DNA from: a virus
Reading direction: 5' to 3' (one strand)
DNA length: 36,450 nt
IMG/VR virus record: IMGVR_UViG_3300042868_003444
Location: 1 to 36,450 of that record
Shown: in pieces, positions 1 through 36,450 of the stretch
Position numbering within the stretch: the stretch's first letter is position 1
Layout of the letters: each line of letters opens with the position of its first letter
Made by a program: the position numbers and the translations under genes
Notes under the pieces: model-generated
Told to the model about the DNA's origin: nothing
The model's database searches: none
The model's input: only the letters and a program-made list of their open reading frames with translations

Positions 1-31
1 CAGCAAGCTTATTCACAATCTTAACAGCCAT
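1..31 (-). CDS. Partial gene, N-terminus only (10 codons)
   Basis: Only the first ten codons lie in the window, reading MAVKIVNKLA and running off the left edge. The start is fixed by a consensus AAGGAGTAA Shine-Dalgarno site a few bases upstream and by a promoter candidate at 63-91. The product cannot be named. Confidence 0.7.
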   Translation of the reverse strand, partial: MAVKIVNKLA

Positions 32-62
32 TACTTACTCCTTAATTTGAAGAACAGGATGA

Positions 63-91
63 ATTTTACAGAGAATTATTCAGGTTGTCAA
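63..91 (-). promoter_or_regulatory. Leftward sigma70-like promoter
   Basis: On the minus strand TTGACA (86-91) is followed by a 17-base spacer and TAAAAT (63-68). The -35 box covers the stop codon of the gene at 88-267, and transcription would start about 25 bases ahead of the gene at the window edge. Perfect -35, 5/6 -10 and ideal spacing in a short intergenic stretch make this one of the better promoters here. It would give the genes beyond the left edge their own start. Confidence 0.6.
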
Positions 92-267
92 CTACTGAAC
101 TCTTCAATCATGTTGTCAACCCATGCAGCGGGATATTTGTTAGCAACATACCTCAAAGCAACGCAGATAAATTCTTCCTTGCCGGCTTCGTTGTCAGGAT
201 CTCCATCCCATAGAACCTTCTTTGCTTCTTTCAGAGCAAATACCTTAACTTCATGATTATATTTCAT
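88..267 (-). CDS. Hypothetical protein, 59 aa
   Basis: A 59-residue soluble, slightly acidic protein with no recognised domain. Its Shine-Dalgarno AAGGAGTAA is formed by the last two codons and stop of the upstream gene, which ends three bases before this ATG. The tight coupling and the strand of all neighbours support it as a real gene of the leftward operon. Confidence 0.7.
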   Translation of the reverse strand: MKYNHEVKVFALKEAKKVLWDGDPDNEAGKEEFICVALRYVANKYPAAWVDNMIEEFSS

Positions 268-270
268 AAA

Positions 271-675
271 TTACTCCTTGATGTGAACGAGTCGAACTTC
301 CAGCACTCCGCTGGACTTGCTGTATTCTAGCACAGCACCTTCTTCTTCTGCAACCATTGCTAGGAACATCAGCCAAGAGTAGCGATACTCTTGAACAACA
401 TCGTCCTTAACATCATTGAATGCACGGAAAGTGCCGCACAGCCCGTTTGTAAGGGTAGGTGCAAATGCTTCAATGTAGTCAATGACAGGATACTTCAGGA
501 CAGAAGGCAATCCCCATTTGACTACATAATCATCGTAGAAGTCACCCAGCGCACGGAAGATAGCATCGCAGCTATAGACCGACTTATCCCAGGTATCATC
601 GTCGTCATAGATGCCTTCAAACAGATACTTGTTAGCAGCCAATTCAAAGACTTCACTCAGCTTGATTTGATTCAT
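271..675 (-). CDS. Hypothetical protein, 134 aa
   Basis: Unrecognised acidic protein of 134 residues with an Asp run near residue 24 and many aromatic residues. There is no signal peptide or membrane segment. The start is preceded by CAGGAGTAATCG. It ends in Lys-Glu-stop (AAG GAG TAA), which is the ribosome-binding site of the next gene. Confidence 0.75.
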   Translation of the reverse strand: MNQIKLSEVFELAANKYLFEGIYDDDDTWDKSVYSCDAIFRALGDFYDDYVVKWGLPSVLKYPVIDYIEAFAPTLTNGLCGTFRAFNDVKDDVVQEYRYSWLMFLAMVAEEEGAVLEYSKSSGVLEVRLVHIKE

Positions 676-678
676 CGA

Positions 679-816
679 TTACTCCTGTTTGTTGGGATGC
701 TTAGGATTGTACTGCTCTTTCTTTTTCTTGTCTACATGCTTGCCTGCCTTCTTCCGTTGCAAAGGAACAACAGTAGGATTGCGAGGTTTAGTAGCAGGGA
801 GAGTAACGCTTTGCAT
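679..816 (-). CDS. Small basic protein, 45 aa
   Basis: A 45-residue, strongly basic protein. The N-terminal half is rich in Pro and Thr, the second half carries KKKKE and other Lys clusters. It starts at a TAATG junction with the upstream membrane-protein gene. The composition suggests nucleic-acid or ribosome contact, but no family is recognised. Confidence 0.6.
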   Translation of the reverse strand: MQSVTLPATKPRNPTVVPLQRKKAGKHVDKKKKEQYNPKHPNKQE

Positions 817-1004
817 TATCTAATCCTATATTCAACGTAGATCATTGGGGAAACGAATAGTACCACAGATACAATCGTTACAAAACCGTAACGAGAATCC
901 TTAGACCACAGACCTGGATCAATCTGCCAGTTATAGAATGCGAACAATCCGAAGATTGTAGCACATACCCAAGCAAGAAGGAAGATGAATTGTAGGGGTT
1001 TCAT
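816..1004 (-). CDS. Small membrane protein with two TM helices, 62 aa
   Basis: Two hydrophobic stretches, about residues 3-24 and 40-56, joined by a short polar loop (with Asp, Trp and Lys) and followed by a basic C-terminus. I start it at 1004 and not at the ATG three codons upstream, because AAAGGA then has a 9-base spacer and the ATG overlaps the stop of the lipoprotein gene as ATGA. Size and topology would suit a class II holin or another inner-membrane accessory. The neighbouring lipoprotein and cell-wall hydrolase make a lysis role worth testing, but this is inference. Confidence 0.7.
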   Translation of the reverse strand: MKPLQFIFLLAWVCATIFGLFAFYNWQIDPGLWSKDSRYGFVTIVSVVLFVSPMIYVEYRIR

Positions 1005-1219
1005 TTGTCCCATTCCTTTTTATTGTAGAAGCCGATGCGGGTAGAGTTGTCTTTACACAACACTTGAACTCGTCGAGAATCCTTGCGCATTGTTTCTTTT
1101 GCTTCAATAAAAGTCCAACCTTTACCGTCACAAAGATACTCTGCAAACTTTACATCTGTGTTTGCAATTTCACCACAAGCAGCAAGAAAAACAACAAGGG
1201 TCAAGATTAGACGTTTCAT
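1001..1219 (-). CDS. Small lipoprotein, 72 aa
   Basis: Type II signal peptide: basic start (MKR), hydrophobic core, then lipobox LAAC with the lipidated Cys at residue 15, leaving a mature chain of about 58 residues. The mature part has two more Cys and many charged residues. It would be anchored to a membrane of a Gram-negative host. Two genes upstream lies a secreted cell-wall hydrolase, and the next gene downstream is a two-helix membrane protein, so an outer-membrane spanin is one possibility. The mature chain is not Pro-rich as many o-spanins are. Confidence 0.75.
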   Translation of the reverse strand: MKRLILTLVVFLAACGEIANTDVKFAEYLCDGKGWTFIEAKETMRKDSRRVQVLCKDNSTRIGFYNKKEWDK

Positions 1220-1221
1220 AT

Positions 1222-1554
1222 TTACTCCTTGAATTTAGCCTTCAGTCGCTGGTATTCAGCGTATTCAGGGTCGGCTTTTTGATTGCACCATTCGGTGAAT
1301 TCAATGAGACTTGTACCGTCGCGCCATTCAGTAAACAATTCTGCAGCTGTTTTGTACTTGTTCTTAGCGACAGGAACAATCTTGATAACCTTCTCACGCC
1401 AGATAACGTTATTATCTGCACAAACATTATTAGCGCGAAGAGTCTCACAAAGGTTGATCCCAGGCTCGTTACGAAATGCAACACACTCAAGGCAACTACT
1501 CTTGTGTGTTTCCGGGATAGCCTCATACGTCTTACCTTCAAAAGTCTTTTCCAT
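1222..1554 (-). CDS. Cys-rich hypothetical protein, 110 aa
   Basis: The first third holds a CLEC pair (about residues 21-24) and two further Cys within 25 residues (LCE, VCA), a possible Zn site. The C-terminal part is helical and acidic. The ATG at 1554 has AAGGAG five bases upstream. A GTG two codons earlier lies inside the Shine-Dalgarno region and is unlikely. The last codons (AAG GAG TAA) form the ribosome-binding site of the lipoprotein gene. No named family. Confidence 0.7.
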   Translation of the reverse strand: MEKTFEGKTYEAIPETHKSSCLECVAFRNEPGINLCETLRANNVCADNNVIWREKVIKIVPVAKNKYKTAAELFTEWRDGTSLIEFTEWCNQKADPEYAEYQRLKAKFKE

Positions 1555-1556
1555 AT

Positions 1557-2051
1557 TCACTCCTTGTAGAACAAATGATTACCTACGCTAGCAACTTTTA
1601 CTTTGAATGCTGCCCACTTAGGTTTTACCTTGTGTGTATGGTAGAAGATTGTATTCTTGGGTAGCAACTTTGTCAACTCTTCCTGCTGCGTCGCTGCTAT
1701 CTCTCGCGCCTGATGAAACTTCAGTTCATCTTTCTTCTGCATTCCTGTAACATCGGCATCGAGAACAGAAATTATTGTACTGTACTTTTGTTGGTGTGTC
1801 CAGCTGAACTGCTTTGGCTGAAAAACAACACTGCACATGTCAGCTGGGTACTTGCTGTGCTTCAATCGGTTGATTGTGACAGCAGCTACTGCTTTCATCC
1901 CTTTGATAGACTCACCCCTAGCCTCAAAGAAAATATTCGCCGCTAGACAATCCTCCGAAGAGAAATGCCTAACGGCGGAATGTTCTAGCGGTTTAGCCGG
2001 TGCTATGGTAAGCGTGAAAAGCAGCAACAGTTTGATTATAGTAGTCTTCAT
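1557..2051 (-). CDS. Secreted cell-wall hydrolase, SleB/CwlJ family
   Basis: Signal peptide at residues 1-20 (MKTT, Leu-rich core, APAKP), then the SleB/CwlJ 'Hydrolase_2' fold. The motif ANIFFEARGE at 38-47 carries the conserved Glu residues, and QFSW and the C-terminal FYHTH segment are also typical. This family cleaves peptidoglycan glycan strands. At 164 residues it is a single catalytic domain without a separate wall-binding domain. I start at 2051 so that the protein begins with the signal peptide. A longer frame upstream only overlaps the previous gene. The true start still overlaps that gene by 59 bases, with AGGAAA as the likely ribosome-binding site. It may act as endolysin or as a helper in lysis. 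Confidence 0.8.
   Translation of the reverse strand: MKTTIIKLLLLFTLTIAPAKPLEHSAVRHFSSEDCLAANIFFEARGESIKGMKAVAAVTINRLKHSKYPADMCSVVFQPKQFSWTHQQKYSTIISVLDADVTGMQKKDELKFHQAREIAATQQEELTKLLPKNTIFYHTHKVKPKWAAFKVKVASVGNHLFYKE
1648..1676 (-). promoter_or_regulatory. Possible intragenic leftward promoter
   Basis: TTGACA (1671-1676), a 17-base spacer and TACAAT (1648-1653) on the minus strand, inside the 3' third of the hydrolase gene and about 95 bases before the next start codon. The match is excellent, but the two boxes can also arise from frequent Val-Asp or Leu-Thr and Asn-Thr codons, so it is only a candidate. Confidence 0.3.
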
Positions 2052-2229
2052 CTTGTTTCTTTTCCTGTTCAGTGCGTGTATCTTGCCAGTAGGAGTTGCA
2101 CTTGTCAAGACCCTCTTCAACTTGAAAAGCAGAATAGGATTGTCGCATAACGCTCGGGCTTGCTGTAAAGCGGTAGCAAGTATCTTTGCTAGGGCAAGAC
2201 TTGTTCATGCACATCGAGATATCGGGCAT
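1993..2229 (-). CDS. Cys-rich small phage protein, 78 aa
   Basis: The N-terminus carries a pattern CxxxxCPSxxxCYRF (residues 7-19), a likely metal site seen in a widespread family of uncharacterised small phage proteins, and a further Cys in DKCNSYW. The tail is acidic and Gln-rich. The start has AAGGAG formed by the stop of the upstream gene. The 3' end overlaps the signal-peptide region of the hydrolase gene in another frame. Confidence 0.75.
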   Translation of the reverse strand: MPDISMCMNKSCPSKDTCYRFTASPSVMRQSYSAFQVEEGLDKCNSYWQDTRTEQEKKQDEDYYNQTVAAFHAYHSTG

Positions 2230-2231
2230 GA

Positions 2232-2468
2232 TTACTCCTTGATGATTTCAATCAATTCAACGTCATTGATGTGCAGGCACCAATCTCTAACAACAAAACA
2301 ACCAATATGCCCTTCGTCATCAAGTTCAGATGGTGTGAGCCATTCTGCTATATACTCCTGACCAACGATCAGAGAATTACCTGCCGTCATGTTGCGAGCT
2401 ACGTTATTCATACCGTAGTGACGCAACTCAACAATTTTAACGACAACTTTTTGACCTTCTTTAAGCAT
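2232..2468 (-). CDS. Hypothetical protein, 78 aa
   Basis: A small protein predicted to be mostly beta (KVVVKIVEL, CFVVRDWCLHI), perhaps an SH3/KOW-like barrel, but no family is certain. AAGGAGTAAAT precedes the ATG. It ends KE-stop, again supplying the Shine-Dalgarno site of the following gene. Confidence 0.7.
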   Translation of the reverse strand: MLKEGQKVVVKIVELRHYGMNNVARNMTAGNSLIVGQEYIAEWLTPSELDDEGHIGCFVVRDWCLHINDVELIEIIKE

Positions 2469-2477
2469 ATTTACTCC

Positions 2478-2684
2478 TTAAAACAACGCCTCTTCAGGCT
2501 CTGGTTCCTTGAACTTTGACAAATCCTTCTGCAGTGGAATCCCTTTGTATGTAGGGAAGGGCCACTGCTCAGGAGGAATCTGCAGTGTATCTGGACTTTG
2601 ATTAGGTGTCAAGACCTTGACCTTTAGTGTAGGTGACTTCGATGCAGGCGATTCGGTCACGAGTGGAATGATGATCTGCTTCAT
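2478..2684 (-). CDS. Hypothetical Pro-rich protein, 68 aa
   Basis: A 68-residue Pro/Ser-rich chain with an acidic end (EPEPEEALF). It overlaps the 3' end of the upstream gene by 83 bases in another frame and has only a weak ribosome-binding site (AGAAG). I keep it because the 124 bases after the upstream stop are otherwise unfilled on a tightly packed strand. The real start may lie further in. Confidence 0.5.
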   Translation of the reverse strand: MKQIIIPLVTESPASKSPTLKVKVLTPNQSPDTLQIPPEQWPFPTYKGIPLQKDLSKFKEPEPEEALF

Positions 2685-2943
2685 CTTCTGATGGGTAAAT
2701 CTTCATACTGCAAAGACTATCTGGATAAACATTGATCCAACCAGTAACAGGAACAGACTTTACTCGCCAGTCAATGTGGTCTGCAGCTTCAACCAGATGC
2801 TTGAACAGTTCATAGCGTCCAGATTGAATGATAACAGAGGACAGATCAAGCCAAGCAGCACAACTACCCAGGCTCTTGTTGAAAAATTGAACCTCTTTAC
2901 CTTCAGCGATAGCTTCAATGATGTGCAAGAAAGGATGCTTCAT
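2602..2943 (-). CDS. Hypothetical protein, 113 aa
   Basis: Soluble protein of 113 residues. The first part is helical and predicted to pack around aromatic residues, and the last third is charged. GGAGAAATAA lies directly before the ATG. No family recognised. Its last 27 codons are shared, in another frame, with the Pro-rich gene downstream. Confidence 0.7.
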   Translation of the reverse strand: MKHPFLHIIEAIAEGKEVQFFNKSLGSCAAWLDLSSVIIQSGRYELFKHLVEAADHIDWRVKSVPVTGWINVYPDSLCSMKIYPSEDEADHHSTRDRIACIEVTYTKGQGLDT

Positions 2944-3165
2944 TTATTTCTCCTGTTGAATTTGAACCTTCAGTGTAACAGTCTTTTCGATGGCGTGCAA
3001 GTCTGAGCCTTTCACTTCGCACCAGACTCGGTTAGGCTTCTCAACCAGCGCAAATTGGTGCCACACACCTGACATATCAAAGTTAGTACCGAGATAGATC
3101 AGACGTTCAGGCTGATACTTCCAGTTGTACCGACCACCGACTTCAATGTTGTCTTCATTCACCAT
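2944..3165 (-). CDS. Small beta-barrel-like protein, 73 aa
   Basis: The pattern NIEVGGRYNWKYQPERLIYLG and the later KPNRVWCEVKGSDL suggest an SH3/KOW-like small barrel, common among uncharacterised phage proteins. The ATG at 3165 has GGGGA six bases upstream, and a GTG four codons earlier is less likely. It overlaps the end of the preceding basic gene by 11 bases. Confidence 0.65.
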   Translation of the reverse strand: MVNEDNIEVGGRYNWKYQPERLIYLGTNFDMSGVWHQFALVEKPNRVWCEVKGSDLHAIEKTVTLKVQIQQEK

Positions 3166-3316
3166 TGTTTTCCCCACGCTTCAGTCGTCGTGCTTCAGAG
3201 TAATTATCCTTCTTTTGGCGCTTTGGGTCAACCCTCTTGTACGGATTGGGTTCCTTCTTTTGGCGCTTCTCAAAGTTAGAGAATTCTTGCTCTTCGTCAA
3301 CATAACGGAATTTCAT
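3155..3316 (-). CDS. Small basic protein with repeated KRQKK, 53 aa
   Basis: A 53-residue, highly basic protein in which KRQKK occurs twice, each time in the context EKRQKKE/PKRQKKD. The start overlaps the upstream stop as TAATG, and the end overlaps the next start. The charge suggests RNA or DNA contact. Function unknown. Confidence 0.6.
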   Translation of the reverse strand: MKFRYVDEEQEFSNFEKRQKKEPNPYKRVDPKRQKKDNYSEARRLKRGENNGE

Positions 3317-3528
3317 TAGTTACCTTCCTTTGCTTGGATAAAAGATACAGCGTTTTCGTAGGTCATTGCTTGAGCTTCAACTACATAATCGTACTCCCAA
3401 TCATCTGGATCATCTGAAGCATTGATTGTACCCCAAACTTTGTAAACGTCAAACAGTTGCTTGTTTGCACCATTACGGTAGATACGATACTCTTTTGTAC
3501 CAACGATTTTGTTTGTGATGTACTGCAT
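3316..3528 (-). CDS. Hypothetical protein, 70 aa
   Basis: A short chain with an N-terminal beta-rich part (KIVGTKEYRIYRNG) and a C-terminal helix. The pattern resembles small phage proteins that display a value-like strand repeat, but I cannot name a family. The ATG at 3528 follows CAGGAGAAC, which is part of the 3' end of the upstream 37-residue gene. A TTG upstream lies in that gene and is rejected. Confidence 0.65.
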   Translation of the reverse strand: MQYITNKIVGTKEYRIYRNGANKQLFDVYKVWGTINASDDPDDWEYDYVVEAQAMTYENAVSFIQAKEGN

Positions 3529-3532
3529 TGTA

Positions 3533-3646
3533 TTAGTTCTCCTGTAGGAAGTCAATCTCTAGGCTAGCGATCAGCTCTCTTTCGTCTTCATCTGTTACGA
3601 AGTATAGTTCATCTTCTTCTAATTCGTCAAGCGGGTCTAATTGCAT
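3533..3646 (-). CDS. Very acidic miniprotein, 37 aa
   Basis: A 37-residue protein with 14 Asp/Glu residues. It overlaps the upstream gene's end by 20 bases and has AAAGGA about 11 bases before ATG. Its final codons (CAG GAG AAC TAA) supply the ribosome-binding site of the next gene. Acidic miniproteins of this kind are sometimes DNA mimics or inhibitors, but nothing here proves that. Confidence 0.45.
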   Translation of the reverse strand: MQLDPLDELEEDELYFVTDEDERELIASLEIDFLQEN

Positions 3647-4163
3647 CGATGATTTTTCCTTTCAACTTCTCAAACTCTCCGTTGCTATAGTCTTCGAAGA
3701 GTTCTTTGCAAGTCAGCCCAGGGTAGATCATACCGTGCATATCTTCTTCGAAGATTGAATAGTTTGCATACCGAGGGTGAATTGATAGTGTACGATTGAT
3801 ACTTTCAAGGTAGAAAAGGAAGTGCAGGGTTGTGGTACTGTGGATAATCGTATCGATACTCAGATCGGTCTGACCCTGACCGAAGGCAATCAACCAGCGC
3901 AACTGATTCAGAGTAGTATCATGTACCTTGTCTTTCATTTCCAGGGAACATAGTTGCATGAATTCTTTGATATCTTCGTTGGACATAGCCAGGAAGAAGA
4001 ATCCAGTGCATACATAGTTCTTGATCCAGAAATTTTCATGGCTCAGATGCCGGATGTAACTGTTATCCGTACCAGTATACAACTTATTTAGAACCAGTGG
4101 ATTCTCCAGTTGGTAACCTTTGTTCCACCAGTTCTTGTCGTAGTTGTCCTGCACTTCTTGCAT
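3627..4163 (-). CDS. Hypothetical protein, 178 aa
   Basis: A soluble, probably alpha-helical protein of 178 residues, rich in aromatic residues (NWW near the N-terminus, GFFFLAM near residue 55). No catalytic motif is visible. It starts at a TAATG junction with the HU-like gene, with GAGGAA as ribosome-binding site. Confidence 0.75.
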   Translation of the reverse strand: MQEVQDNYDKNWWNKGYQLENPLVLNKLYTGTDNSYIRHLSHENFWIKNYVCTGFFFLAMSNEDIKEFMQLCSLEMKDKVHDTTLNQLRWLIAFGQGQTDLSIDTIIHSTTTLHFLFYLESINRTLSIHPRYANYSIFEEDMHGMIYPGLTCKELFEDYSNGEFEKLKGKIIDAIRPA

Positions 4164-4501
4164 TATTCTTCCTCGTCTTCTTTTGCTGCGGTCTTAGGAG
4201 TGTACTTCAGGTCTACATCCTTTGCAAGTACCTGCTGCATGAATGGTCGAGCATGCCGTACACGAAGCTTCCTCACACCCTTACTCATCTTGAATGAGTT
4301 GGACTTATCATCCCAGTACTGTCGCGGACGATTGTGCGGAGCAGATACGGTACAGATACCATCAAACCGAATCTCTTTACCGTCGATGATACTTTCCTTC
4401 ATCACATCAAGGAAACCAAGGAAGATATCTTCGATTTCATACTGGTAGTATCCAGTCTTTTCTGCAATCTGTCGGTATAGTTCTTTACCTCTGATAATCA
4501 T
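4163..4501 (-). CDS. HU/IHF-like DNA-binding protein
   Basis: The order of two N-terminal helices (TGYYQYEIEDIFLGFLDVM), a short beta turn (GKEIRFDGICTVSA) and a basic beta arm with Arg/Lys/Pro (NRPRQYW to RKLRVR) matches bacterial histone-like HU/IHF proteins. The chain is 112 residues against about 90 for HU, with an extended, acidic C-terminus ending DEEE. Such phage proteins bend DNA in replication, recombination or compaction. It lies directly downstream of thyX. Confidence 0.75.
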   Translation of the reverse strand: MIIRGKELYRQIAEKTGYYQYEIEDIFLGFLDVMKESIIDGKEIRFDGICTVSAPHNRPRQYWDDKSNSFKMSKGVRKLRVRHARPFMQQVLAKDVDLKYTPKTAAKEDEEE

Positions 4502-4512
4502 TTAGTACCTCT

Positions 4513-5184
4513 TTACGTTGTAAACTTGAACTTTGTAGCCAGGACTTCAGCTACAGCTTTTGCCAACTCAACGTGTTCTAGCTGAGTACCATTTGCTGTT
4601 CGAACTTCAATGTAATGAATGAAGCTTCGAATTGTACCTTGAACATATAGTCGAGACATTGTATTACCTTCAGGAAGGATGCTACGTGCCTGTTCCTTTG
4701 CGATACCAGTTTCGATTGCCCAGCGGTAGTGTTTATTTACAAGATCAATTACTTCTTGTTGGCGAGCATTCCATTCAGTCACGATTAGTTGAGAATCTGC
4801 GTCATTTTGCATCTTCAAACTGTTCTGACGATTCTTTGCATCTTGTAGTCGTGCTTCACGCAAAACAAAACTCAAATCTTTAGTTGGGTCAGCATATCGT
4901 TGACTGAATTCTTGGAACGTAAAACTGCGGTGCCGTAGAAGTTGTCGCGCAATATCCCGAGTAGTTTCAACTTCAATAGTCATACTTGCCATTTCAAATG
5001 GGCTGAAGTGCTTATGTTTCAGCAAATAGGCGATTAGTTTAGCAGAAGTTTCTGTATTCAGTTGGTTGGATGGATTCGAAACTCTTGCGCAGAAAGCAAT
5101 CATTTCGTCTAGTTCACTGAACTTCTCTTTCATTTCATCAGAGGGTTGTGTGTAACCGATTAGTTTTACTTTTGTATATTCCAT
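4513..5184 (-). CDS. thyX: Flavin-dependent thymidylate synthase ThyX
   Basis: Makes dTMP from dUMP with methylene-tetrahydrofolate, FAD and NADPH. The signature RHRx7S is present as R84-H85-R86 to S94, followed by R96. The C-terminal part has the usual Arg-rich dUMP-binding helix (RSILPEG, Y-R-S-F-I-H region). At 223 residues it is full length. AGGAG precedes the ATG. With the dCMP deaminase at 9236-9664 it forms a route from dCMP to dTMP. An endonuclease gene sits immediately upstream, a common homing location. Confidence 0.95.
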   Translation of the reverse strand: MEYTKVKLIGYTQPSDEMKEKFSELDEMIAFCARVSNPSNQLNTETSAKLIAYLLKHKHFSPFEMASMTIEVETTRDIARQLLRHRSFTFQEFSQRYADPTKDLSFVLREARLQDAKNRQNSLKMQNDADSQLIVTEWNARQQEVIDLVNKHYRWAIETGIAKEQARSILPEGNTMSRLYVQGTIRSFIHYIEVRTANGTQLEHVELAKAVAEVLATKFKFTT

Positions 5185-5185
5185 A

Positions 5186-5668
5186 TTAAACTCCTAATAT
5201 CCATTTTGCAAAAAGAACAAGTTGATCGTGTGACGCATTGTTCTTCATGCTGTTTGCTAAGTGACTGATTACTTGTACATTTCCTTTTATGTAGCCTAAT
5301 TTTGGATCAATTCTATCTAAACTTGGCGAATTTGCAGCCGGTCCCTTACTTGAAGGTTCTAGTTTGAACCCAAATACCGGGCAATGGGTAGGTACAATTA
5401 TGTCATCGATTTCAATCGAAAACTCGACTCCTGTTCTTAAACATCTTCGTCTAACTCTTTCGAACATTGTTTCTTTTACATTTACCCTGCGTCTTTTATT
5501 TCGGTTTTCTTCGTTTACTTTAACTTTGTTTGGATTTTCTTCATACCATACACGGTAACTTTCTCTTTTACAAGTTTTACAGATACTGTATTTACCGTCT
5601 TTTGAGTGTTTACTGTTATCGAATAACTCCAAGTTTTTAGTTACTTTACATCTATTACATTCTTTCAT
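5186..5668 (-). CDS. Putative zinc-ribbon homing endonuclease
   Basis: N-terminal zinc ribbon with C4-x2-C7 and C30-x2-C33, then a very basic linker (NKRRRVN), then a nuclease-like C-terminal half in which SLDRID, GYIKGNVQVIS and ANSMKNN are characteristic of HNH/EndoVII-like phage endonucleases. It lies between thyX and a small phage gene and its end abuts the thyX ribosome-binding site by one base, as expected for a mobile intergenic gene. The ATG at 5668 is preceded by AAAAGG. Confidence 0.75.
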   Translation of the reverse strand: MKECNRCKVTKNLELFDNSKHSKDGKYSICKTCKRESYRVWYEENPNKVKVNEENRNKRRRVNVKETMFERVRRRCLRTGVEFSIEIDDIIVPTHCPVFGFKLEPSSKGPAANSPSLDRIDPKLGYIKGNVQVISHLANSMKNNASHDQLVLFAKWILGV

Positions 5669-5692
5669 CAATAGCCTTTTCTTATAATCTTG

Positions 5693-5944
5693 TCAAGCAT
5701 TCTTATCGTTTAGATAAGCTTCGTGTGAAGTATCTACATAGATTCCGGTAGCACCCTCAACCTCACGCTCATCTACATAATAGTTTACGTCATAGTATTT
5801 CAAGCGAGGATTTGTCTTGTCTTCAGCAATAGTCTCTAGTTTGGCTTTTTCAGCAGCTTCAGGAGTAGCGAACACACCAAGCACACAGTCATAATTTGAC
5901 TCATGTTTGATATACTCATTCCGAATCAACAGAAATACTTTCAT
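5693..5944 (-). CDS. Hypothetical protein, 83 aa
   Basis: A small alpha/beta protein: hydrophobic first strand (MKVFLLIRNEY), then FATPEAAEKAK, a pattern found in a widespread group of small phage proteins of unknown role. The ATG overlaps the phosphoesterase stop as TGATG, and the ribosome-binding site GTAGGAG lies in the last codons of that gene, so the two are translationally coupled. Confidence 0.75.
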   Translation of the reverse strand: MKVFLLIRNEYIKHESNYDCVLGVFATPEAAEKAKLETIAEDKTNPRLKYYDVNYYVDEREVEGATGIYVDTSHEAYLNDKNA

Positions 5945-6528
5945 CACAAATCTCCTACTCGGTTTTCACGATGTGTATCAGCAATGTAGACTTCTCGCTT
6001 ATCCATGTACTGCTTGATTTCATCAAAATTCAACAGACGATGTTCACCAAATAGATTGTACACGTTGTCGATACCAACGTCAAGAATCTTACCCTTGCCT
6101 TCTGTGTACATTCCGTGGCTATGACCATGCAGATGCCAACTACCGCGATGCTGCTGGTGCCAACTAGCAATTGGAAAGTGAAACATTACAACTTTCTGAC
6201 CATCGAACTGCTTCTCAAGGTAGTCATGAGTATATACACCGTTGACACCACGCGAATACTGCTTGAAGTTATCAGAGTAATCATGGTTACCCTTGATCAT
6301 GTGGATTGTACCATTTAGGCGTTCAATTACAGCCAATGTCTTCTTCGTATCCTTAGCAAAGGAGAAATCACCCAGGTGATAAACAGTATCACCTTTCTTG
6401 ACTTGCTTGTTCCAGATTTCAATCAGCCATTCTGTGTGGTTGTCTGCGTCAGTAAACAAGTGACGATTTGTGAAAGTCACAATATTGCGATGAAACCAGT
6501 GCAGGTCGCTAGTAAACCAGATATTCAT
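5944..6528 (-). CDS. Calcineurin-like metallophosphoesterase
   Basis: All metal-binding motifs of the family are present: D8-x-H10 (TSDLH), GDF with D54, GNHD at 80-83, H117 (HFPI) and GHSH at 135-138. The closest types are small bacterial and phage phosphoesterases of the YfcE/MJ0936 kind. I start at 6528 because GGAGGAATAAT lies just upstream and the protein begins with the first strand. Substrate unknown. Its position near an RNA ligase, P-loop kinase and nucleotidyltransferase allows an RNA-end phosphatase or 2',3'-cyclic phosphodiesterase role, which is inference. Confidence 0.88.
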   Translation of the reverse strand: MNIWFTSDLHWFHRNIVTFTNRHLFTDADNHTEWLIEIWNKQVKKGDTVYHLGDFSFAKDTKKTLAVIERLNGTIHMIKGNHDYSDNFKQYSRGVNGVYTHDYLEKQFDGQKVVMFHFPIASWHQQHRGSWHLHGHSHGMYTEGKGKILDVGIDNVYNLFGEHRLLNFDEIKQYMDKREVYIADTHRENRVGDL

Positions 6529-6529
6529 A

Positions 6530-6712
6530 TTATTCCTCCAAGAAACACAGATGCCGTTTTGGTACATTAAACTCATGTCCATCATCGGCTTTTACTTTAT
6601 AAAGCCCACCCTTTAATTGTCGGATTACTTCTACTGCTTGCCCAGTATAGGAATAGTAATTCTTACGCTGGGGTACGTGATCCAGTTTAGGTAAGAACAA
6701 TGCAAATTGCAT
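6530..6712 (-). CDS. Small KOW/SH3-like protein, 60 aa
   Basis: A 60-residue protein with the pattern YTGQAVEVIRQLKGGLYKVKADDGHEF-like, two beta strands around GG, typical of a KOW/SH3-type module that often binds nucleic acid. It follows the RNA ligase gene, whose stop (AAA GGA TGA) supplies its ribosome-binding site. Confidence 0.65.
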   Translation of the reverse strand: MQFALFLPKLDHVPQRKNYYSYTGQAVEVIRQLKGGLYKVKADDGHEFNVPKRHLCFLEE

Positions 6713-6713
6713 G

Positions 6714-7589
6714 TCATCCTTTCAGTTGTTCAAGAAACTTGCGTCGATCTTGCTCGTCAGTGTCAATCCAACCTTGAGCGTTGAATTCCTTAACGACTGC
6801 AGAGACTGCATCTTCCCACATTTCAGGCAATCCGTCAACTACCCCTTTGTTGTACATCTTTAGGGTGTTGCTTTGGGATAGTCGCATCAGCTTCTTCTTA
6901 CCTACATAGTACGGAGTCTTCAACTTGCAGCATTGCATGTTGCTATCATACAACATGAAACCTTCGCCGCGATCAGTCTTCGCAAGTTTAATTGCAGCAG
7001 AAAGAGTCATAACGTCAACGAAATGACCGACAGGAACATATTCTCCTGGTTCATAAAACTTCGAATTGAAAGGCCCTTGACGATAACCAAGGTAATGAGA
7101 ACCGAATTTTTCCTGCACGATGTGAGGGTCTTGCGGCACACATATTTCGAATAGCCAAGTACGCCCGTCATCCCAATCATAATAATCTGGAAGGTCTCTC
7201 AGTAGGAGTTCCTTTGCCCACTCAGCGTAATCAGACTTTGTGCTACCAGTAGTACCTACAATAACTTTACCATTGCGGACAGCCAGCGTAGCCATGTAAC
7301 CGTTGATCTTCTTGAATACCTTTACAGAAGTATCCAGCGGCTTATCCTTCCAGTATCCATCTTCAAGATAATTGAATGACTTCGTAGGGGCAGCAAGTAC
7401 CAGTTCACCAGTGTGAATATCGTAGGTATGACCACGGCATTCCATTACTTCAGGATGCTTCTTCCACAGGTAATCGTACATAACCCGACGATGATACTTG
7501 AAGGTATCCAGACCAAGTTCTTCGTTGCGAGAAACGGTAGCAAGCTTCTGCTTGACTAGGTTCAACTGTTGTTCGTATGTAAGCAGCAT
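6714..7589 (-). CDS. T4 Rnl1-like RNA ligase
   Basis: ATP-dependent nucleotidyltransferase of 291 residues. Motif I is K94-I-N-G with the expected AMP-accepting Lys. A typical CRGHTYD lies ahead of it at 51-57, motif III-like FEICVP follows, then motif IV EGFML and motif V KLK. T4 Rnl1 seals tRNA cut in the anticodon loop by host nucleases. The ATG at 7589 follows AAAGGA. A longer upstream frame only overlaps the previous gene. It is somewhat shorter than T4 Rnl1 (374 aa), mainly at the C-terminus. The neighbours (kinase, phosphoesterase, nucleotidyltransferase) fit an RNA-repair role. Confidence 0.85.
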   Translation of the reverse strand: MLLTYEQQLNLVKQKLATVSRNEELGLDTFKYHRRVMYDYLWKKHPEVMECRGHTYDIHTGELVLAAPTKSFNYLEDGYWKDKPLDTSVKVFKKINGYMATLAVRNGKVIVGTTGSTKSDYAEWAKELLLRDLPDYYDWDDGRTWLFEICVPQDPHIVQEKFGSHYLGYRQGPFNSKFYEPGEYVPVGHFVDVMTLSAAIKLAKTDRGEGFMLYDSNMQCCKLKTPYYVGKKKLMRLSQSNTLKMYNKGVVDGLPEMWEDAVSAVVKEFNAQGWIDTDEQDRRKFLEQLKG

Positions 7590-7590
7590 G

Positions 7591-7779
7591 TTAGTCCTTT
7601 GTTGGTCGCTTTTCCAGTGACAGTTCTTCATTTGATCCGGCGGATTTTGTTCTACCTGAATGGGCGTACCAAAGCCCTCCACTGAAGATGGGTCGATCTT
7701 CACACCACCACCACATACCATCCTCGTCTTTAGCAATGTAGTTTGCCCATTCAGGTGCAAAATCCCAGGAAGGTTTCAT
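7591..7779 (-). CDS. Trp-rich small phage protein, 62 aa
   Basis: The pattern WANYIAKDEDGMWWWCE is characteristic of a small uncharacterised phage family. Seven Trp occur in the first 40 residues. GGAGAAAGAA lies ahead of the ATG at 7779. Role unknown. It ends two bases before the RNA ligase start. Confidence 0.75.
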   Translation of the reverse strand: MKPSWDFAPEWANYIAKDEDGMWWWCEDRPIFSGGLWYAHSGRTKSAGSNEELSLEKRPTKD

Positions 7780-7812
7780 TTCTTTCTCCTTTAACAACTC
7801 AAAGAAGCAATT

Positions 7813-7995
7813 CTAGCACCAGATGACAGGCGGTGTCAACAATACTTGTCTTCCACAGCTTGGGCAGATATGCGTGTAGCTGTACCCTGGTGGAATGTAC
7901 AGGTGACTTGGAGGCTCATGTTCTGGATCGGTACAGATGTCAAACAGCCATTTTAATGGGTGTAGTCCTGGTTGTGGTTCAAGGGGTTGCATCAT
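7813..7995 (-). CDS. Small putative zinc-binding protein, 60 aa
   Basis: Pro-rich 60-residue protein with a CPSC knuckle (about residues 44-47) and an upstream Cys-His set (CTDPEHEPPSH), a possible zinc site. The ATG overlaps the upstream stop as ATGA, with GAGGGAA as ribosome-binding site. No function known. Confidence 0.6.
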   Translation of the reverse strand: MMQPLEPQPGLHPLKWLFDICTDPEHEPPSHLYIPPGYSYTHICPSCGRQVLLTPPVIWC

Positions 7996-8222
7996 AGTTC
8001 CCTCATCAATTCATTCCATTCAGGTCCAGTCATCATACCGTCAAGAATGGCATCTACTTTTTCAGTATCAAATCCGCAAGTTGTTGTAGCCTCAGCTTCA
8101 ATAATTGCTTCAGCCACCATCCTAGTATTTCCAAGGATAGCAAGAAAGACTCGCCATTCGTCTTCGGTTTCAAAGGTGACGGTCTTTGGACGGAAACTCT
8201 CAGAATCAGTATGGACTTTCAT
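7992..8222 (-). CDS. Hypothetical protein, 76 aa
   Basis: An acidic, probably helical protein of 76 residues without recognised motif. AAGGAGAAACAA precedes the ATG. It overlaps the next gene by four bases. Confidence 0.7.
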   Translation of the reverse strand: MKVHTDSESFRPKTVTFETEDEWRVFLAILGNTRMVAEAIIEAEATTTCGFDTEKVDAILDGMMTGPEWNELMREL

Positions 8223-8232
8223 TTGTTTCTCC

Positions 8233-8634
8233 TTAAATTTTAATACTAAACCGATTTCGCATCTGTGTCAACTTGTCTTCAGGCACACCATGAATGTTCT
8301 TACCTTCGTGACGATTTTCAACGATGATGCTTACGAACTTCGCATTGTACTGCTCTGCGATCTTCTTGTAAACAGCGACTTCCTTTTCGGAAGTGCTGGT
8401 ATTGGAGACACCTACGCTAGTGCCTTCAGCCAAAGCTGCAGCAGCGTTCAGTTGGCACATACGATGTGCAGAATGCAACTTATTAGCATCGAATTGATAC
8501 TCACCAGTCTCTTCATTGATAAAGTAATCATCAGCTTCAACTGTGATATCGACAACACCCGCCTTCTCAAGTTCCCAAGCAAAGGTACTTTTCCCTGATC
8601 CCGGCAAACCCCTAATCAAATACAATGTAGGCAT
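8233..8634 (-). CDS. P-loop kinase, N4BP2/polynucleotide-kinase type
   Basis: Walker A GLPGSGKST at residues 9-17 with K15, acidic pair D35-D36 in EADDYF (position typical for polynucleotide 5'-kinases), then SNTSTS and a C-terminal MRNRF. The chain of 133 residues corresponds to the kinase domain only. No HAD phosphatase domain as in T4 Pnkp is present. Such proteins phosphorylate 5'-OH ends of RNA or DNA. The nearby Rnl1-like ligase and phosphoesterase fit end healing. AAGGAGATAAG precedes the ATG. A small-molecule kinase is the alternative. Confidence 0.8.
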   Translation of the reverse strand: MPTLYLIRGLPGSGKSTFAWELEKAGVVDITVEADDYFINEETGEYQFDANKLHSAHRMCQLNAAAALAEGTSVGVSNTSTSEKEVAVYKKIAEQYNAKFVSIIVENRHEGKNIHGVPEDKLTQMRNRFSIKI

Positions 8635-8643
8635 CTTATCTCC

Positions 8644-9246
8644 TTACTTATTAAACTTATCCCTGATATCAACAGGAATTACCAGCTTCCAGTCAAAGAA
8701 CCTCTTCTTGAATTTCTCAGCCCTTCGCATACTTCTGTCAAACTGCTTCTTGTCTTCACAATGTACAAGAGTGTACTCCTTCCGAGTCAAGTCGTCAACA
8801 AAGGCATCGGTGTAGCTCAGAGTCTTGCCATCGAACCAGCACTGACAGAAACCAAAGTCATACAGAGGGATTCTATCTGCAAGTGTCATACCCTTGGCTA
8901 ACATGATGATCTGTACATCGTGATCAGTAGATACGGTAAGATGATACTCTGGAAGATCATATTCGTCAACGTTCTTGTTTGCAAGATGGACACTCCAAAT
9001 ACGAGTAACTTCCTGCTGAGACATGTAAGAAGCACTCTGCATTTCGTCAGCATCAATCTTAACCATAAAAGCTTCAATTACCTTGTCTTCAGTATGAGGA
9101 ATGAAGATATCAATATCCTTGAATTGTACACCAACAATTGAGTCTCGGATAAACCCGCCTGCGATTGCAGCCCCAGGAATATCCTTGACCAATTCTAGTG
9201 CGTGCATAGCAAGCTCATACTTATCATCTGGCAGATCAATCAACAT
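8644..9246 (-). CDS. Nucleotidyltransferase, class II CCA-enzyme-like
   Basis: The head motif IAGGFIRD (residues 28-35, G30-G31, R34-D35) followed by KDIDIF (D44, D46) is the GGxxRD...DxD signature of class II tRNA nucleotidyltransferases and poly(A) polymerases. The C-terminal half has the helical, Arg/Lys-rich pattern (RRAEKFKKRF) seen in phage members. At 200 residues it is only the catalytic head and neck region, half the size of a host CCA enzyme. Possible roles: CCA repair of tRNA, or modifying another RNA or protein. It overlaps the deaminase gene by 11 bases. Confidence 0.75.
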   Translation of the reverse strand: MLIDLPDDKYELAMHALELVKDIPGAAIAGGFIRDSIVGVQFKDIDIFIPHTEDKVIEAFMVKIDADEMQSASYMSQQEVTRIWSVHLANKNVDEYDLPEYHLTVSTDHDVQIIMLAKGMTLADRIPLYDFGFCQCWFDGKTLSYTDAFVDDLTRKEYTLVHCEDKKQFDRSMRRAEKFKKRFFDWKLVIPVDIRDKFNK

Positions 9247-9664
9247 ATTCTAGCCTTTCTACAAAGATTCCACTACTGCGCAATAATTCTATTCCTTGTA
9301 AGTCCCTGTATTCTTCAGAATAAAAGACACTGGATACTCCCGTCGCCAAAAGTGCAGCACTACAGTGCCTACAAGGGGCATGTGTGATATACATTTTTCC
9401 ACCTCGCGTACTAATCCCTTCCATTGCACACTTATGTAAAACATTTTCTTCGGCGTGTTGTACTTCTGGTTTAGTTACGAGGATTCCGTTCACAATTTCT
9501 TCGCAGTCGTTTCCGAGTTCTTTAGGGAGCCCGTTTACTCCTGGAACAATTACCCCTGTAGATGTTACCAGAACTGCCCCAACTTTCAATCGTTTTGCCT
9601 TGGATATGTCAGCGTGAAGCTTTGCTGTTTGCATGTACAAATAGTTAAGTTCAGTTTGGGAAGC
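9236..9664 (-). CDS. dCMP deaminase
   Basis: Zinc-dependent deaminase: HAE at 71-73 and PCRHC at 98-102 give the metal ligands and catalytic Glu. The KVGAVLV strand and the VNGLP turn are typical for dCMP deaminases. It converts dCMP to dUMP, the substrate for ThyX. The ATG at 9664 lies inside the end of the HNH gene, and the best ribosome-binding site, AGAAAGG, is in the codons of that HNH gene. The chain of 142 residues is complete. Confidence 0.88.
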   Translation of the reverse strand, partial: ASQTELNYLYMQTAKLHADISKAKRLKVGAVLVTSTGVIVPGVNGLPKELGNDCEEIVNGILVTKPEVQHAEENVLHKCAMEGISTRGGKMYITHAPCRHCSAALLATGVSSVFYSEEYRDLQGIELLRSSGIFVERLEYVD

Positions 9665-10190
9665 CATCCTTACCATGCCTTTCTGTGTACTCACCAATTT
9701 CAGAGATTTTATCACTTCGAAAGGCTACAGCAAGATTAAAAGCTTCTTTACCGTACTTTGCTATGGAAAAAGACTTTGTTCGTTTTGCTCCATCTTCTGA
9801 CCAACAAACCCTCCAGCGTCCTTCTTCCTTGTAAACACCAGTAACCCCACTTTTATTATTTACTTGCTTCGCATGGTTTTTGTTGTTAACTAATTGAGTT
9901 GTTAATCGTAAATTTGTAATTTTGTTATTCAACGGATTACCGTCTTTGTGATCAACAACTCTGTCAACAGGTATCGAACCCTGCAGGATATACCATATCA
10001 GCCGAGAAATTACGTAAGACTTTTCTTTGAATTTAATTCGCCAAGTTTTTACGTTAGTAATCCTATTGTGATGGATAAAACCAACTTTTTCACCGGAAAT
10101 CTTAGAGATTAACCCGCTTTCGGATGTGTCAGAATAGTCGTAAATTTCTTTAAAATGCGGGTTGTCATATTTTAATTTTACTTTACACAT
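9651..10190 (-). CDS. HNH homing endonuclease with AP2 domain
   Basis: An HNH core (VDHKDGNPLNN, then NLRLTT) is followed by an AP2-type DNA-binding part (NKSGVTGVY, then RWRVCW, then KYGKEAFNLAV). The C-terminus YTERHGKD closely matches that of the endonuclease at 19070-19663, so the two are paralogues. It sits exactly between two deaminase genes: the start overlaps the end of one (AATGTGTAA), and the stop lies 14 bases inside the other. The position is typical of a free-standing homing gene. Confidence 0.88.
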   Translation of the reverse strand: MCKVKLKYDNPHFKEIYDYSDTSESGLISKISGEKVGFIHHNRITNVKTWRIKFKEKSYVISRLIWYILQGSIPVDRVVDHKDGNPLNNKITNLRLTTQLVNNKNHAKQVNNKSGVTGVYKEEGRWRVCWSEDGAKRTKSFSIAKYGKEAFNLAVAFRSDKISEIGEYTERHGKDGFPN

Positions 10191-10533
10191 TTTGCACCTT
10201 ATATGTTTGAATACCACTTGGGCTGGTATATTGCACAACCTTAATACCGAAATCTTTAATCATTTCCTGGCAGGTTGGACATGGCATTGCTAGCGCCATA
10301 TCACCCTTGGCATCAAACCTTTGCACAAGAATCTTATAGATTTCTTTACGACCAGCAGATAGGATAGCAGCCAACTCCGCATGCTGATAAATCTTCATTT
10401 CAGATTCACCTGCACGTTTAGCATAGAGTTGCATCAAGGGGTGAGACTTACGGTAATCGTTAGTCCCTGCCCCTACTACTCTGCCCCTGCGATCAAAGGC
10501 AGTAGCTACGATCTGAAACCTACGGTTAGCCAT
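10183..10533 (-). CDS. Cytidine/deoxycytidylate deaminase-like protein
   Basis: Zinc deaminase signature: H51-A-E53 and C85-P-T-C88. The HPLM and RAGE region belongs to a phage family of short deaminases (116 aa) distinct from the dCMP deaminase downstream. Substrate uncertain, perhaps another nucleotide or nucleic acid. The ATG overlaps the upstream stop by eight bases (ATGGCTAA). Confidence 0.8.
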   Translation of the reverse strand: MANRRFQIVATAFDRRGRVVGAGTNDYRKSHPLMQLYAKRAGESEMKIYQHAELAAILSAGRKEIYKILVQRFDAKGDMALAMPCPTCQEMIKDFGIKVVQYTSPSGIQTYKVQNV

Positions 10534-11026
10534 TCATCAGCTTGGCAATCTTCTTCAGCTTGCGCTGGATTTCTGCTAGTTGCTTACCCTTTTCGGTAAT
10601 GTCAGCCTTAGATTCTTTCCATTTATTCAGCGCAGCGTATGCGTGTTGAACATTAGGATCATCCTGGCGATTCACATCCGACAGTTCCCAGTACAGGTTG
10701 ATGCTTGCGTTAGCAACTTGCTTGTGGGTTTCGAATGCAGACAAGATAGTACGCAGGACATGCATCAGTCGCTGAACATCAGCTTGAGTCAGATCGTCAG
10801 GATCGTTGACATATTCGAAGTCGATTTCTTGGGTATCGTTCAGCAATTGCAGTTGCGGCATGGTGAACTTAATAGGCGAATCAACCAGCAAAACAGGATC
10901 GCTAGTCTGTTCCTTCAGCGCAAACTTCACGCCGAGATTGAAGAAGACGTTTGCCAGATCACCATCGGTAGAGACAGGATCAACGTTGAAACGGCGGCAC
11001 AGAGATTCAAACTTTTCATTGTACAT
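10526..11026 (-). CDS. Hypothetical protein with C-terminal coiled coil, 166 aa
   Basis: The first two thirds form an acidic domain of unknown type. The C-terminal third (NKWKESKADITEKGKQ onward) has a heptad pattern and many Lys, suggesting a coiled coil. The ribosome-binding site AAGGAGTAA is the end of the PcfJ-like gene. No family recognised. Confidence 0.75.
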   Translation of the reverse strand: MYNEKFESLCRRFNVDPVSTDGDLANVFFNLGVKFALKEQTSDPVLLVDSPIKFTMPQLQLLNDTQEIDFEYVNDPDDLTQADVQRLMHVLRTILSAFETHKQVANASINLYWELSDVNRQDDPNVQHAYAALNKWKESKADITEKGKQLAEIQRKLKKIAKLMNG

Positions 11027-11029
11027 AGA

Positions 11030-12247
11030 TTACTCCTTTACGGTTTGTTCGCTATTTGCGAATTGAGAATGCGATGCCTTGTTTAGCTCGCTGATAAGCA
11101 TTGTAGCAAATTCTTTGGCACTGTCAACATCCACTTCATGGTTGTACTTCTTGTAGTGCTGGTTGAAGATGTAGTGAGTACGAACACCACGATGATCACG
11201 GTAGATGCCGAGTGTACTATAGTCTTCACCGTTCATGTAAACATGGTAGCAGATGTAGTCGCCACGATATGCTTGCCTACCATATGAACCAACGCAGTGA
11301 TCCATCTTGTTACCTTCATTGTTGTATTCCCGCATTGTATTCAGACGAACAGCAGTGAATTCACCATGATTAAATTCAATGAAAGGTTCATCGTCATATT
11401 TAATTGGTGTATCGATGTTCGCATCTTGGATTTCACGTTCTACACGAGCACGATTGTTGTACAGCTGGATAAGACGGTTATGTTCTTCTTCAAGCTTCTC
11501 TGCGCTCCAGTTCTTGGAGAAGTCTCGGTTCAGAAGACCTGCAAGACGCTTTGTATCTGCATAAAAGCTGGCAACTCTCTGACAAGCATTCTTATTTGTC
11601 CACTTACCTTTCATTTTCTCCTTTACATAAAGAACAGTTTCCTTTTCACACGGGAACATTCCAGACAGAAGGTGCAAGAGAGAACTAGGGATTTCTTCAT
11701 AAGAATCTTTGTTTCGAATGCTTGCACGACCAAGAAGTTTATTCCGATGGAAGCTGTTCTTGTGCAGCTTCTTCCAGACACCTTTACCGAGTTCAGCCTT
11801 CAGTTTCTGAGGACTGGACCCTGATGCAAACACCAAGGGGGCTACATGATAGATGCCATCCTTCTTAACTTCATCTAACAAACCGGCGATGTTACGCAAA
11901 TGCGCCAACGCTTCAGGCTTTACCTTCTTGCGAACAGGACACAGAGCAAAGTTCTTGACATGGAAGTTGTCAACACAAGCAACGAATGTCTTGTAAGCAA
12001 TAGCATTGTACCACTTCATGGCAGCAGAAGGTGACATACCGATAACATCCCCTGCTTCCTTGTAGTAAGACTTCATATCCTTGCGAGGGGTAACACCAAT
12101 ACCAAGGCTGAAGATCATTTCCTTGCAGCTACCGTACTTGTGATATACATAGTGATAGCTGTTATAGATACGAACGAACTTGCGTCCATGACTATCTGTC
12201 CCTGCTTCAATCAGTTCTTTACCAGTATTCGGCTTGTACTCTTGCAT
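11030..12247 (-). CDS. PcfJ-like protein
   Basis: First gene of the leftward operon, 405 residues. The C-terminal 100 residues match the PcfJ family: MREYNNEGNKMDHCVGSYG (DHCVGSYG at 316-323), then a strand-rich part ending IFNQHYKKYN. PcfJ was named from a conjugative plasmid and is common in phages, but its biochemical role is unknown. The N-terminal two thirds are helical and basic and may bind nucleic acid. AAAGGA lies six bases before the ATG. Being promoter-proximal, it is probably made early and in quantity. Confidence 0.75.
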   Translation of the reverse strand: MQEYKPNTGKELIEAGTDSHGRKFVRIYNSYHYVYHKYGSCKEMIFSLGIGVTPRKDMKSYYKEAGDVIGMSPSAAMKWYNAIAYKTFVACVDNFHVKNFALCPVRKKVKPEALAHLRNIAGLLDEVKKDGIYHVAPLVFASGSSPQKLKAELGKGVWKKLHKNSFHRNKLLGRASIRNKDSYEEIPSSLLHLLSGMFPCEKETVLYVKEKMKGKWTNKNACQRVASFYADTKRLAGLLNRDFSKNWSAEKLEEEHNRLIQLYNNRARVEREIQDANIDTPIKYDDEPFIEFNHGEFTAVRLNTMREYNNEGNKMDHCVGSYGRQAYRGDYICYHVYMNGEDYSTLGIYRDHRGVRTHYIFNQHYKKYNHEVDVDSAKEFATMLISELNKASHSQFANSEQTVKE

Positions 12248-12404
12248 TGCATATCCTTTCTTACAGTGCTATCTACAGATACATTCTACGATATATCCTA
12301 CATAAACATTCTCCCAAGAAACAATAGCAAGCCTTTTAGGCAGAACACGAGGTTCTAACCCTTAGACATGCTATTGAAACTTTCTCCACAAGTTTCCGGC
12401 TTGT

Positions 12405-12434
12405 ATTCTATGCAACCACAGGTGAACTTGTCAA
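12405..12434 (-). promoter_or_regulatory. Leftward promoter, proximal
   Basis: TTGACA (12429-12434), 18-base spacer, TAGAAT (12405-12410) on the minus strand. The spacer ends in TGGTTGCA directly before the -10 box. It would start transcripts about 150 bases before the PcfJ-like gene. Confidence 0.7.
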
Positions 12435-12573
12435 CACTTGACTTCAGTTCAATGCCGAGGTAGCATCCTTTTACCTAACAAGCAAAGGCTTTCGCCTTCA
12501 TAGATCGGTTGGGATTATTCGTCAATGGCAACAGACGTAGAGATGCTCACGCAGTCTCAGTACCCATGTCTGC

Positions 12574-12603
12574 ATTGTAGCATGCAACCAACGCAGAAGT
12601 CAA
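12574..12603 (-). promoter_or_regulatory. Leftward promoter, distal
   Basis: TTGACT (12598-12603), 18-base spacer, TACAAT (12574-12579) on the minus strand. The spacer contains TGGTTGCATG. It lies almost back to back with the rightward promoter: the two -35 boxes are three bases apart, so they could compete for RNA polymerase or share a regulator. Confidence 0.65.
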
Positions 12604-12606
12604 GGG

Positions 12607-12634
12607 TTGACAGGAAATCTGGTTGTGATACAGT
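12607..12634 (+). promoter_or_regulatory. Rightward promoter
   Basis: TTGACA (12607-12612), 16-base spacer, TACAGT (12629-12634) with an extended -10 TGA in front. The spacer carries TGGTTG. The transcript would begin about 20 bases before the first rightward gene, whose ribosome-binding site GAAAGGAG is at 12646-12653. Confidence 0.7.
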
Positions 12635-12660
12635 TCAGGCTTCTTTGAAAGGAGTTCATC

Positions 12661-12870
12661 ATGTTTCTTGGCATTATTGCGTATCTGCTCTTCGGCCTTC
12701 TTATGCTATGGGCATGCCTTCACAATCGGGATATTTCACCAGAGGACAAAGGGCTCGCCTTGGCTATCATGCTTTGTTGGCCTACCCTTGGTCTAATCGT
12801 TATACTAGTAGTTCTAGAAGCGCTTTGGAGCCGACTGCTGAAGAAGATGGCTAGCACTGGAAGGAATTAA
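12661..12870 (+). CDS. Small two-helix membrane protein, 69 aa
   Basis: Two hydrophobic segments, about residues 2-20 and 31-52, separated by a charged loop (HNRDISPEDKG) and followed by a basic tail. First gene of the rightward operon, with GAAAGGAG upstream of the ATG. Early, membrane-targeted small proteins are often host-takeover or exclusion factors. Function unknown. Confidence 0.75.
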   Translation: MFLGIIAYLLFGLLMLWACLHNRDISPEDKGLALAIMLCWPTLGLIVILVVLEALWSRLLKKMASTGRN

Positions 12871-12872
12871 AC

Positions 12873-13295
12873 ATGAGCATTAAAATCTACGATATCAACG
12901 TTCTGGAATCACAGAACACATCGCAGCCTTATATCTTGTACTCATATGAACCGTACATTGATCGGCTAGATTTCTACGCACAGAAAATTCCTACAAAGAT
13001 TCACTCCCTTCCTGTTCATCGTTTTGTTCAAACAGACGAGAATGGAAAGCAGACAGATTTGTTTATTGCTATCGGACCTGAATTGCTGCGTGTACTGCAG
13101 GCATTGGTTCGAAGTGATGCTGCTGAACTGCTGGAAGCTAAGGAACACCGAATCCGTAGTCTGCGATCTTTCATGGATGACACGTATGTTCTTCTGAACA
13201 AGTCAGAACGACAACTCAACAATATGCTTGCAGTCAATGGATTGCCGTGGTACACTCGTGTCATCAAAGCACTTCGAAAGGATTACCATGTTTAA
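12873..13295 (+). CDS. Hypothetical protein, 140 aa
   Basis: A soluble protein with an N-terminal beta-rich part and a C-terminal helical part (LLRVLQALVRSDAAELLEAKE). No recognised domain. It follows the membrane-protein gene by two bases and overlaps the next gene by eight. Confidence 0.7.
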   Translation: MSIKIYDINVLESQNTSQPYILYSYEPYIDRLDFYAQKIPTKIHSLPVHRFVQTDENGKQTDLFIAIGPELLRVLQALVRSDAAELLEAKEHRIRSLRSFMDDTYVLLNKSERQLNNMLAVNGLPWYTRVIKALRKDYHV

Positions 13296-13500
13296 TTACT
13301 TCAGTAAACAGTCTCGCCTGAACCGCATGAAAGTCAAGCTTGCAGAAGCAAGGGCTGAGTTGAAAGCTGTTGAGAGTTTCGTAGGGGTAAAAAGTGGAGG
13401 GTATACTCCATCAGAAGCTCGTCGTATTGTTCACCTGGAAAGCTACATTGCAGGTCTTCTGGTGGAAATCCAAATCCTAGAAGGAGAAATCAATGTCTGA
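13288..13500 (+). CDS. Coiled-coil small protein, 70 aa
   Basis: Two helical segments with heptad spacing (KVKLAEARAELKAVES and IAGLLVEIQILEGEI) around a Gly-rich loop. The ATG at 13288 follows CGAAAGGA and overlaps the upstream stop. It resembles small helical-hairpin phage proteins, role unknown. Confidence 0.65.
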   Translation: MFNYFSKQSRLNRMKVKLAEARAELKAVESFVGVKSGGYTPSEARRIVHLESYIAGLLVEIQILEGEINV

Positions 13501-13660
13501 TGTTGAACAATTCTACTACGCTATCCAATCCAAGATTGGTGGCACTGTTCCGTGGCATAGCCTGCACCCCATTCAACAGGCGCAGTTTGTACAGGCATTG
13601 AACCAGATCATGCAAATCTGCAGCAGCAATCAAATCTTTCAAGAAGAGAGTACTGTATGA
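13493..13660 (+). CDS. Small protein, 55 aa
   Basis: The sequence IGGTVPWHSLHPIQQAQFVQALNQI gives a two-helix protein of 55 residues resembling small phage proteins of the 'W-x-L-x-P-x-x-Q' kind. It overlaps the previous stop (AATGTCTGA) with AAGGAG upstream. Function unknown. Confidence 0.65.
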   Translation: MSDVEQFYYAIQSKIGGTVPWHSLHPIQQAQFVQALNQIMQICSSNQIFQEESTV

Positions 13661-13767
13661 AGCAGTTTGGTATATACTACCTTACTCCGAAAGTATTCCG
13701 GCACGGCGGATGGTATCTGAAGCTCTGGGGTAAGCGGTATCGAATTATTAAAGTGGGAGAACACTGA
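13657..13767 (+). CDS. Basic miniprotein, 36 aa
   Basis: A 36-residue protein with an aromatic and basic composition (RHGGWYLKLWGKRYR). It starts in an ATGA overlap and ends in a TGATG overlap with the next gene, so it is translationally coupled on both sides. Too short for family assignment. Confidence 0.5.
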   Translation: MKQFGIYYLTPKVFRHGGWYLKLWGKRYRIIKVGEH

Positions 13768-14189
13768 TGGCACTAACCAAGAATCAAATCATTTTCAATA
13801 CTATCAGTCCTTGGGATCATCCTTGTCAGGGTCAAGATAAGAAGGTACTATTCGTCTGCAGCGCGGGCATCCTACGTTCAGCTACTGCCGCTCGATTGTA
13901 CTCGCATGTATACAACACCCGTTGTGCAGGTAGTGAAGACTACGCTCTGATCCCTGTTACACCTGACCTCTTGTTGTGGGCGGATCAGGTGGTGTTTGTC
14001 AAGGAAGAAAACTACTGGAGCATCGTCAATCGATTTGATCTTGACACGTTTCAAGTAGATGTGGTAATCTTGAACATTGATGACAAGTATGATCACATGG
14101 AAGCTGGTCTTGTTGAGTTGTTCAACAGTCAGTACGAAGAAGTACATCCGGTTATCTATAATCGAATTATCAATAAGGTGAATTCATGA
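13767..14189 (+). CDS. Low-molecular-weight tyrosine-phosphatase-like protein
   Basis: The segment KVLFVCSAGILRSATAARLY contains the Cx5R phosphatase loop (C31 to R37) at the end of the first strand, as in LMW protein-tyrosine phosphatases and arsenate reductases. The later LNIDDKYDHM could supply the general-acid Asp. Full length for the family (140 aa). It could dephosphorylate a host or phage protein during takeover. The P-loop has hydrophobic IL at the usual NI/CR positions, so substrate may differ. GGGAGAACACTG precedes the ATG. Confidence 0.75.
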   Translation: MALTKNQIIFNTISPWDHPCQGQDKKVLFVCSAGILRSATAARLYSHVYNTRCAGSEDYALIPVTPDLLLWADQVVFVKEENYWSIVNRFDLDTFQVDVVILNIDDKYDHMEAGLVELFNSQYEEVHPVIYNRIINKVNS

Positions 14190-14380
14190 ATAACATTCCA
14201 CAAAATCTGTGCCTGCGAGAACTTGAGCGCTGGGTATACATTGAGGATATTCAGCCCCTGAGAGGGGTACTTGACTACCATTGGAATCAAGTATTCACAA
14301 AAGGGTTTGATCTTGGTGTTGAACATCAGAAACAACGTCAGTTGAGAGAAGCTTATTCATCGACGGAGACTTGGAAATGA
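14186..14380 (+). CDS. Hypothetical protein, 64 aa
   Basis: A mostly helical 64-residue protein (LRELERWVYIEDIQPLRG). ATGA overlap with the phosphatase-like gene and AAGGTG upstream. No family. Confidence 0.65.
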   Translation: MNNIPQNLCLRELERWVYIEDIQPLRGVLDYHWNQVFTKGFDLGVEHQKQRQLREAYSSTETWK

Positions 14381-14595
14381 GAAGCAGACCCTTCAAGATT
14401 GACATGAAGGATAGACTTTGGGACAAGCGGCACTCTATCCATCGAGCCATCTCATACTTGTCTAAACGGTTCTGTGTATTTGTAGGTAGAAAGTTGTTGA
14501 CAGGCGTAAGGTCTGCGCATAGAATGCCTGCTGCTAGGAAGTTTAGAACTCAGTTGAGAATTCAACGATATGTCAAAAGGAAAACAAATGACTAA
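14377..14595 (+). CDS. Highly basic small protein, 72 aa
   Basis: Arg/Lys make up roughly a third of the 72 residues, with only a few acidic ones, suggesting nucleic-acid contact. The ATG at 14377 is in an ATGA overlap. The 3' end overlaps the ligase start by eight bases and contains a promoter-like element (14497-14525). Confidence 0.6.
   Translation: MRSRPFKIDMKDRLWDKRHSIHRAISYLSKRFCVFVGRKLLTGVRSAHRMPAARKFRTQLRIQRYVKRKTND
14497..14525 (+). promoter_or_regulatory. Possible promoter ahead of DNA ligase
   Basis: TTGACA (14497-14502), 17-base spacer, TAGAAT (14520-14525), inside the 3' part of the basic gene and about 60 bases before the ligase start. Perfect -35, 5/6 -10. The coding context makes chance possible. 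Confidence 0.4.
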
Positions 14596-15550
14596 TCAAA
14601 TCGATGGTTTCAAACCAATGCTTGCCTGCGACTGGCACGAAGAAAAGCTTAAATTCCCCTGTATTGTCCAACCGAAGCTAGATGGTGTTCACTCATTGAA
14701 TCGTCATGGTAAGTGCCTTGGTCGCAGTCTAAAGTCGCATGAGAATCGCTATGTTACTGAGCAGTTCAGTAAGCCTGAATATCATGGTTTCTGTGGTGAA
14801 AAGATTGATGCCGACCTTGGAACTACTCACCCTGATCTTTGCCGAATTACTTCGGGTAACCTTCGTCGGATTGAAGGTGAACCAAATATTGTTTGGGTGC
14901 TATTTGATTATGTAACTGAAGAAACCAAGGGTCTGGGATATGTACAGCGAATGCACAAATTGGAAGAATACCTTGATTGTCTTGAATCGGATGACTTTGT
15001 TCCAGTTGACATTGTAGAATCAACTCTTGTTGAAAACCTAGAACAACTTCTGGAACTGGAAGAAGAGTATCTTAATCATGGATACGAAGGTATCGTCATC
15101 CGCGATCCTAACGCACCTTATAAGTATGGTCGTTGTGGTAAGACGTTCATGGGTGCATGGCGTGTAAAGCGTTTCATTGAAGAAGAAATCCTTGTTGACA
15201 AGATCAATGAAGGTATGCATAATGCAAATGAAGCAAAGACGAATGAACTAGGTCGAACCGAGCGCAGCACACACCAAGAAAACATGAAACCCAATGGCTT
15301 GCTTGGAAACATGGAAGGGACTACAATCAAGGATATTCATGATCCGCAATCTGGTGAGCTATTGATTCCCAAAGGTGAACGTGTTACAGTGAGTCCTGGT
15401 GAAATGAATCACAAGATGCGAGGGTTCTACTTTGAAAATCCTAGTGAAATTGTAGGACATGTGATCAAGTTCAAGATGTTCCCGAAGGGTGTAAAAGATA
15501 AGCCTCGATTCCCTACATATGTGAGTCATCGTAATGAAAATGACACTTGA
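14588..15550 (+). CDS. ATP-dependent DNA ligase
   Basis: Motif I is K30-L-D-G (QPKLDG), then motif III-like VLFDYV, motif IV YEGIVIRDP and motif V WRVKRF, in the order of T7-type ligases. The C-terminal OB-like part follows the nucleotidyltransferase core. At 320 residues it is close to the T7 enzyme (359 aa). It seals nicks in replicated DNA. The ATG at 14588 follows AAAAGGAAAACAA. Confidence 0.92.
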   Translation: MTNQIDGFKPMLACDWHEEKLKFPCIVQPKLDGVHSLNRHGKCLGRSLKSHENRYVTEQFSKPEYHGFCGEKIDADLGTTHPDLCRITSGNLRRIEGEPNIVWVLFDYVTEETKGLGYVQRMHKLEEYLDCLESDDFVPVDIVESTLVENLEQLLELEEEYLNHGYEGIVIRDPNAPYKYGRCGKTFMGAWRVKRFIEEEILVDKINEGMHNANEAKTNELGRTERSTHQENMKPNGLLGNMEGTTIKDIHDPQSGELLIPKGERVTVSPGEMNHKMRGFYFENPSEIVGHVIKFKMFPKGVKDKPRFPTYVSHRNENDT

Positions 15551-16067
15551 ACAAGCACTGGATTGGCTAATCGAGCATGACCCTGATCTTGCACAGCGAT
15601 TCATTGAAAAGCACCTTGCAAGAATCGAACTGCACAAGCGACTGAAAGAACACAAGAAAGCAAAGCTTGACAAACACGTTCTACAGAGTCATAATTTCCG
15701 CTGTGGATCAATTGAAACAATTTCGGAGGATAAAACCATGAAACACTCAATCAAAGAACTTGACGCTATCCTAGACACTCCTTATACATTCAGGGATTGT
15801 TCTGCTGAGAATCTTCGGCTATACTTCTACTACTTGCTCGATGCTGTGTGGGTAGAAGGCGAAGACTTCAGTGGTAAGCGACCCTTTGGTAATTCTGACT
15901 GGGAAACCGAAGTCTACGCAGCACTGATTGCAATCAACGCAATTTATGGTAGAATCGATGAAGACGGTCGCCCTTGGCGGTTCAACGAACGAGAAGCCAA
16001 CCAGTTGATTTCTAAGTTAATCCTGCGATGTACTGGTGCAGATAGATATTTTGATCAGGAGGATTGA
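15534..16067 (+). CDS. Phage protein with internal in-frame start, 177 or 109 aa
   Basis: A continuous frame of 177 residues that starts inside the ligase 3' end without a clear ribosome-binding site. At 15738 an in-frame ATG (MKHSIKELDAILDTPYTFRD) follows a very strong GGAGGATAAAACC. The part from that ATG corresponds to a widespread small phage family with the motifs ILDTPYTFRDCSAENLR, FSGKRPFGNS and DWETEVYAALI, normally a protein of about 110 residues. The 68 residues before it (helical, many charged) look like a separate small protein. So one fused protein, or two products from one frame, are possible. Confidence 0.75.
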   Translation: MKMTLEQALDWLIEHDPDLAQRFIEKHLARIELHKRLKEHKKAKLDKHVLQSHNFRCGSIETISEDKTMKHSIKELDAILDTPYTFRDCSAENLRLYFYYLLDAVWVEGEDFSGKRPFGNSDWETEVYAALIAINAIYGRIDEDGRPWRFNEREANQLISKLILRCTGADRYFDQED

Positions 16068-16226
16068 ATGACTAAGAAAGAGTTGAAGCGTATCATGCTT
16101 GAGGTTATTGCTGAGGCAGATCAATACGACAAAGATAGCTGGTATTGTACCGATCAAGAAGTAACCCAGGTTGGAATTGAAGCCTTGGCTAAAAAGTTGA
16201 ATATTGATCTCGATAAGGAAGACTAA
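16068..16226 (+). CDS. Small acidic protein, 52 aa
   Basis: A 52-residue helical protein (KKELKRIMLEVIAEADQ). The ATG directly follows the upstream stop, with CAGGAGGATTGA as ribosome-binding site. No family. Confidence 0.65.
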   Translation: MTKKELKRIMLEVIAEADQYDKDSWYCTDQEVTQVGIEALAKKLNIDLDKED

Positions 16227-16239
16227 ATAAGGAGTTATA

Positions 16240-16416
16240 ATGCTGAAGATGCTACTTGTGTTTTTTCTAATCTGTTCCCTGGTGTATGGTATCGGATACT
16301 TCTTCTTCACTGGAGGAAAGTATGCTATCATCAACACTAGTAAGTGGGTTGGTATTAGTATTTTTGTCGCTACGATTGCACTTGCTGTGATTAGTGGTAT
16401 TGTTATTGTGTTTTAA
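16240..16416 (+). CDS. Small membrane protein, 58 aa
   Basis: Two hydrophobic helices, residues 3-23 and 38-58, with a Gly-Lys containing turn between. AAGGAGTTATA precedes the ATG. It lies directly before the SPFH lipoprotein gene, which may be its membrane partner. Confidence 0.7.
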   Translation: MLKMLLVFFLICSLVYGIGYFFFTGGKYAIINTSKWVGISIFVATIALAVISGIVIVF

Positions 16417-16427
16417 AGGAGAAACTT

Positions 16428-17243
16428 ATGCAAATTATGAAGAATCTGAAAGCCCTGCTGGTTGCAGCAATGGTTGTTATCGCTGGTGCAAATCTTACGG
16501 GTTGCACTCGAATTGAGACTGGTGAAGTTGGCGTCCGTATCAATGCATCAAAGCAGATCGAAGGCTCAGAACTACCCCCTGGTAGTTGGAATCAAATTCT
16601 GGTTGGTAGCGTCTTGACCTTCCCGGTTAAGGATGTTACAATGACTCTGGAGAACAAGACCCCGCTGACAGCAGACAATGCTGCACTAGCTGACTTTGAT
16701 GTGAGTGTAGTCTATAACATCAGTCAGAGTTCGGTTGCTGAACTGTACAGTACCAAGGCACGAAGCTTCCATGCTGTGTTCGATGGCGACAATTATCTAA
16801 TGTACAACTACATTAGTACTCTTGTCAACAATGCTTCGTACAAGGCTGTCCGTCAGTACAAGTCTCTGGAAGTAGCAGACAATCGCCAGAAGATTGAACA
16901 GGATATTCGTGAACAAGTGCAAATTGCTCTTGCAGCAGAGAATCTTGATAAGTCCCTGACTATCTCTGCAGTTCAAGTTCGAAACGTTCAGCCTAATGCA
17001 CAGATTCTGCAAGCTGCCACTGCATTCGTTGCAAGTCAGAATGAACTGCGTATCAAGGAAAATGAAGTGAAGATCGCTGAAGCTGAATCTCGTCGGATGG
17101 CTGCTCTGTCTGCTAATTCCAAGCAGAGTATCGACTACATGCAAGCACAAGCTGCTGTGAACTATTCTGAAGCTGTCAAGGCAGGTAAGGTTAATACCAT
17201 CATCGTCCCTGTTGACTTCAAAGGCATGGTAAGCATTAAGTAA
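16428..17243 (+). CDS. SPFH/band-7 domain lipoprotein
   Basis: N-terminal signal peptide with lipobox LTGC (Cys26), then an SPFH/prohibitin-like domain: ETGEVGVRI, the long central region with DADVSVVYNI-like strands, and the C-terminal coiled coil ELRIKENEVKIAEAESRRMAA. At 271 residues it has the usual size. SPFH proteins form membrane rings. Phage copies are known but their role is not. AAAGGAG precedes the ATG. Lipid anchoring in place of a transmembrane helix is unusual for the superfamily. Confidence 0.85.
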   Translation: MQIMKNLKALLVAAMVVIAGANLTGCTRIETGEVGVRINASKQIEGSELPPGSWNQILVGSVLTFPVKDVTMTLENKTPLTADNAALADFDVSVVYNISQSSVAELYSTKARSFHAVFDGDNYLMYNYISTLVNNASYKAVRQYKSLEVADNRQKIEQDIREQVQIALAAENLDKSLTISAVQVRNVQPNAQILQAATAFVASQNELRIKENEVKIAEAESRRMAALSANSKQSIDYMQAQAAVNYSEAVKAGKVNTIIVPVDFKGMVSIK

Positions 17244-17251
17244 AGGAAACT

Positions 17252-19027
17252 ATGTGCGCAGCATTCGTTAAACATACGAATTGCGAAGAGTGTGGCTCAA
17301 CCGACAACAAGGCAGTTTATGATGATAATTCTAGCCATTGCTTTGGTTGCGGCCACACTGTACTTAGCGATGAGTATAAGAAAGAATTGAAGGAAAAGAA
17401 GCCCTTGCAGATGCGCGTTAGGGCTTCTGCTGTTTCTACAGAACAAAAACAAGAAAGGGTAGCAATGAGTAAAGAAATGATCACTGATGAAGAGAATGAA
17501 GAACTAAAATCAAGGACGGAATTATCTGGCAAAGGTTATCGTGGAATCTCAGACGAAGTACTGAAGTTCTACGGATGCCGCACAGAGTTTGATGATGAAG
17601 GTGATGTGTATGCACGATACTATCCGTATACAATCGATGGTAAACTGTCAGGATATAAGGTCCGAAAGCATCCTAAGACATTCGGTGGTAACATCGGAAA
17701 TACTGGTAAGGACTGTGACTTATATGGTCAATTCCGCTTTAAAAATGGAGGTAAATACCTTCTAATTGTTGAAGGGGAAGAAAAGACACATGCTGCCTAC
17801 CAGATGTTTCTTGATTATGCCCGAAGTAAATCTTCAGAATTTGTTACAGCCGTTGTAGGCTTAGGGCAAGGTGTAGGGTCTACCAAGCAACTAGCAAATG
17901 CTTACGAATTCGTAAACTCTTTCGATACAATTTATCTGGGCATGGATTCCGATGAACCAGGACAAGAAGCTGTCGAAAAACTGGTAGCGGTATTACCTAA
18001 AGGTAAGGTAAAAATCGTAAAGTGGAGTAAATATAAAGACGCAGACGATTACCTATTGAATGACGCTGGGAGAAAGTTTCTGAACGACTTTTATAATGCG
18101 ACTACCTATGTACCTGCTGGTGTAGTAGGTAGTTCTGAGTTGTACCAACAGTTGCTAGACATGGCTTTGGTTGAGAAGATTCCACTTCCACCTTTCATGA
18201 AGAAGCTTGACAATATGCTAGGTAGTATTGAGCTAGGTACAATTGGAATTCTTGCAGCAGGCAGTGGAGCAGCAAAGACAACCTTCGCAAACGAATGCCT
18301 CTATTTTTGGTTGTTCAATTCTCCGCATAAAGTGGGCGTAGTGAGTCTAGAATTAACTTGCGCTCAGTATGGTCAGGCTTTACTGTCTCGACACATTGAG
18401 AAAAGAATTTCTTCAATTCGTGACCCACAGGAGAAGTTTGAGTTCCTGAAGCAAAGCAGTATCAAGGATAAAGCCGACAGTTTATTTAAAAACAACGAAG
18501 GACACGACAGGTTCATGCTCATTGACGAACGTGAAGGTGCTGTTTCTGTCCTTCAGGACAAGATTGAAGAACTTGTGATATCATGTGGTTGCAGAGTAAT
18601 CATTCTTGATCCGGTATCTGACCTACAGGATGGATTGTCTATTGATGAACAGGCTGTCTTTTCTAAGTGGATGAAGGGGATGGTGAAGCGATACAACATG
18701 ACGTTCATTCTCATTGCTCACATTCGAAAGTCAGGTAGTAATAAAGACGCAGCATCATCAGGTTCTTTTATTCCAGAAGAAGCGATCATGGGTTCAAGTA
18801 CACTATTTAAGTCAGCAAGCTGGGTTGTCATGATGCAGCGAGACAAGTACAATGACGATCCTATCGTTAGGAATACCACTCGACTTACTTTAAGTAAGAA
18901 CCGCAGTGGTGGTGAGACAGGTAATGCTGGAGAAGTGTATTACGATCCTGAAGAGCACAAGCTGTACGACTACAAAGAATTGTTTGGAAAGGATTTCGAA
19001 GCTCCAGAACAAATGAAACGCAACTGA
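17252..19027 (+). CDS. Bifunctional DNA primase-helicase (T7 gp4 type)
   Basis: Zinc ribbon with C11, C14, C30 and C33, linker, TOPRIM primase core (LIVEGEEKTHAA, GMDSDEPGQEA), then a DnaB-type helicase. Walker A reads AAGSGAAKTT at 335-344, with Lys342, but the Gly before the Lys is Ala. Walker B is RVIILDPVSD, then AHIRKSG and the C-terminal Arg finger region. The 591 residues match the family. It makes primers and unwinds DNA ahead of the polymerase at 19665. AAGGAAAC precedes the ATG. Confidence 0.93.
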   Translation: MCAAFVKHTNCEECGSTDNKAVYDDNSSHCFGCGHTVLSDEYKKELKEKKPLQMRVRASAVSTEQKQERVAMSKEMITDEENEELKSRTELSGKGYRGISDEVLKFYGCRTEFDDEGDVYARYYPYTIDGKLSGYKVRKHPKTFGGNIGNTGKDCDLYGQFRFKNGGKYLLIVEGEEKTHAAYQMFLDYARSKSSEFVTAVVGLGQGVGSTKQLANAYEFVNSFDTIYLGMDSDEPGQEAVEKLVAVLPKGKVKIVKWSKYKDADDYLLNDAGRKFLNDFYNATTYVPAGVVGSSELYQQLLDMALVEKIPLPPFMKKLDNMLGSIELGTIGILAAGSGAAKTTFANECLYFWLFNSPHKVGVVSLELTCAQYGQALLSRHIEKRISSIRDPQEKFEFLKQSSIKDKADSLFKNNEGHDRFMLIDEREGAVSVLQDKIEELVISCGCRVIILDPVSDLQDGLSIDEQAVFSKWMKGMVKRYNMTFILIAHIRKSGSNKDAASSGSFIPEEAIMGSSTLFKSASWVVMMQRDKYNDDPIVRNTTRLTLSKNRSGGETGNAGEVYYDPEEHKLYDYKELFGKDFEAPEQMKRN

Positions 19028-19076
19028 TGAATACCTCCCTTCGGGGAGGTTTTCTTCATTGGAGAACAAATGAAAC
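19006..19076 (+). repeat. 14-base direct repeat around a terminator
   Basis: AGAACAAATGAAAC occurs at 19006-19019, in the last codons of the primase-helicase gene, and again at 19063-19076, where it forms the ribosome-binding region and start codon of the HNH gene. The two copies are 57 bases apart with the hairpin terminator between them. It looks like a copy of the helicase 3' end made when the endonuclease gene was inserted. Confidence 0.7.
19033..19058 (+). terminator. Rho-independent terminator
   Basis: ACCTCCC-TTCG-GGGAGGT hairpin (19033-19050), seven pairs on a stable TTCG loop, followed by TTTCTTC. It lies six bases after the primase-helicase stop. The HNH and polymerase genes downstream therefore need read-through or another promoter, none of which I can see clearly. 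Confidence 0.8.
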
Positions 19077-19663
19077 ACATAAAAGATTACAATGCAATAA
19101 ATTGGGAAAGCTATTTTTACTATGATGAAACTTCGCCGAGTAAATTGCGATGGAAAATTGACATTTATAAAGGAATAGGAAGAGTTGCCAAGGTTGTGAG
19201 AAAACACGATGTAGCCGGGTCTTTACACAAGACTAAACGGTACTGGAGAGTTGTTCTTAACAAATCAACATATGTTGTTCATAGAATAATTTTCAAAATG
19301 CAAAATAAAGAATATAATCTGCTAACTGATGATTTAATAGATCATATCGATAGAGATAAAACCAATAACTCAATCGATAATCTCAGACTTGTTTGTAACA
19401 GTGTTAACCATAGAAACATGAAACTAAGCGTGAGAAATAAATCAGGAATTACGGGTGTTTGTAGAACAACGAATAAAGATGGAATATCTGTTTGGAGGGT
19501 TACCTTTCGTAAGTTAGATAGTACACAGGGTCAGAAAGTTTTCTCTATAAATAAATACGGGGAAGAAAATGCTAGACAGATGGCAATCGACTATCGTGAT
19601 AGAATGATTGACGAACTTAATCGGCAAGGTGCTGGTTATACTGAGAATCACGGAAAGGACTAA
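19070..19663 (+). CDS. HNH homing endonuclease with AP2 domain
   Basis: The HNH core IDHIDRDKTNNSIDNLRLV is followed by the AP2-type part (NKSGITGVCRTT, VWRVTFRK, NKYGEENARQMA). The C-terminus ends YTENHGKD, like the paralogue at 9651-10190. It sits between primase-helicase and polymerase, a well-known homing location. Its last codons (GGA AAG GAC TAA) form the ribosome-binding site of the polymerase gene. AT-rich codon use differs from the replication genes around it, consistent with transfer. Confidence 0.9.
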   Translation: MKHIKDYNAINWESYFYYDETSPSKLRWKIDIYKGIGRVAKVVRKHDVAGSLHKTKRYWRVVLNKSTYVVHRIIFKMQNKEYNLLTDDLIDHIDRDKTNNSIDNLRLVCNSVNHRNMKLSVRNKSGITGVCRTTNKDGISVWRVTFRKLDSTQGQKVFSINKYGEENARQMAIDYRDRMIDELNRQGAGYTENHGKD

Positions 19664-19664
19664 C

Positions 19665-21836
19665 ATGGAAGAAGTTAAGTTTATCGATGGAGATTGGGTA
19701 TATGACATTGAGACATACCCTAACTGTTTTACCTTCTGTATTGTCAAGTCGAATGGTAAGTATCTCAAGGTATTTGAAATCTCTTCACGTAAGAATGAGC
19801 AGGAAGGGCTATTTAAGTGCCTAGACTATCTGTATGACAATAAACAAGTATTAGTTGGATTCAATAACATTGGATTCGATTATCCAATTGTTCATCAAAT
19901 CTACTCAGAATATCGTCGCAGTAAACGTAAGGTGTTTACCGCAGAGTATATCTATGATCTTGCACAAGAGCAGATTGCTTCATTCAAGACGGGTTTCGGT
20001 AAGACTGTATCCAACAATGACACCTTGATTAAACAACGTGATCTATTCAAGATTCATCACTTCGATAACAAAGCGAAGAGTACCAGCTTGAAGATGCTAG
20101 AGTTCAACATGAAGTCCGACAATATCGAAGACCTACCATTTCCTGTAGGTACAGTATTGACAGATGATCAAATGGATACTCTGATTACATATAACAAGCA
20201 TGATGTACTGGAAACTCTGAAGTTCTATCAGAAGTCAATCCCTGCGATTCTACTTCGTGCAGACCTGACTGAGAAGTACGGTATTGACTTTACGAACTAC
20301 AACGATACGAAGATTGGTAAGGAATACTTTATCAAGCGATTGGAAGACGCTATTCCTGGTAGTTGTTATCGGAAAGAAGGTCACAAGCGAGTTGTCAATC
20401 AAACCCGCCGACCAATTATCAAGATCAAGGATTGCCTGTTTGATTACTATGATTTCAAGCGACCGGAGTTCCAGGCTATTCTGGAATGGTTCAAGAATCA
20501 ACGTATTCATGAAACCAAAGGTGTATTCAGTAATATTGATGAAGGTGATCTAGGCGATGTAGCGCAATATGCTGAGTTGAAAGAGAAACGTCAGAAACTC
20601 AAAGGGAAACCTACTGACCAAGATATTGCTGCCTTCAAATCAGAACATCCGAAGGGATGGATTCAGACTGAAGAATTGAAAGCTACTTACACTGAGATTC
20701 AACCAGATGGTACGAAGGTTAAGAAGCACAAACTATCTTACTGGAAACACTGGAGAGTTGCAGAGACACTTAACATCGTAGTTGATGGATTCCGATTTGA
20801 CTTCGGTACAGGTGGTATTCACGGTAGTATCTCCAACAAGATTGCAAAAGCTACCTGGAAGTATAAGATCAAAGATGCAGACGTAGCGAGTATGTATCCG
20901 AATATCGCTATCTCCAATAATGTGTATCCTTTGCACCTTAGTTCTAAGTTCTGTGAAATCTATCTGGACGTTTACGAACAGCGCAAAAGTTTCAAGAAAG
21001 GTACTCCTGAGAATGCCGTTATGAAGCTAGCCTTGAACGGAGTCTACGGGGATAGTAACAACAAGTACGGTCCTTTCTATGATCCGCAGTATACAATGAC
21101 GATTACTATTAACGGTCAGCTGTCACTTTGCTTGCTTGCTGAACGACTGATGGAAATCGAAGGTCTTAAGCTTATCCAGGTTAATACTGACGGTGTTACG
21201 GTAGCTCTTCCAATTGATAAGGAAGACGAGTACAATCAAGTCTGTGCTGATTGGCAGAAGAAGGTTAAGCTTGAATTGGAATTCGCCGATTACTCGCAAA
21301 TGCTAATCCGTGATGTGAACAACTATATTGCTGTTTACACCAACGGTAAGGTAAAGCGCAAAGGTGCATACCAGTATGAAGACCTGGGCTGGCATCAAAA
21401 CCAAGGCGGATTGATTATTCCAATGGCAGCAGAAGCAGCAATGCTACGCGGAGAAGATATTGAAACTTTCATTCGTTCGCACAAGAACAAGTGGGATTTC
21501 ATGCTTCGTACTAAGGTTCCTCGTAGCTCAAGACTGGTGATGCGGTTCGAAGATGGTAGTGAGGTTGACCAGCAGAACATTTGCAGGTATTATCCTAGCA
21601 AGCAAGGTGGGAAGTTGGTCAAGATCATGCCTGCACTTGCTAACAAGGAAGATCAAAGCGACCGTGAGCTAGGGATCGACACTGCCTGGAATGTGAAGGT
21701 CTGCAACAACGCTTGCCTTTTTGACTTCGATGATGTAGACTACGATTACTATGTTGCTGAAGCCACCAAGCTACTTGTTGGCGTAGAGCATTCCGAACCA
21801 CTACCTAGCCGAGAGGATGAAGAAGATGAAACCTAA
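19665..21836 (+). CDS. DNA polymerase, family-B-like, with 3'-5' exonuclease
   Basis: Exonuclease motif I is D14-x-E16 (VYDIETYP), then GFNNIGFDYP (Exo II) and YNKHDVLET (Exo III). The polymerase part has motif A as DVASMYPNI, motif B as KLALNGVYGDSNNKYG, and motif C as VNTDGVTV. The DxxSLYP and Kx3NxxYG patterns point to family B, but the usual DTD of motif C is NTD here. At 723 residues it is complete. The start at 19665 uses the GGAAAGGA formed by the HNH gene end. Confidence 0.93.
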   Translation: MEEVKFIDGDWVYDIETYPNCFTFCIVKSNGKYLKVFEISSRKNEQEGLFKCLDYLYDNKQVLVGFNNIGFDYPIVHQIYSEYRRSKRKVFTAEYIYDLAQEQIASFKTGFGKTVSNNDTLIKQRDLFKIHHFDNKAKSTSLKMLEFNMKSDNIEDLPFPVGTVLTDDQMDTLITYNKHDVLETLKFYQKSIPAILLRADLTEKYGIDFTNYNDTKIGKEYFIKRLEDAIPGSCYRKEGHKRVVNQTRRPIIKIKDCLFDYYDFKRPEFQAILEWFKNQRIHETKGVFSNIDEGDLGDVAQYAELKEKRQKLKGKPTDQDIAAFKSEHPKGWIQTEELKATYTEIQPDGTKVKKHKLSYWKHWRVAETLNIVVDGFRFDFGTGGIHGSISNKIAKATWKYKIKDADVASMYPNIAISNNVYPLHLSSKFCEIYLDVYEQRKSFKKGTPENAVMKLALNGVYGDSNNKYGPFYDPQYTMTITINGQLSLCLLAERLMEIEGLKLIQVNTDGVTVALPIDKEDEYNQVCADWQKKVKLELEFADYSQMLIRDVNNYIAVYTNGKVKRKGAYQYEDLGWHQNQGGLIIPMAAEAAMLRGEDIETFIRSHKNKWDFMLRTKVPRSSRLVMRFEDGSEVDQQNICRYYPSKQGGKLVKIMPALANKEDQSDRELGIDTAWNVKVCNNACLFDFDDVDYDYYVAEATKLLVGVEHSEPLPSREDEEDET

Positions 21837-21978
21837 TCTGGTACTTATCGTAGGAAACCGCGCCATTCGATACGTTAATGGTGTCCGTGATCAAATCGCT
21901 GAGATTGACTGGACTACTGATCGACGGGAGATTCGGCGCGGAATTGAATCTTTTCGGGTTAACGGGATTAAGGAGTAA
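21826..21978 (+). CDS. Truncated relative of the 316-aa protein at 29463, 50 aa
   Basis: The start LVLIVGNRAIRY matches the first residues (LVLIGSRAIEYW) of the protein at 29463-30413, and the DWTTDRREI segment parallels its DYDFIGTKEEF. Only the first 50 residues of that protein are represented. It overlaps the polymerase end by 11 bases and ends in AAG GAG TAA, the ribosome-binding site for the next gene. It may be a decayed copy kept for coupling, or a small functional module. Confidence 0.6.
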   Translation: MKPNLVLIVGNRAIRYVNGVRDQIAEIDWTTDRREIRRGIESFRVNGIKE

Positions 21979-21981
21979 AAC

Positions 21982-22479
21982 ATGAAAGACATTGACTGGA
22001 GCAAACAGCATTGCGGAGTACATCAGGCACACATTGAAGACTTGTGCCATCTGATGCCCGATCTTGTACCTTTGCTTGAAACATTCCCTGATAATGCTTT
22101 TGACTTTACTTGGGATGTAAAAGTTCACATGTTGATGCCCCGTCAATATCCTTGCATTCCTAATTGGCACGTAGACAACGTACCTCGTTCTAAAGATGGA
22201 CGACAAGAGTTTGATAAGGTACAATTGGATAAACCGATGTACCTCTGGATCAGCAACGGCCCATTGACCGAGTTTGAAGATGGTTATATTCGTCCTAAGA
22301 CTTGGGTAAAATTCAATCAAGCCGATAGCCATCGTGGAACTGCAGCACAAGAGTTTTGCTGGCGAGGGTTTATCCGTGCAACGCACAAAGACATTTTGCC
22401 TTACGATGATAGTCGGACACTGCAACAAATTCAACGCAGGCATTGTCAAGTATACGTACCGGAGGATTACAAATGGTAA
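21982..22479 (+). CDS. 2OG-Fe(II) oxygenase-like phage protein
   Basis: 165 residues. The segment MLMPRQYPCIPNWHVDN supplies an HxD pair, and about 80 residues later ADSHRG plus CWRGFIR could be the second His and the 2-oxoglutarate-binding Arg of the HxD...H double-stranded beta-helix. No other family fits better, but I rate the assignment as tentative. Targets could be a nucleobase or protein side chain. AAGGAGTAAAAC precedes the ATG. Confidence 0.55.
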   Translation: MKDIDWSKQHCGVHQAHIEDLCHLMPDLVPLLETFPDNAFDFTWDVKVHMLMPRQYPCIPNWHVDNVPRSKDGRQEFDKVQLDKPMYLWISNGPLTEFEDGYIRPKTWVKFNQADSHRGTAAQEFCWRGFIRATHKDILPYDDSRTLQQIQRRHCQVYVPEDYKW

Positions 22480-22691
22480 ATAAAATCTACGGAGATATTG
22501 ACAAATTCATTGAAGCTAACTATCTTACCAGTCAACTGGAAGAGAGTCTAATGTCATGGCCAATTTTCCAGAAAGCATTGGGTGACAGCAAAGACAGTTA
22601 CCTGATTGATGCGTTGGTAAAATGCCACGAACGAGTGGTTCTAATTTCACAGAAACTTGAAGAATATCGAATTTCACTTTTGAAGGGGTAA
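22473..22691 (+). CDS. Hypothetical protein, 72 aa
   Basis: A helical 72-residue protein. The ATG at 22473 follows GGAGGATTACAA and overlaps the upstream stop (ATGGTAA). No known family. Confidence 0.7.
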   Translation: MVNKIYGDIDKFIEANYLTSQLEESLMSWPIFQKALGDSKDSYLIDALVKCHERVVLISQKLEEYRISLLKG

Positions 22692-22694
22692 TGT

Positions 22695-22874
22695 ATGGAT
22701 CGTAACGAAATTCGTGAACTGATCTTTGAAGAAATTCAAGATCGCCTAAGAGTGGATATTCAGCGCCGCTGGGATGAAGTAGTAGTCAAGCTATACTGGC
22801 GTATCGATCCAGTCTGGACGCCCGAGGGGTACAAAACAGAAGTACCCATTGCAGAATCAAATTACTATATTTAA
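22695..22874 (+). CDS. Hypothetical protein, 59 aa
   Basis: A charged, helical N-terminus (RNEIRELIFEEIQDRLR) and an aromatic C-terminal half. AAGGGGTAATGT precedes the ATG. The end TTTAAGGAG overlaps the ribosome-binding site of the next gene. Confidence 0.65.
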   Translation: MDRNEIRELIFEEIQDRLRVDIQRRWDEVVVKLYWRIDPVWTPEGYKTEVPIAESNYYI

Positions 22875-22883
22875 GGAGTAAAT

Positions 22884-23135
22884 ATGCTCATCCTACTAGC
22901 AATCTATGTTGTGTCAGCTACGCTTATCACTTCAATGTTATACGCTAATTTGCAAAGTTACTACCCAACTATGGCAAATGCATATGCAAGGCGAGATTTA
23001 GGTTTTGCTTGGTCATACGGAATTATCCTCGGTTTCGTTGGTCCATTTGGAGTACTACTTGTTCTCTTGCTTTCAGGCTTTGCAGAGGATGGGTTTCTGA
23101 ATCCATTTAAGTTTAATAGAAATACAAAGGAGTAA
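22884..23135 (+). CDS. Membrane protein, 83 aa
   Basis: Two hydrophobic segments: residues 2-22 and 43-67. The loop between has YARRDLGF, and the tail is basic-polar. AAGGAGTAAAT is upstream. Its last codons (ACA AAG GAG TAA) are the ribosome-binding site of the PRPP-synthetase-like gene, so the two are coupled. Confidence 0.75.
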   Translation: MLILLAIYVVSATLITSMLYANLQSYYPTMANAYARRDLGFAWSYGIILGFVGPFGVLLVLLLSGFAEDGFLNPFKFNRNTKE

Positions 23136-23138
23136 ACC

Positions 23139-23945
23139 ATGCCAGTACAAATCCATAAAAATGACAAACCTTGCTTGTACAAGCAATGGACTTTCCCAGG
23201 CGGAGAAGTCGGTGTACAATTGTTGGATACCGATATCGAAGATCGGGATGAAATTTGGATTACCATTCGAGGTATCCCAACACCTGAAGATATGTTCGTT
23301 GCAGCAAACTTGCTGAATGCTATCCGAAATGTAAACAGCAAAGCTGAAGTCAACCTTTATATGCCCTACATTCCGTATGCAAGGCAAGATCGGGTTTGCA
23401 ACAAGGGTGAATCTTTCGGGCTGATGGTATATTTTGACATGATGCAGTATATGTTCGCTGATGTTGATCACTTCACTACGGTTGATCCGCACAGTCGAGT
23501 AGCAGAAGACTTGGTAAATGCTTTTGAATGCACCATTATTCCACAGCACGTTATGGCTGGATCAATTTTGCATTCTTTCAACTATGACACTCTGATTGCA
23601 CCCGACAAAGGAGCTACAGAAAAGGCTAAGAAATTCAATCACAAGAATCTAGTAACTCTCAGCAAGTCCAGGACTGCAGAAGGTATCAAGTACGATGATT
23701 ACGAGCATGATACTCTTTCGGGTTCCGTTCTGGTTGTAGACGATATCTGCGACGGTGGAGGTACGTTTCTGTCGCTGATTGATATGCTTAAACGTACCCA
23801 ACCTCGTGTGACAAGTTATGCTCTGTACGTCACACACGGTATCTTCAGCAAGGGTGTTGACGTTCTGCTGAAGGCTGGCTACAATGAAGTCTTTACAGCA
23901 AACAACATGCTTGAAATTGGAAGGAACAAATATGTACACAATTGA
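23139..23945 (+). CDS. PRPP-synthetase-like pyrophosphokinase (candidate Adps)
   Basis: Ribose-phosphate pyrophosphokinase fold: ATP-site region YMPYIPYARQDR with ESF, a TLSKSR segment that can act as the flexible catalytic loop, and the PRPP loop VVDDICDGGGTF at 199-210. At 268 residues it is about 45 shorter than host Prs, with a degenerate N-terminus. The next gene is NAMPT-like and overlaps it by 14 bases. In the NARP1 pathway of phages a Prs-like enzyme (Adps) turns ADP-ribose into ADPR-pyrophosphate for a NAMPT-like enzyme (Namat). That assignment is by context. Confidence 0.85.
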   Translation: MPVQIHKNDKPCLYKQWTFPGGEVGVQLLDTDIEDRDEIWITIRGIPTPEDMFVAANLLNAIRNVNSKAEVNLYMPYIPYARQDRVCNKGESFGLMVYFDMMQYMFADVDHFTTVDPHSRVAEDLVNAFECTIIPQHVMAGSILHSFNYDTLIAPDKGATEKAKKFNHKNLVTLSKSRTAEGIKYDDYEHDTLSGSVLVVDDICDGGGTFLSLIDMLKRTQPRVTSYALYVTHGIFSKGVDVLLKAGYNEVFTANNMLEIGRNKYVHN

Positions 23946-25494
23946 CCCAATCATCCAAACAGATTTTTACAAGATCCATCACAAGTTTCAGTACCACCCC
24001 AAGACTGAAATGATCTACAGTAACTTCACCCCTCGGTCAAATCGACTGGCACCTGTCTACGGTTCCAATCGTAAGATTCGTAAGGTTGTGAACTTCGGTT
24101 TGCAGGGTTTCATCAAGAACTTCCTGATTGGTATCTTCAACAAGAACTTCTTCCAGCAAGACATTGCTGTGATCAAGGCTAAGTATGCTCGTCTGTGTGG
24201 TGTCGATACAACACACATTGAAGAGTTGCATGCTCTCGGTTACCTGCCGATTAAAATCAAGGCGCTTCCTGAAGGTGAACTGATCCCCATGAAGGTTCCG
24301 ATGTTTACCGTCAAGAGCACCTTGCCAAAGTTCTATTGGCTGGTGAATTACCTGGAAACGGTTATGTCAGATGAAATCTGGAAGCCTACTACGGTAGCTA
24401 CCATTGCCTTTGAGTACCGCAAGCTGCTGGAACACTATGCAACGAAGACTGGTTCTCCGCTTGATTTCGTCAAGTGGCAAGGTCACGATTTCTCTATGCG
24501 TGGTATGTCCGGTATGGTCGATGCTGCTGCCTCTGGTTCCGGTCACTTGCTGCCATTCACTGGTACAGATACAATCCCTGCAATTGATTATCTTGAGCAA
24601 TTGTATGGTGGCCTGAATACCTTTGTTGGTGCGTCGGTTCCTGCCAGTGAGCACAGTACTGCCAGTGCAAACATTCTCTTCAATGCTCGCCAGATCAAGG
24701 GTGAGACTGATACCGAAGAAGTTATGTATGAAGCTGAACGCGCTTTCCTGAAGCGATATATCACCGAGATTTACCCTACTGGTGTAGCTAGTTATGTCAG
24801 TGATACCTTTGACTTCTTCCGAGTTATCAATGAGATTGCCCCTTCGCTGAAGAAGGAAATTATGTCTCGTCAGCCTGATGCTCTAGGATTGAATAAGGTT
24901 GTATTCCGTCCTGACAGTGGTGATCCTGTTGAGATTCTGTGCGGTCAAGATGTAACGGATGAAAACATTGAACGCACTCCCGAGCAGAAGGGTGCTGTAG
25001 AAGTTCTGTGGGATCACTTCGGTGGTACAATTACCGAAACAGGTCACAAGCTGCTTGACTGCCACGTTGGTCTGATCTACGGTGACAGCATCACTCTGAG
25101 CCGCGCCGAAGAGATTCTTCGCAAGCTTGAGCAGAAGGGATTTGCTTCTGGTAACGTAGTCTTCGGTATCGGTAGTTTCACCTATCAGTACTTGACACGA
25201 GACACCTTCGGCTTTGCTATGAAGGCTACTTACCAAGTAGTTGACGGTGAAGGTATCGAACTCTTCAAAGACCCTGTTACCGACAGTGGTACTAAGAAGT
25301 CTGCTCGTGGTCTGCTACTTGTCACGAAGGATGATCTTGGCTACAATCTGATTGATCAAGTCGATGGTGCAACAGAAGAGATTGGCTGTCTGCGAACGGT
25401 GTTCAAAGATGGTGTGTTGACAGTCGATGATGATCTGGCTACAATTCGTACTCGGGTTGAGCAAAACCTGATCCAAGAACTGCAAGACTACTAA
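23932..25494 (+). CDS. NAMPT-like phosphoribosyltransferase (candidate Namat)
   Basis: 520 residues with the hallmarks of nicotinamide phosphoribosyltransferase: the FYKIHH start, FSMRGM, VFRPDSGDP, the IYGDS segment, NVVFGIGS and a C-terminal KDPVTDSGTKKSARG. NAMPT joins nicotinamide to PRPP to give NMN. Some phage homologues join it to ADPR-pyrophosphate and give NAD+ directly. It follows the Prs-like gene with a 14-base overlap and GGAAGGAAC as ribosome-binding site. Together they would refill NAD+ during infection. Confidence 0.9.
   Translation: MYTIDPIIQTDFYKIHHKFQYHPKTEMIYSNFTPRSNRLAPVYGSNRKIRKVVNFGLQGFIKNFLIGIFNKNFFQQDIAVIKAKYARLCGVDTTHIEELHALGYLPIKIKALPEGELIPMKVPMFTVKSTLPKFYWLVNYLETVMSDEIWKPTTVATIAFEYRKLLEHYATKTGSPLDFVKWQGHDFSMRGMSGMVDAAASGSGHLLPFTGTDTIPAIDYLEQLYGGLNTFVGASVPASEHSTASANILFNARQIKGETDTEEVMYEAERAFLKRYITEIYPTGVASYVSDTFDFFRVINEIAPSLKKEIMSRQPDALGLNKVVFRPDSGDPVEILCGQDVTDENIERTPEQKGAVEVLWDHFGGTITETGHKLLDCHVGLIYGDSITLSRAEEILRKLEQKGFASGNVVFGIGSFTYQYLTRDTFGFAMKATYQVVDGEGIELFKDPVTDSGTKKSARGLLLVTKDDLGYNLIDQVDGATEEIGCLRTVFKDGVLTVDDDLATIRTRVEQNLIQELQDY
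25417..25445 (+). promoter_or_regulatory. Candidate rIIA promoter
   Basis: TTGACA (25417-25422), 17-base spacer, TACAAT (25440-25445) at the 3' end of the NAMPT-like gene, about 65 bases before the rIIA start. The spacer has CTGGC next to the -10 box. Matching is near ideal, but it lies in coding sequence. Confidence 0.45.
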
Positions 25495-25513
25495 TTGATT
25501 GAAAGGGAACATC

Positions 25514-27589
25514 TTGAAACTGCAAACTAACTCTACCAGTATTGAAATCAGTGGGAACAATGATAGCTCACAGTTCAGCATTGCCATGAATGGTAAAGCT
25601 TTCCGTGTTCTGTCAGACACTCTCTACAAGAACAAGATTGGTTCGATTGTTCGTGAACTTTCCTGCAATGCATATGACGCTCATGTGATGGCAGGTAAGC
25701 AAGATGTTCCCTTCACTCTGCACTTGCCTGATGCATTTGAACCTTGGTTCTCTGTGCAAGACAAGGGTGTCGGTCTGTCTCCAAAGGATATCACCAGCGT
25801 TTTTACCGTCTACTTTCAGTCTACGAAAGATAATAACAACGACGCTATTGGTGCATTCGGTCTTGGTGCTAAGACTCCCTTTAGCTACACCGACCAGTTC
25901 AGTGTAACTTCTGTCAAGGATGGCAAGAAGTATATCTACTCTGCTTACATTACTGAATCTGGTGTTCCCAGTATTTCGGAAATGCATTCGGAAGATACTA
26001 CCGAAGAGAATGGCGTAGAAATCAAAATGTCTGTCAAGCAGCAAGACTTCCGTACATTCAGGACCGAAGTTGAGAATCAACTGCGCTTCTTCAAGGTTAA
26101 GCCTGCAATTGAAAATGGTACTGTTACTTTTGCACAATTCGGCAATGTAGTCTTCGATACTGATTACGGTACGATTCACAACCGTAGCTATAGTGTTTAT
26201 CCTGCGATCTATATCGTTCAAGGTAACGTTGGCTACATCGTTGATCGTAACGAAATCAAGAACAATATCTCTGCTGAAGCAAATGCATACCTGCATCTGT
26301 TGCACAACTACGATGTTATTCTTCGTTTTAACATTGGCGAAATCGGTGTCACTGCTTCCCGCGAAGGTGTAGAGTACAACGCGACTACTTGCAAGAACAT
26401 TGAACAAAAGATCACTAATCTGAAAAAGTCTGTGATTGAACAGTTCGATGAAAAGCTTAAGAAATTCCCTACGGATTGGGAGAAGGTTGCTTATGTGAAT
26501 ACCGATGCGTTGATGCAGACATTGGGTAAGTATCCTGATGGCGTCAAGGTTGACGGTGGTTACATGGTTAGTAATCTTGCGTTGCCTGATGTTAAGATTA
26601 TCGCTCGTAGTACAATGCGTCGATCTGCACCGATGTATTCTTACTCGGTGAACAAGGCTGGGGTTTCGCAGTACAACTTCAAGGTTCGTATTGATTCCAA
26701 GAAGGACGTTAAGTTCGTCATCAAGGATTCCAGCACGATGATTAGCGCTAAGTATCGTCAGTTGTATGCTGGTTTCAACGGTGTAATTTACGAAATCACT
26801 CCTTACGATGGTTTCGACCTGGAGGAATTCAAGAAGAGCATCGGTGGTTACGATGAATTCATCAAGGCATCGGAAGTTATTCTTCCTCCTGCTGTAAAGA
26901 AGAAGTATACTCGTTCGAATTACTACAAGTATTGCGCTGGTGCATCCATGTCTATCCGTAGCTGGACTCGTGAGCCTGGGGAAGATATCGAAGACATTGA
27001 AGATGAAACACTGTACGTTGAAGTGAAAGATGGTAACGTAGTTGACATGGATTCGATTCGTCAGTACAATGCTGTTTCTTACTTCGAAGAAGTACCTGAA
27101 CTGATCGCTATCCGTGAAGCTGACATTGCAGAAGCAGAAAGCAACGGTAATTTGATTCCGCTGAAGGACTACATTGAAAACAAGATCAAGGAGTACAATG
27201 TCAATTCTTCACTGAAAAAGAAGTATCTTGCTTTTGATGCTGCTTCGACTTATAAAAACTCGCTGTTCTATCAGCTGTTTAACGATGAGTTCGTAAAGCA
27301 AATCAAAAAGCTTGCGGTTGACAGCGAAATCAATAAGTTGTATACCGCACTTCAGAAAGCAAGTAAGCGACCTGGGATGACAGATAAAGAAGTGAATATT
27401 TGTCAGTTCATGGGTTGGGATCGTGATAAGCAAAAGCTTCAACAGCGCAGGTATTCGATTGCTCGCAATTTTGTCAACAAGCTGGAGAAGAAGTATCCTT
27501 TGTTGCGAGTTGCATTGAGTAGTTCGTATTCAAATAACACCGTAGAAACTGCCGCAGCACAGTATGTTGCACTAATCAATAAGGAGTAA
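25514..27589 (+). CDS. rIIA: RIIA-like protein
   Basis: Homologue of T4 rIIA: an N-terminal GHKL ATPase fold with VRELSCNAYDAH (motif N), DKGVGLS (G1 region) and GAFGLGAKTPFSY (G2 loop), then a long C-terminal region with helical segments. RII proteins affect membrane state and exclusion by resident prophages. I start it at the TTG at 25514 because AAAGGGA is six bases upstream. A TTG five codons earlier is the alternative. No ATG exists before residue 30. rIIB follows after three bases. Confidence 0.88.
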   Translation: MKLQTNSTSIEISGNNDSSQFSIAMNGKAFRVLSDTLYKNKIGSIVRELSCNAYDAHVMAGKQDVPFTLHLPDAFEPWFSVQDKGVGLSPKDITSVFTVYFQSTKDNNNDAIGAFGLGAKTPFSYTDQFSVTSVKDGKKYIYSAYITESGVPSISEMHSEDTTEENGVEIKMSVKQQDFRTFRTEVENQLRFFKVKPAIENGTVTFAQFGNVVFDTDYGTIHNRSYSVYPAIYIVQGNVGYIVDRNEIKNNISAEANAYLHLLHNYDVILRFNIGEIGVTASREGVEYNATTCKNIEQKITNLKKSVIEQFDEKLKKFPTDWEKVAYVNTDALMQTLGKYPDGVKVDGGYMVSNLALPDVKIIARSTMRRSAPMYSYSVNKAGVSQYNFKVRIDSKKDVKFVIKDSSTMISAKYRQLYAGFNGVIYEITPYDGFDLEEFKKSIGGYDEFIKASEVILPPAVKKKYTRSNYYKYCAGASMSIRSWTREPGEDIEDIEDETLYVEVKDGNVVDMDSIRQYNAVSYFEEVPELIAIREADIAEAESNGNLIPLKDYIENKIKEYNVNSSLKKKYLAFDAASTYKNSLFYQLFNDEFVKQIKKLAVDSEINKLYTALQKASKRPGMTDKEVNICQFMGWDRDKQKLQQRRYSIARNFVNKLEKKYPLLRVALSSSYSNNTVETAAAQYVALINKE

Positions 27590-27592
27590 TTC

Positions 27593-28522
27593 ATGAAATA
27601 TATCATTGGTTCGGATAGCGTCACTGTTTTTGTTGACGGCAAGCCCTGCACAGTAAATAAGCAGGCACCTACATATAATCTAGTCATCAAGGCACTGAAG
27701 AGTGGTAATGTTGATGAACTGCGCAATGCAATCAATATTCGTCAGTCAATTGTTACGAATTTGAATAGCAAGGCCAAGGGTAAGGTTCGAATTGAATCTA
27801 GCCGAATCTTCTACGAAGATCGTGAAGTTACAGGTCTGATCGCAGGTCGTGTCTTTGAAGTGATCCGCCTTGGTCTGGATGTTCAACCGATGGTCAACTT
27901 CATTGAAAACCTGATGAAGAATCCTTCGAAGCGTGCAACTGACGAACTGTTCGGTTTCATGGATGCATGCGATCTGCCTATCACTGAAGACGGTCATTTC
28001 CTGGCATACAAGCGTGTACGTTCAGACTACAAGGATGTTTACTCTGGTACTATGGACAATAGCGTAGGTAAAGTTCTGGAAATGTCTCGAAATCTTGTTG
28101 ACGAAGATAAGGATAACACTTGCTCTTACGGTCTGCATTTCTGTAGCTACGATTATTTGCAGCACTTCAGCGGCGATCGTGTCATGGTTCTGAAGATTAA
28201 CCCTGCCGATGTAGTGGCTATTCCTTCAGACTATAACAACGCGAAGGGTCGTGCTTGCCGATACGAAGTAGTTGACGAACTTCCTGTGAATGGTAAAATG
28301 CCAGAGTACAAGATTCAGGCAAACTACTCAGCTGACTACGCAAAGCCGGTTTCAACCTCACCAATCGGTCAGACGAAGCTGGGTGCCTCTTCTGTTCGTG
28401 CAATTAAGCACATGCTGGCAAATGGTGTAGCAATCGCAGTTATCGCTCGTAAGTTCAACGTGAGTTCGCGTACCGTGGCTCGTATCCGTGATGGTCAAGT
28501 GGAGGCTTATAAGAATGTCTAA
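27593..28522 (+). CDS. rIIB: RIIB-like protein with C-terminal HTH
   Basis: Homologue of T4 rIIB, 309 residues: FMDACDLPITEDGHFLAYKRV and GLHFCSYDYL are characteristic. The C-terminal 40 residues form a helix-turn-helix (IKHMLANGVAIAVIARKFNV then RTVARI), not expected in T4 rIIB, which suggests DNA binding. AAGGAGTAATTC precedes the ATG. Confidence 0.88.
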   Translation: MKYIIGSDSVTVFVDGKPCTVNKQAPTYNLVIKALKSGNVDELRNAINIRQSIVTNLNSKAKGKVRIESSRIFYEDREVTGLIAGRVFEVIRLGLDVQPMVNFIENLMKNPSKRATDELFGFMDACDLPITEDGHFLAYKRVRSDYKDVYSGTMDNSVGKVLEMSRNLVDEDKDNTCSYGLHFCSYDYLQHFSGDRVMVLKINPADVVAIPSDYNNAKGRACRYEVVDELPVNGKMPEYKIQANYSADYAKPVSTSPIGQTKLGASSVRAIKHMLANGVAIAVIARKFNVSSRTVARIRDGQVEAYKNV

Positions 28523-28772
28523 TGTAGCTAAACTGAAAGAAGTACTTGCTAAAATCAAGGTAGACAACAAGTGCGATGCTGAAAAAGTTGTGCGAGAGCT
28601 TTGTTCATTCGTCAATGATGTAGAAGATAAAATTGCAGAAATTGCAATTGAATATCAGATTCGTGCTCACATTGCCGGACCATACGGTGCGAGTCGTTGG
28701 GTAAGTCTTGAAGGTGATTCCTACTACGACATTGAACCCGGCGAGTGGCAAGCTTCTGCTCAATCCTGTTAA
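28515..28772 (+). CDS. Small protein with C-terminal GEW...SC motif, 85 aa
   Basis: The first half is helical (VAKLKEVLAKIKV). The end reads GPYGASRWVSLEG... GEWQASAQSC. The same type of end appears in the two genes that follow, AEWQPSWEESSC and GEWLYSSESC. The ATG at 28515 is in the rIIB end. Function unknown. Confidence 0.7.
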   Translation: MSNVAKLKEVLAKIKVDNKCDAEKVVRELCSFVNDVEDKIAEIAIEYQIRAHIAGPYGASRWVSLEGDSYYDIEPGEWQASAQSC

Positions 28773-28774
28773 CA

Positions 28775-28794
28775 AGAAGGGCTTCGGCCCTTCT
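28775..28794 (+). terminator. Hairpin terminator after the first GEW...SC gene
   Basis: AGAAGGGC-TTCG-GCCCTTCT: eight perfect pairs with a TTCG loop, three bases after the stop codon. The tail is ATTCAA, not a strong T-run, so it could also protect the mRNA or attenuate. Confidence 0.6.
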
Positions 28795-28811
28795 ATTCAA
28801 AGGAGAATACG

Positions 28812-29006
28812 ATGTATCTATCAAACGATGAATATAAGCCCCTAGCTGTAAGCGCGGATGCCCTAGAAAAAGTAGTTGCTTTCATGATTGAAAATGAAAT
28901 TAACTTTGTAAGGGCCACCGACGAAGATTCAGCAGATGGTATCGTGTCACTAGCCAATGATGAACTGGCTGAATGGCAACCATCGTGGGAAGAGTCGAGT
29001 TGCTAA
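28812..29006 (+). CDS. Small protein ending EW...SSC, 64 aa
   Basis: Acidic protein (DEDSADGIV, SLANDELAEW) whose last residues, EWQPSWEESSC, echo those of its neighbours at 28515 and 29016. AAAGGAGAATACG precedes the ATG. Terminal Cys is conserved across the three. Function unknown. Confidence 0.7.
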   Translation: MYLSNDEYKPLAVSADALEKVVAFMIENEINFVRATDEDSADGIVSLANDELAEWQPSWEESSC

Positions 29007-29015
29007 GGAGGTAAT

Positions 29016-29234
29016 ATGAACCAAAAAGAATTCGATAACCTTGTCGATGAACATAATGAACTCGTACTAGAAAGTGAAAACAAGCTGGTAAAGATTGCTC
29101 TGGAGAATAATCTAAAACTTGAACTTGGTGCTGCTTATGGTGAAGGTCGAATGCTTCTTCTGGAAGATGACAACAAAGACTGGGGATCAGGCAAGAAGCG
29201 GGGCGAATGGTTGTACTCTTCGGAAAGTTGCTGA
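29016..29234 (+). CDS. Small protein ending GEW...SC, 72 aa
   Basis: Two-part protein: an N-terminal helix (FDNLVDEHNELVLESENKL) and the C-terminal module AAYGEGRMLLLED to GEWLYSSESC, matching the layout YGxxR-x3-LE-xn-GEW-xn-SC of the gene at 28515. AAGGAGGTAAT lies upstream. The stop overlaps the next ATG (TGATG). Confidence 0.7.
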   Translation: MNQKEFDNLVDEHNELVLESENKLVKIALENNLKLELGAAYGEGRMLLLEDDNKDWGSGKKRGEWLYSSESC

Positions 29235-29461
29235 TGAAATTCTGTTCTGATTGTAAACACTATCGTGAACAACTCAGTGGGCAATGGTGTTATCATCCTT
29301 CACTCGGTGTTCGGATTGTAGACGGCACTTCGAATCGAAAATACTGCGTTACAATGCGGCATGAACATGGAGATTGTGGGCCAAATGCCAAGTTGCACGA
29401 AGAAAAGACTTCCGCTACAATCATTCCATTCTGGAAAAAACTCTTTAAGTTGAAAGGATAA
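29234..29461 (+). CDS. Small Cys/His protein, 75 aa
   Basis: CSDCKHY at residues 4-10, then WCYHP, YCVTMRHEHGDCG: a Cys/His set that can bind zinc, known from a family of small phage proteins ending in RHE.GDCGPxAKL. The C-terminus has an amphipathic helix FWKKLFKLK. TGATG overlap with the previous gene. Confidence 0.75.
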   Translation: MKFCSDCKHYREQLSGQWCYHPSLGVRIVDGTSNRKYCVTMRHEHGDCGPNAKLHEEKTSATIIPFWKKLFKLKG

Positions 29462-29462
29462 C

Positions 29463-30413
29463 ATGCTAGTTCTTATTGGTTCCCGCGCTATCGAATACTG
29501 GTGCAATGACTTCCGAAAAGTCGGTCCTGACTATGATTTCATTGGTACAAAAGAAGAATTCAAGAGTTTGGTTACTCGTCTGATTCAAGACGGAAATCGC
29601 CTAGTTGAATTGAAATTCATCGAGGGAACCAATAAGGCATACGCTAAGTTCAGCAAGTTCATCATTGACATGAGTATGGTTGATGTTGACGGTCCTCTGC
29701 GAGAGTCTGATGCGGAAATCTATGAGTATGCCAAGCATCGGTTTGGTTGCATTTTTCTGAAAGAACTTGACAACTACTTCATGCTTTCTACTTTGGAACT
29801 CAACTTTGTCTTGAAGGAATCCCATAAGTTCAAGAAGAATAGTCCGCACTTCCTCAAGACGATGCAAGACCTAGAGTTTCTTCGCAGGTTTACAAATGAA
29901 AACATTATCAATGTGTATCTTCGTGAAGTACTTGACCGACGCAAGAAAGCAACGTACAATTACCAGCATCCTAAGTTGAACACCAGCAAACAGGAGTTCT
30001 TCACGGATTCTGTACCGTATCAGTACGATCATGATACAATTCATGAAGCGGTTAAGCACTTGGACAAACCTGCGTATCAGTACTACATGCAAGACGATGC
30101 CCAGGTAATGTGCAGTAGCGACAAGTTCTTCGCGCAGCCTGAGATTGTTCGGTTGTATGGTGTACTTGAAGAAAGCTATGTACTTGCCCTGGAACGTGCT
30201 GTGATTCCACACGGTACTAATCCAGAACGTGCATTTGAGATTGCACTGGAGAAAGTTTGCACCAGCATTACCAGCGGATGGTTCCGTGAGTATGCTTACG
30301 AGAACTACTTCAAGGTGAAGAATATGTACCACGCTAGCTATGTTGACAAGTTCAACCGAGCCTTGTACAATAACCAGATCAAACCATTTAAGGAGAGTTC
30401 TTATGCCAAGTAA
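29463..30413 (+). CDS. Nucleotidyltransferase-like phage protein, 316 aa
   Basis: The start MLVLIGSRAIEYW, DYDFIG and later the LELNFVLKESHKFKKNSPHFLKTM segment define a phage protein family of unknown function. The GSRA... DYDF pattern resembles a minimal nucleotidyltransferase head (GS...DxD), but the second acidic residue is replaced by Phe. A 50-residue relative of the N-terminus lies at 21826-21978. AAAGGATAAC precedes the ATG. Confidence 0.75.
   Translation: MLVLIGSRAIEYWCNDFRKVGPDYDFIGTKEEFKSLVTRLIQDGNRLVELKFIEGTNKAYAKFSKFIIDMSMVDVDGPLRESDAEIYEYAKHRFGCIFLKELDNYFMLSTLELNFVLKESHKFKKNSPHFLKTMQDLEFLRRFTNENIINVYLREVLDRRKKATYNYQHPKLNTSKQEFFTDSVPYQYDHDTIHEAVKHLDKPAYQYYMQDDAQVMCSSDKFFAQPEIVRLYGVLEESYVLALERAVIPHGTNPERAFEIALEKVCTSITSGWFREYAYENYFKVKNMYHASYVDKFNRALYNNQIKPFKESSYAK
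30343..30371 (+). promoter_or_regulatory. Candidate promoter for the macro-domain gene
   Basis: TTGACA (30343-30348), 17-base spacer, TACAAT (30366-30371), inside the 3' end of the upstream gene and about 30 bases before the macro-domain start codon. Near-perfect match but in coding sequence. Confidence 0.45.
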
Positions 30414-30876
30414 AATTCAAACAGTCTACGGTAACGTACTTGACTTTACTGAAAATGCTGTTATGATTCATGGCTGCAATTGTCAGGGTGTGATGGGTAG
30501 TGGTGTTGCGTTGGCTGTACGGGAGAAGTATCCTGATGTGTTCGCTGATTATCGCACGTTGTGCAACCTCTACGCCGACGATTCCTCTCGATTGCTAGGT
30601 GACAATCAGTATGTGTATGTGTCGGAGAATCATGTTATTGTGAATGCAATGACGCAAGACTTCTTCGGTGGAGGTAGGCAGATCAATTACGAAGCTATCT
30701 ATCTGTGCTTCGAACGTGTAAATCAGTTCTTGACAAACGTTGCATTTGAAGCTACACTCTACTTTCCAAAGATTGGTGCAGGACTCGGTGGTGGTAACTG
30801 GGAAATCATCAAGACAATTATTGAACAAACCGTTGACCAGAAGTTCAATCCGACTCTGGTAGAATTTTCAGGTTGA
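30403..30876 (+). CDS. Macro-domain (ADP-ribose-binding) protein
   Basis: 157 residues: VYGNVLDF, NCQGVMGSGVALAVREKYP (residues 26-44) and FPKIGAGLGGGNW are the ADP-ribose-binding motifs of the macro fold, nearest to ADP-ribose-1''-phosphatase or TARG-like types. It could hydrolyse ADP-ribose from proteins, nucleic acid or ADPR phosphates. AAGGAG precedes the ATG at 30403. Presence in a phage with a NAD+-rebuilding candidate hints at ADP-ribose handling against host defence. DarTG-like systems are one possible target. Confidence 0.88.
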   Translation: MPSKIQTVYGNVLDFTENAVMIHGCNCQGVMGSGVALAVREKYPDVFADYRTLCNLYADDSSRLLGDNQYVYVSENHVIVNAMTQDFFGGGRQINYEAIYLCFERVNQFLTNVAFEATLYFPKIGAGLGGGNWEIIKTIIEQTVDQKFNPTLVEFSG

Positions 30877-30901
30877 CTTCATCGTGTGAATCGGTTATAA
30901 T
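30873..30901 (+). promoter_or_regulatory. Strong promoter ahead of the SSB-like gene and RNA cluster
   Basis: TTGACT (30873-30878), 17-base spacer, perfect TATAAT (30896-30901), with CGGT directly before the -10. It starts in the macro-gene stop region and is the best rightward promoter in the window. Its leader of about 90 bases is structured (30910-30969). Confidence 0.8.
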
Positions 30902-30909
30902 GAAATATA

Positions 30910-30969
30910 AGAAGCAGGATGCTTCTGCCATTAGGCAATAGTTGGTAGACTAGCAATCAACACTACCAA
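30910..30969 (+). other. Structured 5' leader of the SSB-like gene
   Basis: Between promoter and start codon: hairpin AGAAGC-AGGAT-GCTTCT (30910-30926), small hairpin GCC-ATTA-GGC, and TTGGTAG (30942-30948) pairing with CTACCAA (30963-30969) around a 14-base loop. AAAGGATCACAAA then leads to the ATG. It could stabilise the mRNA or control translation of an abundant DNA-binding protein. Confidence 0.5.
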
Positions 30970-30998
30970 ATGTCAACTCTATGTGAAAGGATCACAAA

Positions 30999-31610
30999 AT
31001 GCTAAAACAACTAGAAGGTACTCTCGTTTACGTCATGTGCGACAAACCCACTCCTTGCTATGAAAAGGATAAGGGTACAGAATGGAAAGCTGGTATCGTA
31101 CTAACTGACGAAGATACGGTTGATCTATTCGATGAGACTTATCCTAAGCAGTCTGCTAAGAAAGTCAAGTCAAGCGAATTTGAAGAAATTTACAAGTGCA
31201 AGCTGCCAGAAGGTGCAGGTAAGAACGTATGGGTCATCACCCTGAAGAAGAATACCAAGCTATCAAACGGTGAAGATGTACCTGATAAGTATCGTCCGCA
31301 CGTATTCGAAGTAACTGAAAGCGCAGGTAAGAAAGTAATGACCGACATTACCTTTACCAAGCTGGCTGGTAACGGATCAAAGGGTATTCTTACCATTGAT
31401 CACTGGGCTGGTGAAAAGGGTAACGTAGCTCGTCTGAAGAACGTAGCTGTTACTGAACTGATCGAATATGTCAAGCCTGAAGGTTCAGACTACAATCCTG
31501 GTGATGAGTTTGATTTCGGTGATGCTCCTGCTCCAAAGGCTGAAGCAAAGAAGCCAGCTGCGAAGAAAGCAGTGAAGAGTGATGCAGAAGACGATGGCGC
31601 TCCCTTCTGA
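30999..31610 (+). CDS. Probable ssDNA-binding protein
   Basis: 203 residues. The N-terminal two thirds are beta-rich with many Lys and aromatics, as in an OB-type core. The C-terminal third is a low-complexity Ala/Lys/Pro linker that ends in the acidic tip DAEDDGAPF, like the D-D-x-x-P-F tail by which SSB proteins bind partners. A strong promoter lies directly upstream. The assignment is from architecture and context. Confidence 0.75.
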   Translation: MLKQLEGTLVYVMCDKPTPCYEKDKGTEWKAGIVLTDEDTVDLFDETYPKQSAKKVKSSEFEEIYKCKLPEGAGKNVWVITLKKNTKLSNGEDVPDKYRPHVFEVTESAGKKVMTDITFTKLAGNGSKGILTIDHWAGEKGNVARLKNVAVTELIEYVKPEGSDYNPGDEFDFGDAPAPKAEAKKPAAKKAVKSDAEDDGAPF

Positions 31611-31732
31611 TGTGATTAAAACCACGTAGAGAAATCTACGCAGGATTAGCTGGTTACTAAGGTTCCTAGGGACTGAATGTGGTAGAATTCCAGCAAAGAC
31701 ATACAATTAGCCCTGATGTATGTTACTAATTA
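31611..31732 (+). other. 122-base spacer with hairpins upstream of tRNA-Arg
   Basis: No gene. Contains hairpin CGTAGA-GAAA-TCTACG (31625-31640), ACATACA paired with TGTATGT (31699-31705/31717-31723), and possible ACCAC/GTGGT and GCTGG/CCAGC pairings that would cross. A TAGAAT (31684-31689) could be a -10 but lacks a good -35. It could be a processed 5' spacer or hold another small RNA. Confidence 0.45.
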
Positions 31733-31809
31733 GCGTCCTTAGCTCAGAGGATCAGAGCAGTGGTCTTCTACACCATAGGTCGGGAGTTCGAATCTCTCAG
31801 GACGCACCA
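31733..31809 (+). tRNA. tRNA-Arg (anticodon UCU)
   Basis: 77 bases including an encoded CCA. Acceptor GCGTCCT pairs fully with AGGACGC. Anticodon stem GTGGT/ACCAT encloses loop CTTCTAC with anticodon TCT, reading AGA. T-arm GGGAG-TTCGAAT-CTCTC. It decodes a codon that is rare in most proteobacterial hosts. Confidence 0.93.
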
Positions 31810-31816
31810 GAACATT

Positions 31817-31902
31817 GGGCAACTGACCAAGTGACAAATTGGTACAGTCGGCAGATTCAAAATCTGTGGTTTTTCCCGGTTCGATTCCGGGGTTGCCTAC
31901 CA
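31817..31902 (+). tRNA. tRNA-Leu (anticodon CAA), unusual arms
   Basis: 86 bases with CCA. Acceptor GGGCAAC pairs with GTTGCCT, T-arm CCCGG-TTCGATT-CCGGG is canonical. The anticodon stem GCAGA/TCTGT encloses TTCAAAA, giving anticodon CAA (codon TTG). The variable region is only GGTTTTT, not the long arm expected for tRNA-Leu, while the D region between acceptor and anticodon stem is 27 bases, longer than normal. So either identity or fold is unusual. Confidence 0.7.
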
Positions 31903-31909
31903 GATCAAC

Positions 31910-32032
31910 GGGAGCGCAAGGTCATTCCTTGCATTTATGGAAAGTAATTTTGTGAGTGTGTAGAACTGCCAAATGCCTAGGAATGAAGGTGAGACTGCAC
32001 AAAACCAAATCCATATCTAGCTGCTCCCACCA
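31910..32032 (+). ncRNA. Structured 123-nt RNA with tRNA-like acceptor stem and 3' CCA
   Basis: Its ends mimic a tRNA: GGGAGCG (31910-31916) pairs with TGCTCCC (32022-32028), with a G-U at the last pair, followed by A and CCA (32030-32032). Inside are hairpin GCAAGG-TCATT-CCTTGC (31916-31932), TATGGA (31936-31941) with TCCATA (32010-32015) and TTTTGTG (31948-31954) with CACAAAA (31998-32004), in all three helices of six or seven perfect pairs. No T-arm or anticodon arm is present. The gaps to the tRNAs on either side are seven and six bases, as between the tRNAs, so it is probably processed with them. T4 encodes stable RNAs of unknown role (species 1 and 2) in its tRNA cluster. Confidence 0.72.
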
Positions 32033-32038
32033 AACAAC

Positions 32039-32112
32039 GGGGTCTTAATTCAATGGTAGAATATTCGGCTTTTACCCGATCAACATAGGTTCGATTCCTA
32101 TAGGCCCTACCA
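32039..32112 (+). tRNA. tRNA-Lys (anticodon UUU)
   Basis: 74 bases with CCA. Acceptor GGGGTCT pairs with AGGCCCT (two G-U pairs). D-arm ATTC-AATGGTA-GAAT, anticodon loop CTTTTAC with anticodon TTT, T-arm ATAGG-TTCGATT-CCTAT. The outermost anticodon-stem pair is T-T, the rest pair. tRNA-Lys(UUU) is a usual target of PrrC-type nucleases, relevant to the Rnl1-like ligase. Confidence 0.88.
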
Positions 32113-32122
32113 AATCCAGATT

Positions 32123-32599
32123 ATGAAAACAATACTTAAAATATACGGTCCATACCAACATGAAAATGGTAGATTATTTGTAGTAGCAAAATACAGTGAC
32201 GGTAGTAAAGGAAGTATTTCTTATCCTAAATACTTAATGGAATTACATTTGGGTAGAAAACTACTACCAAATGAAACAGTCGATCATATCGATAGAAACT
32301 ATCTCAATAATGAAATATCAAACCTGCAGATTTTAGATAGATCGTTACATGTAAAGTTAGACGTAAAGCGACGACAAGACGAAATCTTAACTTGTATTTG
32401 GTGTAATGCAAATTTCTTAAAGACAGGAAAAATTTTATCCACCCAAAACTCCAGAATAAAACATACAGCAGGCCCGTTCTGCAGTAAAAAATGTTCAGGA
32501 AAATACGGAGCATCAATTCTTCATGATGGCATCGAGCCACTAGCAAGAGTGCAAAACCCTAAGAACTATTATCAATTAGATAAATCCTCAGTAGTTTAA
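32123..32599 (+). CDS. HNH endonuclease inside the tRNA cluster
   Basis: 158 residues. The HNH motif reads ETVDHIDRNYLNNEISNLQIL near residues 51-71, followed by a zinc-finger-like CIWC...FCSKKC set. The start is ten bases after tRNA-Lys, without a clear ribosome-binding site. The last five codons, including the stop, lie in the first 15 bases of the next tRNA. AT-rich codons differ from nearby genes. It is a mobile gene placed between tRNAs. Confidence 0.85.
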   Translation: MKTILKIYGPYQHENGRLFVVAKYSDGSKGSISYPKYLMELHLGRKLLPNETVDHIDRNYLNNEISNLQILDRSLHVKLDVKRRQDEILTCIWCNANFLKTGKILSTQNSRIKHTAGPFCSKKCSGKYGASILHDGIEPLARVQNPKNYYQLDKSSVV

Positions 32600-32675
32600 T
32601 GGTAAAACAGCGGAATTATACCCCGTAGCGCCAGATAAGCGGCTAATATTGGTTCGAATCCAGTTTGAGGAACCA
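32585..32675 (+). tRNA. tRNA with anticodon UAU (Ile?), class II-like variable arm
   Basis: 91 bases with CCA. Acceptor TCCTCAG pairs with TTGAGGA (one G-U). D-arm GTTT-AATGGTA-AAAC and T-arm ATTGG-TTCGAAT-CCAGT fit. The anticodon stem is GCGG/CCGT with an unpaired A-C next to the loop, and anticodon TAT. The variable region of 21 bases contains TAGC pairing with GCTA, unlike class I tRNA-Ile. UAU anticodons are rare in bacteria. Its first 15 bases are also the end of the HNH gene. Confidence 0.7.
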
Positions 32676-32696
32676 CAATATCGAAAGGAGTAAGCA

Positions 32697-32849
32697 ATGT
32701 ACTATCGTGATCTAGAATCCAGCATCTTCAAGGGTGCTTTCAACAAGGCAGTTCATGACTCAAACATGAAGAAGGCTGCTGCAGAGCGTTTGGCTAAGAT
32801 TGCCAAGCTGAAGAAATCAAAGAAGAATAAGGAGATTGCAAATGACTAA
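32697..32849 (+). CDS. Small basic protein, 50 aa
   Basis: A 50-residue, Lys/Ala-rich helical protein (KKAAAERLAKIAKLKKSKKN) preceded by AAAGGAGTAAGCA. The stop overlaps the next start as ATGACTAA. Possible nucleic-acid binding, no family. Confidence 0.65.
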   Translation: MYYRDLESSIFKGAFNKAVHDSNMKKAAAERLAKIAKLKKSKKNKEIAND

Positions 32850-33096
32850 TACAGCAGTAGCAGCACCGGCTGCTCCCACCAAGACTGAACTTGAATTCAT
32901 CGAAGATATGATGGATCAACTGCTTCAGATTGAGAAGTACAATACAATTCTCAAAGAAATCAAAGCTGCGGCTAAAGGTCAAGGCTACGATGCAGCTATT
33001 CTAGCTTCCGTAGCAAAGGCTAAACTAAACGATTCACTGGACGATCTGAGCGAGAAGTCTCAAGCTGTCCTGGACCTAATTGATGAGGTGAAATAA
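32842..33096 (+). CDS. Small helical protein, 84 aa
   Basis: Ala/Pro-rich start, then helices with heptad-like leucines. The ATG at 32842 follows AAGGAGATTGCAA. The end overlaps the next ATG (TAATG). Function unknown. Confidence 0.7.
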   Translation: MTNTAVAAPAAPTKTELEFIEDMMDQLLQIEKYNTILKEIKAAAKGQGYDAAILASVAKAKLNDSLDDLSEKSQAVLDLIDEVK

Positions 33097-33296
33097 TGAA
33101 AGAAAAACTTGGTTACGCTATTTTCGGTGCAATTGTACTGCTAGGACTTTTGATTTTATTCGGTCCTCTGTTGACTATTTGGATGCTAAACACTCTTTTT
33201 ACCAGCCTAGCAATTCCGTATACATTCTGGACTTGGTTAGCTTCTCTTGTACTCAACCTCACGATTGCGGGCGCAGGCGGTCTAGGTAAGAAATAA
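33096..33296 (+). CDS. Two-helix membrane protein, 66 aa
   Basis: Hydrophobic segments about residues 5-30 and 40-60 with little loop, Gly-rich end AGAGGLGKK. TAATG coupling with the upstream gene. It is followed by a terminator, so it closes the transcription unit of the RNA cluster. Confidence 0.7.
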   Translation: MKEKLGYAIFGAIVLLGLLILFGPLLTIWMLNTLFTSLAIPYTFWTWLASLVLNLTIAGAGGLGKK

Positions 33297-33309
33297 ATAC
33301 ACATACATG

Positions 33310-33345
33310 ATCCCTACTGGTTAATTCCGGTAGGGATTTATTCTT
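33310..33345 (+). terminator. Rho-independent terminator
   Basis: ATCCCTACTGG-TTAATT-CCGGTAGGGAT: eleven pairs with one T-G, followed by TTATTCTT. It separates the tRNA/membrane-protein unit from the exonuclease operon. Confidence 0.85.
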
Positions 33346-33356
33346 AGGAGAAGTCA

Positions 33357-34331
33357 ATGGAGAAACAAACTATTGCTCTATTTGACTTTGACATTATCGC
33401 ATATCGTGCCGCCGCAGCCGTTGAGGAACGTACTGTGGCTGTAACGCATATTCCTACAAATAAGACTAAGGTATTCAAGACCAGGACAGAATTCAAGAAG
33501 TTCTTATCCGACAAGAATTACCCTTTCGTAGATTCTGACTATGAGTTCACGGATATCCAAACTCCAGAACCAGTAGAGAATGCATGTCAAATTGTCAAGA
33601 AGCAAGTTAATACAATCAAACAAGAAGTCCAAGCGGATTACATTGCTGGATATGTAGGTGTAGGAAGTACAAACTTCAGATTGAAGCTGGACTTACCAGA
33701 ACCCTACAAAGGTCAGCGTGAAAATATGCTGCGGCCAATTCATTTAGATGAAGCCAAGAAATATGCACTGAAGAAATTCCCTGGAGAGCTAGTCGAGGAT
33801 GTTGAAGCAGACGATTATCTTGTAATCAAATACCATGAGTACAAACAAGCTGGTCACGATCCTGTGATTATCACTTTAGATAAAGATCAGAAAGGGTGCG
33901 TGGGAACTAAATACTACGACTGGACTCAACCTGATGCAAAGATTATCGAAGTACCAGCATTCGGATACTTGACTTATATCGACGAAAAGAAGAAGATTGA
34001 TGGTGTAGGACTAAACTTCTACTGCTATCAAATGCTTTGTGGAGATAATGCAGATAACTATGGTCCGTCTGATCTGCACAAGAAGAAGTTCGGTGACAAG
34101 TCTGCTCTGAAAGTACTAGAGCAATTGGAGACTATAGATCAATTATTCGGTGCAGTAGAGAAACAATACAAAGAATGGTTCCCCGATCCTGTTACCTATA
34201 AGACACAAACAGGGTTCATTGTTACGAAAAACTACCGTGACCTTCTTGAGCTATACCATCAAGCTGCGTATATGAAACGTACAAAGGATGACAAGACAGG
34301 CTTCTACGATTTATGGGAGGAATTTAAATGA
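33357..34331 (+). CDS. 5'-3' exonuclease, FEN/T7 gp6 type
   Basis: 324 residues. The metal-binding residues appear in ALFDFDIIAYR, EDVEADDYLVI, TLDKDQKG and CGDNADN, in the order of phage flap/5' exonucleases. PYKGQR is the usual template-binding Arg/Lys segment. It removes RNA primers and processes recombination ends. AGGAGAAGTCA precedes the ATG. Immediately downstream are small genes and endonuclease VII. Confidence 0.9.
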   Translation: MEKQTIALFDFDIIAYRAAAAVEERTVAVTHIPTNKTKVFKTRTEFKKFLSDKNYPFVDSDYEFTDIQTPEPVENACQIVKKQVNTIKQEVQADYIAGYVGVGSTNFRLKLDLPEPYKGQRENMLRPIHLDEAKKYALKKFPGELVEDVEADDYLVIKYHEYKQAGHDPVIITLDKDQKGCVGTKYYDWTQPDAKIIEVPAFGYLTYIDEKKKIDGVGLNFYCYQMLCGDNADNYGPSDLHKKKFGDKSALKVLEQLETIDQLFGAVEKQYKEWFPDPVTYKTQTGFIVTKNYRDLLELYHQAAYMKRTKDDKTGFYDLWEEFK

Positions 34332-34534
34332 CAATGCCAACTCCGTACATTGATATCAAACAGAGAATGTCACTCTTGGAGAAAGAACTTACAATGATCC
34401 AAGAAAGTTGTAAGCATGATCAGGGATTCGTTGTAAAAACTCCTGAACGCATTGAAGGTTATTCAGAGAAAACGGAATTCATCAATCACTGCAAATGTCA
34501 CTACTGTGGAAAATATTGGAAGGAAAATCAATGA
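34328..34534 (+). CDS. Small zinc-finger-like protein, 68 aa
   Basis: An N-terminal helix, then CKHDQG, and HCKCHYCGKYW near the end, a probable zinc site with C-x-C-x2-C. ATGA overlap with the exonuclease gene and GGGAGGAATTT upstream. A small phage family of unknown role. Confidence 0.7.
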   Translation: MTMPTPYIDIKQRMSLLEKELTMIQESCKHDQGFVVKTPERIEGYSEKTEFINHCKCHYCGKYWKENQ

Positions 34535-34782
34535 CTCAAACAAAACTATACCGTAAGAAACCAATTCCAGTTAAAGCATATCAATATACGATGCGAATGT
34601 TTCTTGATAAGGAACCGTCACCGGGTATTTGTTATTCAGATACGGGGTTACCTTTCATTCGTACTCTAGAAGGGAACATGACTGTAGCTGTGGGTTCGTA
34701 TATCGTGCGAGGTCCGCATGGTGAATACTGGGCAGTTAAAGAACACATCTTCAACGATACGTATGAAGAAGTCACTCTATAA
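34531..34782 (+). CDS. PGDYG-type small phage protein, 83 aa
   Basis: The sequence starts with YRKKPIPVKAYQY and has IRTLEGNMTVAVGSYIVRGPHGEYWAVKEHIF, matching a very common phage protein family in which PGDWIIRG...GE...P.IF is conserved. Here AVGSY stands for PGDW. Function unknown. GGAAAATCA precedes the ATG at 34531. Confidence 0.8.
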   Translation: MTQTKLYRKKPIPVKAYQYTMRMFLDKEPSPGICYSDTGLPFIRTLEGNMTVAVGSYIVRGPHGEYWAVKEHIFNDTYEEVTL

Positions 34783-35299
34783 TCCCAAGGATGTAGCAAG
34801 GGTACGCGATGAATTATTTGACAAGCAAGATCAAAAGTGCGCTATTACGGGTTTGGCAATTGATAAAAGAGAGGCCGTCCTCGATCATTGCCACTCTTCT
34901 AATCATGTACGTGCTGTTTTGCATCGTCAGTCAAATGCTACTTTAGGTAAAATAGAGAACATGTGGAATCGATACCTTGCGTGGTGGTATCCACATGATC
35001 TTGCTACATTCCTAAGACAATGCGCTGACTACTTAGAACGACAGCATCCACAGGAATACTATCACCCTGGCTGGAAGAAAGATGTTCTGGCATCATTTAA
35101 CAAACTGCAGGCTCTACCTCAGATGGAAGTACTGCAAGACTTGTATGATGCTGTAGGTCTTGATATACCTGTAGACAAGAAGAACAACAGCACGATTCGC
35201 AAGGCTCAATTTAAAAAGTTGATATTGAATAGGTCGCTTGGTTATGATATAATTGTATCCACGATCCAAAACGTAAAGGATAAATTCTATGGTACATAA
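34763..35299 (+). CDS. Endonuclease VII-like (His-Me finger) nuclease
   Basis: CAITG then AVLDHCHSSNHVRAVLHRQSNATLG: D41-H42-x-H44 is the His-Me metal site and N58 the catalytic Asn, as in T4 endonuclease VII. The usual second zinc Cys pair is replaced (HRQSN), so a metal-free core is likely. It would resolve branched DNA. The start at 34763 overlaps the previous gene by 20 bases with a weak ribosome-binding site. Confidence 0.83.
   Translation: MKKSLYNPKDVARVRDELFDKQDQKCAITGLAIDKREAVLDHCHSSNHVRAVLHRQSNATLGKIENMWNRYLAWWYPHDLATFLRQCADYLERQHPQEYYHPGWKKDVLASFNKLQALPQMEVLQDLYDAVGLDIPVDKKNNSTIRKAQFKKLILNRSLGYDIIVSTIQNVKDKFYGT
35225..35253 (+). promoter_or_regulatory. Candidate promoter with extended -10
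   Basis: TTGAAT (35225-35230), 17-base spacer, perfect TATAAT (35248-35253) with TGA directly before it. The spacer contains TTGGTTATGA, much like the TGGTTGTGA of the promoter at 12607. It starts 36 bases before the exonuclease gene at 35289. Confidence 0.6.
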
Positions 35300-36194
35300 C
35301 AAAGAAACAATTGACTTCATCATCAAGTCTAAGTCAGCAGGCTATTCATCACGAGAGATTGCATCGATTCTAGGCATTGGAAAGTCAACTGTCAATGACA
35401 TTTACAATCGGCATTCAGGTCGCACACCTAAGATTGCGCTGCTTGACTTGGAAACTGCTGCTGCAGTATCCTATCACTTCAGTAGATGGAACATCAACGT
35501 TACTGAAAATCACGTAAAGACAGAAGGTGGCAACATCCTGGTTGGATGCTACAAGTGGCTAGGCGAAGATAGCACCTATTTCTTGAATCAATCCCCAAAG
35601 GAAATCAAGACTCTAGATGACTCTCGTATCGTAGCAACTCTGTATGATCTGTATGAACAAGCTGATGCGGTTGTAATGCATAACGGTAAGAAGTTCGATC
35701 ACAAAGTACTACAGACTCGTGGTTTATATCACAACTACGGAAAGCTACCTACAGTAAAGATTATCGATACCCTAGAAATTGCTAAGAAGAAACTACGTTT
35801 CCCTAGCAACCGTCTGGACAGCATCGCTAATTATTTAGGTCTAGGACGTAAACTTGATACTGGCGGAATTGACTTGTGGAAGCAAGTTCAAGAAGGCGAC
35901 AAAGAAGCAATGGAAAAAATGAAGGACTATTGCATTCAAGACGTAAATCTGTTAGAATCTGTTTTCATGAGGATGGCTCATCTTGGTATCGACGGTTATA
36001 ACGCTGCTCTGTACTTCAACGATGATGAACGTAGATGCAATGTCTGCGGTGGAGTTCACGTAGAACCCACAGGTCGTTACTCTTATACTTCGGTCAGCGC
36101 ATTCTCAGAATATGAGTGCCTAGATTGTGGAGCAATCAGCCGAGATAGAAAGTCTACGGTATCGAAAGATAAGCGTAGTAAATTACTAACCTGA
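35289..36194 (+). CDS. HTH-DEDD exonuclease fusion
   Basis: 301 residues in three parts. The N-terminus is a helix-turn-helix of recombinase/terminase type (SSREIASILGIGKSTVNDIYNR, residues 20-41). The core is a DnaQ/RNase H-like exonuclease (LLDLET with D53 and E55, MHNGKKFDHKVL, YCIQDVNLLES). The C-terminus has CNVCGG...CLDCGA, a zinc ribbon. It would be a sequence-directed 3'-5' exonuclease. AAGGATAAATTCT precedes the ATG. Confidence 0.82.
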   Translation: MVHNKETIDFIIKSKSAGYSSREIASILGIGKSTVNDIYNRHSGRTPKIALLDLETAAAVSYHFSRWNINVTENHVKTEGGNILVGCYKWLGEDSTYFLNQSPKEIKTLDDSRIVATLYDLYEQADAVVMHNGKKFDHKVLQTRGLYHNYGKLPTVKIIDTLEIAKKKLRFPSNRLDSIANYLGLGRKLDTGGIDLWKQVQEGDKEAMEKMKDYCIQDVNLLESVFMRMAHLGIDGYNAALYFNDDERRCNVCGGVHVEPTGRYSYTSVSAFSEYECLDCGAISRDRKSTVSKDKRSKLLT

Positions 36195-36201
36195 AGAATT
36201 T

Positions 36202-36233
36202 CCCCTGGTTAATTCCAGGGGTTATTTTAATTT
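36202..36233 (+). terminator. Rho-independent terminator
   Basis: CCCCTGG-TTAATT-CCAGGGG, seven perfect pairs, followed by TTATTTTAATTT. It ends the exonuclease operon and shares its loop and flanking TGG/CC with the terminator at 33310. Confidence 0.85.
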
Positions 36234-36245
36234 AAGGAGCACAAT

Positions 36246-36428
36246 ATGAAATATCAAGCCGAAGTTCATTTCGTAGTGAATACAAGTACAGGGGCACGAG
36301 TCTCGCCGTATTACACTCGATTTGGGGATGCAGTTAACAAAGCCAAAAGGATTAACAAGTGCGCGTTTAATGGTGATCACCATATAGCGGTCACAGCAGA
36401 GATTAACGTAGAAGTAAAGGAAGACTAA
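36246..36428 (+). CDS. Hypothetical protein, 60 aa
   Basis: A 60-residue alpha/beta protein (EVHFVVNTSTGARVS then a helix and VTAEINVEV). AAGGAGCACAAT precedes the ATG. TAATG overlap with the next gene. No family. Confidence 0.7.
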   Translation: MKYQAEVHFVVNTSTGARVSPYYTRFGDAVNKAKRINKCAFNGDHHIAVTAEINVEVKED

Positions 36429-36450
36429 TGGATTATACTTACGATCAATT
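36428..36450 (+). CDS. Partial gene at right edge
   Basis: Seven codons, MDYTYDQ, in a TAATG overlap with the previous gene and running off the window. Cannot be named. Confidence 0.55.

Follow-up and report, generated by a model that had tools for sequence, protein, structure and literature searches.

A CCA-ended structured segment that is not a tRNA in the tRNA cluster of a freshwater-type phage

The DNA analyzed here (the window), a record of 36,450 bases, comes from an uncultured virus, a freshwater-type phage, and has genes for a primase/helicase, an exonuclease, a DNA polymerase exonuclease subunit, NAMPT and, at 30999-31610, an SSB-like protein. The replication genes, NAMPT and the SSB-like protein link the window loosely to freshwater Limnohabitans and Curvibacter phages (42-44% identity), and the same genes also link it loosely to IMG/VR loci (76 loci). 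The window phage and its relatives share a DUF7275/DUF7277 protein near the tRNA cluster (29463-30410 in the window, 5647-6471 in locus L012), which the annotation of one phage calls a putative nucleotidyltransferase. Directly after the SSB-like gene lies a tRNA cluster, in which a segment here called element X separates tRNA-Leu(CAA) from tRNA-Lys(UUU):

31733..31809, + strand: tRNA-Arg(UCU), the first gene of the cluster (ARAGORN; Rfam tRNA, 68 bits)
31818..31902, + strand: tRNA-Leu(CAA) with encoded CCA (read from the sequence; Rfam tRNA, 25.3 bits, sub-threshold, over 31833-31891)
31910..32032, + strand: element X, a 123-base CCA-ended structured segment, not a tRNA
32039..32112, + strand: tRNA-Lys(UUU), starting 6 bases after X (ARAGORN; Rfam, 64.6 bits)
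32123..32599, + strand: HNH endonuclease gene within the tRNA cluster (PHROG 14913, E 8.7e-21; Pfam HNH_3)
32585..32675, + strand: tRNA-Ile(UAU) with a long variable arm (ARAGORN; Rfam, 51.7 bits)

ARAGORN missed tRNA-Leu(CAA), although all of its arms are present and its acceptor, T-arm and CCA are detected by a scanner. The long variable arm of tRNA-Ile(UAU) also occurs at L067 5755-5857 and at L042 about 4778-4880, with the loop (U)AGAUAA, and its stem differs between these two loci by compensatory changes.

The ends of X are those of a tRNA. As the initial annotation had proposed, a tRNA-type acceptor stem, discriminator A and CCA are all present, and X thus shares with the tRNA family (RF00005) a 7-bp acceptor stem, a discriminator base and a CCA end. 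(One base, G31916, had been counted twice in the earlier description, since it belongs to the acceptor and the first hairpin alike.) The elements of X are as follows:

31910-31916/32022-32028, + strand: acceptor-like closing stem of 7 bp, GGGAGCG/UGCUCCC (6 Watson-Crick pairs, the last pair G·U)
31916-31921/31927-31932, + strand: hairpin 1, GCAAGG-UCAUU-CCUUGC, 6 pairs (pair probability 0.98-1.0)
31936-31941/32010-32015, + strand: helix 2, TATGGA/TCCATA, 6 pairs, enclosing helix 3
31948-31954/31998-32004, + strand: helix 3, TTTTGTG/CACAAAA, 7 pairs
31949-31952/32006-32009 and 31957-31963/31995-32001, + strand: alternative to helix 3, TTTG/CAAA and TGTGTAG/CTGCACA
31922-31929/31979-31986 and 31931-31936/31971-31976, + strand: competing 14-pair helix, spanning 31922..31986
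32029 and 32030-32032, + strand: discriminator A and encoded CCA

Only 7 bases (31903-31909) separate X from tRNA-Leu(CAA), and 6 (32033-32038) separate it from tRNA-Lys(UUU). These lengths had been given correctly, but they are similar rather than equal to those between normal tRNAs here, as the only ordinary spacer in the window, between tRNA-Arg and tRNA-Leu, has 8 bases. With such short spacers, and with a terminator search of the tRNA cluster negative for the + strand, it is plausible that X would be cut out together with the tRNAs.

Inside X, the three helices of 6, 6 and 7 pairs are found where they had been described, but the fold is not unique. The minimum free energy is -36.6 kcal/mol with the alternative helix 3 versus -35.4 kcal/mol with the described one, so that two nearly equal choices exist. 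The 14-pair helix, absent from the first description, pairs TCATTCCT.GCATTT (31922-31936) with AAATGC..AGGAATGA (31971-31986) and competes with hairpin 1 and helix 2; at -32.3 kcal/mol it is about 4 kcal/mol worse in the full-length RNA, but it comes out best when the first 80 bases fold by themselves, as they would during transcription. The sequence may therefore switch between folds or form a pseudoknot, and the outer 5 pairs of the 14-pair helix, alone, could form one with the hairpin 1 loop UCAUU. The acceptor is contiguous with hairpin 1 on the 5' strand, and the two would stack coaxially into 12 bp, as in the minihelix of a tRNA acceptor and T-arm, except that the arm lies on the 5' side. 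In tRNAs, the 12-pair acceptor/T-arm stack is the length read by RNase P and other enzymes acting on tRNA ends.

Could X be an ordinary spacer with coincidental complementarity? When the spacer was shuffled with its dinucleotides preserved, a 7-pair acceptor and CCA at the right ends arose in 0.09% of cases (P 0.0009); shuffles of X gave as many helices of at least 6 Watson-Crick pairs in 0.2% and the two-part 14-pair helix in 0.1%. These statistics were chosen after the sequence had been seen, and the P values are after the fact because X had been selected by eye. Position provides the strongest argument: a stem and CCA lying at both ends of the spacer are unlikely by chance. A 135-base non-coding gap between tRNAs is, moreover, unusual in a compact array. 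On the other side, the folding energy (z = -2.27 to -2.6) is unexceptional for the window, being matched by 4-6% of 887 same-size segments (5.5% reach -2.3), and is by itself weak support; nor has a homologue been found. Taken together, chance makes a very unlikely explanation of X.

If X is not an ordinary spacer, it is not an ordinary tRNA either. Neither ARAGORN nor cmscan finds a tRNA match in X, even at E 10, and no T-arm, D-arm or anticodon arm is present (a T-arm scanner was negative); that T-arm and anticodon arm are missing had been noted at first reading. No intron-bearing tRNA can be recovered; this reading was rejected because T-arm and D-arm are absent at either end. There is no suitable ORF. 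The earlier view that X belongs to no known family also held up, with no match in Rfam 15 at the gathering threshold or at E 10.

Searches for homologues were empty. In blastn against 50,697 phage records at E 10, X had no match. The exact pattern of its 5' end occurred once in IMG/VR, a coincidental hit in a contig (L010) that is rich in GC and has no tRNAs, and its inner 17-mer did not occur there. The acceptor pair with a gap of 88-118 bases was present in 51 IMG/VR contigs, but never with a tRNA less than 500 bases away. A single-sequence covariance model, run on 75 sources (74 other loci; 712 kb of related and comparison loci), recovered X itself and nothing else, and a scan of the relatives' loci for acceptor-closed, CCA-ended segments near tRNAs yielded no second X. 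The SSB-like neighbor, aligned against the genome contigs, had no match; the exonuclease is 95% identical in L008, a contig that stops before the tRNA cluster. The best pairwise score to X was that of a class-B tRNA-like RNA (L056), reached in 2.7% of shuffles and not significant over 13 comparisons. Antisense complementarity of X to the window's own mRNAs is at most 9 bases (+ strand) or 13 bases (- strand transcripts), within the range of shuffles.

The tRNA clusters of related phages contain structured RNAs of their own. In one type, found at L029 2719-2820, L052 3099-3199, L066 2760-2861 and L084 2798-2899 (also L027 about 2691-2792), a canonical acceptor, D-arm, T-arm and CCA are combined with a long hairpin that takes the place of the anticodon arm and has no 7-base anticodon loop. 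Across four distinct sequences, 96/96 pair cells are paired and 6/24 pairs carry compensatory changes on both sides, compared to 2.7 in shuffles and 0-1 when the alignment is slid. (In L027 and L029, ARAGORN reports this RNA as tRNA-Arg(acg).) Like X, these RNAs lie in the tRNA cluster and have an acceptor stem, an encoded CCA and no anticodon loop; unlike X, they keep canonical D- and T-arms in 101-102 nt, and they have no significant sequence similarity to it. X was rejected as a member, since it lacks a T-arm and the profile of these RNAs (A4) has no match in it. A second type, at L064 1739-1844, L055 2641-2757, L037 2938-3053 and L075 2772-2884, also keeps D- and T-arms, with a GUUA tetraloop instead of the anticodon loop and an extra hairpin; several copies lack CCA.

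A further unannotated RNA, here called RNA Y, is 145-200 nt long and has covarying helices. It lies in the tRNA cluster of relatives, at L011 2254-2436 (the isolated Limnohabitans phage DC31), L029 2951-3165 and L032 2798-2981, and in loci L035, L045, L048, L049, L055, L056, L058, L060, L063, L064, L066, L068, L075 and L084. Its motifs run UCCCUAGA ... GGAUUGUCGUCC ... GUUUAGGGAC, and the loop GUUUAGGGAC (also given as UUUAGGGA) of a covarying 3' hairpin has its complement in an invariant UCCCUA(GA), a pairing that is probably a pseudoknot. The L029 copy has no Rfam match. The Y motifs are absent from X, and the Y profile (A5) has no match in the window's cluster; RNA Y was also rejected as a CCA-ended relative because its CCA is just the 3' strand of the covarying terminal hairpin. 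What the tallied RNAs do show is that phages of the window's group repeatedly retain non-decoding structured RNAs in their tRNA clusters.

The same relatives lend some weight to a different history, in which X is what remains of a tRNA or tRNA-like gene after insertions, deletions or recombination had replaced or scrambled its interior, and yields a functionless product. The acceptor stem and CCA would have persisted because they still permit correct processing between tRNA-Leu and tRNA-Lys. The tRNA-likes of relatives do form a gradient, in which the anticodon arm or the D-arm is altered or the CCA has been lost, and the cluster of X harbors an HNH endonuclease gene; tRNA clusters with endonuclease genes recombine often. 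However, decay should cost the acceptor pairing too, and X is longer than every tRNA here, has an excess of long helices, and keeps no T-arm, D-arm or trace of tRNA sequence. A decayed gene is thus rather unlikely.

Other segments in relatives are closed by much longer stems: L012 4822-5630 (Curvibacter phage P26059A), L006 5750-6240, L062 5812-5918, L077 5831-5942 and L032 2979-3098. They are about 100-180 nt long, with perfect closing stems of 9-20 pairs and a variable interior; some begin inside the CCA of tRNA-Arg, and an extended -10-like TGGTATAAT then follows. One P26059A segment, L012 5023-5121, was published as 'tRNA-Pyl' (PMC5964084). It looks instead like a tRNA-like RNA that lacks CCA and is closed by a long stem; pyrrolysine use is doubtful. 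Where such segments, with perfect stems of up to 18 pairs, lie directly 3' of tRNA-Arg (for example, in L062 and L077), they fit processing signals, and X might likewise be a spacer acting only in cis, its closing stem a signal for RNase P, RNase III or RNase E that parts tRNA-Leu from tRNA-Lys and the freed RNA a by-product. Yet tandem phage tRNAs a few bases apart mature without such elements, and X differs from the long-stem units in having a short stem that ends in A-CCA. A role limited to processing in cis consequently seems improbable.

The closest known parallel is found in phage T4, whose tRNA cluster encodes species 1 (rnaC, RNA C, 139 nt) and species 2 (rnaD, RNA D, 119-120 nt) beside tRNA-Arg and segB. 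GOLLD and ROOL, the large ornate phage-associated RNAs of which some lie near tRNA genes, are also structured and phage-encoded, but at several hundred nucleotides they are far longer, and X has no Rfam match (on these RNAs cf. PMC12286853). RNAs C and D of T4 are stable and late-expressed, as checked by Northern blot (PMC9697503), and their roles are unassigned (PMC3014915). The comparison with T4 made at the outset is apt: species 2 is 120 nt long, is separated from tRNA-Arg and species 1 by a few bases, and in T4 itself ends in ACCA, as X does. Like X, it has a length of about 120 nt, a 5'-proximal hairpin and a place in a tRNA cluster that has a tRNA-Arg(UCU) beside it and a homing endonuclease gene (segB), and its spacers of 1 and 6 bases resemble the few-base spacers of X. 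However, it has no acceptor-type closing stem, and X lacks the conserved core of species 2 (ACCGGGUCGCUACCGGUAAGUCGUCGGACUGA...ACGGCGCAC). In nine aligned homologues of species 2 this core is strongly conserved and the CCA is not, and a profile built from the nine (A2) gives no match in the window's tRNA cluster. Species 1 is likewise a stable non-tRNA RNA within a tRNA cluster, but it keeps a T-arm-like hairpin, CCGGGUUCGAAUCCCGG, and has no CCA end, whereas X has no T-arm-like hairpin near its 3' end and no sequence similarity to it. X is therefore a member of neither. Since it has no known relative, it is probably another small RNA of the T4 tRNA-cluster kind.

What, then, is X? The end-flush acceptor and CCA, the excess of long helices, the short spacers, the lack of an Rfam, ARAGORN or coding explanation, the tRNA-like precedents near the same genes and the T4 RNAs all argue for a genuine RNA; the empty homologue searches, an energy within the top ~5% of segments and a fold that is not unique argue against it. 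On balance, we lean, with modest confidence, toward X being a real, rapidly diverging small non-coding RNA that tRNA-processing enzymes release from the tRNA transcript and that exposes a tRNA-like minihelix end. The tRNA-type features lie in the sequence between neighboring tRNAs, X contains no tRNA, and its arrangement is improbable as chance; its transcription, excision, stability and function in trans we infer. X would be transcribed with tRNA-Arg, tRNA-Leu and tRNA-Lys. RNase P (or a substitute) would cut its 5' end at 31910, and 3' exonucleases would halt at the encoded CCA, resulting in a stable 123-nt RNA, with recognition presumably via the 7-bp acceptor stem and A-CCA stacked on hairpin 1. 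The working part would be the interior, varying between phages, and X might act in trans, either as a mimic of a tRNA end that engages tRNA-end-binding proteins or as an sRNA shielded by its tRNA-like ends. A decoy for RNase P or CCA enzymes, or a regulator, as first suggested, would each be conceivable, and nothing in the analysis favored decoy over regulator or the reverse. For anticodon nucleases, a role as substrate decoy is unlikely, as X has no anticodon loop.

A more specific, and distinctly speculative, possibility is that X belongs to a class of phage RNAs that mimic the tRNA end only, through a 12-bp acceptor-type stack with A-CCA and the arm on the 5' side. Such an RNA, made during infection, would tie up host proteins whose targets are tRNA 3' ends (toxins that modify CCA, or trimming nucleases) and thereby protect the real tRNAs; the tRNA-likes without an anticodon loop in relatives would then be parallel solutions. 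We consider this proposal improbable as it stands.

The roles of the small stable RNAs of phage tRNA clusters have been a puzzle since their discovery in T4. The anticodon-loop-less tRNA-likes of the relatives show compensatory changes in their stems, so that a whole family is available for studying them, and the associated RNA Y is present in an isolate of this group, Limnohabitans phage DC31. Should X be real, it would mean that a phage can keep the end signal of a tRNA alone and swap the whole interior, which would offer a simple test of what that end does.
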